Positions 1 to 64,000 of a DNA stretch of 64,000 bases are shown one piece after another; the stretch's first letter is position 1; each line of letters begins with the position of its first letter. The DNA is from Nitrospiraceae bacterium (lineage in GTDB: Bacteria; Nitrospirota; Nitrospiria; Nitrospirales; Nitrospiraceae). The notes beneath the pieces are model-generated. The model saw only the letters and a list, made by a program, of their open reading frames with translations, was not told where the DNA came from and searched no databases. The stretch lies in NCBI GenBank assembly GCA_035623075.1, contig DASPUC010000049.1, positions 1 to 64,000 of the forward strand, given 5' to 3'. The position numbers and the translations under genes were made by a program.

Positions 1-76
1 GGCCCTTGCTCAGGGCGACTTCGGCTTCACGCAATTTGGCGAGGATCTGTTCGACGGTGTGACGGAAACGTGGCAT
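1..76 (-). CDS. IS3-family transposase OrfA, N-terminal fragment cut by window edge
   Basis: The 25 visible residues begin MPRFRHTVEQILAKLREAE. This is the typical opening of IS3-family OrfA helix-turn-helix proteins, which bind the element's ends and supply the first half of the frameshifted transposase. The ATG at 74-76 is preceded on the minus strand by a strong AAAGGAGGG ribosome site, so the start is secure. The rest lies beyond position 1, so it cannot be said whether the element is intact. Confidence 0.8.
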   Translation of the reverse strand, partial: MPRFRHTVEQILAKLREAEVALSKG

Positions 77-145
77 ATGGCCCTCCTTTTGGCCCGACCC
101 TAACATACAGGGTGGACCGGATTAAGGGGGCTAGGTCACTAAGGT
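77..145 (-). mobile_element. Probable terminal region of the IS3-family element
   Basis: Between the OrfA start and about position 140 there is no other gene. On the minus strand the stretch reads TGACCTAGCCCCCTTAATCC, the sort of TG-starting, C-rich sequence seen at IS3-family ends. The exact border and target-site duplication cannot be fixed because the other end is outside the window. Next to it lies a gene remnant (278-508), which fits an insertion or deletion boundary here. Confidence 0.45.
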
Positions 146-277
146 CAAGGCATATCAGTTGTCCAACGGGTGGATTCACTGCGCTTCAATAAGATTTGTT
201 TTTGAATCATCACATGTCGACACAGAACCGTATGAAATCTCTGAGATTCACGAATGACGAACCCGGAGGGGTTTTGA

Positions 278-508
278 ACATTCCAAAACGGACTGGTTTT
301 CGAGTCCCAACACCTTAGTAGGGGGGTCTTTCTTCTGGCGGTGCTCGACTTTATAATCGGCTTGGCGATCTTCCTGGCTGTGAAGCAGATGAAGGGACTG
401 AAAACACCTGAACTGCAGGGGCTGAGACCACGAGAGCCTGTCCCTACTTATGTCTCGACCATACCTGATCACACGACCAAATGTACGCACCGTACGTCCA
501 ACATCTAA
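278..508 (+). pseudogene. mscL: mscL 3' remnant (large-conductance mechanosensitive channel, TM2 and C-terminus)
   Basis: The frame around 326-400 reads RGVFLLAVLDFIIGLAIFLA and continues VKQMKGL. It aligns without gaps to the second transmembrane helix of MscL (E. coli: GVF-x3-V-x-DF-x-I-x2-AIF-x-A-x-K). There is no ATG. The frame opens only after a TGA at 275-277, and the pore helix TM1 is missing. A tail of about 35 residues leads to a TAA at 506-508. This is a dead fragment, probably trimmed by the IS end at the left. Whether an intact mscL exists elsewhere cannot be seen. Confidence 0.6.
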
Positions 509-573
509 GGTGTACTGTGATCAATCCGAGAGAGACCACTCGTTTCAATATCAACAGGCAAAAGGAGACCACC

Positions 574-1728
574 ATGAACGTTAAAAAGATCTTTGTCTTG
601 GCCGTCAGCATGCTGGCCATCGCCGGCAATGCTGGAGCCATCGATTTCGGTGCCATCTGCTGCGATGGCGGCTATGAATACCGCCACCCTTCAGCGTGGG
701 AAAAGGAACAGCAGCGGTTGAGAGATGGACTGGCTGCCGCACAGAAACAGCTGGCCGATCGCGATCGTGAAATCGCCTCGCTCCGTTCTAGTGCCAATGA
801 TTCCCTCCGATCGGCCCAGACCGAACTTGACCGGTCGAAGTCACGCGTGGCGGAACTTGACCGGCAGCTAGCCGATCGGGATCAGGAATTGGCAGCACTC
901 CGAACCAAGGCGGGCGATACGTCACAATTAGCCAGCCAGCTCTCTGCTGCGAACAGCGACAAGGACCAACTCGCAGCCTCATTGGCCGCCGCACAAGCGC
1001 AAGTCGCGGCGCTCCAGGCTGGGGCGGGAGACAAGGACAAGCTTGCAGCAGACTTGGCCGCCGCGAACCAACGGGTCACGGAACTCGAATCCCAGCTTGC
1101 TTCTGCACAGTCGCAGGCTTCGAGTCTCCAGGCGGGAGCCACTGAAAAAGACAAACTCGCCGCAGAGCTCGGAGCTTCGAAGCAGCGTGTGGCTGATTTA
1201 GAGAAACAGCTGGCTGATCGTGATAAGGAGCTTGCGGGGCTCCGCGGCGAGCTTTCCGCCGAGATGGCGAAGCTCACTGAGGCGCAACGGGGGCTCATCC
1301 GGGCGCTGCGGCCGGAGATCGCGCAAGGCAACATTATGGTGGATCTCAATAATGAGCGTCTCCTGATCAATTTGGCTTCTTCGATGCTGTTCGGGTCGGG
1401 CGAAGATCAACTCAAGCCGGCCGGAACAGATGCGCTCAAGCGAGTCGGCGCCATTCTGAAGGACTACCCCGAGTACAAGGTGGAAGTGGATGGGCACACC
1501 GACAATTGGCCGATCCGGAGCTCGCTCAAGAAGCGATTCCCAACCAATAAGGAATTGTCAGAAGCCCGTGCCGCGAATGGGGTTACAGCCCTGGCAGAAG
1601 GCGGTGTGTCGACAGGTACCATCACTTCTGCTGGCTACGCTGACACAAAGCCGGTCGCACCCAACACGACGGATGAGGGTCGTCAGAAAAATCGCCGCGT
1701 GGAGGTTCGAGTAACTCCGAAATCCTAA
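574..1728 (+). CDS. OmpA-family outer-membrane/peptidoglycan-binding protein with long coiled coil
   Basis: Protein of 384 aa that probably anchors the outer membrane to peptidoglycan. Residues 1-22 form a signal peptide ending AGNAGA. About 30-250 is a coiled coil rich in Ala, Gln, Leu and Asp, with internal repeats (LADRDRE/LADRDQE/LADRDKE and GA.(D/E)KDKLAA units). About 265-384 is an OmpA domain, with SSMLFGSGEDQLKP, VDGHTDNWPI and the terminal GRQKNRRVEVRV that bind diaminopimelate. The ATG at 574 is chosen over an upstream in-frame ATG at 481 because it follows AAAGGAG and opens the signal peptide. It has no operon partners. Confidence 0.88.
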   Translation: MNVKKIFVLAVSMLAIAGNAGAIDFGAICCDGGYEYRHPSAWEKEQQRLRDGLAAAQKQLADRDREIASLRSSANDSLRSAQTELDRSKSRVAELDRQLADRDQELAALRTKAGDTSQLASQLSAANSDKDQLAASLAAAQAQVAALQAGAGDKDKLAADLAAANQRVTELESQLASAQSQASSLQAGATEKDKLAAELGASKQRVADLEKQLADRDKELAGLRGELSAEMAKLTEAQRGLIRALRPEIAQGNIMVDLNNERLLINLASSMLFGSGEDQLKPAGTDALKRVGAILKDYPEYKVEVDGHTDNWPIRSSLKKRFPTNKELSEARAANGVTALAEGGVSTGTITSAGYADTKPVAPNTTDEGRQKNRRVEVRVTPKS

Positions 1729-1758
1729 GGGCTGACGACCTCATCAAGAATCCTCGAT

Positions 1759-1814
1759 CCCTAGGAGGAAGGTGGTAGAGCTCACAAAGCGAGCACCATC
1801 GGCTCCTCCTAGGG
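1759..1814 (+). terminator. Stem-loop downstream of the OmpA gene
   Basis: CCCTAGGAGGA (1759-1769) pairs perfectly with TCCTCCTAGGG (1804-1814). The inner GGTG/CACC and GCTC/GAGC steps extend the stem. It starts 30 bp after the stop codon. There is no clear T-run, so an intrinsic terminator or 3' stabiliser is likely but not certain. Confidence 0.55.
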
Positions 1815-1934
1815 GGCGAGCTTCGCAACTTCTTTGTGAATACCTAGATTGTGAGAGGCTAGTAGAACATGATGGGACCGAACCGGGCGCTGCTTATCTT
1901 CCAGGCCACTCGCTGACGGGTGTCTCAGCTTGGT

Positions 1935-2435
1935 TCAATGCTTGAGGATCTTTCTTATACGCAAAACGTTCTCTACAACCTCGGGATCGTTTTTGTTGTC
2001 GGTGTAGGCCTTTAAAAGCTTGTAGTCTGCCAGGCAGAGATTCGCTAATTCGTCCCTGGACTTCAAGTCTGGGCTTTCCTTGACCCATCGGGAAAATCCG
2101 CGTTTGGTCTCCTCAAAATACGATGATTGTTTGAATTGTTGCATGACCTCCGGGAAGGCATCGTGAAATCCCGCGAGGACGAGTTCGAATTGCGCCGCTT
2201 CCTCTGACCCCACCTGTTCGCAGAGTTCCCGACCCCCGTATGTCAATGTATAGAGTCGTCCGACGAGTTTCGACTCCAGGATGTCGGGGGCTCTGGAGGG
2301 CTGGGCTTTGGCCATTTGAGGCATGGACATGGTATCAACGCTCACCTCGGTCCTGGAATTCGGCACCTGTGATGCCGGGGCGTCCTGGGCGAGAAAGATA
2401 GCGATTAGAATCAGACCAATCATGAAGCGGTACAT
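1935..2435 (-). CDS. Small secreted protein of unknown function
   Basis: Protein of 166 aa with a signal peptide (MYRFMIGLILIAIFLAQDAPASQ). The mature part is mainly helical and charged, with one pair of cysteines (LCEQVG near the middle, NLCLAD near the end). I do not recognise a family. The start at 2435 is preferred over longer frames because it opens the signal peptide and follows GAGGAG on the minus strand. It is convergent with the OmpA gene and stands alone. Confidence 0.6.
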   Translation of the reverse strand: MYRFMIGLILIAIFLAQDAPASQVPNSRTEVSVDTMSMPQMAKAQPSRAPDILESKLVGRLYTLTYGGRELCEQVGSEEAAQFELVLAGFHDAFPEVMQQFKQSSYFEETKRGFSRWVKESPDLKSRDELANLCLADYKLLKAYTDNKNDPEVVENVLRIRKILKH

Positions 2436-3375
2436 ATAGACATTCTCCTCGATTGAGCTTCTCACATGGCCATCGGACTCGATGTGTACGCGAGCCAATT
2501 GAAGTATAGCAGGTGGACTGAAGGAGGCTGATTGAATGCGATACCAAAGTGAAACAGTGGAGGATGAGCGGCTCAAAATCACTTGCCAAACAAGCTGATC
2601 GGTATGACCGAGCCCGATTTTTGGGGGGCCAATACTCCAGCGCATGATGCGAAGGGTCCCTCGATAGGGGCGGATCGTCGCAGGGCATGACTACCTCCGA
2701 GGGAGACCCATTCTAAAACGGGTGTTAGGAAGGCGAAAAGGTGTGCTCAGCTGGAAACCCGGCCCTCGTGGCTCCCCCTCTTCCGCAAAAGCGGCCGAAA
2801 GGCAGGCCTACTGAGACAGGTTTTCGAAGCTCAAAGTAAGTGGCGCATTCTCCGGGGTCTTCTGGCATTTGGCGAAGGCAGTTGGGGGCTCTTCAGATAG
2901 GCGGCTGGGAAGTCGGCCAGTGATTGATACGGAAGTTGGTACCGTCCTTATCGGCTGAGTAGGTTATAGTGGTTCGATGAGAATAGATTCATGATCGCTG
3001 CGGAAGAGAAACCTTACAGGCACCCGAGCCCTCCGGCCGGCTGTTGAAATTGTCGTGCAAGATGATGCCACAATCCCATATACTCCCGCCGTCTACCTAC
3101 GTAGGCCAACCTTCTATCATAAGGAGAAACCGATCATCCTTGGGCACCTTAATGCCTCAAAAGGGGGAGGAAATTCTTGGTGAATGCCGCCTTTTGCCGC
3201 CGTTTTTTTGCCCAGGATTTCCCTAGTCGATGATCGCTCGTTTCAGTCATCGTCTGAACTGGCAAAAAGGTCTCAGTGAACCAAGCAGTTCTGTGGAACC
3301 CTTCTTTCTGGTTATACGGCTGGTCTCGGCGTTGCACTCTTTTCCAGCAGAATCACGCGGGAAAGGAGATCAGCC
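2436..3375. other. Long stretch without a recognisable gene
   Basis: About 940 bp with no open frame that looks protein-like; candidate frames on both strands have atypical composition and no ribosome sites. It contains a compact structured-looking patch at 2775-2815 (CCGCAAAAGCGG and GCCGAAAGGC hairpins) that I could not match to any riboswitch or small RNA I know. It separates divergent transcription units, so promoters for both sides probably lie here. Confidence 0.4.
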
Positions 3376-3498
3376 ATGTCCCTGCTCAGGAGAGCGACCC
3401 TAGCCCTGGTGATGTTCATCCTAGTGGTCAGTGCGTTAGAGTCCGTGGCGTTGGGGCTCGTTTTCGCCGTGGATCGGGTGAGACACGGAAGGCGATGA
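3376..3498 (+). CDS. Very small membrane protein (40 aa)
   Basis: ATG at 3376 sits 6 bp after a perfect AAAGGAGAT site. The 40-residue product, MSLLRRATLALVMFILVVSA followed by LESVALGLVFAVDRVRHGRR, has one hydrophobic helix flanked by arginines, as expected of an inner-membrane micropeptide. It lies about 90 bp upstream of the PilZ gene on the same strand and may be its leader gene. Function unknown. Confidence 0.5.
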   Translation: MSLLRRATLALVMFILVVSALESVALGLVFAVDRVRHGRR

Positions 3499-3584
3499 CC
3501 ACAGCCGAGTGGTCGCTTCTGTTTCCGGGTCGCCCACCCACCACCACGCGATCTGCCACCACACCACTGTGAGAGAGCAGCGTC

Positions 3585-3908
3585 ATGACTGAACACCGTA
3601 GCGAGTTCCGCCTTCCTGTCGAGCGCCGCGCCTTCCTGAAGCGGGACGGTAAGACGATCCTCTGCGATGTGTTGGACCTGACGGAACATGGACTGCGACT
3701 TCGGACAGAATTCCCGATTGCTGTCGGAGATACCCTCCATCTCGAATGCCAGCTGGAGGCTCACACCATCATTCATTGCGCGCTCGTCGTCACGCACGTC
3801 AAGGCTCCTTACGTCGGAGGGCGCATTACCGACATCTCGACCGAACACCACAGGCAACTCATGCGCCACATTCAACAGCTGATCGCCCAGAACCTGGGGG
3901 GAGTGTAG
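3585..3908 (+). CDS. PilZ-domain protein, probable c-di-GMP binder
   Basis: Protein of 107 aa that is almost only a PilZ domain. The arginine-rich entry motif is seen as ERRAFLKR (residues 13-20) and the second motif as DLTEHGLRL (residues 30-38), where Thr replaces the usual Ser. The motif is thus slightly off consensus and ligand binding is probable rather than certain. The stop is 2 bp before the next gene's ATG, so the two are translationally coupled. PilZ proteins relay cyclic di-GMP levels to motility, polysaccharide or envelope systems. Confidence 0.75.
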   Translation: MTEHRSEFRLPVERRAFLKRDGKTILCDVLDLTEHGLRLRTEFPIAVGDTLHLECQLEAHTIIHCALVVTHVKAPYVGGRITDISTEHHRQLMRHIQQLIAQNLGGV

Positions 3909-3910
3909 TC

Positions 3911-4942
3911 ATGACATCATCCCAGCCTCCTTCCGGTGACGACAACCATCATGCCGGCCACCTGGTGCCCATCCTCTGCCTTATCGGTGTCGTCGCGCTG
4001 CTCAGCTCCATCACGCCGGTCATGAAGAATGTCTTCCTGCACAGCGAGATGAGCTTTGTTGATATTGCCCGTGAACGCGTCCACATCGGATTTCTGATCC
4101 TTGCAGGGATGACAGTCTGTCTGGATTGGAGAGGTGTCCGTGCCTTGCGTTTCCAAGACAGCCTGCACCTCGCAGGCGTGGGGGTACTCGGCGTCGCTTC
4201 CTATACCATCGCTGCATGGGGGCTGATGTATACAAGCGTCACTCACTATGCGCTGGTTTATAGTCTGCTGCCCACGTTTACCGCCATCTTCAGCTATTGC
4301 CTCGGCAGGCAACACACAAACCCTCTCACCTGGTTCGGTATTCTTCTGTCGTGGGTCGGCTGTGCCGTAGCGATCTCGGGAGGAGGCGGGCCCCAAGCCG
4401 CGGATTTCGGCCTCGGCGACGCGTTGGCGCTCCTGTTCACTCTGATGATGTCAGTACATATTGTGATGAGTCCCCATGTCGTGAAACAACATGGCGTTCT
4501 GACGTCCAACACCGTTATGTTCGGAGCAAGTGCCCTCTTTCTTTGGGCGGGAAGCATCATTTGGGGGACAGGATCGCAACAGGAGAGTTTTTCGTTGAAC
4601 GTAGCGGGGTCAGTTCTCTTTATTGGAGCGGGGACCGCCGGCGTGTTTTTACTCCGTAGCCGGTCCTTGCGATCTCTCCCGCCGACTATGGTCGGGGCCT
4701 ACCACAATCTCATTCCTATCTGCACCATCGGCATAGCACACTTCTCTCTCGACGAACCGTTGCCGCTGTCGACGATCCTCGGTGCCATCGCAGTCCTACT
4801 GGGATCGGAATTAGTCAGACGGGCCTCTTCCTTCGGCTTCTCCCTCACCTGGCCCAGTTGGGGCGTCAGGCGGGACCTCGCTCCCACATGGACCGCCGCC
4901 CCTGCAGCCATTCGATCCTACTCAAAACGATTCCAACGGTGA
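3911..4942 (+). CDS. EamA/DMT-family transporter (drug/metabolite exporter type)
   Basis: Protein of 343 aa with about ten hydrophobic helices in two EamA repeats: roughly residues 17-150, and 170-300 beginning near FGLGDALALLFTLMMS. The family exports amino acids, nucleotides or other small metabolites across the inner membrane; the substrate cannot be told. The ATG at 3911 follows the PilZ stop by 2 bp. A longer upstream frame (from 3746) overlaps the PilZ gene and is rejected. The C-terminal 40 residues are basic and non-conserved. Confidence 0.8.
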   Translation: MTSSQPPSGDDNHHAGHLVPILCLIGVVALLSSITPVMKNVFLHSEMSFVDIARERVHIGFLILAGMTVCLDWRGVRALRFQDSLHLAGVGVLGVASYTIAAWGLMYTSVTHYALVYSLLPTFTAIFSYCLGRQHTNPLTWFGILLSWVGCAVAISGGGGPQAADFGLGDALALLFTLMMSVHIVMSPHVVKQHGVLTSNTVMFGASALFLWAGSIIWGTGSQQESFSLNVAGSVLFIGAGTAGVFLLRSRSLRSLPPTMVGAYHNLIPICTIGIAHFSLDEPLPLSTILGAIAVLLGSELVRRASSFGFSLTWPSWGVRRDLAPTWTAAPAAIRSYSKRFQR

Positions 4943-4969
4943 TGGTGGAGCCAGGCACCGGTTGGGCCA

Positions 4970-5983
4970 TCACACCGAAGAGTTTCGTGCATGATCAGCC
5001 TGAATGGGTCGAGTTTGTTTTCCGATGAGTAGCAAACACAGAAGACCCACCCCAATCCAGACCAGTTCGCGAAACCGCCGCAGCAGTGCGAAGGTGATGC
5101 CCGTGACGTCTGAATACCCGAAGGCTTTGAGGAGCAGCAGATTGCCGCCGTCTTGTGCGCCGAGGCTGCCAGGGATGAAAAATGTGCCGCCTTTGATGAA
5201 GACCGAGAGTGCACCGATGGACATAGCAGAGAGCACCATCGCGGGCCCGTCGAGATAATAAATCATGACGAACACTTCCAGGGCTTCCGCCAACCAGCCG
5301 AGGAAGAAAAGTCCCGTCGACGTGTAAAACGCTGGCCGGTTATTGGTATAGAAATCCAGAATTGTCCGATCCAGCGAACGCAGTTGTTCCTCGCGTGATT
5401 CTAAGAACCCGATCCTGAGTCCGATTTTCCGCAAGAACTCCAGCATCCAGGTAAAGAGACCCTTCCGCTGGACACACACAAATGCCGCCGTACCAAACAG
5501 CAGAAGCGCGACGCTGAGCAAGGCGGCTGCGACCGTGTGCCCCGACGAGCTATCGACGCCCAGCGTCCAGAACGCCAGCATGATGCCGAGCAGAATGAAC
5601 AGCACTTCAGCAATCGTCATCGTCGTCTTAGCAATGACGACGGATGCCAATCCTTCCACCATCGGCACGTGATGCGTTCTGAGCAAATAAGCCTTAAGTG
5701 GTTCGCCGCCGACGTAGGCAGTCGGCGTCGTCATGTTTACGACTTCGCCGGCGGTTCGGATCGCGAGCAATCGCCAGAACGGCACGTGCTTCGCTGCCGG
5801 GCCGAGCGTGACCTTCCATCCATAGGCTTCGATCACGTACATGATGAGAGAGGGAATGAGGATGGCGAGGAGTGCAACCGGGCCAAGCCTGGCCGCTGCC
5901 TCATAGATGTTGCCGGGGCCGACATGCCAAACGAGGAATCCGAGGGTGAGGAGACCAATGAATAGGAGAAGTAGTCTGAGCAC
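4970..5983 (-). CDS. Flippase-like integral membrane protein (YbhN/AglD/lysylphosphatidylglycerol-synthase TM family)
   Basis: Protein of 337 aa with about eight hydrophobic helices. It carries the family signature near residues 75-100 (RTAGEVVNMTTPTAYVGGEP) and a second motif, GALSVFIKGGTFFIPGSLGAQDGG, typical of the flippase-like domain. Such proteins are thought to move lipid-linked head groups or glycolipids across the inner membrane. It starts with GTG at 5983. It is the last gene of the minus-strand phosphonate run, which suggests that it handles the phosphonate-bearing lipid. That role is inferred from context only. Confidence 0.75.
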   Translation of the reverse strand: MLRLLLLFIGLLTLGFLVWHVGPGNIYEAAARLGPVALLAILIPSLIMYVIEAYGWKVTLGPAAKHVPFWRLLAIRTAGEVVNMTTPTAYVGGEPLKAYLLRTHHVPMVEGLASVVIAKTTMTIAEVLFILLGIMLAFWTLGVDSSSGHTVAAALLSVALLLFGTAAFVCVQRKGLFTWMLEFLRKIGLRIGFLESREEQLRSLDRTILDFYTNNRPAFYTSTGLFFLGWLAEALEVFVMIYYLDGPAMVLSAMSIGALSVFIKGGTFFIPGSLGAQDGGNLLLLKAFGYSDVTGITFALLRRFRELVWIGVGLLCLLLIGKQTRPIQADHARNSSV

Positions 5984-6010
5984 GTGGGGTTAGAACCCGT
6001 CATTTATTAC

Positions 6011-6133
6011 GGGATGCTCAACACGACCGTCCAGCGAGGTCGCAAGGAGCGACGGCCCCGAGACGCACAGCTGTCGGTACCTCGAGGGGAACGAGCGACT
6101 GAGAACAAAGCTGAAGGTCGGTTTCAGCATCCC
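6011..6133. repeat. REP-like intergenic element, family A copy 1
   Basis: 123-bp element bounded by an 8-bp inverted repeat, GGGATGCT at 6011-6018 and AGCATCCC at 6126-6133. Internally it shares CCAGCGAGGTCGCA, CCCCGAGACG and GAACAAAGCTGAAG-like blocks with the copies at 24988-25115 and 28527-28742. It lies between the flippase and phosphotransferase genes and can form a long imperfect hairpin. Confidence 0.7.
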
Positions 6134-6137
6134 GCTA

Positions 6138-7568
6138 CTACGCACGGGTCACGGCGGACGGACGGAGCACCCACAGCATCACAGCGACGAACGTCATCGA
6201 TCCGATAGCGGCCATCCAAAGAAACCACTCCAGTTTGTCAATGCACGCGAAGAGTAACACCATCACCGAGAAATCCCGGCTGGCGACGTTCTTGAGCATG
6301 AAGTCCGACCAGGCGGCATGCACCGGCGTCTTCCATTCACTCGCGGATTTGATCCTCTGCGCTTTGTTCACCAGCGTGAAAGACAGGGCGTTTCCGAGCA
6401 CCGCCGCCGCACCCAAGGCCAGCGGCACCCACGCGCCTTCATGACCCACATCCCGCAAGTACGAGCCGGCGGCGATCCCGACGAAGATGGCCATATGCAC
6501 GACGTTGTCGAGCGCGATATCGAGCCAGGCGCCGAAGGGAGACTCCGTAAACGTGAGGCGCGCGACTTCGCCGTCGCAGCAATCGATGACGGCCGACAAC
6601 TGGAACAGCACTGCCGCGATCACGCCCGCCTGGTAGGAACCGAAGGCGAAGCATGCCGCCGAGATGAGGCCGATCCCCGTGGCCACCAGCGTAACGGCAT
6701 TGGGCGAAAAACCGAAGGCCAGGAACACGCGTGTGAACCAGCGGGAGAGCTTACGATTGAAGAAGCGATCGACAAACCCTTCGTACTCGCCCTTGAGCGA
6801 GGAGAAGAGCTTGCGTTCGGCGAGCTGGACGTCGGCAGGGTCGCGCAGGTCCTGATACCACTGGGTCGGATTCGACTCCGTGCTGAGCACACGCACACAC
6901 CCCACTTCCGCAGCCCGTTCAAGCCACCGGCGAAGCGGCACGGTCCCACTTTCGATTCCGTCCCGACCCGCGGCACTTATGAAGTTGGACGGGAGAACGA
7001 CCACGTCCGTCGCGATCAAGGCGGCATCATCCTGTCTCGACGACCCGAGCGACAGGAGCCGTTCACCTTCCGCTGTGACGCGCAACCCTAAGCGTCGTTC
7101 CTGTTGATCCCATACTGTGGAAGCCCGCGCCACGAGCATCACCTGGCCATCCTGTACTTCCCGACGCAAATGCTCGATCAACTGGCGTGAGAAGACGCCT
7201 CTGACTCCCGAAACCAGACAGAAGCCTCCCGACTCGGCTGCAAGCGATTCCCACGTGCGCGAATCGTCTAGCGGAAACTCTCGAATGGGCATCCAGCGGA
7301 CCGGAATAGTCAGGCGCGGTCCCTTCCCTAATGCGTGTTTTAATTGATCTTCTTCCGCCCCCACCAACACGATCAGCTGACGGATTCCGGCTCGTTGCAG
7401 CGTGAGCACCGTGCGCTGAAAGAGCCCGATGCCGACGACCTGCGTCAGCGGACCGACACGACGAACCGGCAAGCGCCCTGATTCATCGAGAATATCGATC
7501 GAGGGCAATAGGATGGCCGTAGCCAACCCCTGCACCTCCGCCCGTTTCTGGATGAGACTTTCGCTCAT
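6138..7568 (-). CDS. CDP-alcohol phosphotransferase with N-terminal nucleotidyltransferase-like domain
   Basis: Protein of 476 aa in two parts. Residues 1-240 resemble a sugar-nucleotidyltransferase fold, but the P-loop-like GxGxR and the PK motif are lost, so this half is probably inactive. Residues 270-476 are a CDP-alcohol phosphotransferase with the complete catalytic motif DG-x2-AR-x8-G-x3-D-x3-D near residue 330 and about six membrane helices. The order matches the bifunctional inositol-phosphate cytidylyltransferase/DIPP synthase architecture. Here it probably transfers an aminoethylphosphonate head group from its CMP-activated form to a lipid or polyol. Its start lies 9 bp after the upstream nucleotidyltransferase gene. 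Confidence 0.82.
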   Translation of the reverse strand: MSESLIQKRAEVQGLATAILLPSIDILDESGRLPVRRVGPLTQVVGIGLFQRTVLTLQRAGIRQLIVLVGAEEDQLKHALGKGPRLTIPVRWMPIREFPLDDSRTWESLAAESGGFCLVSGVRGVFSRQLIEHLRREVQDGQVMLVARASTVWDQQERRLGLRVTAEGERLLSLGSSRQDDAALIATDVVVLPSNFISAAGRDGIESGTVPLRRWLERAAEVGCVRVLSTESNPTQWYQDLRDPADVQLAERKLFSSLKGEYEGFVDRFFNRKLSRWFTRVFLAFGFSPNAVTLVATGIGLISAACFAFGSYQAGVIAAVLFQLSAVIDCCDGEVARLTFTESPFGAWLDIALDNVVHMAIFVGIAAGSYLRDVGHEGAWVPLALGAAAVLGNALSFTLVNKAQRIKSASEWKTPVHAAWSDFMLKNVASRDFSVMVLLFACIDKLEWFLWMAAIGSMTFVAVMLWVLRPSAVTRA

Positions 7569-7577
7569 ATCGCCACG

Positions 7578-8297
7578 TTAGAGTTTCGGAAGGATCTCTC
7601 GTTCCGCCTTTGCAACGTCTTCTGTAAAATCGATCTCGATCCAGGCCAGCCCGCCGACGGTCTCGTACCCGACCTTCACGTTCTTGAAAAACTCCAGCAG
7701 GGCGTCTTCGTATTCCATGTTCCAGGCTTCACGGTCCACATAGGTTCTCAAGGAAGCGACGACGTGCGGAGTATCAGCGTGGCGGACCTTCAAAAATCCC
7801 ACTCCTTCGCCGGCCACATCATACCGGAGCGGCATCTTCTTTGTCAGCGCGATCACCCGGCCCCCCTCCGCAACAACCATGCATTCTTCACCGGTCTGTT
7901 TCACAGTGTCGTCCATCAAGAGACAATTGGGCCAGGGCGACTGCACCAATCGTCTCAAGACTTCGCGGTGAAAAAGGACATCGGCATCCATAATAATGAC
8001 ATCGTCGTCCAACACGCTCCGCGCAACCCAAAGCGACGAAATGCTCCCGCGATGAAATTGCTCGTTAACCAGAAAGTTCACACGGACGCCCCGGGAATCA
8101 GCTTCCACGGCCGACCGTATCATCTCCTGCTTGTACCCCACCACGATATCGGCGCGCTGGATGCCCAGACTGGCCAACGCCGTCAAATAGCGGTGAAGCA
8201 ACGTCTGCCCGCCGATTTGAATGAGGCACTTGGGACGATGTTGGGTGACCGGCCAAAGGCGCTTCCCGACACCGGCTGCCAGGATGATGGCTTTCAT
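7578..8297 (-). CDS. Nucleotidyltransferase, probable 2-aminoethylphosphonate cytidylyltransferase
   Basis: Protein of 239 aa that opens MKAIILAAGVGKRLWPVTQ then RPKCL. This is the intact nucleotide-binding signature of sugar/choline-phosphate nucleotidyltransferases. It also has IMDADVLF as the metal-binding DAD and a C-terminal WIEIDFTEDVAKAE. The family joins a phosphate or phosphonate to CTP or another NTP. With mutase, decarboxylase and aminotransferase genes around it, the likely product is CMP-aminoethylphosphonate, as in PntC systems, where this domain is fused to the aminotransferase. Its ATG overlaps the aminotransferase stop by 4 bp (ATGA). The substrate is inferred. Confidence 0.8.
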   Translation of the reverse strand: MKAIILAAGVGKRLWPVTQHRPKCLIQIGGQTLLHRYLTALASLGIQRADIVVGYKQEMIRSAVEADSRGVRVNFLVNEQFHRGSISSLWVARSVLDDDVIIMDADVLFHREVLRRLVQSPWPNCLLMDDTVKQTGEECMVVAEGGRVIALTKKMPLRYDVAGEGVGFLKVRHADTPHVVASLRTYVDREAWNMEYEDALLEFFKNVKVGYETVGGLAWIEIDFTEDVAKAEREILPKL

Positions 8298-9376
8298 GCG
8301 GCCGTGCAGATGCGTTCGAAGGCGTCGAGGAATCCCTGGATTTGAGCCTGCGACAGCACCCCCATGTTGGCAATGCGAAAAATCTGCCCTTCGAGTTGTC
8401 CCTGACCGGCATAGATGACGTAGCCCTGCTCCTTCAACTTGTCGTGGAGCTGAGCGTAGGTCAAACCAGCCGGCAGGTGATAGGCCGTGATGGTGTTGGA
8501 CTGGTGTTCCGGTGGCAACAGCGGCTTCACACCGAGCTTCGCCATGCGGTCCCGAATGAAGGTCGAGATGTTCCTGTACCGTTGAATGCGCTTCGCGACT
8601 CCTTCTTCCAGCAATTCGCTGAGCGCCTCGTCGAAAGCATAGTAAAGTTGCACGGCCGGCGTAAACGGCACCGTTCCGCGGCCTTGATCGTCGATATAGT
8701 GCGTGAGATGGAGATACCAGGAGCGCTTGGGGTATTTCCGCATCTGCTCAAGAAACCCCTTCCGCACCAGCACAAACGAGACGCCGGGAAATCCCTGGAT
8801 GCACTTCCCAGCCGTGCCGGCCACCATATAGATGTGCGGCCCGGCGATATCAACAGATTCTCCTGCCAACCCGCTGACCGCGTCCAGGATAAACACTCGA
8901 TTCTGGCTATCAACAACTTCGGCGATCTCCTTCACGGGATTGATGAGGCCAGTCGTGGTTTCGTGGTGGACCATCGCTACCCCGTGGACTTCCGGATGTT
9001 GTCGCAGCGCAAGGCGCAATCGCTCCGGGTCGGGGCAGACCGTCCACTCGTATTTGAGTTCGGAGACGCCTAACCGATTCAATCCAACGATTTGCGAGAT
9101 CCGTTCGCCATACACACCATTGTTTAACACGAGCATGCGCTTGCCGTGAGGGATCGACGACATCAAGGCTGCTTCTACTGCCGAGGTCCCGGACCCGGTG
9201 ATGAGCGCTGCCGCGTAGTCGGATTCCGCACCGGGCACGAAGGCTTGCAAGAGTTTACTTTGAATTCTGTAGAGCAGCTCGGTGAATTCGGTCTCTCGAT
9301 GGCAGATGTCCGGACGCAGCAATGCCTGACGAACGCGCTCGCTTACGTTGACTGGACCAGGATTGAGAAGAATCAT
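8294..9376 (-). CDS. Class V aminotransferase, 2-aminoethylphosphonate transaminase-like (PhnW family)
   Basis: Protein of 360 aa and full length for the family. It begins MILLNPGPVNVSERVRQAL, with GSGTSAVEAAL near residue 62 for cofactor phosphate binding. VHHETTTGLINP and FILDAVSGLAG follow. The PLP-binding Lys is at about residue 191 in GTAGKCIQGFPG, closely matching PhnW-type enzymes. In a biosynthetic cluster it would convert phosphonoacetaldehyde to 2-aminoethylphosphonate. It is coupled to the downstream nucleotidyltransferase by ATGA. A role with another phosphonate aldehyde cannot be excluded. Confidence 0.82.
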   Translation of the reverse strand: MILLNPGPVNVSERVRQALLRPDICHRETEFTELLYRIQSKLLQAFVPGAESDYAAALITGSGTSAVEAALMSSIPHGKRMLVLNNGVYGERISQIVGLNRLGVSELKYEWTVCPDPERLRLALRQHPEVHGVAMVHHETTTGLINPVKEIAEVVDSQNRVFILDAVSGLAGESVDIAGPHIYMVAGTAGKCIQGFPGVSFVLVRKGFLEQMRKYPKRSWYLHLTHYIDDQGRGTVPFTPAVQLYYAFDEALSELLEEGVAKRIQRYRNISTFIRDRMAKLGVKPLLPPEHQSNTITAYHLPAGLTYAQLHDKLKEQGYVIYAGQGQLEGQIFRIANMGVLSQAQIQGFLDAFERICTAA

Positions 9377-9456
9377 CCTTTCCCTCAGCTCTCAGCAGTC
9401 AGCTCTCAGCAGTCAGCTTGGTTCGAAGCTGATGGCTGAACGCCGAAGGCTAATTG
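9377..9456. repeat. Short tandem CTCAGCAGT repeat between aminotransferase and decarboxylase genes
   Basis: The spacer holds AGCTCTCAGCAGTCAGCT-type direct repeats (two full units of about 16 bp at 9388-9419). It resembles the spacer upstream of the RND permease gene (16986-17105). No promoter or terminator is evident. Confidence 0.55.
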
Positions 9457-10035
9457 CTATTCTATCGCTTTCATAAACCGCTTCGTAATATCCGGCGGAT
9501 TAAGGACGACCCGGCCCACATCTTCAGCCAATTCGTTGACCTTGATCAGCAACATGCTCGGGCCGTCCTTCTTGAGCATGTCTTTGAACTCGTAGGTGAG
9601 ATCTTCTCGCTCGCGCACGCGCTCCACGTTGACGTACCCGGCGGCTTTCGCCACCTTTTCGAGAGGCACGACGTTGGAGATCGTGGGCTGATTGCCGGTC
9701 GTGCCGTACACTTCGTTATCGAACACGACGTGGATGAAATTCTTCGGCTTCAATGCTCCGACGGTGGCGAGGGTACCCATCCCCATCAGTACATTCCCAT
9801 CGCCGTCGAATATGACGACCTGTTTGTTCGGCTTTGCCAGAGCCACCCCGAGCCCGATCGCCGCTGCTGAGCCCATCGAGCCGATCATGTAGAAATGGGT
9901 GGAACGGTCGGCGATCTTTTGCGCCTCGCGCGAGGGGAACCCGTTACATATGATGACCGGTTGATCGGTCAAGAGTTCTAACAGCGCCGTCATCGCCATG
10001 GCCCGGCTTTGCATCGCGCCTTCTTCTGGTCTCAT
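9457..10035 (-). CDS. Phosphonopyruvate decarboxylase, C-terminal (TPP-pyrophosphate-binding) subunit
   Basis: Protein of 192 aa. It carries the thiamine pyrophosphate motif GDGNVLMGMGTLATVGA followed by FDNEVYGTTGNQPT, as in the C-terminal half of phosphonopyruvate and sulfopyruvate decarboxylases. With its partner it decarboxylates phosphonopyruvate to phosphonoacetaldehyde, the irreversible step that drives the pathway. The start at 10035 overlaps the stop of the alpha gene (ATGA). Longer frames into the alpha gene are spurious. Confidence 0.85.
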   Translation of the reverse strand: MRPEEGAMQSRAMAMTALLELLTDQPVIICNGFPSREAQKIADRSTHFYMIGSMGSAAAIGLGVALAKPNKQVVIFDGDGNVLMGMGTLATVGALKPKNFIHVVFDNEVYGTTGNQPTISNVVPLEKVAKAAGYVNVERVREREDLTYEFKDMLKKDGPSMLLIKVNELAEDVGRVVLNPPDITKRFMKAIE

Positions 10036-10529
10036 GGATGCAGCCCCTTCACGACCCCTTTGGTAATGATCAGCGCCAGGGGGATGCGCTTCTTCATGAA
10101 CGTCTCCGCCACCCACTTGCAATCCTCAATGGCGGTCTTTTCGGTGAGCGTCCGGTGCGGGATCTTCATGGTGTCGAGAAACTGGGGCATGACCTCACCC
10201 ATCACGAGATGTTCCGGCGCATCCTTCCCGAGATGCCCCCGCCACGACACGATGAGGATGCAGGGCTGCTGGTAGATGTAATTCAGTGAGATGAGGGTGT
10301 TGAGCGACGTGCCCAACCCCGAGTTTTGCATCAAGACAGCCGGGATTTTTCCTGCCATGTAGGCCCCCGCTGCCATGGCCACGGCTTCATCTTCCCGCAC
10401 CGCCGGTGTGTAGAGGCGGCGCTCCATCAATTCGGCGATGATACCGCCCAGGATCGAATCAGGAACTCCCGTAAAGAAGTTCACTCCCATATCCTGAAGG
10501 GCTTGCACAAAGGCGTCGCTCTCGATCAT
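10032..10529 (-). CDS. Phosphonopyruvate decarboxylase, N-terminal (TPP-pyrimidine-binding) subunit
   Basis: Protein of 165 aa with FFTGVPDSIL near residue 20, a motif of phosphonopyruvate decarboxylases. The catalytic glutamate lies in REDEAVAMAAGAYMAGK, and NSGLGTSLNTL follows. It forms the other half of the TPP enzyme. Most phosphonopyruvate decarboxylases are one chain of about 380 aa; here the enzyme is split as in ComD/ComE sulfopyruvate decarboxylase. The neighbouring PEP mutase points to phosphonopyruvate rather than sulfopyruvate. Confidence 0.83.
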   Translation of the reverse strand: MIESDAFVQALQDMGVNFFTGVPDSILGGIIAELMERRLYTPAVREDEAVAMAAGAYMAGKIPAVLMQNSGLGTSLNTLISLNYIYQQPCILIVSWRGHLGKDAPEHLVMGEVMPQFLDTMKIPHRTLTEKTAIEDCKWVAETFMKKRIPLALIITKGVVKGLHP

Positions 10530-10666
10530 GGACTCGGTTCTTTCGAATGGGTCGATGCCAACGATCTAATTGCCAAAAGCGCGGCGCATTATAAGCTATG
10601 GCTCGCCGCATTCTCAACAAAAGGCCGGATGTTGCGTCACAGGAACCACCGTGTTAGCGTTCTTCG

Positions 10667-11200
10667 ATGAAGAGCCCGCCCGGAACACGAACGATCCGCG
10701 TCCTCGTATCGCTTGGCCTCGCACTTTTCGCCGATCAGGCGTTGACGGTTCACGCTGTGCCGCTGCTCAACGATCCGAAGGGGTTTCACGATATTGGGTG
10801 GGGCGTGGCGTTGACCGCGAGACCAGAGCTAGAAGTCACGCGGACCGACCAACACGTGAACGAATACCGACTGAAAAACGAGGCAGCTGCATTCGCGGGC
10901 GTTCCCGTCGACAGCATTCGCCTCATCACGGTAGATGAGCGGTTCGCCCGCGTGACAATCCGCTATCACGGCGAGTCCTCACATAAAGAGATTCTGACCT
11001 ATCTCCAACGGCAATTCGGCCCCCTTGAGCATCTTCCCGGGCAGATGATGCGGGGACTTAATCAGCAGTATAATTGGCGAGGGACCGACACGGAGATTAA
11101 TTTGACCTATACTGGAACTTCGGAACGGGGGTTCATTTTCATCGACAGCCGAAGCTTAGCCCCTCGCTTTAACGATCTAATCGGCGATACGGTGGATTAA
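10667..11200 (+). CDS. Secreted protein of unknown function, paralogue of the next gene
   Basis: Protein of 177 aa with an N-terminal signal-like helix ending near LTVHAVP. The mature part starts LLNDPKGFHDIGWG. It shares VTIRYH, SHK-I, GPL-x5-G-x2 and QQYNWRGTDTEINLTY with its neighbour, so the pair arose by tandem duplication. No domain recognised. Its TAA overlaps the next ATG by 1 bp. It sits between the two divergent halves of the phosphonate cluster, with no evidence for a role in it. Confidence 0.7.
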   Translation: MKSPPGTRTIRVLVSLGLALFADQALTVHAVPLLNDPKGFHDIGWGVALTARPELEVTRTDQHVNEYRLKNEAAAFAGVPVDSIRLITVDERFARVTIRYHGESSHKEILTYLQRQFGPLEHLPGQMMRGLNQQYNWRGTDTEINLTYTGTSERGFIFIDSRSLAPRFNDLIGDTVD

Positions 11201-11763
11201 TGACGATGCGACCACATCAGCATCAGCGATCAACTCTGCGGAAGCTCCTCTTCGTGTGTGCCGGTCTGACCCTGCTACCCGGCGGCTTGACCTTCGCCGT
11301 CCCGATGCAGAACGATCCCAACGGTTTCGAGGGCATCCCGTGGGGCGCAGGCTTTACCGAAACGGCCGATTTCAAGCTGGTGGATGACGGACCGCGCGTG
11401 AAGGGCTATGAGTTGGTAAAAGGTCCTCCTGCACTGGGCGGTGCGAAAGTGGACGCCATGCGATTCGTCACGCTGAATGGAAAATTCGTGCGCGTGACGA
11501 TCCGCTATCATAGCCCCGAGTCACACAAACAGATCGTCGACTATTTTCAAGCGAAATATGGACCGCTCGACCGCACGCCGGGACAAATTTCAAAAGGTGG
11601 CGTACAGCAGTTCAACTGGCGCGGCGACGATACCTTGATTACCTTGACCTACGAGACCGCCATGGACCGCGGTATCATCTTCTTCGAAAGCCGTGCGCTA
11701 GCCCTGAAACTCTCCGAGGAAATGATGGCACCCGAACCGGATCTTGGCGGAGCCACTTACTAG
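11200..11763 (+). CDS. Secreted protein of unknown function, tandem paralogue
   Basis: Protein of 187 aa with a signal peptide (LLFVCAGLTLLPGGLTFA) then VPMQNDPNGFEGIPWG. The fold-defining segments FVRVTIRYHSPESHKQIVDYF and QQFNWRGDDTLITLTYE align with the upstream gene over almost the whole length. Start by TAATG overlap; ATG at 11206 is an alternative. Probably periplasmic. The single-domain pattern NDPxGF...W recalls small secreted proteins common in this lineage, but no function is known to me. Confidence 0.7.
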   Translation: MTMRPHQHQRSTLRKLLFVCAGLTLLPGGLTFAVPMQNDPNGFEGIPWGAGFTETADFKLVDDGPRVKGYELVKGPPALGGAKVDAMRFVTLNGKFVRVTIRYHSPESHKQIVDYFQAKYGPLDRTPGQISKGGVQQFNWRGDDTLITLTYETAMDRGIIFFESRALALKLSEEMMAPEPDLGGATY

Positions 11764-11841
11764 ATTCTTCATTCACGCCGTCGGCCTCTTTGAAAAATTT
11801 CTCATTGACAAGCGCCGAGCAGTCTCGCATGATGCGCAGTT

Positions 11842-13521
11842 ATGACGAACGCCGCTAAACTTCGTGCTCTGCTCAAACGCCCCGGTGTAATCAGAGCCGT
11901 TGGAGCCCATGACGCCCTGAGTGCGCGCCTGATTGAGCAAGCCGGATTCGATGCGATTTGGGCGAGTGGGTTTGCTATTTCGGCCTCGCTCAAATGCATC
12001 CCGGATGCGAGCTTTATCACCTCCAGTGAACAACTCGACGTCGAACGCCGCATTGCAGAAGCCGTCTCGATTCCGATTATCGCCGACTGTGACACCGGTT
12101 ACGGCAATGCGCTGAACGTCATGCGCACGGTCAACGATCGTGAACGGGCGGGTGTCGCCGCCATCTGCATTGAAGATAATGTGTACCCGAAACGCTGCAG
12201 CTTCTACGCCGGCGTCCGCCGCGAACTCATCCCCATCGAAGAACATTGCGGCAAGATCAAGGCGGCCAAAGCCGCACAGATATATCCGGACTTCGTCATC
12301 ATCGCGAGGACCGAAGCGTTGATCGCCGGGTGGGGGCAGGACGAAGCGTTGAAGCGGGCGGAGGCCTATGCCGAAGCCGGCGCCGATGCGGTCCTGATTC
12401 ACTCAAAGTCCAAAACATTCGATGAACTCAAGAAGGTGTACAAAGCCTGGTCCGGCCGCGTGCCGCTTGTCGTAGTGCCGACGATTTTCGACCAGACCAC
12501 GGCCGCGGAAATGGAAGCGGCCGGTGCGAAAATCATCATCTATGCAAACCAACCGGTTCGGGCAGCCATCCGTGCCATGAAAGAGACGTTGGATCTCATC
12601 AACAAAGATACGCGCCCCGGCGCCGCGAACGATCGTATCGTCACACTGCCCGAAGTCTATGAGATCGTCGGCGTGCCGCAGATGGAGGAAGACGAAAAGC
12701 AGTTTCTCCCCGTTGGCGGAGAGAAAATCACCGCCATTATTCCAGCGGCTGGGTTCGAAAAGCAGTTGCTTCCCTTGATTGAAGACAAGCCGAAGTGTTT
12801 GCTCGACATTAAAGGGAAAACGATTCTGGAACGAGCGGTGGCCGCACTCAATGAATGCAACATCAAGGATATCGCCTTGATCCGCGGCTATAAGAAGGAA
12901 GCGATCACGCTCCCCAATATCCGTTACTACGACAACGATCGCTACGAAGACACGGGTGAACTGTTTTCGGTCTTTTGCGCCGAGAACGAAATGAAGGGGC
13001 GGACGATCATCCTCTATGGCGACATCATTTTCGACACTGCGATTTTGGAAAAGCTGCTCAAGAGTCCGGCGGACATCGCTGTGGTCGTCGATCTCGCCTG
13101 GCACGACCAGCAGCAGCGCCATGCCCACACGTTGCATTTGAACCCCGATCTCGTGACCCTTGACGATCCCCCCGGCAAGAGTTACTTGTCCCGATTCGTG
13201 ATGCCCGAGGGGGAACACCGGGTGACAAAAATCGGCCAGCAGCTCCCCCATGACCAGGCGCACGGGGAGTTCATTGGCATGGCAATGTTCTCAGAAAAGG
13301 GGATCGCGGCGTTCCGCGCCTCTTATCGCACGGCGCTCGACAAGCATAAGGCAGCCGGGTTCCATGAGGCAGGCACCCTCACAAAAGCCTCTCTGACAGA
13401 CCTTCTCCAAGAACTGATCGATCAGGGTCACCGGATTGATGCAGTTCCGATTTTCAAAGGCTGGATGGAAGTGGACTCCTTCGAGGAATACCAAAAAGCC
13501 TGGGCCAAGCTGCGGCAATAA
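11842..13521 (+). CDS. PEP mutase-like enzyme fused to a nucleotidyltransferase-like domain
   Basis: Protein of 559 aa. Residues 1-285 are a PEP mutase/isocitrate lyase barrel. DCDTGYGN carries the metal aspartates, and ARTEALIAGWGQDEALKRAE and GADAVLIHSK match PEP mutases closely. The catalytic loop (residues 111-120) reads EDNVYPKRCS instead of EDK-x5-NS: the loop Lys117 is kept, but Asn is Cys119. Residues 300-559 resemble a nucleotidyltransferase (IIPAAGFEKQLLPLIEDKPKCLLDIKGK split by a degenerate GxGxR; LYGDIIFD; GWMEVDSFEEYQKA). It should convert PEP to phosphonopyruvate, the entry to all common phosphonates. A phosphonopyruvate hydrolase is the main alternative. Confidence 0.8.
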   Translation: MTNAAKLRALLKRPGVIRAVGAHDALSARLIEQAGFDAIWASGFAISASLKCIPDASFITSSEQLDVERRIAEAVSIPIIADCDTGYGNALNVMRTVNDRERAGVAAICIEDNVYPKRCSFYAGVRRELIPIEEHCGKIKAAKAAQIYPDFVIIARTEALIAGWGQDEALKRAEAYAEAGADAVLIHSKSKTFDELKKVYKAWSGRVPLVVVPTIFDQTTAAEMEAAGAKIIIYANQPVRAAIRAMKETLDLINKDTRPGAANDRIVTLPEVYEIVGVPQMEEDEKQFLPVGGEKITAIIPAAGFEKQLLPLIEDKPKCLLDIKGKTILERAVAALNECNIKDIALIRGYKKEAITLPNIRYYDNDRYEDTGELFSVFCAENEMKGRTIILYGDIIFDTAILEKLLKSPADIAVVVDLAWHDQQQRHAHTLHLNPDLVTLDDPPGKSYLSRFVMPEGEHRVTKIGQQLPHDQAHGEFIGMAMFSEKGIAAFRASYRTALDKHKAAGFHEAGTLTKASLTDLLQELIDQGHRIDAVPIFKGWMEVDSFEEYQKAWAKLRQ

Positions 13522-13739
13522 CCCTCTCCCCTGCCTCCTGGCCTTCTCACATTCCCTACTGGTAACTGCGTGGGCGCAAGTCGTTGAATAACGGCGCCTC
13601 CATTTACGCCCCCCCTACTTCAGAGGGCCTCGAATCCCCTCTCCTTAGGAATGGTCGTCTTTTCAGAATGCGATACTCTCAACCTGTTCACAATACGCGG
13701 TGAAGAACTCGAGAGAGCTTGGACGTTCTGGAGGATGTG

Positions 13740-14162
13740 ATGAAGCTGAAAACGCCTGATCCCGCAGCCAAAAGCGGTCCCGTCAAAACCTTCGCCCCCC
13801 TTGATAGACGGTATGCAGAACGAGCCCCCACTAACTGCAGGGTGGTTTACACTGGTGCAGACGGGGCACGGATCGTTCAGGTCGAGGGTGCGCTTCAAGA
13901 CCTCTCCAAAACGGGCTGCAAGATTCTCGGAAAGACCCAGCCGGTCATGGGTGGAGATCTGACTATACAGTTTTATATCGAAGACGGAGGGGCTCCTTTG
14001 TGCGTGACCGGAGGCCAAGTCACCTGGGTAAAGGGACTCTCCTTCGCCATTCGATTTCCACGACTCACTCCTGAGGAACGACGGCGGGTGCAAGAGGTCA
14101 TCTGGAGGAACGTGAAGTTGTCGTCGGCCACTCATAATCGAACGGCCTTTCGTATCACATAA
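13740..14162 (+). CDS. PilZ-domain protein (first of three in tandem)
   Basis: Protein of 140 aa. The c-di-GMP-binding motifs are RRYAER (RxxxR) and QDLSKTGCKI (D-x-S-x2-G), in a beta-barrel of the usual size. The ATG at 13740 is chosen because GGAGG lies 5 bp upstream; a TTG at 13719 would add seven residues with no ribosome site. It is followed at 28 bp by another PilZ gene. Confidence 0.78.
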   Translation: MKLKTPDPAAKSGPVKTFAPLDRRYAERAPTNCRVVYTGADGARIVQVEGALQDLSKTGCKILGKTQPVMGGDLTIQFYIEDGGAPLCVTGGQVTWVKGLSFAIRFPRLTPEERRRVQEVIWRNVKLSSATHNRTAFRIT

Positions 14163-14190
14163 CTGGAAGCCTCGGCATCAGGTAGAACTC

Positions 14191-14568
14191 ATGAAGAACC
14201 GGAGTTTAAATATTGTGGACGATGCGCCTGCACTCATGAATCAAACTGATCGTCGGCGCATCGTGCGTGTTCCGACACGGTTCGTTTTGACGTACTCCGG
14301 GATGGACGCGGGGCACATGCTCATTGGCGACGGGATGGTGACGAATCTGTCAGAGGGCGGAATCGGTATCTTCGGCAACCGTCTGGTCAAACTAGGAATG
14401 GAGCTTGCTCTCTTCGTCGACCTCCCCGGGACAAAAGAGCCGGTCTGTTTTTCGGAGGGACGCGTGTTGTGGGTCGCAGGACGTCAATTCGGCGTGCAAC
14501 TCCTTAGCGTGCAGATTGACGCACGGCATCAACTTCGTTCCTTCTTGTGGAATCATCAGAAGCCTTAA
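14191..14568 (+). CDS. PilZ-domain protein (second of three)
   Basis: Protein of 125 aa with RRIVR (RxxxR) and TNLSEGGIGIFG (N-x-S-x2-G), both at consensus, so c-di-GMP binding is likely. GRVLWVAGRQFGVQLL is the typical C-terminal strand pair. It is about 55 bp from the next PilZ gene and more similar to that one than to the first. Confidence 0.8.
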   Translation: MKNRSLNIVDDAPALMNQTDRRRIVRVPTRFVLTYSGMDAGHMLIGDGMVTNLSEGGIGIFGNRLVKLGMELALFVDLPGTKEPVCFSEGRVLWVAGRQFGVQLLSVQIDARHQLRSFLWNHQKP

Positions 14569-14623
14569 TCGAACGTCCCCGAATCGAATGAGGTGATGAG
14601 GATCCGAGCCAGGAGGTGTCGCG

Positions 14624-15004
14624 ATGAAGTCGTTAAGAGCACGTACAGACAAGTCACTGTATCAGACCGTTGCCCCCTGTAATCGTCGAGAGGCCGACCG
14701 CATGCCGGTCGATTTCGGCCTGATGTACTCGGCCCAGGATGCGAAGGGTGACTTGATCATGGGAGACGGCGTGGCCACGAACCTGTCTCAAAAGGGCCTG
14801 GGTATCAGAGGCGACGCCACAGTCACCCCCGGGACGGAATTGACGTTGTTCCTTTACTTACCCGACGGACGAGACCCCCTCTTTGTGATGGAGGCTAGAG
14901 TGATGTGGGCTGCAGGCCATCACTTCGGCGTACGATTACTGAAAATGAACGTGAGAGAATTGAATCGTCTCCACTCTTTCTTGCGGGCCAATAGTCCGCT
15001 CTGA
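14624..15004 (+). CDS. PilZ-domain protein (third of three)
   Basis: Protein of 126 aa with READR (RxxxR) and TNLSQKGLGIRG (N-x-S-x2-G). The following EARVMWAAGHHFGVRLL closely parallels the previous gene, which indicates tandem duplication. It starts at an ATG 7 bp after CCAGGAGG, a strong ribosome site. No effector domain is attached to any of the three, so they must act on partner proteins. Confidence 0.8.
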   Translation: MKSLRARTDKSLYQTVAPCNRREADRMPVDFGLMYSAQDAKGDLIMGDGVATNLSQKGLGIRGDATVTPGTELTLFLYLPDGRDPLFVMEARVMWAAGHHFGVRLLKMNVRELNRLHSFLRANSPL

Positions 15005-15148
15005 GACTGGACCGGTTTTCACACGCCTCTCCTGAGGACCACGTTGTCCCGCCACCAATCTCCCAACTCAATAAAACCAGGAGCAGCCGTCACTCCTCCC
15101 TGAATTGACCATCTTCTTGTCATCTCTTCCTGGGACATGATAGTTTAG

Positions 15149-15164
15149 GTGAGTAAATACTCAC
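15149..15164. promoter_or_regulatory. Palindromic operator-like site upstream of the tetR gene
   Basis: GTGAGTAAATACTCAC is a 7-bp perfect inverted repeat with a 2-bp spacer, ending 13 bp before the regulator's ATG. The size, symmetry and position are those of a TetR-family autoregulatory operator. Binding would block transcription of the regulator and the pump genes behind it. Confidence 0.65.
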
Positions 15165-15177
15165 TTATCAGACGCTA

Positions 15178-15813
15178 ATGCCATCTCGTCCTGCCCGCAA
15201 AGCAACGCGTGTCTCCAGTCAAGAGCGTCAAGCCAGCTTGATCGCCTCCGCAGCCTCACTGTTTGCGGCTAAGGGCTTCAACGGGACAACCACGAAGGAA
15301 ATCGCAAAGGCGGCGGGGGTCAGCGAGGCCTTGGTCTTTAAGTACTTCCCGACAAAGCGTGCCTTGTACGCCGCCATACTTGCTGAAAAGGTCACCGTGA
15401 GTGAGTTGCTGGAAGCCGTGGAGGAAGCCACCAAGAAACGTGACGACCGGCGGGTTTTCACATTGATCGCCAGCTATCGGATCAGACCAGGGGTCGACCC
15501 GACGCTCCTACGGCTATTGCTCTTCAGCGCATTGGAAGGCCATGAGCTTTCCGACATGTTCTTCGGGAAGCAGCACAAAATCTTTTATGATCACTTGGCG
15601 ACCTACATTCAATCACGCATTCAGGAACGGGCTTTTCGAAAAGTCGATCCTCTCCTCGCCGCTCGGGCTTTCATCGGAATGGTCGTCCACCACCGGCTGC
15701 TGCACGAGATTTTCGGTGTCCCGATGCATCGGCCCCACGAAGAGACGGTCGCCACCTACGTCGAACTCTTTTTAAACGGTTTGAAACAGCCTCCGGTTGG
15801 TGGTGCCACGTGA
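15178..15813 (+). CDS. TetR-family transcriptional repressor of the adjacent RND pump
   Basis: Protein of 211 aa. The N-terminal helix-turn-helix spans about residues 18-62, with LFAAKGFNGTTTKEIAKAAG followed by VSEALVFKYFPTK, the TetR hallmark. The C-terminal 140 residues form the ligand-binding domain, which I cannot assign to a ligand. Its TGA overlaps the GTG start of the adaptor gene (GTGA). The three genes are therefore one operon under the palindrome at 15149-15164. Confidence 0.85.
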   Translation: MPSRPARKATRVSSQERQASLIASAASLFAAKGFNGTTTKEIAKAAGVSEALVFKYFPTKRALYAAILAEKVTVSELLEAVEEATKKRDDRRVFTLIASYRIRPGVDPTLLRLLLFSALEGHELSDMFFGKQHKIFYDHLATYIQSRIQERAFRKVDPLLAARAFIGMVVHHRLLHEIFGVPMHRPHEETVATYVELFLNGLKQPPVGGAT

Positions 15814-16985
15814 ACCCTTTGAAGCAACATCCCATCGTGACGCTCGGTGTGATCATCTTCTTCGCGGTCACCGCACTGGTCGTATTTCGTCTCAGCAGCG
15901 GGGCAAAAACCGACACCCGCAAAGCCCGCGTGATTACCGTCGGCACGGTGGTACCGTTGAAGCAAGACCTCGACGTCCGGCTCGCCTACACGGCTGACAT
16001 TACCCCGAACCAACTGGTCAATCTTTTCTCCCGTGTCGACGGCTATATTGCGAAGATCCACGTGGATAAAGGCGACTTCGTCAAAGCCAATCAGCTCTTG
16101 ATCGAAATCGACCATACGGACTACCTGCACGCCGTCAATCAAGCGAAGGCGAACTTGGCGGCGGCCAAGGCGAAGGTGACCCAGCAGGAAGCGAACGTCC
16201 GAAACGCGAAACTCACACTGGACCGTATGCAGGCGCTTATCAAGGACCAATTTGTCTCCCAGCAAGATTTGGATAACGCGCAGGTGTCGTACGATGCCGC
16301 CATCGCAGCCCAAGATTCACTCAGTGCGCAGGTGAAACAGATGGACGTGGCCCTTGCCCAAGCGGAAACGAATCTCGCCTATTCTTATATTCGTGCACCC
16401 TTCGCCGGATATATCGCCGAACGGAACCTCGATCCCGGTTCGTACGTCAGCGGCGCAACAGCCAGTACCTCCACGATGTCGCGCGGCATCCTGAGCCTGC
16501 ACGACGTCGAAACGGTGCGTACCCTCATCGAAGTGGTCGAGAAAGACGTTCCTCTTGTCCGGATAGGCCAGAAAGCTGAGATCCGCGCCGAGGCTTACCC
16601 GGATCGGGTGTTCGAGGGAACGGTCACCCGCATCGTCCAGGCGTTGAATCGCGCGACCAGGACCATGACCGTCGAAGTTGATCTTCCCAACAAGGATCAC
16701 ATGCTCAAAGGCGGGATGTTTGCCCGCGTCGAAGTTCTGGTTGGAATACACGCCCAGGCTCTTCAGATTCCGATCGACGCAGTCAGCCGGCTCGAGGACT
16801 TGCAATATGTCTATATCGTTCGTGACGGACAAGCCCAACGAGTCGAAGTCGAAATCGGAATCCGCGATGAGAATCGCGTCGAGATCACCAAAGGGCTGAC
16901 CGGCTTCGAACAGGTCATCGTCTCGGGCAAAGATCTTGTGCATGACGGCACTCCCGTGCAAACGCAACCGCTTTCTCAGTCGTGA
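15810..16985 (+). CDS. RND efflux periplasmic adaptor (membrane fusion protein)
   Basis: Protein of 391 aa with an N-terminal membrane anchor (residues 9-28). The lipoyl half-motifs are VDGYIAKIHVDKGDFVKANQ and SYIRAPFAGYIAERNLDPGSYV. A coiled-coil hairpin (about 110-190) lies between them, followed by the beta-barrel and membrane-proximal domains. It bridges the inner-membrane pump to an outer-membrane channel. It starts with GTG at 15810, overlapping the repressor's stop. No TolC-type gene is adjacent, so the channel must be encoded elsewhere. Confidence 0.88.
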   Translation: MNPLKQHPIVTLGVIIFFAVTALVVFRLSSGAKTDTRKARVITVGTVVPLKQDLDVRLAYTADITPNQLVNLFSRVDGYIAKIHVDKGDFVKANQLLIEIDHTDYLHAVNQAKANLAAAKAKVTQQEANVRNAKLTLDRMQALIKDQFVSQQDLDNAQVSYDAAIAAQDSLSAQVKQMDVALAQAETNLAYSYIRAPFAGYIAERNLDPGSYVSGATASTSTMSRGILSLHDVETVRTLIEVVEKDVPLVRIGQKAEIRAEAYPDRVFEGTVTRIVQALNRATRTMTVEVDLPNKDHMLKGGMFARVEVLVGIHAQALQIPIDAVSRLEDLQYVYIVRDGQAQRVEVEIGIRDENRVEITKGLTGFEQVIVSGKDLVHDGTPVQTQPLSQS

Positions 16986-17105
16986 GTGCTGAGTTCTGAA
17001 CCCTGAGTTGAATTTTCCGGTGTAGGCTGACGCAACAGGTTTGGCAGACATATCCAAGATGATTTTCGTCCCAGCACTCAGCACTTGTCACTCAGCACTT
17101 CCATT
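16986..17105. repeat. Spacer with CTCAGCACT/CTGAGT repeats
   Basis: Between the adaptor and pump genes lie GTGCTGAGTTCTGA and CCCTGAGTT on one side and CAGCACTCAGCACTTGTCACTCAGCACTT on the other, so the two sides are inverted relative to each other and could pair. The same words recur at 9377-9456. The last repeat ends 4 bp before the pump's ATG, where no ribosome site is seen. Confidence 0.5.
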
Positions 17106-20100
17106 ATGTGGCTGACGCTCCTGGCGCTCAGGAATCGCATCGGCATCTTGATGTTGTCGCTCGCGATGGTGGTGCTCGGTGCCACCTCGCTGCAACGACT
17201 GCCGGTCGACTTATTTCCCAACATTCAGGTTCCCGTCGCCTTTGTCGGCGTGATCTATAAGGGCGCCCCGCCGCTCGACATCGAGCAAAGCGTCATCTAC
17301 CCCATCGAGAAGGCCGTCAGCTCTGCCTCGAACGTTGAGCACGTAGAATCGTTTGCCAAGCAGGGTATCGGAGGGGTTCAGATCTGGTTCAACTGGGGCG
17401 CGGACATCAATGTGGGTCAGATGGAGGTCATGCAACGCATCACGCAGATCCTAAACAGTTTGCCGCCCGGGATTCTCCAGCCGTTCATTGTTAAATTCGA
17501 CGTGTCCAATATTCCAGTCTCCTTCGTCACGGTCTCCAGCGACGACCTCGATGAACGGGCGCTGTACGACCTCGCCTTCAATACGATTGCGCCGCAAATC
17601 GAGCAGATCGCCAACGTCGCCGCCGCCACCGTTGAAGGCGGTAAGATCCGCCAGATCAACATCAACCTCGATCCAGCCCTGCTGAACGCGCGAAGCCTCT
17701 CAATCCTTGATGTCGTAAGAGCAGTGAAGGCGTCGAACCTGATCCTGCCTTCGGGCGACATTAAGGCCGGCAATCTTGACTACAACGTCTTTACCAATAA
17801 CCAGTTCCGCACGGTTGCTCCGATCCAGGACGTGATCGTTAAAGTGAACCAGCAGGGCAACCCGGTGCGTGTCCGTGACATCGGTACCGTAACGGATTCC
17901 TCGGACATTCAAACGAACGTGGTCCGGACGGACGGTAAGCGAGCGGTGTACTTGCGGGTGAACAAACAGCCGATCGCCAACACGGTGGAAGTCGTTGATG
18001 CTCTGCGGAAGGCGCTGCCCAGGATGATCGGGATCCCGCCGGGCGTGAAACTCGGTATCTCGTTTGACCAGTCTGTCTATATTCGCCAGTCGATCAACAA
18101 TCTCATCGAACAGGCATTGCACGGCTCTGTGCTGGCCGCTGCGGTCATTCTCATTTTTCTCCGAAATCTGACGAGCACGCTGATCATTTCCGTGGCCATT
18201 CCGCTGTCGATCATGGTGACGTTCATCGTGCTGTATTTTACCGGCCAAACCCTGAACGTCTTCACCTTGGGGGGCCTGGCGCTCGGCATCGGACGGCTCG
18301 TGGACGATTCGATCGTGGAACTGGAAAACATTCAGCGCCATTTGAATACCACGCCACGTCGATGGGAGGCGATCCTCGAAGCAGCTCGAGAAGTGGCGAT
18401 GCCGATCTTCGCCTCCACGGTGACGACGGTGGTCGTCTTCCTCCCGATCTTCTTCGTGGTTGGCATCTCGCGTTTGCTGCTGATTCCACTGACCCTCACC
18501 ATCGCCATCGCTCTCTTCACCTCCTTCTTCGTTTCGCGCACCGTCACGCCAGCCCTGTGTTACAAATTCCTCAAACCCGAGCGAGAGGCTCATCAATCGA
18601 TGCCGGCTTGGTTCGTCCGAGTGATGAACTGGAGCCGGAAGCAGTATGAGTGGCTCGACAAAGGGTATGAGGATTCCTTGCGTTGGGTGCTCGCCCACCG
18701 GCGCCTTCTCATTGTCGGCATCGTGCTCCTTTTCGCCACCTCGCTGGCGTTGCTGCCGATGATCGGCACAGAGTTTTTGCCTGTTTCCGACGAGAGCCAG
18801 TTCCGCATCGTGTTACGCGCACCGGTCGGCCAGCGGGTCGAGAAAACCGAGCAACAAGTCGCCGAAGTCGAACGGGTGTTGCGGGAAAACATCGCTCCGC
18901 ACGAATTGGAAACCATCGTCTCAAGCACCGGCGTGCTGGCCCAGGGCCGCTCTTCATTGTTCAACCCCAACACAGGTCCTCATACGTCAGTGATCTCCGT
19001 CTACCTGGTCTCACCCGATAAGCGCACCAGGAATCAAGTTGAGATCATGAATGAAGTTCGGCCGAAAGCGGTCAAGCTCTTTCCCGGTGTCGCACTGTTT
19101 TTTGACCCGGGTGGACTCGTCAAGCGCGTCACCAGCTTCGGATCGCAGAAAGCGGTGGATGTGGAGATCTACGGGTACGACTTCGAGCGCGCGCGCACCG
19201 TCATCCGGCAGGTGGAGAACATCATGCACCAAGTTCAGGGGCTCGCGGACATCGAAGTCAGTCGCGAGGAGAACTATCCCGAAGTCAATGTCGTGGTCGA
19301 CCGCGAGAAAGCCGCTCTCCTCGGCATCAGTGAGACCGACGTGGCAAATGCCGTCCTCTTTTCTCTCAACGGTAACGGCCAGACTGATCCGATCATCTAT
19401 ACCGATCCTCAAAACGGCAACGAGTACTATATCAGCGCCTGGCTGGCAGAAGAGCACCGCAAAGATCTCACCGATATCGAAAACATCATCCTCACGGCCA
19501 GAAACGGCGAGCCGGTGCTGCTCAAGAACGTGGCGTCGTTAAAATTGAACGCCGGGCCGGTCAAAATCGATCGCAAGTATTTCCAGCGGGTGATCCACAT
19601 CACCGCGAATCCCGTCAACCGAGACCTCGGCGCGATCGCCTCCGACCTGGAAGACGAGTTTGCGAAGCTGCAATTGCCGACGGGGTTCAGCATTCGATTG
19701 GCGGGGCAGATACAGCAACAGCGCGAGACCTTTGAAGGATTGTTCTTTGCGACCGTTCTGGCCTTGGTGCTGGTCTACATGGTCATGGCGGCGCAGTTCA
19801 AATCGCTCATCGATCCTTTCATTATCATGTTTTCAGTCCCGATGGGGTTCCCCGGCGTGATTCTGGTGTTGTTCCTCACGAACACGACGCTCTCCACTAC
19901 TTCCATGATGGGCATTATCATGATGCTTGGCATCGTGGTCTCGAACGGCGTGTTGCTGGTTGATTACACCAACGTCTTGCGACGCAAGGGATTGGCACTG
20001 CGCGAAACGGTTGTGGTGGCGGCCCGAACGCGGTTACGCCCTATTCTCATGACCTCGCTGGCAACGGTCTTCGGGCTCCTTCCGATGGCCATCGGCTGGG

Positions 20101-20297
20101 GCACGGGGGGCGAAACGAATGCACCGCTGGCGCGCGCCGTGGTGGGAGGGCTCAGTGTCTCAACCCTGCTTACTCTCTTCCTCGTTCCGACGATGTACAT
20201 GATCCTGGAGGAACGGTTCCCGCGACAGCTTCGAGAAGAGCAGTCAGAAGCAGCCGTGCTGCCCGTGCAGACACAAGCGGAACCGGCTTTTCGCTGA
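17106..20297 (+). CDS. RND-superfamily inner-membrane efflux permease (AcrB/MexB-like)
   Basis: Protein of 1063 aa with twelve predicted helices and two large periplasmic loops, near the usual length of about 1040. TM4 carries GGLALGIGRLVDDSIVELEN, with the paired aspartates of the proton relay. The N-terminus RLPVDLFPNIQVP and the closing RLRPILMTSLATVFGLLP are family signatures. It exports drugs, lipids or solvents driven by the proton gradient. The ATG at 17106 begins the first helix; a TTG at 17085 is inside the repeat and unlikely. Substrate unknown. Confidence 0.88.
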   Translation: MWLTLLALRNRIGILMLSLAMVVLGATSLQRLPVDLFPNIQVPVAFVGVIYKGAPPLDIEQSVIYPIEKAVSSASNVEHVESFAKQGIGGVQIWFNWGADINVGQMEVMQRITQILNSLPPGILQPFIVKFDVSNIPVSFVTVSSDDLDERALYDLAFNTIAPQIEQIANVAAATVEGGKIRQININLDPALLNARSLSILDVVRAVKASNLILPSGDIKAGNLDYNVFTNNQFRTVAPIQDVIVKVNQQGNPVRVRDIGTVTDSSDIQTNVVRTDGKRAVYLRVNKQPIANTVEVVDALRKALPRMIGIPPGVKLGISFDQSVYIRQSINNLIEQALHGSVLAAAVILIFLRNLTSTLIISVAIPLSIMVTFIVLYFTGQTLNVFTLGGLALGIGRLVDDSIVELENIQRHLNTTPRRWEAILEAAREVAMPIFASTVTTVVVFLPIFFVVGISRLLLIPLTLTIAIALFTSFFVSRTVTPALCYKFLKPEREAHQSMPAWFVRVMNWSRKQYEWLDKGYEDSLRWVLAHRRLLIVGIVLLFATSLALLPMIGTEFLPVSDESQFRIVLRAPVGQRVEKTEQQVAEVERVLRENIAPHELETIVSSTGVLAQGRSSLFNPNTGPHTSVISVYLVSPDKRTRNQVEIMNEVRPKAVKLFPGVALFFDPGGLVKRVTSFGSQKAVDVEIYGYDFERARTVIRQVENIMHQVQGLADIEVSREENYPEVNVVVDREKAALLGISETDVANAVLFSLNGNGQTDPIIYTDPQNGNEYYISAWLAEEHRKDLTDIENIILTARNGEPVLLKNVASLKLNAGPVKIDRKYFQRVIHITANPVNRDLGAIASDLEDEFAKLQLPTGFSIRLAGQIQQQRETFEGLFFATVLALVLVYMVMAAQFKSLIDPFIIMFSVPMGFPGVILVLFLTNTTLSTTSMMGIIMMLGIVVSNGVLLVDYTNVLRRKGLALRETVVVAARTRLRPILMTSLATVFGLLPMAIGWGTGGETNAPLARAVVGGLSVSTLLTLFLVPTMYMILEERFPRQLREEQSEAAVLPVQTQAEPAFR

Positions 20298-20308
20298 AGA
20301 GAGACGTA

Positions 20309-20641
20309 CTAGCCTACCGACGGGAAGAGGGATTTCAACTGTATCGCCAGCCCGATGTCCCCGCTGATTTGAAGGCGGCCCGACATGGCAATTGCAGGAC
20401 CGCTCAGCTGACCGTTCAAGACCTTCACGCAATCCTCGCTGGCCATGGCGAGCGTGACATGAGGATCAACATGGGCTCCTTCTTCGACGGTGCAGGTCCC
20501 ATTCTGGATCCGGACAAGATACTGCCCGCCCTGCGGTCCGCTGAGATCAAACTGGTAGACCGCATCGAGATCTTCCGCAGCCTCCCTGTCGAGCTTGGCT
20601 GGAAGCGAGTAAAAGAACTCTTTGATGGTTTTGGGTGTCAT
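20309..20641 (-). CDS. SCP2 sterol-carrier-type domain protein
   Basis: Protein of 110 aa made of one SCP2 domain: AVYQFDLSGPQGGQYLVRIQ, then VDPHVTLAMASEDCVKVLNG and SGRLQISGDIGLAIQLKSLF, the classic end of the lipid-binding fold. Bacterial stand-alone SCP2 proteins are thought to bind lipids or fatty acyl groups. Convergent with the RND pump gene. Cellular role unknown. Confidence 0.8.
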   Translation of the reverse strand: MTPKTIKEFFYSLPAKLDREAAEDLDAVYQFDLSGPQGGQYLVRIQNGTCTVEEGAHVDPHVTLAMASEDCVKVLNGQLSGPAIAMSGRLQISGDIGLAIQLKSLFPSVG

Positions 20642-20676
20642 GTGGGGCAGGAACGGAATCGGTCATCAGACGCATC

Positions 20677-20700
20677 GGGGGCCGCGTAACCGCGGCCCCC
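20677..20700 (-). terminator. Strong hairpin between the AdoMetDC-like and SCP2 genes
   Basis: GGGGGCCGCG (20677-20686), loop TAAC, then CGCGGCCCCC (20691-20700): a perfect 10-bp G+C stem lying 25 bp beyond the stop of the 20726-21166 gene. It has no T-run, but its position suits termination of that gene. Confidence 0.6.
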
Positions 20701-20725
20701 TCACATGGTGTTCCACGAGATATGA

Positions 20726-21166
20726 CTAATACCGCAGCGTGGCAGTCGCCGTACTGCGACGAGCACCGAAGAATTCCTTCGAAAAGGCTTCGACGGTGGC
20801 CGGGTCATAGCCTTTGCAGCTGAAAATATCGAGGTAGGCACTGTTCGTATCGTTGGCAAAGTGGCCGCTGATCAACGATGTTGAAATCAGCTGTACCATG
20901 GAATAACCGGCGACACGGCCTTCGCCGAAATTGACCACCTGACACTCGCCGAAACGCTGCATACCAATCAGCTCACAAAGCTCGATCACGTAGCGCTTGA
21001 TCTGCTCAGGGTCGCGAATGAGATCGGGATTGCAATCTTGGAGGTCGACAGCGGTGCAGAGTCCCCACGCCTTGCCGGCTCCGACCATGTCGCGGATCGG
21101 AATCGACGAGGTGGTTGGGACGTTAGTAGGTAAGATAGTGGACTCGGGACCGGACGGGATACTCAT
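20726..21166 (-). CDS. S-adenosylmethionine decarboxylase-like protein (SpeH type)
   Basis: Protein of 146 aa. TSLISGHF and YLDIFSCKGYDP align with the SpeH core. The pyruvoyl-forming Ser (S97), the catalytic His (H102) and the Cys (C117) sit at the same spacing (5 and 20 residues) as S63, H68 and C83 of the Thermotoga enzyme. Thr replaces the Glu before the processed Ser. The family makes decarboxylated AdoMet for spermidine or related polyamines. The 30-residue N-terminal extension is unusual. Start supported by AAAGGTG upstream. No spermidine synthase gene is near. Confidence 0.7.
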   Translation of the reverse strand: MSIPSGPESTILPTNVPTTSSIPIRDMVGAGKAWGLCTAVDLQDCNPDLIRDPEQIKRYVIELCELIGMQRFGECQVVNFGEGRVAGYSMVQLISTSLISGHFANDTNSAYLDIFSCKGYDPATVEAFSKEFFGARRSTATATLRY

Positions 21167-21336
21167 AGAGGTTGGGCACCTTTCTGTGTGAGGGTGAGAA
21201 ATCCGTCTGCGTGACCATCGTATGCACTATACCACGATTATTTTGCGATCACGCAGGATGCCCGAACTTTTTTTTGCGTTCCGTGTCGACAGGAGACGCA
21301 ACGCTCGGTTGACAAGGTTCACACCGGTCGAAGACA

Positions 21337-21543
21337 ATGCCTCGCATGGCCGACACGCCGTCTTCTCATAGGTCCTCCGTCCCTTCAATCGCCGATCTCC
21401 CGGACAGGCTCTGTACCTGGTGTAAGGTGCCCATGCAGAAACGGCTCGTCGCGAGCGGCCAGTTTCTCCACTACACCTGCCCGAAGTGCATTTTTCAGCA
21501 CACGATCAGGCTTGGCCCGGCCCCAGAACAGTCTGCACACTAA
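21337..21543 (+). CDS. Small zinc-ribbon protein
   Basis: Protein of 68 aa with one zinc ribbon: LCTWCKVPMQ and YTCPKCIFQH give CxxC-x17-CxxC. The first 25 residues are Ser/Pro-rich and probably disordered. ATG at 21346 is an alternative start. The gene overlaps the 3' end of the convergent oxidoreductase gene by 4 bp. Function unknown. Confidence 0.6.
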   Translation: MPRMADTPSSHRSSVPSIADLPDRLCTWCKVPMQKRLVASGQFLHYTCPKCIFQHTIRLGPAPEQSAH

Positions 21544-22271
21544 TCCGTCGGCTCACCACGGTCGTCGTAGTACTTTTCTTTGTGAATGGGGCAGAGCCCG
21601 CGCGCCTGGATGAGAGCCGTGACTTCCTGAATCATGCCGCTGTTACCGCAGAGATACACCGCCATGTTGCGGACTGACGCGACTCGCTCTCGCACGAGCG
21701 TGGTCACCCGTCCGGTCATACCGGTCCATCCCGCCTCCGGGCGCGACAGAGTCGTGACGAAGGAGAACTTGGGAAATTGCCTGGCTAGCCCGAACAATTC
21801 CTCCTGATAGTAGAGATCCCTCTGGCTCCGCAGGCCCCAGAATAATGTCACGGCCTGCGCTGTCCCCCGCTCAAGCTGGGCTGCAACCATGGAGCGAATC
21901 GGTGCAATGCCGGTTCCTGTGGCGACAAACAGGAGATCCCGCGTGTTATCCTTCAACCAGAAGGACCCAGCCGGTCCCTTGAACGTGGTGTGATCGCCGA
22001 TTCGCAGACTATAGAGATAGGTTGAGCCGGGACCGTCCGGCACCAGATTGAAGAGCAGGGTGACCCTATTCTCTTGGGAGGGTGGGGAGACGATCGAATA
22101 GGGCCTCACGACGGGCAGAGGGAACCCTTTCTTCGGAACCTCGAAAGAGATAAATTGGCCGGGCTTGAACAAGATGGTCGGCGGTTCGACCAGGGTCAGC
22201 TCGAGTTCCCGAACATCGTGAGTCAGGTCTTGGACTCGGCTGACTGTCGCAGTGTATGTGCGGATACCCAT
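21540..22271 (-). CDS. FAD/NAD(P)-binding oxidoreductase (ferredoxin-NADP reductase family)
   Basis: Protein of 243 aa. The FAD domain has RPYSIVSPP (residues about 65-73), GPAGSFWL follows, and the NAD(P) domain has GTGIAPIRSM and CGNSGMIQEV, all hallmarks of the ferredoxin reductase superfamily. It shuttles electrons between NAD(P)H and a carrier or a partner oxygenase; there is no fused ferredoxin. An upstream GTG (22286) is possible, but the ATG at 22271 opens the usual TYTATVSRV strand. Confidence 0.82.
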   Translation of the reverse strand: MGIRTYTATVSRVQDLTHDVRELELTLVEPPTILFKPGQFISFEVPKKGFPLPVVRPYSIVSPPSQENRVTLLFNLVPDGPGSTYLYSLRIGDHTTFKGPAGSFWLKDNTRDLLFVATGTGIAPIRSMVAAQLERGTAQAVTLFWGLRSQRDLYYQEELFGLARQFPKFSFVTTLSRPEAGWTGMTGRVTTLVRERVASVRNMAVYLCGNSGMIQEVTALIQARGLCPIHKEKYYDDRGEPTD

Positions 22272-22405
22272 CGATTCTTCAACCACCTTGGAATGATTAC
22301 GAACCGCCCCTCCCTTGAGACAGTATCAAGAAGATTGGCCTTTCATCCAGCGGCCGGCTGACTGCTTGTTCCTCTCTGCCTGTCGCTCCCGGTTTCGGCA
22401 AGTTT

Positions 22406-22582
22406 GTGCCGTCACCCGAGGAAGAAGAGGTGCGACGCGACATCACGGCCTTTCAGCGGTACGGGTTAGAAGAATTCGAAGCCGATCGCCGATTGGCCTA
22501 CTTGAGGGGTTGGGCCTATCACGCGAACGTCGAGTTCAACGACGCCGAACTCACCCCGCCTGCCGCCTGCCAAATCCTATAG
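22406..22582 (+). CDS. Short acidic protein, possibly the end of a lipoprotein with a non-ATG start
   Basis: From GTG at 22406 the frame encodes 58 residues (PSPEEEEVRRDITAFQRYGL...) with natural composition. Read upstream in the same frame it continues LTACSSLPVAPGFGKF, a convincing lipobox and linker, back to a TGA near 22321, but no ATG, GTG or TTG precedes that signal segment. Either an ATT/ATC codon is used, or the gene has lost its start. The 3' end overlaps the DUF1499 gene by 6 bp, tail to tail. Confidence 0.4.
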   Translation: MPSPEEEEVRRDITAFQRYGLEEFEADRRLAYLRGWAYHANVEFNDAELTPPAACQIL

Positions 22583-22939
22583 CTTTCCTTCAGCCAGCGA
22601 CCTGATCTCTTCCATCCGTCGCCGGTTCACACCAAAATCGCCGTAGCCGGTTCGGGAGGCGGAGCGAAAGTGAACCGTCTTGGTCTGGTCGTCGAGGAGA
22701 AACTCGACATCATCGACAAAACGAAACAAGAAGCTGGTGAATTCATAGTGGAGGTAGGCCTCGTCTTCTTCGACGAGCTTGGTGCGCGGCAGGGAACGAA
22801 CGATCTCCTTCAAAGCCTCCTTCGCCTCCGCCTTTGATTTGCGATAGCGATACGGTGCAATGGCGTGACCAGCATCTTTCGCCTGCGTCGACACGCAGTT
22901 GGGGCTGGATGGGCAGGGAGCCAATGTTCTGAGGCTCAT
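22577..22939 (-). CDS. DUF1499-family protein
   Basis: Protein of 120 aa opening APCPSSPNCVSTQ, the Cys-containing signature of DUF1499. It is followed by DDVEFLLDD, VHFRSASRTGYGDFGVNRRR, which matches the conserved C-terminal block. No signal peptide. The family is widespread in bacteria and chloroplasts and lacks a firm function. Confidence 0.8.
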   Translation of the reverse strand: MSLRTLAPCPSSPNCVSTQAKDAGHAIAPYRYRKSKAEAKEALKEIVRSLPRTKLVEEDEAYLHYEFTSFLFRFVDDVEFLLDDQTKTVHFRSASRTGYGDFGVNRRRMEEIRSLAEGKL

Positions 22940-23089
22940 TCAACCTCGAGTGATGATCCGCACGAAGAAGACCCCCTCCATGTTGCGCAACCAGATCTCA
23001 CAAATCAACACGGCGTCGGGAGGAATCATGTCTGGCATACCTTTGTCGCGATAGGCGAGACGCGGACCTTCCGATAGCCGCCAGCAATT

Positions 23090-24196
23090 CTAATACGACA
23101 GCGTCCTCGGAGTCGGCCGTGTCTCTCCTCGCTCTTCCACCACTACCGAGACACGTCCGATCACACGCCCATCTTCGGTCTCGATATCCACGCGCCAGTC
23201 GCCGGGATCGAGGCGCTGTTTGAACGTATAGGCCCGGTATCCACCCTCGCGGCCGCCAGCAATCTTAATGGGAATTCTGTCAGCATGCGCAAAAGGCTTG
23301 TCGCTGGTCGCCCGGTAGTACCAATGGTGAAACACGGTCGTGTCCAGGGCAACCGGCGCGAAGACCGCCGTAAAGCAATAGATCGGTTCATCGGCTGGGA
23401 AAGGGTTCTGCGACTGTTTCCACACCTGATACCACTCGCGATCGTAACTGAGCACAAAGTGGTCGTTCTGTTTTTGCACTTCTCGATACATCCCGCCAAA
23501 CTTCATGGAAAGCGGCACGGGCGGAATCCAATTCAAGAAATAGAACCCGACCAGCAGACCGACCAGCGCAACAGCCGGTGCCCCCACCATTCGCGCTTCG
23601 TTCTTCGATCGTTCCGGATTGCGCTGATAGATCAGGTGCACCACCCGCAGGGTGACGGCCACACTGAGGATGGCTCCCAGCAGAAACACCCAGGTCCCGA
23701 TGGTGCCGATCATGACCGGCAGAAAGAACGTGAAAAAGCTGAAACAGGTAAGGGCATACAGCGCCACGAGCAGACGCAGGTTCGAGAGACGATCGCGCAA
23801 AAATTCGTTACCGACGAGTAACAGAATGAGCACGCCCATGAATATCCCGGTTCGCGTGAGTGTGGCGCTTCGCGAATAGAATACGGCATACGCGCTGAAG
23901 AGCCCGCCCAACAGAAATTGCATCGCCATCGGATAGTACGGTCTGGCTCGGACCAGAAGTCGCACGAACTTCGTGGGGTGCTCAGGTTCTCCTACTTCAA
24001 CCGGCCCCACGCCCAGGCGACCGGCGAGTACGATCAAGGCTCCGAGGAGCGAGAGATAGAGCAAGAGGATAAGATTATCCTGAAGACGATCGATGCGAGT
24101 GAGGGTCAGGGTGTCATAGGTGACGCCCGAGAGAAAGAACACGGCTGGCATGAAGGGCTTGGCCAGGAGGGATTGGATCTTCGCCACCGGGCTCAT
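23090..24196 (-). CDS. Membrane protein with C-terminal DUF2914 domain
   Basis: Protein of 368 aa. Residues 10-235 hold seven or eight hydrophobic helices. Residues 265-368 are a soluble DUF2914-type domain (FTAVFAPVALDTTVFHHWYY; YRAYTFKQRLDPGDWRVDIETEDGRVIG). The ATG at 24196 follows GGAGAGTGGGAAC. The likely location is the inner membrane with a periplasmic domain. No function is known for the family. Confidence 0.78.
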   Translation of the reverse strand: MSPVAKIQSLLAKPFMPAVFFLSGVTYDTLTLTRIDRLQDNLILLLYLSLLGALIVLAGRLGVGPVEVGEPEHPTKFVRLLVRARPYYPMAMQFLLGGLFSAYAVFYSRSATLTRTGIFMGVLILLLVGNEFLRDRLSNLRLLVALYALTCFSFFTFFLPVMIGTIGTWVFLLGAILSVAVTLRVVHLIYQRNPERSKNEARMVGAPAVALVGLLVGFYFLNWIPPVPLSMKFGGMYREVQKQNDHFVLSYDREWYQVWKQSQNPFPADEPIYCFTAVFAPVALDTTVFHHWYYRATSDKPFAHADRIPIKIAGGREGGYRAYTFKQRLDPGDWRVDIETEDGRVIGRVSVVVEERGETRPTPRTLSY

Positions 24197-24445
24197 GTTC
24201 CCACTCTCCGAAATCCGAGAAATTTGTTCAACGAAAATGTTTATTTGTGGTTAAGGCCGACCTTAGGTTGGCAACGAGGAAGGCGGAAGCACTTTCACAA
24301 CTCCCTGTCCCGCAATCATCAGGGAGCCTGTGAGAGCAACGATAATGTTCGGTGGGTCACCTATTAACGGTTGGATGTGAACCTTTACAGACTCACTGTC
24401 AGATATGCTGATGTCATCTGACGTCATGATAGAGAGCATACTGCT

Positions 24446-24706
24446 TTATGAGCCGGGAACGGCTGGTCCTGCGTAATTGGCGGATGACCCAGGGAGATGT
24501 GGCGCTGTATCGGTCAACGGAGTTGGGTCAATAGTGTTCGATAGCTGCTGGTCCTTTGCAAAGAGTGTAGCAAACAAGAGCGAGAGTGGTGGTAGGACCC
24601 ACAGAAAGTATGCCTGACAGGTCCGTCGTGCAACCTTCTTCTTATCGAACTTCCAGCCGAGGTATTCTTCCCACCACGGTAGAGTGGGCTGCTCACTTCG
24701 CTTCAT
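24446..24706 (-). CDS. Small single-pass membrane protein
   Basis: Protein of 86 aa: a charged N-terminus with WWEEYLGWKFDKKK, one hydrophobic helix (AYFLWVLPPLSLLFATLF), then a Pro/Thr-rich tail that would lie outside the cytoplasm. Ribosome site weak (AGAG). Not recognised; the amino-acid pattern is plausible for a real protein. Confidence 0.5.
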   Translation of the reverse strand: MKRSEQPTLPWWEEYLGWKFDKKKVARRTCQAYFLWVLPPLSLLFATLFAKDQQLSNTIDPTPLTDTAPHLPGSSANYAGPAVPGS

Positions 24707-24716
24707 ATTTTTAACT

Positions 24717-24929
24717 CTACCGTGACTGTTCGAGAAAGTCCAGTCGGGCTCGGTGGTTCATGCTCTCCTCACGCTGAAATGGCAACTCTAACTGAAACGC
24801 GGTGCAATCGGCTTGAATGTATTCCTGATGCAGCGAAATGGATGGCGTAAAGCAATGGTGCTCGGATCGTAACAATCTCAAACGGGTCAAGGTCATGCTC
24901 CCAAAGTCCGCGGCCTGATGGGCTTTCAC
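24717..24929 (-). CDS. Possible small protein of unknown function
   Basis: Frame of up to 70 aa from a GTG at 24929; an ATG twelve codons in is an alternative start. The stretch EYIQADCTAFQLELPFQREE looks protein-like, and the frame ends 10 bp before the next gene on the same strand. There is no clear ribosome site or known domain, so this is a weak call. Confidence 0.33.
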   Translation of the reverse strand: MKAHQAADFGSMTLTRLRLLRSEHHCFTPSISLHQEYIQADCTAFQLELPFQREESMNHRARLDFLEQSR

Positions 24930-24987
24930 CTGTCAAGAAAAGACTCCCGCCCCTTTTCTTTACCTTCAATCAGTCAACAGGATCTTC

Positions 24988-25115
24988 GCAGACTGCTCAA
25001 ACAAGTTGTTCGGCAAGGCCGCAACAAGCAAAGCCCCGAGACGTACTCTCTGCACGTACGTCGCAGGGGAGAAGCGATGTGAGAACGAAGCTGACGACTT
25101 GTTTCAGCAGTCTGC
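24988..25115. repeat. REP-like intergenic element, family A copy 2
   Basis: 128-bp element with 18-bp terminal inverted repeats (one mismatch): GCAGACTGCTCAAACAAG at 24988-25005 against CTTGTTTCAGCAGTCTGC at 25098-25115. Internal blocks (CAAGGCCGCAACAAGC, CCCCGAGACGTAC, GAGAACGAAGCTGACGAC) match family A copies 1 and 3. It abuts the stop codon of the 25115-26176 gene and may act as its terminator. Confidence 0.75.
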
Positions 25116-26176
25116 TAGACGAAGGCAGGCAATGGCGCATACACCACCGGATGCCCTACCACCCGTTCAAGCCAGTTCGCCATCAAATCTTCCCCAAGCG
25201 GAGCCCGATTCAGGCGGGCCTCGATTTGGAATCCTGTGCGCCCCCCGACGATGCCGAGAATGGCAGAGGCATCCTCTCCTCCAGGGAGAAGTTCCGACGT
25301 CTGGAACTCGCAGAGCGTGGCGTAGAGACGTCCGTCCGGTTCGATCACTGACCGGATTTCCGGTAGATCATCGAGCGGGCAGTGCACCGAACAGCGATAG
25401 GCATGCCGGGCTGACGGTTCAATCGTTTGAAACTCTCCCAGAGCGTCTTCGGAGAATCCCGTGAGATAGGCCCGCACGCCGGCCGGCTCCGGTGCGAATG
25501 TCGCCACCAATTTGCTCGCCGGCACCAGAAACTCATAGGCATCGGCCGTGTTGTACTCGAATTGACAGGGGCCGAACGCATCGGGCCAGGAACAGAAGAA
25601 CGGGACGGAGGTATCGGCGGGACGGAGTACAAGACTTCCTTTCTCCACGGCCGTCTCGATCGGCAATTCCAGCTGTGTAATCGCCTCGAGGAACGCAGTC
25701 CGCCGTTCTTCCACCCACTGCTCGCGTTGAGCATCTCCCCGTGTTTCTCCTGGCGGGATGACCTCGTGCACCTGTAGACGGACGCGCACGAATGAATGGC
25801 TGTGACGGAAGCCGAGCCAGAGCATGCTCCGTTGATCATGGAGCTGCAGCGGCTCTCGAATCCGCCAGGGATGACTGATGGAACAATAGGTGCCGGTGTC
25901 CTGATACTGCTGGTAGGTCGTGTGGTACGCCCCGGCAAGCAGAAAGAAATCGCCCCGCCAGCCTTCGCGGATGTGGACCAGCGTGACGTCTTCAGTGCCC
26001 CAGGGATCGAGTTGATCGAAGTCTTCCGGCGAGTCAACAGTCCATTCTTCGACATAACAGATAATGTCTTTGGCCGGCACCGCCGGTTTCAATCCCAGTG
26101 CTGCCAACCGCTCGCCCACGGCGAGCACTTGTCCGAACGTCAGTGGCGCAGTGGTTTCCCAGCGACGTTCACGCAC
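25115..26176 (-). CDS. Protein of unknown function
   Basis: Soluble protein of 353 aa with no signal peptide and no motif I recognise. It has many aromatic and acidic residues and several short His/Trp-rich stretches (LHDQRSMLWLGFRHSHSF). It starts with GTG at 26176. It lies 24 bp downstream of a lipoprotein gene in the same direction, so the two probably form an operon. Base composition is like that of the neighbours. Confidence 0.65.
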   Translation of the reverse strand: MRERRWETTAPLTFGQVLAVGERLAALGLKPAVPAKDIICYVEEWTVDSPEDFDQLDPWGTEDVTLVHIREGWRGDFFLLAGAYHTTYQQYQDTGTYCSISHPWRIREPLQLHDQRSMLWLGFRHSHSFVRVRLQVHEVIPPGETRGDAQREQWVEERRTAFLEAITQLELPIETAVEKGSLVLRPADTSVPFFCSWPDAFGPCQFEYNTADAYEFLVPASKLVATFAPEPAGVRAYLTGFSEDALGEFQTIEPSARHAYRCSVHCPLDDLPEIRSVIEPDGRLYATLCEFQTSELLPGGEDASAILGIVGGRTGFQIEARLNRAPLGEDLMANWLERVVGHPVVYAPLPAFV

Positions 26177-26200
26177 AGACGGTGATCCTCAGCCCCGAAT

Positions 26201-26851
26201 TCATTGCCGGCTTGGCCGCAGCGCCCGTTGTTCGATGGCCGTATCCACAATGTACCGCTCAATGCCGTCTTGCAGGGTTGCCGCCGTCAATGTCTGGATA
26301 TCGTCATCGGAAAACCAGATCACTGTGTTGTGCTGGGCTCCCTCGACGCTCCGCATCGTCGAAGTGCGATCTCCGACATTGCGGGCAGTAATGACGAGCT
26401 TGAGGCTTGTTGAAAGCACGGTCGAAAAGACGCGGCTTTTGGCGCCGGCGGTGAATTCAAAAATCTGGCCGCTGATTATGATATCGGCATCCGTTGTTGG
26501 TCCGGCCCGCGCCATCCTCACGTTCCAGGAACGGTCTCGCCATCCGCGCGTTTTCAGCCGGTCGGCCAACGCTTGAGCCACAACCTCGCCCGGGCGCTCG
26601 CCCGCGACCTGGAAATACGTCACGCCGCCCCACAGATGCGTTCGCATGCCCAGCCGAGTTTTTTCCAGACGCCGGTCGTCGAACGGCTCCACGAGGATCT
26701 TGACAGGCTCCGGCTCGACATACTGCGCGGTCGGCACTTTCTGCTGCAGGTCCATGTAGAACGTCCGGCCGGTTCCTCCGCATCCGGCGACAACGCCCGC
26801 GCTGAACAATACTGCGACGATGAGCCCGTAATGTCTTCCGATTTGTCTCAC
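26201..26851 (-). CDS. Lipoprotein of unknown function (YajG-like)
   Basis: Protein of 216 aa with a lipoprotein signal peptide (LIVAVLFSAGVVAGC, Cys at residue 24). The mature part has EPVKILVEPFDDRR, VAQALADRLKTRGW and ADIIISGQIFEF. This pattern is shared with YajG and related lipoproteins that build a beta-alpha fold like GNA1162 proteins. GTG start at 26851, supported by GGGAGGC. Outer-membrane anchoring is expected. Confidence 0.7.
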   Translation of the reverse strand: MRQIGRHYGLIVAVLFSAGVVAGCGGTGRTFYMDLQQKVPTAQYVEPEPVKILVEPFDDRRLEKTRLGMRTHLWGGVTYFQVAGERPGEVVAQALADRLKTRGWRDRSWNVRMARAGPTTDADIIISGQIFEFTAGAKSRVFSTVLSTSLKLVITARNVGDRTSTMRSVEGAQHNTVIWFSDDDIQTLTAATLQDGIERYIVDTAIEQRALRPSRQ

Positions 26852-26924
26852 AAGCGCCTCCCTGCGTTAACTCGCTTCCTGACTGCGAAGCCGGCCAAGT
26901 GTACCCAAGTTGAATCCCGGAGAC

Positions 26925-27022
26925 AAATAAGAGGCAAGAGGCTAGGGGCAAGGGGCGAGAGGCAAGCGGAAAGAGCCGATCTATCGAGATGAAGTTTTGG
27001 CCTTTCGCCCCACGCCTCTTAC
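26925..27022. repeat. Spacer built of GGCAAGAGG/GGGGCGAGAGGC repeats
   Basis: AAGAGGCAAGAGGCTAGG, GGCAAGGGGCGAGAGGCAAG and, inverted, CGCCCCACGCCTCTTACC make a degenerate tandem of about 9-bp words. The same class (CGCCTCTCGCCTCT) occurs at 30110-30227. It sits between two same-strand genes of unknown function. Confidence 0.5.
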
Positions 27023-27025
27023 CAG

Positions 27026-27646
27026 CTATAGCGTGATGATGGGCAGGACCGCTCGAAACGTCTCTCGGCTGAGATTCGGGAGCTGTCCAGACTGAATTCG
27101 CACGTTGCTGAGCGGCACGAAGCGGACAACCTTCAGAAAGGACCGCTCAGCCAACACCGCGGCGATCCGAGCCTTCCGATCGTGGGTCATGGGCAACGTG
27201 TACCCTTCTCCACGTTTCCATTCCCAGAGCGATGGAGCGAGCGAGAGCTCCAGCTCTTGCCCCGCAAGACGATGGAACCGATCGACGATGTGTTTCTTAT
27301 ATTGCTTGATCTTCGTCCCTTCGAGCAGGAGGGCACAGGCCAGATGATGTCCCCACCAGAACAGCGTCCGGAACGTGAATTTATCGGTTCCCTCGAAGTG
27401 CTTGGGACAATCGAGATACTGAAAGGGAAACGATTCGAGGTGCTCCCCTTTCACCAGCTGTGTCTTGGTCGGAACGAACCCTGGAGGCGTCACCAGCGAG
27501 GCACCTTTCAGGTCCTCTTGCAGCAGCTTCTGCGTGTCCTCCAGCTGACGACGCACCTTGATCATGATCTGCTCCTTCTTGCGAAAGAACTGGTCATCCG
27601 CCATGAGGGCTGTGTCTTCGTCCGTAAAATGCAGAGAGGTATCCAT
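27026..27646 (-). CDS. Protein of unknown function
   Basis: Soluble protein of 206 aa: a predicted helical N-terminus (residues 18-48), then CPKHFEGTDKFTFRTLFWWGHHLACALLLEG and a basic C-terminal half. No motif known to me and no signal peptide. Start at ATG 27646 by frame length. It is followed downstream by a repeat-rich spacer. Confidence 0.6.
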   Translation of the reverse strand: MDTSLHFTDEDTALMADDQFFRKKEQIMIKVRRQLEDTQKLLQEDLKGASLVTPPGFVPTKTQLVKGEHLESFPFQYLDCPKHFEGTDKFTFRTLFWWGHHLACALLLEGTKIKQYKKHIVDRFHRLAGQELELSLAPSLWEWKRGEGYTLPMTHDRKARIAAVLAERSFLKVVRFVPLSNVRIQSGQLPNLSRETFRAVLPIITL

Positions 27647-27736
27647 GCGATCAATCAGATTCGCTTGTAACGCGCCCTTCGCCGCAAGACCGAAGCCTAG
27701 TCGTCACGCGTCACGCATCACGTTTTCCGCATTCTT

Positions 27737-28114
27737 CTACCGTTGGTGGGTTTCAAAGGCCGAGACGGTCAGTGCATAGTGGCGACGACAGTCGGCACAG
27801 CGAATGAGAGCCCGATCTTCGAACACATCCATCTCTCTGAGAGAAAGGGCCGGGGCATGGGCTTCGAGACATCCCGTGAGCTGGATCAGCCCCTCTTCTC
27901 CTCGCGAGCGAGCTTTAGACGGATGATCGGGATCGCTGAGTCCCACGGAAGCCTTCGCGACAATGGCACTAAACGCCAGATGATGGACGAACCGGCATGA
28001 GCTGCAACTGAGGATCAACGTGCGGTTCTCGACCATCCGCTTCACCTCCACACAGAGCGGATGGACCGACCAACATTGTTGGAGGAAGGCCCCGCTGCGA
28101 ATGATCTCTGCCAT
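27737..28114 (-). CDS. Small protein with two CxxC pairs, probable zinc or redox site
   Basis: Protein of 125 aa. LSCSSCRFVHHLAF near residue 40 and IRCADCRRHYAL near residue 107 form two CxxC knuckles far apart in sequence, which together could bind zinc. The ATG follows GGAAGGACG. The spacer behind it (27695-27725) holds CGTCACGCATCACG repeats. Function unknown. Confidence 0.55.
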   Translation of the reverse strand: MAEIIRSGAFLQQCWSVHPLCVEVKRMVENRTLILSCSSCRFVHHLAFSAIVAKASVGLSDPDHPSKARSRGEEGLIQLTGCLEAHAPALSLREMDVFEDRALIRCADCRRHYALTVSAFETHQR

Positions 28115-28146
28115 CGTCCTTCCTCTCCCCGGAGCCTCGCACCCCG

Positions 28147-28482
28147 TTAGCTCTTCCAGAGTGCCAACGTGATCAGCACACCGACGAGGTACGGGATGAT
28201 ACAGGAGTAGACCAAGGCCGTACGAGCTCGATCCGCGGTCGCCGCCCGCGCGAGCTGTTCCTTGTAGACGAACTCATAGGAAAGAATCACCACGGTGAGC
28301 GTCAGGGCGACGGCCCGGCTGGTTCGCGGCCACGTGTACTGTCCGCTGACGATGAAATTCGCCGTGAAGAACCCGCTGAGGAGCAGGACAACGGGAGCCA
28401 CCGCTAACCGAACGGTTTCCGCAAAGACGAAGTGCCACCGGGAACGGATGTGCATGGCACTATCAGGCCGTTGGCAAGTCAT
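28147..28482 (-). CDS. Small membrane protein, three predicted helices
   Basis: Protein of up to 111 aa; the ATG at 28455 (MHIRSRW) gives 102 aa and is about as likely, since neither start has a clear ribosome site. Helices lie at about residues 27-48, 55-72 and 88-108. No family recognised. Confidence 0.55.
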   Translation of the reverse strand: MTCQRPDSAMHIRSRWHFVFAETVRLAVAPVVLLLSGFFTANFIVSGQYTWPRTSRAVALTLTVVILSYEFVYKEQLARAATADRARTALVYSCIIPYLVGVLITLALWKS

Positions 28483-28526
28483 TTCGGCACCGTGACAGGA
28501 AAAGATTTAGGAATTGTGAAGCATTC

Positions 28527-28742
28527 GCAGGAGGGTCAAAATGGCCGTCCTTTTGCACCCGCCCGCCCCCGACGCGCCAAGACGCACCGCCACCGCGAAC
28601 GGCCGCAGCGAGCGAAGGGGTGAGGCGTACTTTGTTCTGCACGTCGAGCCTCTGAGTGACGCAAGAACAAAGCCCGGTGCAAGGTGCGTCTCGGCGCGCC
28701 GAGGTTGGGCGGGTGAGAAGAGAGACTTTTTCACCATCCTGC
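28527..28742. repeat. REP-like intergenic element, family A copy 3 (long form)
   Basis: 216-bp element with ends GCAGGAGGGTCAAAATGG and CTTTTTCACCATCCTGC. Nested inverted repeats fill it: GACGCGCCAAGACGCACC pairs with GGTGCGTCTCGGCGCGCC, and CTTTGTTCT with AGAACAAAG. The block GGCCGCAGCGAGCGAAG with GTGAGGCGTAC and GAGCCTCTGAG is the family's core. It would fold into one very long hairpin. Confidence 0.75.
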
Positions 28743-28752
28743 TGGACGGAAC

Positions 28753-29043
28753 TCACGACCCGACCGCGACCGGAGCCTCATCCTTCGTTGCCGAAGAAGA
28801 GGGGGTGCCCTCTTTGGCTGCACGGCAGGTCTTGCACACACGAGGTCGTGCCTTGAGAAATGATACTTTGCCGCTGGCGAGACAACTATAGTGGACGAAT
28901 TCGTCGCAGATGCTACAACGGGACCACCCGCCACGGAACATGGTCTTGTCGCGATAGAGACCTTGCTTGCACACTTTGCAATGGCGCGGTTCGATCGGGA
29001 GCAGCAATGGCTCCCATGTCCCGCCGGCTTTTCGGATGCTCAT
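28753..29043 (-). CDS. Small PHD/RING-like zinc-finger protein
   Basis: Protein of 96 aa with eight ligands in the order C22, C25, C43, C46, H51, C54, C70, C73. This is C-x2-C-x17-C-x2-C-x4-H-x2-C-x15-C-x2-C, the C4HC3 pattern of PHD fingers with cross-brace spacing. Such folds are rare in bacteria. The C-terminal 20 residues are low-complexity. The sequence shows the ligand pattern only; chromatin-type reading is not implied. A treble-clef or double zinc ribbon is the alternative. Confidence 0.65.
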   Translation of the reverse strand: MSIRKAGGTWEPLLLPIEPRHCKVCKQGLYRDKTMFRGGWSRCSICDEFVHYSCLASGKVSFLKARPRVCKTCRAAKEGTPSSSATKDEAPVAVGS

Positions 29044-29218
29044 AGTGAGGGGGAGTATAGCGAAGCGAGACGCAACGGGGCAAGTGTCGCAGGACAGGTG
29101 GTTCTCCTCATCACACGCTCCGGCTCATGCCCGCCGCCTTGTTTGACAGCCTGATACCCATTTGTTACGCTCCGCGCCTATTCAATTTCGGGTCACGGCG
29201 AGCCCCATTTTCACATCC

Positions 29219-30109
29219 ATGAACATCAAGGACTATCTCGAAGAAAAGCGGATCGCAGTGGATCGGTTCCTAGACCAGGTGAGCCCGCAGGCCACCACGC
29301 CGCCTTCCACGCTTCATGAGAGCATGCGCTATAGCCTGATGGCGGGCGGCAAGCGGGTGCGCCCCATTCTGGCGATTGCCGCGGCGGAGGCCGTTGGAAC
29401 CACCCCCCCGGGCATCATGGCCATCGCCTGTTCGCTGGAATTCATCCATACCTATTCGCTGATCCATGATGACCTCCCATGCATGGACAACGACGATTTT
29501 CGGCGCGGCAAACCGACCAATCACAAAGTCTATGGCGAAGCGATGGCGATTCTCGCCGGGGATGCGCTCCTCACCATGGCTTTCGATCTCTGTAGCCATC
29601 CGGACTTGATGAAGGGCTGCGATCCGACGCGTCAAGTGAGTTTGATTCAGGAACTGGCGTACGGGTCCGGCAATATGGGAATGGTGGGCGGTCAGGTCTT
29701 CGATATTCAGGCCGAGCACCAAGACATCGATCTTCCGACCCTGCAGAACATCCACAAGCACAAAACCGGCATGTTGATTCGTGCCGCTGTCAGGATGGGA
29801 GCGATCGCCGCCGGAGCCAACGACCGACAGTTGGATCATTTGACCGGGTACGCCGAGGACATCGGTTTGGCGTTTCAGATCGCCGACGATGTGTTGAATG
29901 TCACGGGCACGCGCGAGGAACTCGGGAAGAATCCCAACACCGACGCGGAACGTGGAAAGAAGACCTATCCGACGTTCTACGGCGTCGACGGGGCGCGGAC
30001 ACTCGCGGATGAATGCGTGACCCGCGCGATCAACCGGCTTTCCTCCTTTGGACCGGCTGCCGATCCCCTCCGAGAAATCGCGCGATATATCACGTCGCGG
30101 CGCAGCTAA
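29219..30109 (+). CDS. Polyprenyl synthetase (farnesyl/geranylgeranyl diphosphate synthase)
   Basis: Protein of 296 aa. GGKRVRP at about residue 44, first Asp-rich motif DDLPCMDND at about 86-94, and the second in FQIADDVLNVTG are all intact. It condenses isopentenyl diphosphate with allylic diphosphates to give C15-C20 chains for hopanoids, carotenoids and quinones. The ATG at 29219 opens the usual IspA-type N-terminus. Neighbouring hpnA and cruF-like genes support a terpenoid segment. Chain length cannot be set from the residues before the Asp-rich motif with certainty. Confidence 0.88.
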   Translation: MNIKDYLEEKRIAVDRFLDQVSPQATTPPSTLHESMRYSLMAGGKRVRPILAIAAAEAVGTTPPGIMAIACSLEFIHTYSLIHDDLPCMDNDDFRRGKPTNHKVYGEAMAILAGDALLTMAFDLCSHPDLMKGCDPTRQVSLIQELAYGSGNMGMVGGQVFDIQAEHQDIDLPTLQNIHKHKTGMLIRAAVRMGAIAAGANDRQLDHLTGYAEDIGLAFQIADDVLNVTGTREELGKNPNTDAERGKKTYPTFYGVDGARTLADECVTRAINRLSSFGPAADPLREIARYITSRRS

Positions 30110-30227
30110 CGCCGCGCAGGCAAGAGGCCAGAGGTACGTGGCACGTGGTTAAGAGAGCGTTCACGACATTCCACTCCTTGGGCGAATCCCCTCGCCTCTC
30201 GCCTCTCGCCTCTCACCCGCTTCCGCG
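30110..30227. repeat. Spacer with CGCCTCT tandem repeats
   Basis: The stretch upstream of hpnA includes AGGCAAGAGGCCAGAGG and then CTCGCCTCTCGCCTCTCGCC (from about 30190), a 7-bp tandem. It belongs to the same class as 26925-27022. The two halves are mutually complementary and could pair. It ends 10 bp before the hpnA ATG. Confidence 0.55.
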
Positions 30228-31211
30228 ATGAAAGCCCTGGTCACCGGAGCATCCGGATTTGTCGGGGGTGCCGTCGCCCGTACACTCGTCCAAGCCGGTA
30301 TCGACGTGCGTGTGCTTGCGCGCCCCGGCAGTGATCCACAGAACTACGCGCAACTCCGTGTCGAAGCCGTCGAAGGCGAGTTGCGCAATCGCGACTCTCT
30401 ACGACGGGCCCTCACGGGGTGCCAACAGCTCTACCACGTGGCCGCTCACTACGCGCTCTGGGCGAAGGATCCTTCCATCTTCTACGATGTGAACGTGACC
30501 GGTACTCGCACGCTGCTGGAAACCGCGCGGGACGTTGGAATTGAACGGATTGTGTATTGCAGTACAATCGGCGCGATCGGCCTGCCACCGGGGGGCGGAC
30601 TCGGCACCGAAGAGACTCCGGTGTCGCTCGACCAGATGGCCGGTCATTACAAGCGATCCAAATACCTGGCTGAGCAAGAGGTGCTGAAGCTTGCGCGAGA
30701 GGGCTTGCCGGTCGTGATCGTGAATCCCAGCGCACCGGTCGGCGTCGGTGATGTCCGACCAACTCCGACCGGGCAGGTCATCGTGGATTTCATGAAAGGC
30801 CGGATGCCGGCCTATATCGAAACCGGCATGAACATCGTCGACGTCGATGATGTCGCAGCCGGTCATCTGTTAGCGATGCAGAAGGGGCGGATCGGTGAGC
30901 GATACATCCTCGGGAACAAGAATCTCATGCTGGACGAGGTATTCGAGATCCTCAGCCGCCTCACTGGTGTGAAGGCGCCCTCGATCAAGCTTCCTCGGTT
31001 GGCCATCCTCCCGTTGGCATATGTCAACGAGTGGATATCCGACCTCACAGGCCAGCCACCGCGCATCCCCCTTGAAGGTGTGAAGATGGCGAAGTACAAG
31101 ATGCACTACGATTGCAGCAAGGCAATCAAGGAATTGGGCATTCCACAAACCCCGCCCGAGGTCGCTCTGGAAAAGGCCGTGCGGTGGTTCAAGTCTCATG
31201 GCTATGCGTAA
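30228..31211 (+). CDS. hpnA: HpnA-type NAD-dependent sugar epimerase/dehydratase
   Basis: Protein of 327 aa. The Rossmann motif is TGASGFVGGAVAR at residues 7-19. STIGAIG and Y-x3-K (HYKRSKYLAEQE, about residues 143-148) give the short-chain-dehydrogenase catalytic set. The match to hopanoid-associated HpnA extends over the whole length (VNPSAPVGVGDVRPTPTGQ; YILGNKNLML). It probably modifies a sugar or a hopanoid side chain. No squalene-hopene cyclase is in this window. Confidence 0.8.
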   Translation: MKALVTGASGFVGGAVARTLVQAGIDVRVLARPGSDPQNYAQLRVEAVEGELRNRDSLRRALTGCQQLYHVAAHYALWAKDPSIFYDVNVTGTRTLLETARDVGIERIVYCSTIGAIGLPPGGGLGTEETPVSLDQMAGHYKRSKYLAEQEVLKLAREGLPVVIVNPSAPVGVGDVRPTPTGQVIVDFMKGRMPAYIETGMNIVDVDDVAAGHLLAMQKGRIGERYILGNKNLMLDEVFEILSRLTGVKAPSIKLPRLAILPLAYVNEWISDLTGQPPRIPLEGVKMAKYKMHYDCSKAIKELGIPQTPPEVALEKAVRWFKSHGYA

Positions 31212-31335
31212 CTGGCGTACTTTCCCCAGCTGGATACACAGAATAACGACAGCCGGCTCCATCCTCAATAATGTTCACTTGCAAGCTACGACCCCCTTGC
31301 GAGAATGCAGCATTGAATATTATTAATACACCACG

Positions 31336-32202
31336 ATGGATCTTCTAGCCCGCATCATCGATACGATCCTCTTCCGGCCATACGTGTTTGTGTTCCTGAC
31401 CGCGTTCATTCTCGCTTCCATTCCATTAATCGGCTGGCCACGAACCTGGCGCTTCTGGATCATCAGTTGGGCGACCGCCTTCTTGTGCGAATTTATTTCA
31501 ACACGTATTGGGATCCCGTTCGGCTGGTACGACTATACCGGTTCAACCGTTGAACAGGAGTTGTATGTTTCCAATATTCCCCTTATGGCATCGCTCTCGT
31601 TCAGTTTTCTCCTCTATGCGGCTTATTGCATGGCGCTCTGCTTACTGCTCCCAATCGATCACACATCAACGTCTTTACGGCCATCCTTGATCCCGTTGCG
31701 CTTCGATCCGGCCGCACGGACAAGTCGGCCGGTTTTTCTCCTGACCAGCCTCTTGTTCGCCTTGATCGACATGGTGATCGACCCACTGGCACTACGAGGA
31801 GATCGTTGGTTCCTTGGCAAGATCTACGTCTATACCGATCCCGGGTTCCACTTCGGGGTGCCGCTCTCCAACTATGTCGGATGGGTGGTGGTCGGGTTGA
31901 TTTCTCTCGCCATCTACTTTCCCATCGACCGAAAACTTCCCGCTCCTCCACCTCATACCAACTGGTCAACTACGCATCGGGTCCTTTTGGGTGTGGGACT
32001 CTATTATGTCGTCTTGGCCTTTAACCTCGGCGTGACCTTTTGGATCAGCGAATGGAACATGGGGCTCAGCGGTCTCCTGATGTGTCTTCCGTTGACTGTG
32101 TGGCTCGTCCTCCGTCTCACCGGATGCCTCCGCCTACTCGAATCCCCCGTGATCGAGCACCCCACCAGACCCAGTGGTAATCGGACCAGAGACTTTGTAT
32201 AG
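31336..32202 (+). CDS. Carotenoid biosynthesis membrane protein (CruF/DUF422-like hydratase)
   Basis: Protein of 288 aa with about seven helices. FGWYDYTG near residue 60, DMVIDPLALRGDRWF near 145 and GVPLSNYVGWVVVG near 175 are the conserved blocks of the CruF family, which hydrates carotenoid 1',2' double bonds. It follows hpnA at 124 bp. Cyclases and desaturases are not adjacent. Assignment to hydration rather than another carotenoid step is from the family. Confidence 0.75.
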   Translation: MDLLARIIDTILFRPYVFVFLTAFILASIPLIGWPRTWRFWIISWATAFLCEFISTRIGIPFGWYDYTGSTVEQELYVSNIPLMASLSFSFLLYAAYCMALCLLLPIDHTSTSLRPSLIPLRFDPAARTSRPVFLLTSLLFALIDMVIDPLALRGDRWFLGKIYVYTDPGFHFGVPLSNYVGWVVVGLISLAIYFPIDRKLPAPPPHTNWSTTHRVLLGVGLYYVVLAFNLGVTFWISEWNMGLSGLLMCLPLTVWLVLRLTGCLRLLESPVIEHPTRPSGNRTRDFV

Positions 32203-32217
32203 TGACTGGCAGTACGT

Positions 32218-32838
32218 ATGCGGAAAAAGATCCTGGTCTTCATCATCGTGGTGGGCCTCGGAATGATAGGTGCCTTCGGGTGGATGGGCTATCAATTGTT
32301 CACGACCGGCTTCAGCGCAAAGACGGAACCCCATGCCTTGGAAGTCCTGATGGCACGGCAAATCCGCCACCTGGCCATTCCGATCGAACATCGAAACAAG
32401 TCGAATCCGGTACCATTAGACACCGACGTATTGAAGGAATCTCTGGCTCATTTCGCCGATCACTGTGCGACCTGTCATGGGAATGATGGCGGCGGCCAAA
32501 CGCCGATCGGCAAGAACGTCTACCCGAAGGCGCCGGACCTCCGGCTGGATGATACACAAGCGATGTCCGACGGCGAACTGTTCTGGGTCATCCATAACGG
32601 CATCCGTTTCACCGCGATGCCGGCCTGGGGTGAGGGCGAGCCGGAGAAAGATCTGGACAGTTGGAAGCTGGTCCATTTCATTCGACACCTGCCGAAATTG
32701 TCGACGGAAGAATTGGATCGGATGAAGACGCTGAACCCAAAAACTCCAAAGGAAGTCGAGGAAGAAGCCGCCTTCGACAAATTCCTGGAAGGCGACGATT
32801 CGGCCGCAGGAGAGGCCGATCGCGGGCACCATCATTAA
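32218..32838 (+). CDS. Membrane-anchored mono-haem c-type cytochrome
   Basis: Protein of 206 aa: one N-terminal membrane helix (residues 5-26), the haem motif CATCH at about residues 84-88, and the axial Met in FTAMPAWGEG. It ends with an acidic segment and HHH. It is exported and faces the periplasm. It starts 16 bp after the carotenoid gene. A diffusible-type electron carrier of unknown partner. Confidence 0.82.
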   Translation: MRKKILVFIIVVGLGMIGAFGWMGYQLFTTGFSAKTEPHALEVLMARQIRHLAIPIEHRNKSNPVPLDTDVLKESLAHFADHCATCHGNDGGGQTPIGKNVYPKAPDLRLDDTQAMSDGELFWVIHNGIRFTAMPAWGEGEPEKDLDSWKLVHFIRHLPKLSTEELDRMKTLNPKTPKEVEEEAAFDKFLEGDDSAAGEADRGHHH

Positions 32839-32870
32839 GGGCTTAGAGACAACAAGGAGCGCGATTCATT

Positions 32871-33197
32871 ATGCATCGGTTCATCCTGCTGATTCTCACG
32901 TCCGCCTTGATCCTCACTGCACCGTTGGCCTGGGCTCACGGAACCGGGCAGCACGTGCTCGGCACGGTCACCGTCATCGACGCCACTCACGTTGAAGTCA
33001 AGACTCCCAAGGGAAAGACCGTGGACGTCCGGCTCAACAAACAAACCCGGTTTCGCGAGAAAGGAAACCCGAAAGGAGCCAATCTACCCGCCGTCGGCGA
33101 CCGTGTCGTGATCGAAGCCACCAGGGACGACAAGGCATTGATTGCAACTGAAGTCCATTTTTCTCCTGCCAAGAAGCCCGCAGCGCCGGCTCAGTAA
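32871..33197 (+). CDS. Secreted DUF5666-like small protein
   Basis: Protein of 108 aa with signal peptide LILTSALILTAPLAWA. The OB-like beta domain is VLGTVTVIDATHVEVKTPKG then VGDRVVIEA. The C-terminus is Ala/Lys/Pro-rich. The ATG follows CAAGGAGCG. Periplasmic; ligand unknown. Confidence 0.72.
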   Translation: MHRFILLILTSALILTAPLAWAHGTGQHVLGTVTVIDATHVEVKTPKGKTVDVRLNKQTRFREKGNPKGANLPAVGDRVVIEATRDDKALIATEVHFSPAKKPAAPAQ

Positions 33198-33206
33198 TTG
33201 AACACC

Positions 33207-33677
33207 ATGCCGATCGTCCACATCTCCCGCCATGCGTCCCGTTCCCCATTCAGCGGCGGCCTTCGCGCGGCGTTCGCGCGCCTTCTCATTACGGGCGTCG
33301 CAGTCTTTTTGGCGATCACGATCGTGCCCGGCATTGAAGCCAGCACGCTCAGCGCCGGTCTTGCGGCTGTCCTCGTCCTCACGCTGCTGAATCTGTTGGT
33401 GCGCCCAGTGCTCTTCGTGCTGACATTGCCGTTGATCGTGCTCTCGCTGGGATTATTTCTCGTGGTGCTCAACGCGCTTCTCTTGGAGTTCACCGCGTAT
33501 TTGGTCAAGGGATTTTCGGTGGACGGGTTCTGGCCAGCTGTCGGGGGTGCAATCATTATCAGCCTGGTCACGACCATCCTGAATGCCTGGACGGTCGACC
33601 ATGAGCCGAGTGAGCCTCAATCGTTCCCCCAACGCCCACCGACAATCATCAATCCAGACGAAGGACGTGAACCCTGA
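33207..33677 (+). CDS. Phage-holin-IV-family (4TMS) membrane protein
   Basis: Protein of 156 aa with four helices: LLITGVAVFLAITIV, then LVLTLLNLLVRPVLFVLTLP, which is the family's N-x2-RP block, then two more. Many bacteria carry it on the chromosome without any phage. No other phage gene is near, so host function is likely. Start at ATG 33207 preferred over TTG 33198. Confidence 0.75.
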   Translation: MPIVHISRHASRSPFSGGLRAAFARLLITGVAVFLAITIVPGIEASTLSAGLAAVLVLTLLNLLVRPVLFVLTLPLIVLSLGLFLVVLNALLLEFTAYLVKGFSVDGFWPAVGGAIIISLVTTILNAWTVDHEPSEPQSFPQRPPTIINPDEGREP

Positions 33678-33833
33678 CACGTGAGACATGGGGGTCCGCA
33701 CCTCAACACAGCTTTGTTGCAACATGAACCCTGTTTCGTCTCGCTCGCTGCGCTTCGATCGGCACTCATCCCTTTTCATTGAATTGCCCCTCCCCCGTTG
33801 CTACAATGCCTTCATCGTGCAGCCCATTCATCC

Positions 33834-35651
33834 ATGACTGTCCCGTCACCCAATAGCAAACCCAACGCCGAGACACACCTTCAACGGACGCTTACTGGGG
33901 TCTTGAATGAGTTGCCCGTCGACGCAGCTCTGGCAGCCATCTTTCATCGCGACCAGGGCCCGCTCTCGGACCATGTGGCACGCGGATTCTCACCGCGTGA
34001 TATTCAAGCGATTCTCCGGACCCTGTCGGCCCCCGCGATCGGGGGCAGCAGCCCCTCCAGCGATCAAGACGGCAGCCGGACGATGCGGCTGCAGCTGATT
34101 ACTCCCACCGCCAAGTCTTTATTGGGTGCGCCGCTGCGCCATCGCAATCGGACATACGGGTTTCTCGTCATAGGCCGAAAAGAAACCGTGAGCTTTACGA
34201 AAAAAGAAAAAGCGTTGATGGATCAGGCCAGCGAGGACGTAACGAAGGCGCTCGATCGTGAAGGTCTGTTCAATCTGAATCTGGTGCTGAGCCGGCCGTA
34301 CGTCGCGAATGAACCGATGACCCCGACGGCCTCCGCCGTTGAAATGTTTGCCGCACCGGCTTCCCAACTTACGCCGGAGGTGCAGGAGAAGATCGTTGCG
34401 ATCCTCATGGATGCAGGACAATTTGTCGCTTACGACCGGGCTTGGGCCGGCCATTACGACCCGATCGCGGGGGGTGTTGAAGTACTCGGCATCGTCGGAG
34501 ATCAGAAAGGGGAGACCAAAGACGGGAAAAAGGATCTGAAGGTGGGTCAGCGGCTCGTCCTGGACGGCTCAGCGGCCGGGTGGGCGGTCCGCCATCGCAA
34601 ACCTCGTGTCGATCACGACCTGGCCTCGACCCAAGGGCGGTTTCTCGACCATAAACACCTCTTCAAAGACCGGTTTCAGTCCTCGCTCGTTGTACCGTTC
34701 TTCGTCCGTGGTCAGGTGGGTGGCACCATTACCCTCTCGTCAAAGGAGGCGAGTCGGTACCAACCGACGGACGCACGCACGCTTGAACCGATCATCCTTA
34801 GGCTCGCCGACGTCCTCCAGACTCCGGCTTCAACACCAGCCGGCCCAGCGCCGGTAACAGGGGGAGTAGACACCCCGGCAGGCACTGCAGCACCCAGCTC
34901 GCTGGAGCCCATGATCCGCAAGCAGGAACGCCATGCAGCCATCGGTGAGTTCAGTGCGTTTCTTGCCACGGAGGTTCGCGAACCACTGGGGTCCATCCGC
35001 GCACAATTGGAGGAGCTGACAGGCGAGGGTATTCTCGATTTCGATCCTCAGACGCGCGTGGAAAACGCCATGCGCGAACTCATGAGAGTGGAAGCCATCC
35101 TGAACGAAATATTGGACTTCGCCAAGCCGCTCGAGCTGATCCGCCGCCTCTGTCGAATCCCCGAGGTGATCGAGAGCGCGTTGACTGTCGTCGGGACCGA
35201 TTTAGAGGTCACGCGGATTCAGGTGACAAAGGACTATGCGACACAAATCGCCCCTGTGCGCGGTGATGAATCCAAGCTTCAACAGGTATTCTTAAGCATC
35301 TTCAAGAACGCCGTCGAAGCTATGAGCCCAGGGGGGCACCTGCACATTCAAGTGACCCAACATCGAGCCGGCCGAGGTCTCGAGGACCAGATTCTCATCA
35401 AAAACGACGGGGTCCCGATCCCGGCAGAGATTGTCGACAAGGTCTTCGAACCCTTCTTTACGACGAAACGGGCAGGTACCGGCCTCGGTCTTGCCACCGT
35501 GAAGAAAATCGTTGAAGAGCATGGAGGATCGATCACCATCGGCAGCGCCCCTGGCGAAGGCACGACCGTAACGATCCGCCTCCCTGGCGTCAGCCGGGGC
35601 CCCGCGTTCCGCCAGCGCGGTCGCGGTCGCCGCCCCCACCACCGGCGTTAA
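33834..35651 (+). CDS. GAF-domain histidine-kinase-like protein lacking the phosphoacceptor histidine
   Basis: Protein of 605 aa, cytosolic. Residues 10-150 and 170-335 hold two GAF-like segments, the second ending SSLVVPFFVRGQVGGTITL. Residues 365-430 are a HisKA-type dimerisation helix in which the H-box reads LATEVREPLGSI: Thr379 stands where the phosphorylated His belongs. The ATPase domain is complete (NAVEAM; FEPFFTTKRAGTGLGLATV). A basic Arg/His-rich tail of about 18 residues follows. No response-regulator gene is adjacent. It may be a signalling pseudokinase or act within a hetero-oligomer. Confidence 0.78.
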   Translation: MTVPSPNSKPNAETHLQRTLTGVLNELPVDAALAAIFHRDQGPLSDHVARGFSPRDIQAILRTLSAPAIGGSSPSSDQDGSRTMRLQLITPTAKSLLGAPLRHRNRTYGFLVIGRKETVSFTKKEKALMDQASEDVTKALDREGLFNLNLVLSRPYVANEPMTPTASAVEMFAAPASQLTPEVQEKIVAILMDAGQFVAYDRAWAGHYDPIAGGVEVLGIVGDQKGETKDGKKDLKVGQRLVLDGSAAGWAVRHRKPRVDHDLASTQGRFLDHKHLFKDRFQSSLVVPFFVRGQVGGTITLSSKEASRYQPTDARTLEPIILRLADVLQTPASTPAGPAPVTGGVDTPAGTAAPSSLEPMIRKQERHAAIGEFSAFLATEVREPLGSIRAQLEELTGEGILDFDPQTRVENAMRELMRVEAILNEILDFAKPLELIRRLCRIPEVIESALTVVGTDLEVTRIQVTKDYATQIAPVRGDESKLQQVFLSIFKNAVEAMSPGGHLHIQVTQHRAGRGLEDQILIKNDGVPIPAEIVDKVFEPFFTTKRAGTGLGLATVKKIVEEHGGSITIGSAPGEGTTVTIRLPGVSRGPAFRQRGRGRRPHHRR

Positions 35652-35674
35652 GGCGAATCAAATCCTTTTCCATA

Positions 35675-35822
35675 TCCCCTACTTTCACACGTGTCGGGGG
35701 AAGCGGGAGGCAGATCTTATTGCGCGCATTGACCGAGCACCGCCCATGGATATTACGATTGTATCTTGCGTGCGCGGTCAGCGAGCACAGGATTTGCCTC
35801 CCGCTTCCCCCACCCTTTTCCC
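35675..35822. repeat. Intergenic structured repeat, family B
   Basis: 21-bp arms with one mismatch, 35696-35716 (GGGGGAAGCGGGAGGCA...) and 35791-35811 (...TGCCTCCCGCTTCCCCC), enclose two direct copies of a TGCGCG...GAGCACCG-type word (35720-35742 and 35769-35790). Parts (ATCCCCTAC, TGCGC-CATTGA-CGA-CACCG, CGTGCG) recur at 45325-45395. With the bordering sequence it fills the gap between the kinase-like gene and the next promoter. Confidence 0.7.
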
Positions 35823-35935
35823 GCTTGACAGAGGTAGCCCCCCGTGGCTATCATCCCGCCACTTGATTCGCCTGTAGAACGAACATATTCATCAACGTAT
35901 TCCTTCAGCCACCTTTATTCACAAAGGAGTAGGGT

Positions 35936-36304
35936 ATGAAGCTCGTAATCGGCACTGTTGCGACACTGTCCGGTGTGCTGTTCCTGCTGTCGATGGCGTC
36001 TGCCAATCCGGCGCTGCTCCCCAAACACGAAGGCTATCCGATGAAGAACAGCGGAAGCCCCGTCAACGGGCAAGCAACTGCCAATGACCCGGGTCAAACC
36101 AATGCCGGTGGCGAGAAGGCCGCACTTCAGGCCGCTGGATTTGACGATAAACATGTCCAGCAGAGTCTCAAGAAGATGGACAATGATCGGATTACTCAAG
36201 GCCAGGGTGCGAATCAGCTACCGACTGTGCAGGGGCCGCAGATCAAGATTGCCCCTCCAGTGACCTCTGCGACCAAGGCCGACGCCAGCCTTGGCGTAAA
36301 GTAA
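35936..36304 (+). CDS. Small secreted protein of unknown function
   Basis: Protein of 122 aa with signal peptide MKLVIGTVATLSGVLFLLSM ASA. The mature part is Gly/Asn/Gln-rich and flexible (NGQATANDPGQTNAGGEKAA; DDKHVQQSLKKMDNDR). The ATG follows AAAGGAG. It is a one-gene unit closed by a strong terminator. The composition suggests a periplasmic or surface protein. Confidence 0.65.
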   Translation: MKLVIGTVATLSGVLFLLSMASANPALLPKHEGYPMKNSGSPVNGQATANDPGQTNAGGEKAALQAAGFDDKHVQQSLKKMDNDRITQGQGANQLPTVQGPQIKIAPPVTSATKADASLGVK

Positions 36305-36326
36305 CTCAGACTGTTCCTTTTACTGC

Positions 36327-36370
36327 GAAGGGGGAGTCAGGCCGTAAGCCTGACTCCCCCTTCCTGTTTT
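36327..36370. terminator. Strong, probably bidirectional, intrinsic terminator
   Basis: GAAGGGGGAGTCAGGC, loop CGTAA, GCCTGACTCCCCCTTC, then CTGTTTT. The stem is 16 bp and perfect (36327-36342 with 36348-36363). It lies between two convergent genes (stops at 36304 and 36379) and serves both. Confidence 0.9.
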
Positions 36371-36378
36371 GAAAGTCT

Positions 36379-36942
36379 TTACGAGCTCCGCTTCCGGTTC
36401 TTCTTCTCAGTTCCATTAAGCCGAAACCGCCAAGGTTTCTTGGCCCATTCCCCCGCATAATCGACCCCAATGCGCGCAAACGTGCCTATATCTATCTTCC
36501 GCACCGCGACAGCTCGATCTTCGAACCACAATTGTTTCCCATCAGTCATGTTCCATCGGTTCAAGCCCCGGTCAATCTGCATCGCCCGGCACAATCGCCC
36601 TGGGCCGTCAATCAGCTCCCCCTCGATTTCAATCGCCCGAATCAGCACAGCCGCTGGGAACTCCTCCCGTTCGGTGACCACATTTAGACAATGATACATG
36701 CCGTAGATAAGATAGACATAGGAGGTCCCCGCTGGGCCAAACAAGACATCGGTGCGAGCGGTTCTCCCCTTCGAGGCATGACAGGCTTTATCTTGAGGCC
36801 CGATATAGGCTTCGACCTCGATGATCTTGCCGGCGATGACTCCCTCCCCGTTTTTACGCACCAGATATTTCCCCAGAAGCGACCGCGCAACCGTCAGCGT
36901 CGGGCGATTGAAAAAGGCGTGTGAGAGTGGCTGGCGTCGCAT
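36379..36942 (-). CDS. DNA-3-methyladenine glycosylase (AAG/MPG family)
   Basis: Protein of 187 aa. LLGKYLVRKNGEGVIAGKIIEVEAY holds the catalytic Glu. It is followed by ACHASKGRTARTDVLFGPAGTSYVYLIYGMYHCLN and VLIRAIE, the complete AAG core. It excises alkylated purines from DNA. The ATG at 36942 gives the usual N-terminus; a longer frame to 37002 adds residues not typical of the family. Confidence 0.9.
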   Translation of the reverse strand: MRRQPLSHAFFNRPTLTVARSLLGKYLVRKNGEGVIAGKIIEVEAYIGPQDKACHASKGRTARTDVLFGPAGTSYVYLIYGMYHCLNVVTEREEFPAAVLIRAIEIEGELIDGPGRLCRAMQIDRGLNRWNMTDGKQLWFEDRAVAVRKIDIGTFARIGVDYAGEWAKKPWRFRLNGTEKKNRKRSS

Positions 36943-37151
36943 GTTTCTCACTGAAGCGGGATTCGCGAGAAAAGCGAGACGGGCGAGACTCTCGTTTCCC
37001 ATCTTTCGCGCTTGTCGCGCCTAAAAATACCATGCGAGACCGCCCATGACAAACCGCGGATTCCCAGGAACGAAGTAAATACTGTCGATGGGCATGGCCT
37101 CATTCTGCGGTCAAATTCTAGACCGCTTTTAGTCACCTGACGTAAGCTCAC

Positions 37152-37946
37152 TTACTTGGATGGCAGCACAAAACTCAGCGTAGCGTTGTACAACTCGCGG
37201 TTAGCGAGGTCCGGATGAATAGATGACAGAATATAATCGACGACGAGGAGCTGTGGTCCTTCCTTGGCAATCTTAACGGCAGCAATCCCCTCCTTGTCCG
37301 TCTGATACCGGGGAATATCCTTTTCTTCCATCGGGGTAACACCATCACCAGCCTCCACTCCAACGCCGGACAATGGGGTTCCATCAAAGTGCACCCGAAC
37401 TTTAAGAATATCTCCGGGCTGCGCGAGAAACGGATCACTGAGTGGAACGATTTCAAGCCGATGGCCGATGACTATGCCGTACGTATGACGTGCGGTCGGC
37501 TTGGTTGACACCAAGGCCTTGGCAAACTTTACGGATAAGAGACTGTCTTCGGCGGAAGGCACCTGTTGCTTGCTCGTGTTCCGATATCCATGAGCTGTTT
37601 TAACCCAGTACCCGCTGTCGTAGCGTATGGCCAAGAGGACAACGCCTTTCTCGATCGCTATCGGCTCAGTTTTCAGGATAGGAATGCCGTCCTGAGATGC
37701 GCTTTTAATTCCAGGGAGCAGTGAACGCGTCACTTGACCATCAACAAACACATCAAATTCGATGAGTTTGTCAGGATCAGGCGTTTCCCGATCTCCAGGA
37801 TGCCCATGATGCACCATCGCGCGCAGATTGCCCGCCGGATCTCCGTCCGTCGTAATCCACACATCATGTGCGTTGACGGGGCACGCCGCGACGAGGATGC
37901 TCACAGCGACCAACATGATCTTGCATTCGTGAAACACGCTCGTCAT
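37152..37946 (-). CDS. Secreted DUF4198-domain protein, probable metal-uptake accessory
   Basis: Protein of 264 aa with a signal peptide (LVAVSILVAACPVNAHDVWI, cleavage after NA). DUF4198 features: HDVWI at the mature N-terminus, GYWVKTAHGYRN, LEIVPLSDPFLAQPGD and LKVRVHFDGTPLSGVGV. The ATG follows AGGAGTCACAA. Such proteins are often encoded beside TonB receptors for metal or siderophore uptake, as here (next gene 39 bp upstream). With NikR close by, nickel is the likely substrate, by context only. Confidence 0.75.
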   Translation of the reverse strand: MTSVFHECKIMLVAVSILVAACPVNAHDVWITTDGDPAGNLRAMVHHGHPGDRETPDPDKLIEFDVFVDGQVTRSLLPGIKSASQDGIPILKTEPIAIEKGVVLLAIRYDSGYWVKTAHGYRNTSKQQVPSAEDSLLSVKFAKALVSTKPTARHTYGIVIGHRLEIVPLSDPFLAQPGDILKVRVHFDGTPLSGVGVEAGDGVTPMEEKDIPRYQTDKEGIAAVKIAKEGPQLLVVDYILSSIHPDLANRELYNATLSFVLPSK

Positions 37947-37984
37947 TTGTGACTCCTGTTGATTTGGTCGCGGCAAATCCTTCC

Positions 37985-40159
37985 TCACCCACCGGTCTTG
38001 AATCGGTAACTTGCGCCGACCATCAACGCAAATGGAGCTTGAGGGTTGACGAAAATATCCGCGGAGGTGGCGCCTGTCGGATTCCCAAAGTTCACGGCCG
38101 TTTCACTCAACCGGTCCGACGGATACCAGATCAGGTCGACGAACCCCGTCCATCCACTCTGGTGACCATAAAACACCCGCCCGGATATGCGTTGGTATGG
38201 CGAGGTGGTTATTATCCCGTCTTCCGTCAAATTCTTTTTCCCGATGAGCTCTAGGTACAACTGCCCACCACCACGATGGGGAGAGTCTTGACCCCCAATG
38301 GGCACATCAACATCGGTGCCAATCTTGACGATATAGGCTGGTACGTTGGGGACGAATACCGCATGAGCCTGAGACTGGTCCGTGAGAACCGCACGAATCT
38401 GGGTATAGTTGAGAAACACGGAGGCTTGGCCCTGCCTGTCCTGGCGAACGTAATAACGGGCCTCGATATCGTATCCTTCGCGGATCGAACTCCCAAGGTT
38501 CTGGGGGTCCAGTCCGGGGGCGGCTTGGAAAACCTCTTGGCTGAGCGTCGTGTACCACAGATCGGCCAAAAATTTCACCCGAGGAGATGGTTGGAGCTGG
38601 ATGCCAACTTCTCGGCTTCGCAGTTTGATCGGTTTGATGGCCGTGGCGCTCACAATATTATCGGCGGCGCTCGGCGATCGGAATCCTTCGCCGTAATTCG
38701 CAAAGATTTCCAGCCACGAGACTGGGGTCAGCGCCAAACCAGCTTTTGGACTCCAAACCCCCGTGTCAGGCATGGTACCTGCTGTGCTGGGAAGATGATT
38801 GTCGACGTTATACCAAAAATGATCGTACCGGGTGCCGCCGGTCAGCTTGATCCATGGCAGTGGTTGAAGTTGAGCCTGGATATATTCACCCAAACCCTGC
38901 TCTGTATAATTGAGATTCACGACATCCGGGCCGCTCTGTACGCGACCGACAGTTGGCATTTGAGTCGCGCCTACCGAATCGTTTCGAAAATTCGTTCCCA
39001 CGAAGACCTGAGCAGGCATGAGATCAAATAACCGAGAGGTCCAGGTTTTTCTGAGCGTAAATCCGATGGTGGTGCGGTCTTCCTTCTGTCCCCGCTGTCC
39101 ACCGCCGAAATCGGCATAGCGGATAAAGTAATCGTGCGTCACAAAGCCCGTCATCGTAAAGGCCTGGTCCAGATCGCCCAATGCATAGTTCAGGATGAGG
39201 TTTTGCAATTCTTTACTGCCTCCATCAGTCGGATTGACGGCCGTCTTGGGGCTCAACTGCCCCGAGGCCACCAAGTCCCGGTTGATGTACCCCGGCGCGC
39301 CCCAGTCGCCACCATAGAATTGGGCTCGCAGCGTGAAGTCTCCAAACTTGGTCGGTGCGGTCGCTTTGCCGAACAGATTGTAGCGTCGATACCCTTGGTT
39401 GTCCCGATATCCATCGGTCGTATATCCCTCAGCTGCCAAATAGGGCACGATCGTGCCTTCTGGTCCACGGGGTTGACTATACGTCACGATTCCACGGCCA
39501 GTGTTAAAATACCCACCATAGCCTTTCACTTCCCCATCCGAGTCAAACCGCTTTGTCACGATATTTACCGACCCCCCTAAATTCGAGTCCCCGTACAAGG
39601 CGCTGAACGGTCCTCGAATCACCTCTAGTCGATCGACTGTTTCAGGAATCAGAATATTGAGATCAGCATAGTTCGGCGTATGGATGCTGGACACTTCATT
39701 GATCGGAACCCCGTCAATGAAATAGGCCACATCGCGTCCATGCTCCAAGTCCGTGAAGCCCCGAATCGCGATGCCATTGCCGATGCCGCCTTGACCAAAG
39801 TTGTTCACGTTAAATCCGGGAAGCGGACGGAACAAATCGACATAACTGTTCACAATAGGTGTCCGTCGGATATCATTCGCATCCAGAATGGTAGTGGCTG
39901 CCGGCAAGGCCGCTGCATCCGATGTCACAGCCGTTCTTGATTCAGTTCGATACGCGTGCGCCTTTTCAGCGGACACAATCACTTCAGGAAGAGTGATGGC
40001 AACGTCTGATTCTTCGCCAAGTTCCTTTCGTGACTGATTGTCCGACTCCGGGTTCGGGGAGTCCTCCGCCTGAATCTTATAAGGGATACAGAGCCAGACG
40101 CTAAGCAAACAGAATCCAATTCCTAGATATCGCGTCGGTATTTGTTGTCGCTTGATCAC
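37985..40159 (-). CDS. TonB-dependent outer-membrane receptor
   Basis: Protein of 724 aa from a GTG at 40159. It has a signal peptide to about residue 32 (VWLCIPYKIQA), then the TonB box region LPEVIVSAEKA. The plug domain spans about 75-190 (IAIRGFTDLEHGRDVAYFIDG; LEVIRGPFSALYGDSNLGG). A beta-barrel ends FALMVGASYRFKTGG with a weak terminal-strand signature. A longer frame to 40246 would bury the signal peptide and is rejected. The neighbouring NikR-type regulator and DUF4198 gene suggest transport of nickel or a nickel chelate. Confidence 0.85.
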   Translation of the reverse strand: MIKRQQIPTRYLGIGFCLLSVWLCIPYKIQAEDSPNPESDNQSRKELGEESDVAITLPEVIVSAEKAHAYRTESRTAVTSDAAALPAATTILDANDIRRTPIVNSYVDLFRPLPGFNVNNFGQGGIGNGIAIRGFTDLEHGRDVAYFIDGVPINEVSSIHTPNYADLNILIPETVDRLEVIRGPFSALYGDSNLGGSVNIVTKRFDSDGEVKGYGGYFNTGRGIVTYSQPRGPEGTIVPYLAAEGYTTDGYRDNQGYRRYNLFGKATAPTKFGDFTLRAQFYGGDWGAPGYINRDLVASGQLSPKTAVNPTDGGSKELQNLILNYALGDLDQAFTMTGFVTHDYFIRYADFGGGQRGQKEDRTTIGFTLRKTWTSRLFDLMPAQVFVGTNFRNDSVGATQMPTVGRVQSGPDVVNLNYTEQGLGEYIQAQLQPLPWIKLTGGTRYDHFWYNVDNHLPSTAGTMPDTGVWSPKAGLALTPVSWLEIFANYGEGFRSPSAADNIVSATAIKPIKLRSREVGIQLQPSPRVKFLADLWYTTLSQEVFQAAPGLDPQNLGSSIREGYDIEARYYVRQDRQGQASVFLNYTQIRAVLTDQSQAHAVFVPNVPAYIVKIGTDVDVPIGGQDSPHRGGGQLYLELIGKKNLTEDGIITTSPYQRISGRVFYGHQSGWTGFVDLIWYPSDRLSETAVNFGNPTGATSADIFVNPQAPFALMVGASYRFKTGG

Positions 40160-40294
40160 GTATTTATTTCCATTCACGGGTCCGCACCACTGAACAAACC
40201 GGCACAAATCTTTAGAGCTGCCTGTCTCGGCTGCGTTCGCAGCCAACCCAGACCCTCATGGTCTGCCAGTAGCGGTATCAAAAAGAGGCCCCGC

Positions 40295-40720
40295 TCAGAC
40301 GAGCGAAGCCTGCTGCAGAAGAGTCCGAATGCGGAAGATAGTTTGATCGATCAAGCCATCCATGGTTTGACCTTGGATTCCCATGATCTCAAGCCTGGCC
40401 CGATTGACCGGCAACAGAACCTTCTTGGCCCGTGCGCCCAGAATTGCTTGGACAATCTCCGGTGTAACTTCGCCGAGCATGGCGCCCGGCAGCAAAAAAT
40501 TCAATGACGTGACGATTACGTCCATTGCAGGCACTGTTTCAGTAATGGCGCGTGACCCGACGCCGACGTCTGCTGCGCCGGCCCGTTTCATCGCCGCCGC
40601 GGCGATGGTATTGGTGCCCAACGCGACAATATGGTGCGTGTTCCCCAGTTCAGTCTGAAGGCCGGCAACCAGCCGGGAGCCAAGCCCTCCGCCTCGCCCG
40701 TCGATGACGCACACCTGCAT
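40295..40720 (-). CDS. DUF3842-family protein
   Basis: Protein of 141 aa opening MQVCVIDGRGGGLGSRLVAGL, a Rossmann-like glycine-rich motif, then HHIVALGTNTIAAAAMKRAGA and a conserved NFLLPGAMLGEVTP. Full length for DUF3842. It lies 3 bp after the nikR-like gene and is probably co-transcribed with it. The function of the family is not established; the nickel context is inferred from NikR. Confidence 0.78.
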   Translation of the reverse strand: MQVCVIDGRGGGLGSRLVAGLQTELGNTHHIVALGTNTIAAAAMKRAGAADVGVGSRAITETVPAMDVIVTSLNFLLPGAMLGEVTPEIVQAILGARAKKVLLPVNRARLEIMGIQGQTMDGLIDQTIFRIRTLLQQASLV

Positions 40721-40723
40721 CGC

Positions 40724-41140
40724 CTAGACCAGCCCCTTCCCAGTCGTCGTCATCGTGAGTTTGCCGTGTTTCACACCTTTCACGCTGACGAGCGCATCCG
40801 CCACTTTTCTGATTTCAGACCCCTTGCCTTTGGCCACCAACACTTCGAGACAATGGTCATGGTCGAGATGCACGTGCATCCCGGCCATAATATGGCCTTG
40901 GAAATCGTGCTGAATGTGCGTCAACTTTCTGGTGAGATCGCGGACGTGATGATCATAGACGAATGTGATCGTCCCGACCGTTTCCTTGTCCTCATTCCAT
41001 TCCTGGCCGACGAGGTTGTCACGGATGAGGTCCCGCAAAGCCTCCGACCGGTTGGTGTACTTTCGGCGCTGAATGTGTCGATCGAAATCGTCTAGCAGAT
41101 GATGATCCAACGACACCCCGAACCGTACGAGTTGTTTCAT
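40724..41140 (-). CDS. nikR: NikR-type nickel-responsive transcriptional regulator
   Basis: Protein of 138 aa. The N-terminal ribbon-helix-helix (MKQLVRFGVSLDHHLLDDFD... RSEALRDLIRDNL) is followed by the ACT-like metal domain. H78, H89, H91 and C97 (GMHVHLDHDHCLEV) match the four high-affinity nickel ligands of E. coli NikR (H76, H87, H89, C95). It represses nickel-uptake genes when nickel is sufficient. A longer frame to 41164 lacks support. Direct repeats just upstream may be its own control site. Confidence 0.88.
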   Translation of the reverse strand: MKQLVRFGVSLDHHLLDDFDRHIQRRKYTNRSEALRDLIRDNLVGQEWNEDKETVGTITFVYDHHVRDLTRKLTHIQHDFQGHIMAGMHVHLDHDHCLEVLVAKGKGSEIRKVADALVSVKGVKHGKLTMTTTGKGLV

Positions 41141-41158
41141 AGTGGCCTCGCTCTTTGA

Positions 41159-41186
41159 TAGCACGATTTTGAGTTTTGTAGCACGA
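41159..41186. promoter_or_regulatory. Direct TAGCACGA repeats upstream of nikR
   Basis: TAGCACGA at 41159-41166 and again at 41179-41186, exactly 20 bp apart (about two helical turns), starting 19 bp above the nikR start codon. The spacing suits a ribbon-helix-helix tetramer. The words are not the GTATGA-type half-sites of enteric NikR, so the role is inferred from position. Confidence 0.4.
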
Positions 41187-41260
41187 CAAGATTGCGGCCG
41201 TCAACCATCAGCCATACGTCTTCTTATTGACCGGGGAGACGACCGGACCAGAGGATCGAG

Positions 41261-42685
41261 CTACTCGCCTTGAATGGGGACATAGAGCGCGTTGCCCTGG
41301 CGCAAGACCAGGAGAAGAGCCAAATCATTGGGTTTCAACGGATCGGCAATGCGCTGAAACGATGCGAAGTCTTTTACCGGTTGGCGATTGATTTCGAGGA
41401 CCACGTCCCCCGGTTGAAGACCGGAGGATTCGGCAAGGCTGCCTTCTTCAATATCTGTCACAACGACACCGCTGTTGACTGAGAGGTCCATTTGGCGCGC
41501 GAGCGGTGGGGTCACTTCATCGAAGACAACCCCCGCCAGCGGATGAGCCGTCGATGCAGAGGTCGCGTCAGATTGACTCTTCTTGGTACGTTCCCGAGGC
41601 GCTTCCTGCACGACCAACTCAACCTGCATCGGTTTGCCGTCACGCACAATATCGAGCCGGTGCCGGCTTCCGATCGCCGACGCTGCCACTAAATTGCGGA
41701 GCTGGCCGCTATCCATCACATCGCGTCCATCGAACCGAACCACGACATCGCCTCGTCTGAGACCAGCTTTTTCCGCCGACCCTTTGGCCTGGAGATCCGT
41801 CACGATGGCTCCCTTCACATCGGGAAGGCGAAAGATCTTCCCCAGGAGCGGGGTCACGTCTTGAGTCGAAGCACCCAGGAATCCACGGACGACTCGTCCC
41901 GTTTTGATCAGGCTCTGCATGGCGGCCCGCGCCATGTTGCTGGGAATGGCAAACCCCACGCCGACGCTGCCCCCCGTCGGACTCGCGATGGCGGTATTAA
42001 TTCCGACGAGTTCGCCTTTGATGTTGACGAGTGCCCCGCCGGAGTTGCCGGGATTGATCGGCGCATCGGTCTGGATGAAATCTTCGAAGTCTGCGACACC
42101 GACATCGGCGCGACCGACGGCACTCACGATTCCAAACGTCACGGTTCGGCTGAGGCCGAGTGGATTCCCGATGGCCAGAACGAAGTCGCCCACTGTCAGA
42201 TTGCTCGAATCTCCCCAGGCGACCGTGGGCAGATTCGTGGCATTGATCTTCACGACCGCAACGTCGGTTTTCGGATCAGTCGCGACGACACGCCCCTTAT
42301 ATTGCCGACGATCGGCAAGGATCACTTCCACGTCGACGGCTTCGGCGACTACATGGTTGTTGGTAATAATGTAGCCGTCCGGCGACACGATGACCCCTGA
42401 TCCCTGCCCATACTGACGGCGGGCGGGCGGCTCTTTGAACATGCCGAACGGCAACGCCTCATCACTGAACGCTTGGTCGCGGACCATGACGGTCGAGGCG
42501 ATACTGACCACCGCAGGGATGACCTTCGCAGCGGTGGCTTTCACCTGCCCTTGAAGATCATTCGCTACAGATACTGGGAGCAGTCGTGTACCGGCCGGTG
42601 CGATGGCCGGACTCCAAATAGTCCAGACACACCATGCGGCCATGACCCACGGCAGGAAAGCGATCCGGATAATGCGCATCTTCAT
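41261..42685 (-). CDS. HtrA/DegP-family periplasmic serine protease with two PDZ domains
   Basis: Protein of 474 aa with an N-terminal signal/anchor (FLPWVMAAWCVWTIW). The catalytic triad is complete: His in ITNNHVV, Asp in DPKTDVAVVKI, Ser in PGNSGGALVN. PDZ domains lie at about 275-370 (SAEKAGLRRGDVVVRFDG) and 390-470 (AESSGLQPGDVVLEINRQP). It degrades or refolds damaged envelope proteins. The ATG at 42685 is preferred over an upstream frame. It follows the copper ATPase gene by about 75 bp. Confidence 0.9.
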   Translation of the reverse strand: MKMRIIRIAFLPWVMAAWCVWTIWSPAIAPAGTRLLPVSVANDLQGQVKATAAKVIPAVVSIASTVMVRDQAFSDEALPFGMFKEPPARRQYGQGSGVIVSPDGYIITNNHVVAEAVDVEVILADRRQYKGRVVATDPKTDVAVVKINATNLPTVAWGDSSNLTVGDFVLAIGNPLGLSRTVTFGIVSAVGRADVGVADFEDFIQTDAPINPGNSGGALVNIKGELVGINTAIASPTGGSVGVGFAIPSNMARAAMQSLIKTGRVVRGFLGASTQDVTPLLGKIFRLPDVKGAIVTDLQAKGSAEKAGLRRGDVVVRFDGRDVMDSGQLRNLVAASAIGSRHRLDIVRDGKPMQVELVVQEAPRERTKKSQSDATSASTAHPLAGVVFDEVTPPLARQMDLSVNSGVVVTDIEEGSLAESSGLQPGDVVLEINRQPVKDFASFQRIADPLKPNDLALLLVLRQGNALYVPIQGE

Positions 42686-42759
42686 CGCAAGTGTCTCACG
42701 ATACCCCAATCACCACTCAACGGCTGCTATAGCCTAGCATGCGTGGGGAAGAGGTGCAC

Positions 42760-45303
42760 TTATAATTCCACATGGCGTAAACGGAGGGCATTGAAGATGA
42801 CGGAGACGGAGCTGAATGTCATGGCCCCGCTGGCAATCATGGGACTGAGCAGCATTCCCAACACCGGATAGAGCACTCCCGCAGCGATCGGCACCCCAAG
42901 GACGTTGTAGAGAAATGCAAAAAACAGATTCTGTCGTATGTTCCGCATGGTGGATTGGCTGAGCCTGCGCGCCCGCACCAGCGCCCGCAAGTCCCCTTTC
43001 ACCAACGTCATCCCTGCACTTTCAATCGCGGTGTCCGTTCCGGTTCCCATCGCGATCCCGACATCGGCCAACGTCAGGGCTGGTGCGTCATTGATACCAT
43101 CCCCCGCCATCGCTACGACGTGGCCTTGTGACTTGAGCTGCTGAATGAGGCGTCCTTTTTGGTCCGGCAATACCCCCGCCATGACGTCGCCAATGCCGAG
43201 CTGTCTAGCCACCGCCTCCGCTGTCTCGCGATGGTCGCCTGTCACCATGACGAGGCGAACGCCCTCATCCTTGAAGAATGCAATGGCTTCTGGTGTCGAG
43301 GGTTTGATGCGGTCTGCGACGCCGAGCAGTCCCGCCGCCTGGCCCTCGACCGCCACAAACAAGATGGTTTGTCCCTCACGACGCAGCGGTTCAGCCTCAT
43401 CGTTCAACGCAACGACGCTCTGGCTGGATACGCCGGCGACCTCCTGCAGGAATGCGACGGTTCCGATCGCGAGCCGCTTTCCCTCGACGATTCCCTTCAC
43501 ACCTTTACCCGTCACCGATTGAAATTGCTGGGCCGTCGTCAGCGTGATCCCTCGTGACGCAGCTCCCTCCACCACTGCCGCAGCAAGCGGGTGTTCGCTG
43601 CTGCGTTCCAAGCTGGCAGCCAGACGCAACAGATCAACATCAGTCCAAGGCGGGACGAAGCGCACCGCGACGAGTGCCGGCTTTCCTTCCGTCAGTGTCC
43701 CGGTCTTGTCCACGACCAATGTATCGACCCGACCGAAGACTTCCAACGCCTCTGCGTGTCTGACGAGCACGCCGGCGGTCGCGCCGCGCCCTGTTCCCAC
43801 CATGATCGACATCGGTGTCGCTAAGCCCAGGGCACAGGGACAGGCAATGATGAGTACCGCGACGGCACTCACGACTGCATGCGCGAGTTTCGGCTCAGGC
43901 CCCCACAAGAGCCACGCGACCGCCGTGAACAGGGCAACCGCCACGACGGTCGGCACAAAATACCCTGCTGCCATATCGGCCACTCGCTGAATCGGTGCTC
44001 GGCTGCGCTGCGCCTCACTCACCATCTGCACAATCCTCGCCAGCAGCGTCTCTCGTCCGACGCGCTCCGCCCGCATCAGCACCGTACCAGTATTATTGAT
44101 GGTTCCGCCGATCAGCCGAGACCCGACCGTTTTCTCAACCGGAATCGATTCACCCGTCATCATCGACTCATCAACAGCCGTCATCCCTTCGACTACGCTC
44201 CCGTCGACCGGGATGCGCTCGCCGGGACGCACACGAAGGCGATCTTCAACCTGGACGTGGTCGAGCGGCACCTCGATCTCTTGACCATCCGGCGACAGGC
44301 GTCTCGCCGTATTCGGTGCCAGCTGCAGGAGCGATCGAAGTGCCGAGGTCGTTCGGCTGCGCGCGCGCAGCTCCAAGACCTGGCCTAAAAGAACCAACAA
44401 CGTAATTATGGCCGCGGCTTCAAAATACACCGGGACTGAGCCATCGGGCTGTCGGACGGCTGCCGGGAACAGGGAAGGGACGAATGTCGCGACGGTGCTG
44501 TAGAAATAGGCCGTCCCTGTTCCGATGGCGATGAGCGTGAACATGTTGGGCGCCCTTTTCACGATCGATGTCCACCCGCGCTCGAAAAAAGGCCATCCTC
44601 CCCAGAGCACGACCGGAGTGGCCAACAGCCACTGAACCCAATTCATCGTTGATCGGGAAACCGACTGCAGAATCGGGGGAACGGGGGCCATGTCGGACAT
44701 CGTGATGATCATGGTGATGATCGCGGGGCCGAGACAGAGCCAGAACCGTCGTGCCATCTCGTCGAGCTCGGGATTGCGCGCGTCGTCGAGCGAAACCATT
44801 TTCGGCTCGAGCGCCATCCCGCATATCCGGCACGCGCCGGGCTGCGACTCCACGACCTCCGGATCCATCGGACAGATATAGTCGATGGTTCCGCCAGATG
44901 GAGCCGACATGACTGGAGATGTTCGTTGATCGCGTGGAGTGAGGTACTGCGTGGGATTCGTTCGAAATTTGTCGAGACAGCTCTTCGCGCAAAAATAATA
45001 AGTCTTCCCCCGGTAGTCGTATGATCCGGCAGCCGTTGCAGGCTGCACCGTCATGCCGCACACCGGGTCGATTTCGCCGGCCTGCTCCGTCCCACTCAGC
45101 GGCATCATCATAGGAAGCGGTTTTTTCGAGGAGGGAACCGTGAGGAGGCTCGGAGACGAACGAGCTAAAGCCCGTTCGGGGTCGGCCTTGAATCGCTCGA
45201 GACAGGACGAGGAACAGAAGTAGTACCGTTGGCCTTTGTATTCATGGCTCCCGGCAGCCGTGGCCGGGTCGACTGTCATACCGCAAATGGGATCGATCAC
45301 CAT
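42760..45303 (-). CDS. Copper-type P1B ATPase with two N-terminal YHS domains
   Basis: Protein of 847 aa. Residues 1-48 and 78-120 are two YHS/TRASH motifs ([10 protein letters not shown]...[12 protein letters not shown] and its repeat). About 138-170 is a heavy-metal-binding motif ([22 protein letters not shown]). The pump core follows, with eight helices, the phosphatase loop TGES, the metal-binding CPC ([13 protein letters not shown]), the phosphorylated Asp in DKTGTLTEG and GDGINDAP. There is no ferredoxin-like HMA domain. It exports Cu(I) or Ag(I) from the cytoplasm; the YHS domains may receive the metal or act as sensors. Confidence 0.9.
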
Positions 45304-45308
45304 GCTGA

Positions 45309-45410
45309 TTCAGCCACTCCACATCCCCTACCTTGGCGGGCGCGGGCCGATGATCTCCACTGCGCCCATTGAGCGAACACCGTTTTATCGTGCGACTCTG
45401 GGAACGAGGA
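45309..45410. repeat. Intergenic repeat, family B (partial copy)
   Basis: CATCCCCTACCTTGG, ACTGCGCCCATTGAGCGAAC, ACCGTTTTATCGTGCG and a G+C-rich GGCGGGCGCGGGCC correspond in order to blocks of the element at 35675-35822, but the long terminal arms are reduced. It lies between the copper ATPase and DsbA-like genes. Confidence 0.5.
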
Positions 45411-45435
45411 GGGCGTCGTCCGCGACCAATTATTC

Positions 45436-46092
45436 TCACTTCTTTGCATCGGCATCGAGAATGCTCCGGATGACGGTGACGATGTTCTCCGTTGACATAT
45501 TGTTCCCCTCAATCTTGATATTCCCGTCCAACAACAACGTCGGCGTGGATTGGACTTTGATTCGCTCGCCCCAGCGCCGTCCTTCCTCAAACACTTTTGC
45601 CGGCTTGCCGCTGGCGAGTCCGTCTTCAAATGCCTTCGGATCCAGCCCGACTTCTTTGATCAGAACTTCCCGTATCGAACGGTCCAACACACCGGTCATC
45701 TTGTCCTTGTGAATCGTGCGGAAGAGAACCTGCTTCATTTCCTTTCCCTTCCCCATCATCTTCGCCTGTTCATACATGTCGAACGGCGTCGGGAGTTTGT
45801 TTTGAAATATAGGAAACCCGACCATCGTCGCATCCAGTTTGTTTCCAAATTCCTTCTGGAGCATCGGGAGACCGGCTTCTTCAAAGTGGTGGCAGTGAGG
45901 ACAATAAAAGTCGGCGAACTCGAACAGCTTGACCTTGCCGCGCTCGTGCATCGAGGGCTCATCCTTCAAGAATTCGAACTTGCCTTTAAGATCTTCTGAG
46001 ACCGCAGCTTGCGAGAGTCCTATTCCCAGCAAACCGATAACCGATAAGACGATGACGGAGACCAGACCTCGGACACAAAGAATCGTCCCCAT
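45436..46092 (-). CDS. DsbA-family thiol-disulfide protein
   Basis: Protein of 218 aa with a signal peptide (VIVLSVIGLLGIGLSQA). The active site CPHC is in FADFYCPHCHHFEEAG, about residues 64-67, and the cis-Pro is in VQSTPTLLLDG. The DsbA helical insert lies between. It oxidises or isomerises periplasmic disulfides. A strong GGAAAGGAG site precedes the ATG. A cytochrome-maturation or copper-envelope role is possible given the neighbours. Confidence 0.85.
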   Translation of the reverse strand: MGTILCVRGLVSVIVLSVIGLLGIGLSQAAVSEDLKGKFEFLKDEPSMHERGKVKLFEFADFYCPHCHHFEEAGLPMLQKEFGNKLDATMVGFPIFQNKLPTPFDMYEQAKMMGKGKEMKQVLFRTIHKDKMTGVLDRSIREVLIKEVGLDPKAFEDGLASGKPAKVFEEGRRWGERIKVQSTPTLLLDGNIKIEGNNMSTENIVTVIRSILDADAKK

Positions 46093-46162
46093 GCAGCACT
46101 CCTTTCCTCAGTGATCAAACCCGTCTCATTATATCGAAAGCCATCATCTGCGTGCTGTTTGG

Positions 46163-46168
46163 TATAAT
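46163..46168 (+). promoter_or_regulatory. Perfect -10 box directly before the slp-like gene
   Basis: TATAAT at 46163-46168 lies 7 bp before the ATG at 46176. If it is used, transcription would start almost on the start codon and the mRNA would be leaderless or nearly so. No good -35 box is seen. Confidence 0.35.
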
Positions 46169-46175
46169 GCCGGCC

Positions 46176-46718
46176 ATGTCCGGACCTTGGCGGGTCATGC
46201 TCGTGGCCTTGTCCCTCACTGCCGGTGCATGTGCCACCCCATACAATGAGGGTCAGGACACAGCAGGGGGCACGCCTCAAATCTCTTTCGCGCAATTCAA
46301 AGCAGCACCGGATTCCTTCAAAGGCCAATCCGTTGTCTTCGGAGGAGAAGTTCTCACAGCCAAGAGATTGAAAGAGGGAACCAGGATCGAAATTCTGCAA
46401 CTACCGCTCGATCAATCGTCTCGTCCCGGAATGAACCTCACACAATCACAAGGACGTTTTTTAGCCATCCACCGGGATTTTCTGGATCCAGCGACGCTGC
46501 CGTACGGCACTAGAGTCACCGTGACAGGCGACGTGACCGGCTCCGTCACCATGCCGTTGGATGAAGTCGATTATGTCTATCCGGTGATTGACATCAAGAA
46601 TCTACAGATATGGGCGGAAATTGACGAGGCCACCCCTCGGATACGGCCCTACTACGGCCCCGGTCCTTATTGGGGCCCATACTGGGGTCCCTACTGGCGT
46701 CCCTGGCCCTACTGGTAA
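46176..46718 (+). CDS. Slp-family outer-membrane lipoprotein with Tyr/Trp/Pro-rich tail
   Basis: Protein of 180 aa with signal peptide and lipobox LTAGAC (Cys at about residue 20). The Slp domain has ISFAQFKAAPDSFKGQSVVFGGEVL and LDEVDYVYPVIDIKNLQIW. The last 24 residues repeat YWGP (GPYWGPYWGPYWRPWPYW), a low-complexity aromatic end. Starts at 46167 or upstream are possible. Slp proteins are starvation- or stress-induced in enterics. Confidence 0.78.
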   Translation: MSGPWRVMLVALSLTAGACATPYNEGQDTAGGTPQISFAQFKAAPDSFKGQSVVFGGEVLTAKRLKEGTRIEILQLPLDQSSRPGMNLTQSQGRFLAIHRDFLDPATLPYGTRVTVTGDVTGSVTMPLDEVDYVYPVIDIKNLQIWAEIDEATPRIRPYYGPGPYWGPYWGPYWRPWPYW

Positions 46719-46816
46719 ACAGGTGATTAATGCCAAGGGCTCAGGTTGAGACTGACGTCGAGCGTTACGCCTTCGCGTGACTTCCTGGGCCTAGACCTCG
46801 GCCTGAACCCTTCGAG
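46719..46816. repeat. Degenerate intergenic repeat spacer
   Basis: The gap between the convergent slp-like and TPR genes contains GGCTCAGGTTGAGACTGACG and GGCCTAGACCTCGGCCTGAAC, which share the CTNAG/ACCT word pattern, another variant of the low-complexity spacers seen in this window. No terminator hairpin with a T-run is present. Confidence 0.35.
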
Positions 46817-47908
46817 CTATCGTCCCCCCGAACCGATAATCCGCTCCACCCGATCGTCTCGCCCACCCAGCTCACGATATTTATGATATTGCGCTAACGC
46901 GCGGGGAAGATCTTTGCGATGGAGTTCATAGAACACCCCGAGGTTGTAATGGCCTTCCGCATAATCCGGCTTGAGTGCCACGGCTCGTTCATAGGCCTGT
47001 TCCGCCTCGTCCAGTCGATTGAGACTCGTGTAAAGTACACCGAGATTCATATGCGCTTCAGCATACTCGGGACGGTACCGGATCACCTCCAGAAATTCCC
47101 GTTCAGCCTCCCGCGGTTGGCCTTGGCTTTGATAGATAAAGGCCAGGTTATAATGAGCGTCCACGAAATCCGGTTTCGCTGCAATCGCCTGTTTGTAAGA
47201 ATAGGCGGCCTCGACCAGATCATTTCGTCTCTCAGCTATCCGTCCGTTCAGGTACCAGGCATCAGCATCGGTCGGATCAATCTTCAGCAACCGACTCACC
47301 GTTTCTTTTGCTGCTTTACTGTCCCCTTGCGTATCATAGAGGCTGGCGAGACCGAACAGGGCCTTGGTCTGATCCGGCTGTACAGACAGAAGAGCCTGAT
47401 AGGTTTTCGCGGCGGCGCCATAGTCACGCCGTTGCTCATATAACTTCGCCAGGTTGAGATAGGAGTCCACATGCCGCGGATCGACCTCAATCGCGCGCGT
47501 CAGCGTTCGCTCCCCCTCGGCCGCTTTCCCCTGTGCCAGGTATACATCGGCAAGATCGTTCAACGCCTCGGAATACGTCGGCTTCAGTTTCACGGCGTGC
47601 GAGAACGCATCAGCCGCTTCAGCCGGTTTTCGTTCTTTGAAATAAATGAGGCCCAGCAGGTGGTACGCCTCGGCGGATGAAGCGTTTAACTCGATGGCCT
47701 TCTTGGCCGCTTCGGTCGCGCCTTTCAACTCCCCCTGGTGAAACAGCGCCAGCCCCCGCTCGAACTGCCGTTGAGCCAAATCCTGCTGAGTGGGAGATGC
47801 TGCAAGACAGATAGGACCGCTCAAGAGTGAGAGGAGCAGAACGGGATAAACCAAGACGACCTGCCTGACAGATTGGCCCTCCGTCGAACCCCCCATGCGC
47901 GCCCTCAC
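46817..47908 (-). CDS. Exported TPR-repeat protein
   Basis: Protein of 363 aa with a hydrophobic export signal (LVYPVLLLSLLSGPICLA). About nine tetratricopeptide repeats cover residues 45-355 (AYHLLGLIYFKERKPAEAADAF; AHYNLAFIYQSQGQPREAEREF). TPR arrays scaffold protein complexes; here probably in the periplasm. The N-terminal ATG is one of two close choices (47908 or 47896). Confidence 0.85.
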   Translation of the reverse strand: MRARMGGSTEGQSVRQVVLVYPVLLLSLLSGPICLAASPTQQDLAQRQFERGLALFHQGELKGATEAAKKAIELNASSAEAYHLLGLIYFKERKPAEAADAFSHAVKLKPTYSEALNDLADVYLAQGKAAEGERTLTRAIEVDPRHVDSYLNLAKLYEQRRDYGAAAKTYQALLSVQPDQTKALFGLASLYDTQGDSKAAKETVSRLLKIDPTDADAWYLNGRIAERRNDLVEAAYSYKQAIAAKPDFVDAHYNLAFIYQSQGQPREAEREFLEVIRYRPEYAEAHMNLGVLYTSLNRLDEAEQAYERAVALKPDYAEGHYNLGVFYELHRKDLPRALAQYHKYRELGGRDDRVERIIGSGGR

Positions 47909-48089
47909 AGTCGAAACAGCCAGCCGGACTATAAACGGCGCGAGACGACGAAATCAATCATGAGCGCTTACTCAACGGCGCTGGGGGACATCATCCGACT
48001 GTGGTCGCCAATCGCGCGCAAACGAATCGATGGCGAATCCGATCACTCCTCTCCATTCAGAATTGTCGAATCACACTGGCCATCATTCG

Positions 48090-48644
48090 CTATCGAAGAG
48101 AGGCCGCTTTCACCGGCTCTTGCTTCTGAATTCTCGCTACGACGTCATTGATCATCTGTTCGGTCAGCAATCCTCCCTTGATGTATTCCTGAACACGCCC
48201 CTGTTGATCGATGAACACGCTCACGGGAAGACCGTACACGCCGAACTGGTTGGCCACTTGGTTGTCCCGATCCATCAGGACAGTGAACGTATGGCCGTAG
48301 GTCTTGATGTGCTCGCGCACTTTGGCATCGTCTTCCAATTCGTTGATCGCCAGCACGACGAATCCCTTCTCGCGGAGCTTGTCGAAGCTGGCCTGCATTG
48401 CCGGCATTTCAGTCGTGCAGGGCTTACACCAGGTCGCCCAGAAGTTCAGAAGCACGATCTTGCCGCGATGTTGGCTGAGGCTTTGCGGCTTGCCTTCCAA
48501 GTCTGTGAGTTGGAAATCTTCCACCTCCATCCCGATGGCGGGAACGCGCGAGCCCATGCTCCAGCCGTCGAAAGCGGGCCAGGCCACCATCACAAGAAGC
48601 AGCACGATCACCACTGGCCCACTGATAATTCTCCTCGATCTCAT
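48090..48644 (-). CDS. TlpA/ResA-type thioredoxin-fold protein
   Basis: Protein of 184 aa with an N-terminal membrane anchor or signal (residues 8-27). The active site WCKPC is in LLNFWATWCKPCTTEMPAM, and the cis-Pro is in VYGLPVSVFIDQQG. It reduces disulfides in the periplasm, often for cytochrome c maturation. GGAGG lies 5 bp before the ATG at 48644, which fixes the start. The upstream gene ends 32 bp away in the same direction. Confidence 0.87.
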   Translation of the reverse strand: MRSRRIISGPVVIVLLLVMVAWPAFDGWSMGSRVPAIGMEVEDFQLTDLEGKPQSLSQHRGKIVLLNFWATWCKPCTTEMPAMQASFDKLREKGFVVLAINELEDDAKVREHIKTYGHTFTVLMDRDNQVANQFGVYGLPVSVFIDQQGRVQEYIKGGLLTEQMINDVVARIQKQEPVKAASLR

Positions 48645-48676
48645 GTCAGCCTCCTTCACATTAACCGCTTCGCTTC

Positions 48677-49798
48677 CTATGGGTTCGACAATCGGAACGA
48701 GCGTGAAATCCCGGCCACGAAACTGGTTCCTTGCGCCAAACTGTTATTGGAATCTCTCGCGATTGGAATAGACGAGTAGAAATACACCGAGGTCGCTCTC
48801 GTATAAGGTGAATCAATCAGTTCAGCCAGGCTGAGCTGAAAACCCGGTGTGAATGCGGTGAACGAGGAACCAGTAGTGGGGACCCGCCGGTTTCTCACGT
48901 TGGGGTCAATCAAGATCGGATCACCGGGGAAAAGAGCAGGTCCGTCTGATGGTTGTGCTGAGCGGTACAGCGAACTTTTGAATGTATCGTGGACGATATA
49001 TCGGTAATTGAACTGTGTGGACAGCACCAACCACGGCACCGTGATGAGATTGAACCCGCCATTAAATTCCCACATATCCCCGAACTGATATCCCTCACTG
49101 TTTTCGAAGGTGTGCCGATAACTTGCAAAGGCAAACTGGTTTAAACGATGGGGGATCAATTCGTATGTTTGATAGAGCGTGGGGTTCAAGCCGAACTGTT
49201 TTCGTCCGAGCTGAGTGGTCGGCTCCATCAATGTGCCAGTGCTGTCAACCGCATTGGTGGTGCCGGTTGGCAAGAACACGCCAAATCCGACGACGACCAT
49301 GCTCCTCAGCGTGGGCAGCACGTTATATTTCAGGCCTACCCGGATATCCCCGATGCCGTCGGAAGAGAACGTGGTGGCCTGTCCTTCGCCATTCGGAGGT
49401 TCTCCTAGGTCATCAATGTGATGATGTGTTCGCATCAAATAGGGAATTGTAATTTCGAGTCCCCACCGTTCTGTGATGCCATAATTGAGGTCTGCCGTGA
49501 CCGTCTGGGTGATGGTCCTGGTCTCCTGATGATGATTCAGAATCAGCTGCTGATTAGGCGTGTCGACGCCCGGGATGATTCCAGTCGTTCCGGGTATCGT
49601 CCGCATCGGTGTATAGTTGTATATGCCGTTCACCGTCAGTATCCCTTCTTGCGAAACCTGTTGCTGAGAGCCGATCGTCACAAAGCACGACACCGCTCCA
49701 CAGGATGCTTCGGCCTTGGGAACGAATGCGATCGTACCTACGACCATAAACAAGGCCATGATCGAGGTGAAGTTGACACGAATGCCCGCGTGTACCAT
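48677..49798 (-). CDS. Outer-membrane beta-barrel protein of unknown substrate
   Basis: Protein of 373 aa with a signal peptide (LFMVVGTIAFVPKAEA) and then a cysteine pair SCGAVSC. The rest alternates polar and hydrophobic strands with aromatic girdles (VTADLNYGITERWGLEITIPYL; GIGDIRVGLKYNVLPTL), ending SFRLSNP. It resembles MetA-pathway/phenol-type outer-membrane channel proteins. AGGAGCGAGTT precedes the ATG. Probably co-transcribed with the TlpA-like gene. Confidence 0.72.
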   Translation of the reverse strand: MVHAGIRVNFTSIMALFMVVGTIAFVPKAEASCGAVSCFVTIGSQQQVSQEGILTVNGIYNYTPMRTIPGTTGIIPGVDTPNQQLILNHHQETRTITQTVTADLNYGITERWGLEITIPYLMRTHHHIDDLGEPPNGEGQATTFSSDGIGDIRVGLKYNVLPTLRSMVVVGFGVFLPTGTTNAVDSTGTLMEPTTQLGRKQFGLNPTLYQTYELIPHRLNQFAFASYRHTFENSEGYQFGDMWEFNGGFNLITVPWLVLSTQFNYRYIVHDTFKSSLYRSAQPSDGPALFPGDPILIDPNVRNRRVPTTGSSFTAFTPGFQLSLAELIDSPYTRATSVYFYSSIPIARDSNNSLAQGTSFVAGISRSFRLSNP

Positions 49799-49953
49799 AA
49801 CTCGCTCCTCTTCCTTCTTCTCGCGATGCGTCTTGAACGAACCGCATGTGGTTGACCTCTTTGTGGGAGGTGAAGAACCTGATCCCTACCGAAGAAACAA
49901 AAGACCGAGCATAAGGCTCAGTTCTCGACTCGGCTGCTGGTGAGCAGGTTCGA

Positions 49954-50265
49954 CTAGATGATGAAGGAGAAGGGGGGGCCGCGGGACGTTGAGATGTCGA
50001 GCGTTACAGTTGGTACTGACTGGACTACCGGCTGTTCGGCACGAGCGATTGGTGACTGTTCGACAAGGTACAGGGGAGAAGTGGTATCAAGCACCTGCCC
50101 GGCCGCGCACATCCAGGAACAGAGAACGGTGCTGTGAGTGGCTTTCTGATGGTGGGCGTGTTGCGAATCGTGGCTCAGTGCCTGGGCGGATGCCACACCG
50201 CCGACCAAAACGACGCAGAGCACCAACAGACTCGCAAGTGCTCGTTTTGTACGGATACGGTTCAT
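49954..50265 (-). CDS. Small exported His-rich protein
   Basis: Protein of 103 aa with a signal peptide (ASLLVLCVVLVGGVASAQA). The mature start is LSHDSQHAHHQKATHSTVLCSWMC. The cluster of six His and two Cys suggests metal binding, in the style of DUF2946-like copper-associated proteins. The ATG follows GAGGCGGACAGAC. No partner genes. Metal specificity is unknown. Confidence 0.6.
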   Translation of the reverse strand: MNRIRTKRALASLLVLCVVLVGGVASAQALSHDSQHAHHQKATHSTVLCSWMCAAGQVLDTTSPLYLVEQSPIARAEQPVVQSVPTVTLDISTSRGPPFSFII

Positions 50266-50559
50266 GTCTGTCCGCCTCAAACCCAACTAGGGAGCAAAAC
50301 CTACCGGAGTATAGGAAGCAGAGTCAAGAGGCCTCCCATCAGTGGCCGTCTTGAGCGAAGCGTTGTTGTGTTCCACGTAACAGTTGCATGGAGGTTATAA
50401 GCCAGGAACTAACCTCCTCGAAGATCACCGGACCATCTGAAATATGGTTCTTCATCAATAACATAGTGGCCCAGATTTCTCGGCAAACGTCCGTGGCTTT
50501 GCTCCTCCAATCACCGACTGATAACATGTTAAAGGTCTGTTTGGAATGGCGGGGGCTTC

Positions 50560-50898
50560 ATGCGACAGTTTCTTCAGTATCTGGTCGTCGGCCTTCTCTT
50601 CTTATGCATCACAGCCTGTTCCTCTGGCCGCCATGCTTCATAGTCTTCCCTATCATCCGCACCTGCGCAGGATCGGACGGTCTGTGAGAGCGAGGTCCGC
50701 AAGGCGGCGCCGCTGAGTATCCAACCTCGCTGGTGGCTTCCGCCGATCGGTGCCGGAGGCTCGGCTACCGGTGGGGTTGTCCTTGGGACGGTGGATGTGC
50801 CACATCCCACCTGGTCCTCTCGTGAGGCCTACCAACAGGCGATCGAGCGTTGTCTAATGGCTCATGGCTACGAGACGCGCGCTAGCTCTAGCAATTAG
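50560..50898 (+). pseudogene. Small lipoprotein gene interrupted by an in-frame TAG
   Basis: From ATG 50560 the frame reads a lipoprotein signal (MRQFLQYLVVGLLFLCITAC, lipobox ITAC), then SSGRHAS and a TAG at 50641-50643. Beyond it the same frame continues without further stops for 84 codons with protein-like sequence (VCESEVRKAAPLSIQPRWWL; SREAYQQAIERCLMAHGYE) to TAG 50896. Length without the stop would be 112 aa. Either a recent nonsense mutation or a sequencing error. Confidence 0.55.
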
Positions 50899-51377
50899 AG
50901 ATCTTGATCGCCTCCAGTTCTCGTACCACATCATTTGTGAGTCGAGACACGTTATACTTGCGGAAGTACGCCTGGCTTCTGAAATAAATGGGTAATAGCC
51001 CCGCGTGCTGTGCGGACGCGAATCTGGTTGTCGGTGAGCCGACAGCGTTCAGTCAATGGGGCGGCTTCTGAACGTGGTCCGAAGATCTCGCCGTTGCGCG
51101 GCATGGTCGCCACCGCCTTCACCTGAGCCAACCCGCCGACGGAAAGGACACAGAGCAGAGGAGGACCGACATGAATTTGAAGATGGCGTGATTCATCAAA
51201 AGACGACCGAGTGTGACCCATACGAACGCAAAAGGACCCTCGCAAGACCTGCTAAGCCGGCTACTCGACACGAGGACATATGCTTATTATAGGATTCATG
51301 CAAAAGATGCTGTATACTGCCAAGAAGGTTTCCTATTGTAGACAGCGCACCCCCCAACATCTATATATAGACGACGC
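50899..51377. other. Spacer before secA, with a possible decayed small gene on the minus strand
   Basis: On the minus strand, MNHAIFKFMSVLLC (from 51199) is followed in the next frame by VLSVGGLAQVKA, as if one signal peptide were split by a frameshift. The downstream residues, to 50952, look degraded. The 130 bp before secA are A+T-rich (TATATATA near 51362-51369) and probably hold its promoter. Nothing else is recognisable. Confidence 0.3.
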
Positions 51378-54086
<2,709 letters not shown>

Positions 54087-54662
54087 AGAGTCTCGGCTGG
54101 CGGAGGGCGTGGACTGTCGGCGTCGCCATGATGCGACGATCTGCCGCTGCTGCTAACTTGTCTCGACCTTACCACGCACTCCTATAAATCTGCGTCGAAA
54201 CGTCGCAATGCCGTCGCGCGTGGACATGAGCGCGTACTTGGATATGGTCAGGCGCCATGCCGAACGCCTCGACCCTCATCCCTCCCAGCCGAGCATGGTG
54301 TGAAGATGGAGTTCGCGAATCGCGTCAGCGGCGTGAGGGAGAGAGTATGCAATTCTCAGATTCGCATCGCCGAGGAACTTGCTAAAGGCTGCAGTGGAGC
54401 AGCGGTTTAGGAAAGCGCGATCACGACCCTCCTCAGGCCTACAGGAACGCACTCAGGCCCATTGGGCCCAAGGTTTGGAAAAATTTCGAACTTTGTCTGG
54501 AGTGAGATGGGGGTTGAGCACAAAATGAGCACACCTGAGAAGCTTTCCGTTACTGGCTAGGTCTTCCTTCGGCATTAATTTCTCATACTCAGTGAAGTTC
54601 AAACGTCCGATCCTGAGGCATCCTTGAGAGAAAGGGGGGGAAGCCTGTGATGAGGACGCCAC
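54087..54662. other. Spacer downstream of secA without a recognisable gene
   Basis: About 575 bp. A 31-codon frame at 54208-54303 (MSAYLDMVRRHAERLDPHPS within it) and a 69-codon minus-strand frame at 54453-54662 are present, but neither has a ribosome site or a known match. No strong terminator is seen behind secA. Confidence 0.4.
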
Positions 54663-55031
54663 CTATCGACCAGCAGGAGGTTCGAAGAGGGATTTGACGC
54701 CAACGAGATGGACTTTGGTGTCGACGCCAAAGGGAAACTCTCGGGTCCAACAGACCTCCACTAACCTGGCTGTCTTCTCTGATGGGGTGGGCGAAGGTAC
54801 CTGCACCTCAAATACTTTCCGCTCTCCTGGTGACTGAGGCATCAAGAGCAACATTCCCCCAGCGCTGATATTTAGAGCAAGCGTGGCACCCTCGGACAAT
54901 TCGACAGTGTCAGTACCCGAGACACGGGTCAGTTCGTAAGGACACGACAGAATCGTCGGTAGCCGTTGACTGTCTCTTCGTTCCTGATGGAACGACTCAT
55001 CAACTCTTGGCGGCATCTCCGGAGGTGCCAT
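54663..55031 (-). CDS. PilZ-domain protein
   Basis: Protein of 122 aa with RRDSQR (RxxxR, about residue 19) and LNISAGGMLLLM (N-x-S-x2-G, about residue 52), both intact, so c-di-GMP binding is expected. The N-terminal 15 residues are Pro-rich. A single-gene unit, the fifth PilZ protein in this window. Confidence 0.78.
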   Translation of the reverse strand: MAPPEMPPRVDESFHQERRDSQRLPTILSCPYELTRVSGTDTVELSEGATLALNISAGGMLLLMPQSPGERKVFEVQVPSPTPSEKTARLVEVCWTREFPFGVDTKVHLVGVKSLFEPPAGR

Positions 55032-55126
55032 GCATGTGCCCTTCTTGTAATACTAGGGTCCTCCTTTTGGGTTTGCCCCCATCTACCTTTGTCTGACGCT
55101 CGACACGCTAGGAGTTCATCTGTGCT

Positions 55127-55609
55127 CTATTGAGCAGCAACGACTTTGGCAACTGTGCTCTGGTTCGGATTTCGATGAACGTGGATTTGCGATGGCTGGG
55201 TCCTCTGCTTTTTAGCCGGACCTATCTCATCCAGCACGATAACGATTCGTGAGTGGTCAATCACATTCCGATCGAGCAAGCCAAATCCGCGAAGCTGGAT
55301 CCATCGCTCAGGGCTGCTCATTAGTTTCTTTACTTCGAGCGGCACCCACCTGCCTGTCTTCGTGTAGCTATCGAAGGCCTGTTGAATTTCTGCACACACC
55401 TCTCGCACTGGTCTCGGAAGGACCCAGTGGATTGACGTGGTCGCTTCCATGTCGCTTTGGTTGGTCACTTCTAAGGCCCGTCGATTCGCATGGAGCAAAT
55501 CCATCGTGCGAGACAAGACGAGAATCCCGGGACTGCTTGTGTTTTGCGCACCAGTGCCCCAGAAGTTGTGAAAACAGCCCTGCTCTCCAACCCCATCGGG
55601 AGTTTTCAT
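55127..55609 (-). CDS. PAS-like single-domain protein
   Basis: Protein of 160 aa. GILVLSRTMDLLHANRRALEV (residues 28-48) is a PAS opening, with the usual hydrophobic-core and Asn pattern, and IQLRGFGLLDRNVIDHSRIVIVLDEIG gives the closing strands. There is no output domain, so it may be a sensory partner or a fragment of a PAS-LuxR regulator, a class with a similar N-terminus. Ribosome site present (AGGAGGG upstream of the ATG). Confidence 0.6.
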   Translation of the reverse strand: MKTPDGVGEQGCFHNFWGTGAQNTSSPGILVLSRTMDLLHANRRALEVTNQSDMEATTSIHWVLPRPVREVCAEIQQAFDSYTKTGRWVPLEVKKLMSSPERWIQLRGFGLLDRNVIDHSRIVIVLDEIGPAKKQRTQPSQIHVHRNPNQSTVAKVVAAQ

Positions 55610-55811
55610 GGCGCACCCTCCTTCTAGCTTATCGTTCGGATGGACTGAGACTTTTTGAAGGACATAGTGGAAATGATGGTAGGACTGAAGCGCGGCTGAG
55701 ATAACGGGAGGCTACGATAACTCCGAGAAGAACCCATCCACTGAACCTTCGTCTGAAGACAAAAGCCATGAATAGCGCGGCAAGGGTACATTCCAATTCA
55801 TTTACGTACAA

Positions 55812-56050
55812 TCCCTCAGAAGAAGCATGACCCCCTCAAAGGGGGTACGAACCTTTACCCACGAGAATTCACAGAGAGAACCAACGGAGGTTCCAAAAAG
55901 GTTCCAGTCGACGCTTGGCAGATCTAATTAATTCCTTATGGTTTTTTCGCCTTCGGTGGGGGGTGTCAAAATCAACTGGTTTTGACATCTAAGCCGTTTT
56001 GCTGAGCGCCAAGGCTTCAAGGTAACTAACGTACGGATCGTTCGATCACT
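55812..56050. other. Intergenic region with two hairpins
   Basis: ACCCCCTCAAAGGGGGT (about 55831-55847) is a short perfect hairpin. TGTCAAAA at 55964-55971 pairs with TTTTGACA at 55980-55987. GGTTCCAAAAAGGTTCC (55889-55905) is a direct repeat. These could be terminators or regulator sites between the minus-strand genes on both sides. No gene seen. Confidence 0.4.
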
Positions 56051-56530
56051 TCATTTGGTCGGGGGATACTCTTTGAATGCCTTGGCAACTCCCTTGTTGA
56101 CCATTTCGAAATTCTTCTCCAAATTGTCCCCCACCATTTCACTGATCACGGCTCGCCACACCAACTTCTTTTCCGACGACTCAGCCAGATTCACGACCAA
56201 GGTGGCTTCCTGATACTTATCGGCATCATTCACGCCGAATAACAAATGTACCAGGAGGTCTGGACGGTCTTCCAAGCCGACCTGCCGGAGCCCCTTGGCG
56301 GCGAGTTGCTTGTCTACCATCGCTTTCACCCGCATCCTCAAGGGCGAATTGTCAGATGCCCCGATCTTTTGCCCTCTATCCGTCATCCCCGAAAAGGCAA
56401 ATGTGTGAAACGCAGAGAACTCGGCGGACGGACTGAAATCTGTGTGCACCTTGATGTCATACGGCCCCGCACAGCCTCCGACCGCGAGCGCCTCCAGCGC
56501 CACCCACCCGATCAGGAATCTGATGTGCAT
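56051..56530 (-). CDS. DUF4136-family lipoprotein
   Basis: Protein of 159 aa with signal peptide and lipobox AVGGC (Cys at about residue 18). The DUF4136 fold is seen in YDIKVHTDFSPSAEFSAFHTFAF, VDKQLAAKGLRQV and DLLVHLLFGV. A probable outer-membrane or periplasmic anchor. GGGAGGGAGACACAGG precedes the ATG at 56530; a longer frame to 56629 is rejected. Confidence 0.8.
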   Translation of the reverse strand: MHIRFLIGWVALEALAVGGCAGPYDIKVHTDFSPSAEFSAFHTFAFSGMTDRGQKIGASDNSPLRMRVKAMVDKQLAAKGLRQVGLEDRPDLLVHLLFGVNDADKYQEATLVVNLAESSEKKLVWRAVISEMVGDNLEKNFEMVNKGVAKAFKEYPPTK

Positions 56531-57130
56531 CCTGTGTCTCCCTCCCATGATGTGGTCTTGTGCAGAAACAACAGAATCAGCATATCTTTTGAATGCCAAA
56601 TTGCGGACGCCAGTCGTAGGCAAACGCAACGCCCGTGCGATAAATAGGCCCCGGTCTTACTCTCCGCTTTGACTCAAGAAAGATTAGTTTATGGAACAGG
56701 CAGAAGAATACGTCATAGCCCTTGAAAAATCGACTTCTCCGCCTTGACGGGGAGGCAGGTTTTTGATCAGACCATAACCCCTCCAAAGGGAAAATCGCAG
56801 CGCCTTGTGAGCGACATGCCGACAATTCGGGAACCGTTCTCACGAACCACTGCGGCTCGCTTCTGTGAGTGACGCCGATGTCTGAAGTTCCGTTCAGCAT
56901 CGCTCGAACGGAACGAGTTTCGGCGTCAAGCAGTGGGTGAGACAAGAACGGTCGAATTGCCGGCCTGGAGCGAGCAGAGCACGGCGATTCCGCCTGATCT
57001 CGCCTTGACTTAGCTTGCCTCGCGAGGCTACTCTACGCCACTTTTGAGGCAACCAATGGGACGGGAGGAATGAGCCCGTAACTTATTGGTGTCTCTACGT
57101 GAGCTTTCCAGCGGACGAAGGGAGTTGTGT
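56531..57130. other. 600-bp spacer before the complex I region
   Basis: No gene recognised. A 9-bp perfect hairpin GTTCCGTTC/GAACGGAAC (56887-56895 with 56906-56914) lies midway. The last 100 bp before the methyltransferase gene probably hold the promoter of the midA-nuo unit, but I see no clear -35/-10 pair. Confidence 0.4.
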
Positions 57131-58330
57131 GTGACGGCCGGACACCCTGCACTCGTCGCCACCATCGCCTCTGAGATCGCGCAATCCGGCCCGATCCCGT
57201 TCGTCCGGTTCATGGAACTCACCCTCTATCACCCCCAGTTCGGTTATTACATGCGGCCACCCGACGAAGGGACGGAACGGATCGGCTGGTCCGGCGATTT
57301 CTATACCAGCTCCGATGTTCACTCGATCCTCGGTCAAGCGCTCGCGAAGCAGGCGCGGCAAATCGACGCATTCCTCGGCCATCCTACCCCCTTTACGGTC
57401 GTGGAAATGGGTGCTGGTAAGGGGTTGCTGGCGCGCGACTTTCTGCAGGCCCTTCTCGCGCAACAGGACTCTCTCTCTGAACGGCTTCGCTACATCTTGA
57501 TCGAGCGGAGCCCGGTAATGCGGGAATCACAACGGCAACACCTTGGTGCGTGGTTGAACAGGCCCGGATTGGTCGCCTGGGTGGAGAGTTTGGATGGTCT
57601 CGCGCCCCAGAGCGTCACCGGCCTCTTCTTCAGCAACGAACTGGTCGATGCCTTTCCTGTCCATCGCATCCAAATGGCCGGAGGACGGCTGCAAGAACTA
57701 TTCGTCGACTACCAGGATGGAAAATTTTCGGAAGCCTTGAGGCCGCTGTCCACGCCGCAACTTGCGGCCTATCTTCGCCGGTTAAACCTGGTCCTGCCGG
57801 AAGGATACAGGACTGAAATCAATCTGTGCGCACAGGAGTGGATGAAGCAGGTGGCACAGACGTTGGATCGTGGGGTTGTTTTGACGATTGACTATGGACA
57901 CACCGCCCAAGACCTCTATGGCCCTGATCGTCCACGTGGAACGTTCCTGTGCTACTACCACCAAATGACGTCGGAGAATCCGTTCGAGCGCATCGGTTTT
58001 CAAGATATGACCGCTCATGTGGACTTTTCCGGCCTCGCGACAGTCGGAGAAGAGGCCGGGCTCTCAGTCACCGGTTTCACCAATCAGATGAGTTTCCTTG
58101 TGGGACTCGGCATTGAAGACATGATCGCGCAGTTGGAACCCGAGAGTCCGGAATTCCGTGCAGCGATCCATCTGTTGAAGCCGGACGGCATGGGTCGCAC
58201 GTTCAAGATTCTCGTGCAACACAAGGGAATCGAACAACCGGCACTTGCTGGTCTGACATTCACGCCGTTTTTCGGCACCGCGCTCACGGCTGATACGGCG
58301 AATGAGAGGACGTTGACCGTTAATCGTTAA
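57131..58330 (+). CDS. MidA/NDUFAF7-type SAM-dependent methyltransferase (complex I assembly)
   Basis: Protein of 399 aa, full length for COG1565. YHPQFGYY, then IGWSGDFYTSSDVHSILGQ, the SAM-binding VVEMGAGKGLLARDFL, ERSPVM, FFSNELVDAFPVH and LTIDYGH are all present. In mitochondria NDUFAF7 methylates an arginine of the 49-kDa subunit NDUFS2, the homologue of NuoD. Here the gene lies directly upstream of nuoABCDEFG, the best possible context for that role. It starts with GTG at 57131, preceded by AAGGGAG; longer frames lack a ribosome site. Confidence 0.85.
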   Translation: MTAGHPALVATIASEIAQSGPIPFVRFMELTLYHPQFGYYMRPPDEGTERIGWSGDFYTSSDVHSILGQALAKQARQIDAFLGHPTPFTVVEMGAGKGLLARDFLQALLAQQDSLSERLRYILIERSPVMRESQRQHLGAWLNRPGLVAWVESLDGLAPQSVTGLFFSNELVDAFPVHRIQMAGGRLQELFVDYQDGKFSEALRPLSTPQLAAYLRRLNLVLPEGYRTEINLCAQEWMKQVAQTLDRGVVLTIDYGHTAQDLYGPDRPRGTFLCYYHQMTSENPFERIGFQDMTAHVDFSGLATVGEEAGLSVTGFTNQMSFLVGLGIEDMIAQLEPESPEFRAAIHLLKPDGMGRTFKILVQHKGIEQPALAGLTFTPFFGTALTADTANERTLTVNR

Positions 58331-58398
58331 TCGAGAGTCAATGCAAGGTTTCATTCGATCTCGCGAATAACGATTCACATTTCACGAATAACGAAACC

Positions 58399-58770
58399 AT
58401 GGGAAGCGAAGCAGTTCCAGTCAACTATGTTCCGATTCTGGTGTTCATCGGCATTGCGATTGCCTTTGGCGCCGTATCGTTGTTGCTCGGCTGGGTGGTG
58501 CGTCCCAGCCGACCCTATCGCGCCAAGCTCGCCCCTTACGAGAGCGGCAGTCCCATATTCAAGGATGCACGTGTCCAGTTCCCGATGCGCTACTACATCA
58601 TCGCAATGTTGTTCGTCATCTTCGACATTGAAATCGTGTTTTTGTTCCCCTGGGCAGTGGCGTTCAACAAGCTGGGGTTGGTAGGGTTAATCGAGATGGT
58701 GGTGTTTATTGCGATTCTGGTCGTGGGATTCTGGTACGCGTGGAAGAAAGGGGCACTTGAATGGGATTGA
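58399..58770 (+). CDS. nuoA: NADH-quinone oxidoreductase subunit A
   Basis: Protein of 123 aa with three membrane helices. YESGSPIFKDARVQFPMRYYIIAMLFVIFDIE is the subunit's signature loop and TM2, with the Glu/Asp lined up for quinone-coupled proton movement. First gene of the complex I run. Confidence 0.95.
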   Translation: MGSEAVPVNYVPILVFIGIAIAFGAVSLLLGWVVRPSRPYRAKLAPYESGSPIFKDARVQFPMRYYIIAMLFVIFDIEIVFLFPWAVAFNKLGLVGLIEMVVFIAILVVGFWYAWKKGALEWD

Positions 58771-58911
58771 GCGGGTCCTGTCGCCGACCAGCCCATTCGT
58801 CCTCGCTCCACCCATCCCCCAGTGGGTCCCTTCCGCTGCGGGCGAATGGGCGCCCGGGTCGGCGCCACCCACTCATCCCATTCTTCGGAAAGGCAACAAG
58901 ATGAGGACAAG

Positions 58912-59391
58912 ATGAGCTTTCTAGAGAGGCAGCTAGAGGCGAATATTCTGACGACGAATCTGGATGCGGTCGTGAACTGGGCCAGGAAGTCGGCCCTGTG
59001 GCCGATGACGTTCGGCCTGGCTTGCTGCGCGATCGAGATGATCGCAAGCGTTTCATCCCGCTATGACCTCGATCGGTTCGGCGCCGGCGTGTTCCGCGCG
59101 TCGCCGCGGCAATCAGACCTCATGATCGTCGCCGGCACCGTCACGCGCAAGATGGCACCGGTGATTCGCCGCATCTATGACCAAATGCCGGAACCGCGCT
59201 ACGTGATCTCGATGGGCTCCTGCGCCACCTCCGGTAATCATTACAACAGCTATGCGGTCGTGCAGGGGGTGGATCAGATTGTCCCGGTGGACGTCTATGT
59301 GCCGGGCTGCCCGCCGCGACCTGAAGCGCTCATGGATGGCTTGCTGAAGTTGCAGGAAAAGATTCGCCGCGAAAAAGTCTTCGTGAAGTAA
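58912..59391 (+). CDS. nuoB: NADH-quinone oxidoreductase subunit B
   Basis: Protein of 159 aa. GLACCAIEM holds two Cys of cluster N2, [18 protein letters not shown] the third, and [12 protein letters not shown] the fourth. N2 passes electrons to quinone. The ATG at 58912 is typical for the family; frame extensions upstream are rejected. Its TAA overlaps the next ATG by 1 bp (TAATG). Confidence 0.95.
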
Positions 59392-61145
59392 TGAACCAAA
59401 CGCTGGCCGAAACCCTGCTCAAGAAGTTTCCGGACGCGGTGCGTGTTCTCGAAGTCGACACGGCCCGCGGCGAAGTCTCTGTCTCGATCCAGGCCGCGCG
59501 TCTGCTGGACATCGCCCGTTACCTCCACGATGCGCCGGAAGCATCGTTCAACCACCTGACCGACATCTGCTCGGTCGATTATCCGGAGGATCAGGAGCGA
59601 TTCGAAGTGGTCTATCAACTGCATTCATTGCCGCTTCGTCAGCGCCTTCGTGTGAAGGCACGGATTCCCGAAGATCATCCCACGATTCAATCCGTTACGG
59701 GTATCTGGAAGGGGGCCGAGTTTCTGGAGCGCGAAGTGTACGACATGATGGGCATTACGTTTACTGGCCATCCGGATCTTCGTCGCATCCTCATGCCTGA
59801 GGACTATGCCGAGGGTTATCCGCTCCGAAAGGATTTTCCTGCGGAGGGCCGTGGATGGCGCAGCCACTTCGACTTTATTCCTCGACTGGATGAACCGACG
59901 GTAACCACGACCAGTGATGAACTTTCTGAGGAACAGAGGAAAACGTTCCTCGCCGAGAACGGTTCCACCGGTTCCCGCCGGCGCGAGGAACTTCTGCTGA
60001 ACATGGGGCCACAGCACCCAGCCACCCATGGAGTTCTCCGCGTCGTGCTCGAGTTGGATGGCGAACGAATCGTGAAAGCGACCCCCGACCTGGGGTATCT
60101 CCATCGCGGCGTGGAAAAACTCTCCGAGGGCTTGGCCTACATGCAGATCATCCCGCACACGGATCGTCTCGATTACGTGTGCGCCATGGCCAACAATTAT
60201 GCCTACGTGCGCGCGGTCGAAAAACTCCTGACCATCACGGTCCCTGAACGGGCTGAATACATTCGCACCATCGTTGCGGAAATGCAGCGCATCGTCGGCC
60301 ATCTGTTCTGGCTCGGAACCCAGGCGTTGGACATCGGGGCCATGACAGTCTTTTTCTGGACGTTCCGCGAGCGTGAGGCGCTGCTCGACATGTTCGAAAA
60401 ACTCTGCGGAGCCCGTCTTACGCTGAACTACTACCGCATCGGCGGAGTTGACAGCGACTTCACGGATGAACTCGTGCAACGGCTCAAAACCTTCCTCGAT
60501 ACGTTCCATGAGAAGGTTCGGGAATACGATTCGCTCATCGCGTCCAATCGCATTTGGCTCGGTCGCACGAAGAATGTCGCGGTCATTTCGGCCGAGGATG
60601 CGATTAATTTCGGCTGCACGGGTCCGGTCCTGCGAGGATCCGGCGTGGCTTACGATATCCGCAAGTATGAGCCCTACGGCGCATACGACAAAGTCGAGTG
60701 GGAGGTGCCGATCGGTAAGAACGGCGACACGTATGACCGGTACTGGATACGGATGGAAGAGATGCGCCAGAGTGCGCGGATCATCAAGCAATGTCTTGAA
60801 CAGATGCCGCCAGGACCGATCATGGCCGACGTGCCCCAATACATTCCGCCGCCGAAACCTCATGTCATGCGGGACATGGAAAGCCTGATTCATCACTTCA
60901 TTATTTTCACGCAGGGCTTTAAACCGCCGAAGGGCGAAACCTATTGCGGCACGGAAGCGCCGAAAGGCGAATTGGGGTTTTTCATCGTCAGTGACGGAAG
61001 CCCCCGTCCCTACCGGCTCAAGATTCGCTCACCGTCGTTCGTTCACATGGGAGCGTTCGACCATATGGCGCGAGGCTATTTGATTTCGGACATCATCACG
61101 ATCTTCGGGACGTACGACATCGTAATGGGGGAATGTGATCGATGA
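59391..61145 (+). CDS. nuoCD: NADH-quinone oxidoreductase fused subunits C and D
   Basis: Protein of 584 aa. Residues 1-185 are NuoC (VYQLHSLPLRQRLRVKARIPEDHP; MMGITFTGHPDLRRILMPEDY). Residues 200-584 are NuoD (GPQHPATHGVLRVVLELDGE; DLGYLHRGVEKL; PYGAYDKVEW; RPYRLKIRSPSFVH), the quinone-site subunit. The fusion is as in E. coli, not as two genes. The arginine near GPQHPATHGVLR belongs to the region that NDUFAF7 methylates in mitochondrial NDUFS2. Confidence 0.95.
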   Translation: MNQTLAETLLKKFPDAVRVLEVDTARGEVSVSIQAARLLDIARYLHDAPEASFNHLTDICSVDYPEDQERFEVVYQLHSLPLRQRLRVKARIPEDHPTIQSVTGIWKGAEFLEREVYDMMGITFTGHPDLRRILMPEDYAEGYPLRKDFPAEGRGWRSHFDFIPRLDEPTVTTTSDELSEEQRKTFLAENGSTGSRRREELLLNMGPQHPATHGVLRVVLELDGERIVKATPDLGYLHRGVEKLSEGLAYMQIIPHTDRLDYVCAMANNYAYVRAVEKLLTITVPERAEYIRTIVAEMQRIVGHLFWLGTQALDIGAMTVFFWTFREREALLDMFEKLCGARLTLNYYRIGGVDSDFTDELVQRLKTFLDTFHEKVREYDSLIASNRIWLGRTKNVAVISAEDAINFGCTGPVLRGSGVAYDIRKYEPYGAYDKVEWEVPIGKNGDTYDRYWIRMEEMRQSARIIKQCLEQMPPGPIMADVPQYIPPPKPHVMRDMESLIHHFIIFTQGFKPPKGETYCGTEAPKGELGFFIVSDGSPRPYRLKIRSPSFVHMGAFDHMARGYLISDIITIFGTYDIVMGECDR

Positions 61146-61224
61146 ACGTTAAACGGTATGCGTTATGCGTCATGGGAATCGATTACGTCCGACCACATCA
61201 CGAAGGAACGGCGATCCACACACC
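61146..61224. repeat. Spacer with CGTTAAACG-like words between nuoCD and nuoE
   Basis: AACGTTAAACGGTATGCGTTATGCGTCATGG: a degenerate tandem of CGTTA/GCGTYATG words. The same class recurs at 58320-58398, 61750-61785, 62185-62214 and 63515-63597, each time in a nuo spacer. Confidence 0.5.
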
Positions 61225-61755
61225 ATGCTGAAAGACAAATACGGGACGGAAATCGAACAGATTCTCGGCCGCTACCCGGTGAGACGGTCGGCGTTGATTC
61301 CGCTGCTCTATCTCGCGCAACGTGACCAGGGTTTTATCACGGAAGTGGCGATGAAGGAGATCGCGGCCTTACTGCACCTGACGCCACCGCAAGTCTATGA
61401 GACCGTCACCTTTTATACGATGCTGAATCTCAAGAAGGTGGGGAAGTTCCACATCCAGGTTTGCAAATCGTTGATGTGTGCCTTGGTCGGATCCGACACG
61501 CTCATTGGATGGATGAAGGCGAAGTTGGGCATCAATCCCGGGGAAACATCACCAGATGGATGGTTTACCCTCAGCACAGTGGAATGTCTGGCAGCCTGCG
61601 GGACTGCGCCGATGATGCAGATTAACGACGATTATTACGAGCGGCTCACGGAAGAGAAGGTCGACCGGATCTTGACGGATCTTCGCACGACGGGAACCTG
61701 TTCCCTGAAGACCGGCCCTTTCATGTGGCCGGAACCGGCTGCCAATAAACGTTAA
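61225..61755 (+). CDS. nuoE: NADH-quinone oxidoreductase subunit E
   Basis: Protein of 176 aa. RRSALIPLLYLAQRDQGFI, ETVTFYTMLNLKKVGKFHIQVCKSLMC and ECLAACGTAPMMQIND hold the four Cys of the [2Fe-2S] cluster N1a. The ATG at 61225 opens the usual 20-residue leader; a longer frame to 61165 is repeat-derived. Part of the NADH-dehydrogenase module with NuoF and NuoG. Confidence 0.93.
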   Translation: MLKDKYGTEIEQILGRYPVRRSALIPLLYLAQRDQGFITEVAMKEIAALLHLTPPQVYETVTFYTMLNLKKVGKFHIQVCKSLMCALVGSDTLIGWMKAKLGINPGETSPDGWFTLSTVECLAACGTAPMMQINDDYYERLTEEKVDRILTDLRTTGTCSLKTGPFMWPEPAANKR

Positions 61756-61785
61756 CCGTTATTCGTTAAACGGTAGGAGCGGAAT

Positions 61786-62187
61786 ACGCCAAAGGGCAGA
61801 ATCGCAGCGATCCGAACCTTTGAGGATCTGGATGTCTGGAAGGTCTGTCGTGAACTGCGAACCAGGCTCTCAAATTTGACTGAAACTTTTCCAAAGGAGG
61901 AAAAATATCGACTGACTGACCAACTCATACGCGCTTCTCGTTCCGTCACGGCAAATTTAGCTGAAGGATATGGCCGCTTTCATTACGCAGAGAATGTTCA
62001 GTTTGCCAGGCAAGCTCGAGGATCGTTGTATGAAGCTCTAGACCACTTAACCGTATGTAAGGATCAAAAGATCATAGACGCAGAAACATTTGATCATGTT
62101 CGAGATGACGTATTGAGAGCCATCACCATCGTGAACGGTTTTATCAGGTATCTGAGAACGGCAAAAGACAGGGAACCTTGCGATTAA
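61786..62187 (+). CDS. Four-helix-bundle (S23-like) protein inserted in the nuo operon, ACG at expected start
   Basis: Protein of 133 aa if translation starts at ACG 61786. AGGAG lies 6 bp upstream of that codon, ideal spacing, and the frame from there is PKGRIAAIRTFEDLDVW then KVCRELRTRLSNL. FEDLDVW, FPKEEKYRLTDQLIRASRSV and NLAEGYGR are the hallmarks of the S23/four-helix-bundle family, best known from 23S rRNA intervening sequences. No ATG, GTG or TTG precedes the conserved core in frame; a TTG at 61876 would cut off helix one. It lies between nuoE and nuoF. Function unknown. Confidence 0.68.
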   Translation, partial: TPKGRIAAIRTFEDLDVWKVCRELRTRLSNLTETFPKEEKYRLTDQLIRASRSVTANLAEGYGRFHYAENVQFARQARGSLYEALDHLTVCKDQKIIDAETFDHVRDDVLRAITIVNGFIRYLRTAKDREPCD

Positions 62188-62214
62188 CGATTCACGTTTA
62201 ACGATTAGCGACCC

Positions 62215-63522
<1,308 letters not shown>

Positions 63523-63597
63523 TCGTTCTTCGTTAATCGCAATGGAAAAATTCGGCTTTCATGTTTCACGTGTAACGTTTCACGAATAACGGCGAAC
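63523..63597. repeat. Spacer with CGTTAATCG/CACGTTTCACG words between nuoF and nuoG
   Basis: GTTAATCGTTCTTCGTTAATCGC then CATGTTTCACGTGTAACGTTTCACGAATAACG: about six overlapping copies of an 8-9 bp word. No ribosome site with GGAGG is seen before the nuoG ATG at 63598. Confidence 0.5.
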
Positions 63598-64000
63598 ATG
63601 GCTACCACCACCGAGACAGTACGTTTGACGATCGACGGCCTTCCGGTTACGGTGCCGAAAGGCACGCTTGTGATCGAGGCCGCGCGACGCGTTGGGGTCA
63701 TGATCCCGCATTTCTGCTACCACCCAAAGCTGAAGCCTGACGCCAACTGCCGGATGTGTCTCGTGGAAATCGAGAAGATGCCGAAGCTCCAGACCTCCTG
63801 CAGCACGCCGGTCGCCGAAGGAATGGCCGTGCGGACGGCGACGACCGTCGTCAACGACGCACACAAATCGGTCCTCGAATTCATTTTGGCCAATCACCCG
63901 CTGGATTGTCCCGTGTGCGACCAGGGAGGCCGCTGCGATCTCCAGGATTTTTCCCACGAGTATACGGCGACCGCCAGCCGGTTCATCGAAACGAAACGGA
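63598..64000 (+). CDS. nuoG: NADH-quinone oxidoreductase subunit G, N-terminal part (runs off the window)
   Basis: The 134 residues in view hold the [2Fe-2S] Cys (FCYHPKLKPDANCRMCLVEIE and SCSTPV), then HPLDCPVCDQGGRCDLQDFS for the first [4Fe-4S] site. The molybdopterin-like domain is beyond position 64000. It completes the peripheral arm with NuoE and NuoF. Confidence 0.94.
   Translation, partial: MATTTETVRLTIDGLPVTVPKGTLVIEAARRVGVMIPHFCYHPKLKPDANCRMCLVEIEKMPKLQTSCSTPVAEGMAVRTATTVVNDAHKSVLEFILANHPLDCPVCDQGGRCDLQDFSHEYTATASRFIETKR

Follow-up and report, generated by a model that had tools for sequence, protein, structure and literature searches.

The window, a 64,000-nucleotide stretch (positions 1 to 64,000 of contig DASPUC010000049.1, Nitrospiraceae bacterium assembly GCA_035623075.1), encodes a PEP-mutase-like barrel fused to a nucleotidyltransferase domain, with genes of a phosphonate operon beside it (Table 1). 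The Pfam PF13714 match covers residues 7 to 251 of the fusion, ahead of the nucleotidyltransferase domain. The gating loop reads EDNVYPKRCS rather than EDK-x5-NS, the motif that defines PEP mutases; this departure, noticed in an earlier note on the sequence, was confirmed, although the start given there (12169) takes in Ile110. In an alignment with Mytilus PEP mutase, K116, K120, T121, N122, and S123 correspond to N113, K117, R118, C119, and S120 of the window protein, and the loop lysine (Lys117) is retained, as the note had also proposed. The protein scored 276.3 bits against the NCBI equivalog model for PEP mutase (TIGR02320), below the cut-off of 319.55. Because both the diagnostic motif and the curated cut-off fail here, we call the protein an early-branching enzyme of PEP-mutase type rather than a motif-defined family member.

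Table 1. Coordinates of the fusion gene, its loop residues, and neighboring genes in the window
Feature	Position	Strand	Basis
HpnL / LPG_synthase_TM family membrane protein	4970..5983	-	PF03706, TIGR03476
Nucleotidyltransferase-like / CDP-alcohol phosphatidyltransferase	6138..7568	-	PF01066 residues 289-445; DIPP-synthase-like over 38-468
Second nucleotidyltransferase	7578..8297	-	PF00483
2-Aminoethylphosphonate aminotransferase-like	8294..9376	-	TIGR03301 348.5 bits, cut-off 360.8
Phosphonopyruvate decarboxylase C-terminal (beta) subunit	9457..10035	-	TIGR03846 E 6e-55, TIGR03297 E 3e-52, both below cut-off
Phosphonopyruvate decarboxylase N-terminal (alpha) subunit	10032..10529	-	TIGR03297 E 1.3e-37 (below cut-off), sulfopyru_alph E 1e-31
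Two small conserved ORFs (177 and 187 aa), upstream of mutase	10667..11763	+	No Pfam match; locus synteny marker
PEP-mutase-like / nucleotidyltransferase fusion gene, 559 aa, ATG start	11842..13521	+	ORF and profile matches
PEP-mutase-like barrel, residues 1-286	11842..12699	+	PF13714 202.6 bits; AlphaFold2 model; best PDB match 5unc
Gating-loop motif E111-D112-N113-V114-Y115-P116-K117-R118-C119-S120	12172..12201	+	Translation and alignment
Asn113 codon	12178..12180	+	Lys in 56/56 canonical rows, Gln in 11/11 lyases
Arg118 codon	12193..12195	+	Arg/Lys in 23/23 Cys-type rows and 11/11 lyases
Cys119 codon	12196..12198	+	Position of Mytilus PEP mutase loop Asn122 and of lyase Cys
Arg127 codon	12220..12222	+	Arg in 23/23 Cys-type rows; Gln 0.98 in canonical; Lys in all lyases
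Fused nucleotidyltransferase domain, about residues 296-559	12727..13518	+	PF12804 E 3.6e-9, residues 316-417; Arch_glmU-like from residue 297

The presence of pathway genes next to the mutase gene was borne out: the decarboxylase, AEP aminotransferase, nucleotidyltransferase, and CDP-alcohol transferase adjoin it in the window, and in all 15 neighborhoods counted (L033 to L047) from the window's family (f1). In other families of the order, operon genes were adjacent in 0 of 9 loci (L048 to L056), none of which showed a decarboxylase in the flanking DNA retrieved, and most such genomes carry the decarboxylase elsewhere. The decarboxylase at 9457 to 10529 consists of two overlapping genes resembling sulfopyruvate decarboxylase alpha and beta, and the split form is conserved across the order; the likely ATG start of the beta subunit, picked by eye, overlaps the alpha stop. 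A two-gene phosphonopyruvate decarboxylase is reported from actinomycetes in PMC12723261, and the split decarboxylase is therefore not new. The N-terminal half of the 6138 to 7568 product is nucleotidyltransferase-like by NCBIfam with no Pfam nucleotidyltransferase match, and is perhaps a decayed or diverged domain. The two small ORFs upstream of the mutase are related to each other and accompany the phosphonate operon even where the mutase has been lost.

Conservation and distribution of the Cys loop

Of 147 genomes in the order Nitrospirales, 36 matched a DNA pattern for the Cys loop and 0 matched the reversed control pattern; in a phylum draw of 395 genomes, 41 matched, all in the window's class (control, 0). 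Among the 36 matches in the order, 31 use TGC for the Cys and 5 use TGT. Comparison of the window gene with eight orthologues gave dN values of 0.06 to 0.10 and dS values of >1.4 (dS saturated in two pairs), and loop positions 111 to 114 and 116 to 120 showed no variation in any of 13 diverse rows from the order. Recurrence across genomes, synonymous codon variation, and low dN relative to dS indicate that the Cys119 residue is kept by selection. Chance or sequencing error as the source of the Cys loop is excluded by this conservation and selection and by the zero reversed-pattern matches.

Contigs of named genomes were also scanned, and the best 80 of at least 579 encoded relatives were taken as loci. 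Among these best 80, 22 carried a Cys loop, 55 carried EDK..NS, two carried EDN..RNS (L111, KSB1; L123, a DPANN archaeon), and one carried EEK..NS (L107). The Cys-loop consensus in the same 80 was EDN[x]FPK or YPK followed by [RK]CS, and the nucleotidyltransferase fusion was present in all Cys types except a Phycisphaerales copy of 282 aa (L105). Record labels of the Cys types among the 80 included Nitrospirota, Nitrospinota, Binatota, Myxococcota/Deltaproteobacteria, Pseudomonadota, Rokubacteria, Planctomycetota, and Acidobacteriota; these records are mostly metagenome assembled, with phylum labels as deposited, and L084, labelled Nitrospinota, clusters with Nitrospirota sequences in the tree. 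Outside Nitrospirota, the decarboxylase lies directly after the Cys-type gene in 6 of 11 loci among the best 80 (L089, L090, L091, L093, L094, and L095; L084 uncounted), while none was found within the DNA fetched around the other five (L086, L087, L088, L092, and L105). The decarboxylase follows in most of the canonical loci of the 80 too. The earlier description of the loop as a variant active site holds in that the deviation is real, but it is not an isolated departure from the canonical enzyme; it is invariant in a group, either a clade or a grade, whose members come from several phyla.

Several irregular sequences were encountered. An apparent third loop, EDTLQPARFG, in G039:C9 (L058) reads as the product of chimeric assembly; the Cys loop in this genome lies on G039:C115. 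At 7800 to 9371 of L058, a Nitrospira mutase N terminus switches at the loop to another ICL-superfamily protein, after which come a run of N and foreign-looking sequence, and the locus was excluded from counts. A 109-aa fragment with 69% identity to the window mutase and an in-frame TGA (G125:C168:34941-35267) occurs alongside an intact copy and is probably a pseudogene or duplicate.

Active-site residues and predicted fold

Alignment columns were compared among 56 canonical mutase, 11 lyase, and 23 Cys-type rows, and 16 columns separated canonical from lyase. At these, the Cys-type rows were mutase-like in 11 (including S120, F121, H187, V212, and P213), lyase-like in 2 (columns 38 and 119), and neither in 3 (N113, R127, and column 263). 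A one-residue longer loop before D55 in Nitrospirota was considered as a further lyase trait and rejected, as it is missing in most Cys types outside Nitrospirota. W40, D55, D82, D84, E111, K117, S120, R156, and H187 are present in 23/23 Cys-type rows, and Mytilus W44, D58, D85, D87, E114, K120, S123, R159, and H190, which we take to be the PEP mutase active-site residues, are all identical in the window protein and in those 23 rows.

Positions 113, 118, 119, and 127 exchange jointly. Canonical rows have Lys, a mostly uncharged residue, Asn, and Gln; Cys-type rows have Asn, Arg or Lys, Cys, and Arg; and lyases have Gln, Arg or Lys, Cys, and Lys. All 23 Cys-type rows have the Cys with a preceding Arg or Lys and with Asn113. 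The Cys-type loop is thereby similar to EDQ..K[RK]C, the loop of the superfamily's C-C lyases, in which the Cys is catalytic; titles of C123S mutants among the PDB fold matches fit that role. In the two EDN..RNS sequences (L111 and L123), Asn113 and Arg118 accompany the canonical Asn119; these are intermediate combinations.

The AlphaFold2 model of the barrel (pLDDT 94.4) was searched against the PDB with Foldseek. The best match was 5unc, a Streptomyces PEP mutase (TM 0.97; rmsd 0.8), which was also the top solved relative in a PDB sequence search; TM values against lyases were mostly 0.87 to 0.91 (3eoo, 0.89 to 0.90; 1mum, 0.89). The expectation that the rest of the barrel would be mutase-like is consistent with this predicted fold and with the active-site residues. 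In comparison with canonical PEP mutases (Ppm/PepM; Mytilus 1pym/1m1b, Streptomyces 5unc), the window protein has in common the fold, the metal and phosphoryl residues, Ser120, His187, and a Ppd neighborhood, but it has N113 for Lys, R118, C119 for Asn, and R127 for Gln, in addition to its sub-threshold TIGR02320 score.

Exchange with canonical mutases among related genomes

By DNA patterns, 36 of the 147 genomes of the order carry the Cys type, 92 carry EDK..NS, 0 carry both, and 19 carry neither. All five EDK genomes of family f1 that were examined (G009, G063, G072, G076, and G032) have the operon and its two upstream ORFs intact with a mutase-free slot, and their EDK mutase fusion lies elsewhere, unlinked to the operon. 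The slot is closed in G072, where PilZ-like and TetR-like genes (named by eye) come next, of the kinds that also follow in the window. The exchange between Cys and EDK types was seen within genera g2 and g6. Since the genomes of the order are related, swap and co-occurrence counts are not independent events; with that caution, among high-quality genomes (≥90% complete, ≤5% contaminated) the CDP-alcohol transferase was present in 22 of 23 with the Cys type, 77 of 78 with EDK, and 3 of 11 with neither. Matched species pairs are available in which one mutase type substitutes for the other beside the same pathway.

The decarboxylase beta subunit (PpdB) was present in 10 of the 11 high-quality genomes with neither mutase type. 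Given that the split decarboxylase also occurs in genomes without either mutase, the operon alone is no proof of phosphonopyruvate production. In the six no-mutase neighborhoods that were read (L167 to L172, from G018, G019, G030, G038, G011, and G025), the decarboxylase and aminotransferase remain, and the nucleotidyl- and CDP-alcohol transferases are gone; these are complete or near-complete genomes in which neither mutase type and no CDP-alcohol transferase was found. Some EDK genomes also carry a full-length decarboxylase (377- to 393-aa frame) beside the EDK mutase.

A genome-wide search found no other ICL-superfamily gene in the window's genome. A canonical second mutase elsewhere in that genome, which would free the fusion for another task, was considered and rejected, the second PF13714 match (L166) being of PanB type by eye. 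Across 37 genomes (the 36 Cys-type genomes and G106), second superfamily matches all scored ≤114 bits, the level of lyase-type relatives.

Phylogeny, alternative readings, and proposed function

Trees were built with the loop (motif) columns removed and were rooted on lyases. Ten near-copies (L080, L087, L132, L140, L141, L145 to L148, and L153) were dropped before the first tree; for the second, the long rows L105, L111, and L123 and the hydrolase 2dua were dropped as well, and four lyase rows were added. The 56 EDK..NS rows formed one clade, together with 2dua in the first tree (100/99) and alone in the second (100/99), and the lyase rows formed a separate clade (100/100). Cys types were not nested within the canonical clade of either free tree. 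In the second tree the Cys rows lay outside it as a basal grade toward the C-C lyases, with a weak backbone (bootstrap 60 to 94), and constraining them to one clade fit equally well (AU P = 0.523).

Because the Cys types lie outside the canonical clade in the free trees, Cys is favored, though not proven, as the older state at the loop position. The opposite polarity would have Asn revert to Cys in one canonical lineage and then spread by gene transfer, the product still being a mutase, so that this reading overlaps with our main one on function. A root on the long Mytilus-type branch, with which polarity would be undecided, was not rejected (log-likelihood lower by 11.8; AU P = 0.304). Set against such a reversal are the position of all Cys types in the free trees, the presence in the lyase outgroup of the same Cys with the same flanking Arg or Lys, and the EDN..RNS sequences L111 and L123, which join the canonical Asn to a Cys-type background and branch beside the Cys rows, on long branches. 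We consider a derived Cys somewhat unlikely.

Other readings concern the activity itself. The loop Cys could serve as the catalytic thiol of a C-C lyase similar to 2-methylisocitrate or isocitrate lyase, and Cys119, Arg/Lys118, and Thr157 are indeed common to all 11 lyase rows and are seen in 2-methylisocitrate lyase (PrpB, 1mum) and the petal death protein (1zlp); the prpB model (TIGR02317, methylisocitrate lyase) also gave 204.4 bits. That score misses the cut-off of 354.4, however, and the lyase-specific G120, H121 (the Gly-His after the Cys), E187, N212, and M213 are S, F, H, V, and P in the window protein. Combined with the separate lyase clade and with the alternation between this gene and canonical mutases for the same operon among sister genomes, these differences make lyase activity highly improbable. 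A phosphonopyruvate hydrolase, degrading the compound instead of making it, was raised by the earlier note on the grounds that known hydrolases also replace the loop Asn. This is so for the Variovorax enzyme 2dua, of the same superfamily, which has Thr at the site, and the hydrolase model TIGR02321 scored 275.4 bits, equal to the mutase model, though short of its own cut-off of 374.4. Since the 2dua row sits within the canonical EDK clade, it is not the useful comparison: it retains EDK and is apart from the Cys types, whereas the window protein has EDN and Cys. A hydrolase would moreover drain the pathway. The nucleotidyltransferase fusion and the canonical mutase that takes this gene's place in sister genomes also speak against hydrolysis, which is very unlikely. 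It might also be supposed, from the alteration of a motif regarded as diagnostic, that the barrel is decayed or noncatalytic and merely carries the nucleotidyltransferase domain; in view of the low dN relative to dS, the invariant loop positions in the order, and the invariance of all other metal and substrate residues, this is extremely improbable.

The variant is real and conserved, and on the sequence and model evidence it is most likely a functional PEP mutase working like the canonical enzyme. It is highly probable that the gene product is an early-diverging, working PEP mutase, with the gating-loop Asn replaced by Cys as in C-C lyases; a working mutase with a Cys, already the likely reading in the earlier note, is still the best one, with catalytic activity inferred. 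In the mechanism that we propose, in which residue roles draw partly on work on PEP mutase, PEP would bind Mg2+ held by D82, D84, and E111, and the loop with K117, R118, C119, and S120 would shut over it. During transfer of the phosphoryl group from O to C, which would give phosphonopyruvate, that group would be stabilized by R156, H187, and K117, together with the loop. The adjacent two-subunit decarboxylase would pull phosphonopyruvate on to phosphonoacetaldehyde, from which the aminotransferase would make AEP, and the nucleotidyltransferases and CDP-alcohol transferase may then attach AEP to a lipid or to some other alcohol at the surface. C119 most likely replaces Asn122 in contacting the migrating phosphoryl group, and the loop charge would be shifted from Lys113 to Arg118/Arg127.

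A further, speculative proposal is that Cys types are survivors of the step from a Cys-dependent C-C lyase to a C-P mutase. The lyase thiol and loop charge would have been kept, Asn would have come later (with EDN..RNS as intermediates), and the thiol might take part directly in the chemistry, either covalently or as an acid-base group; some lyase activity and a sensitivity to redox state might also remain. We regard this proposal as unlikely. The natural series of lyase Cys, mutase Cys, EDN..RNS, and canonical EDK..NS nevertheless offers a route to test the origin of C-P bond formation in the superfamily.

In PMC6697681, PMC8931226, and PMC12723261, EDKX5NS is required for a true PEP mutase and hence for phosphonate producers, and PMC9381506 describes verification of genes by essential residues listed in its supplement. 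In PMC6697681, 22 of 905 PF13714 fusions without EDKXXXXXNS were removed as presumed non-Ppm; the Ppm-NTP-transferase fusions there have the same Pfam pair, PF13714 and PF12804, in one protein as the window, but those kept by the survey carry EDKXXXXXNS and the window fusion does not. Censuses that use the motif as a hard filter, as the three sources that require EDKX5NS do, would therefore discard the Cys-type clade. As the clade fails EDKX5NS and the window protein also fails TIGR02320, phosphonate capacity in these groups would be undercounted. A literature search, with most subscription papers outside its reach, yielded no description of a Cys-type mutase or of Nitrospira phosphonates, and neither it nor the PDB sequence search returned a characterized Cys-type homologue. 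In Nitrospira-family bacteria the conserved Cys-type clade is associated with complete phosphonate operons, and in several other phyla it is associated with decarboxylases. The order also has a third mutase type, with the loop EDKLFPKVNS and ~50% identity to the window protein, which was seen in G106 (L057, 5868 to 6716) and falls in the same part of the tree as Streptomyces 5unc.
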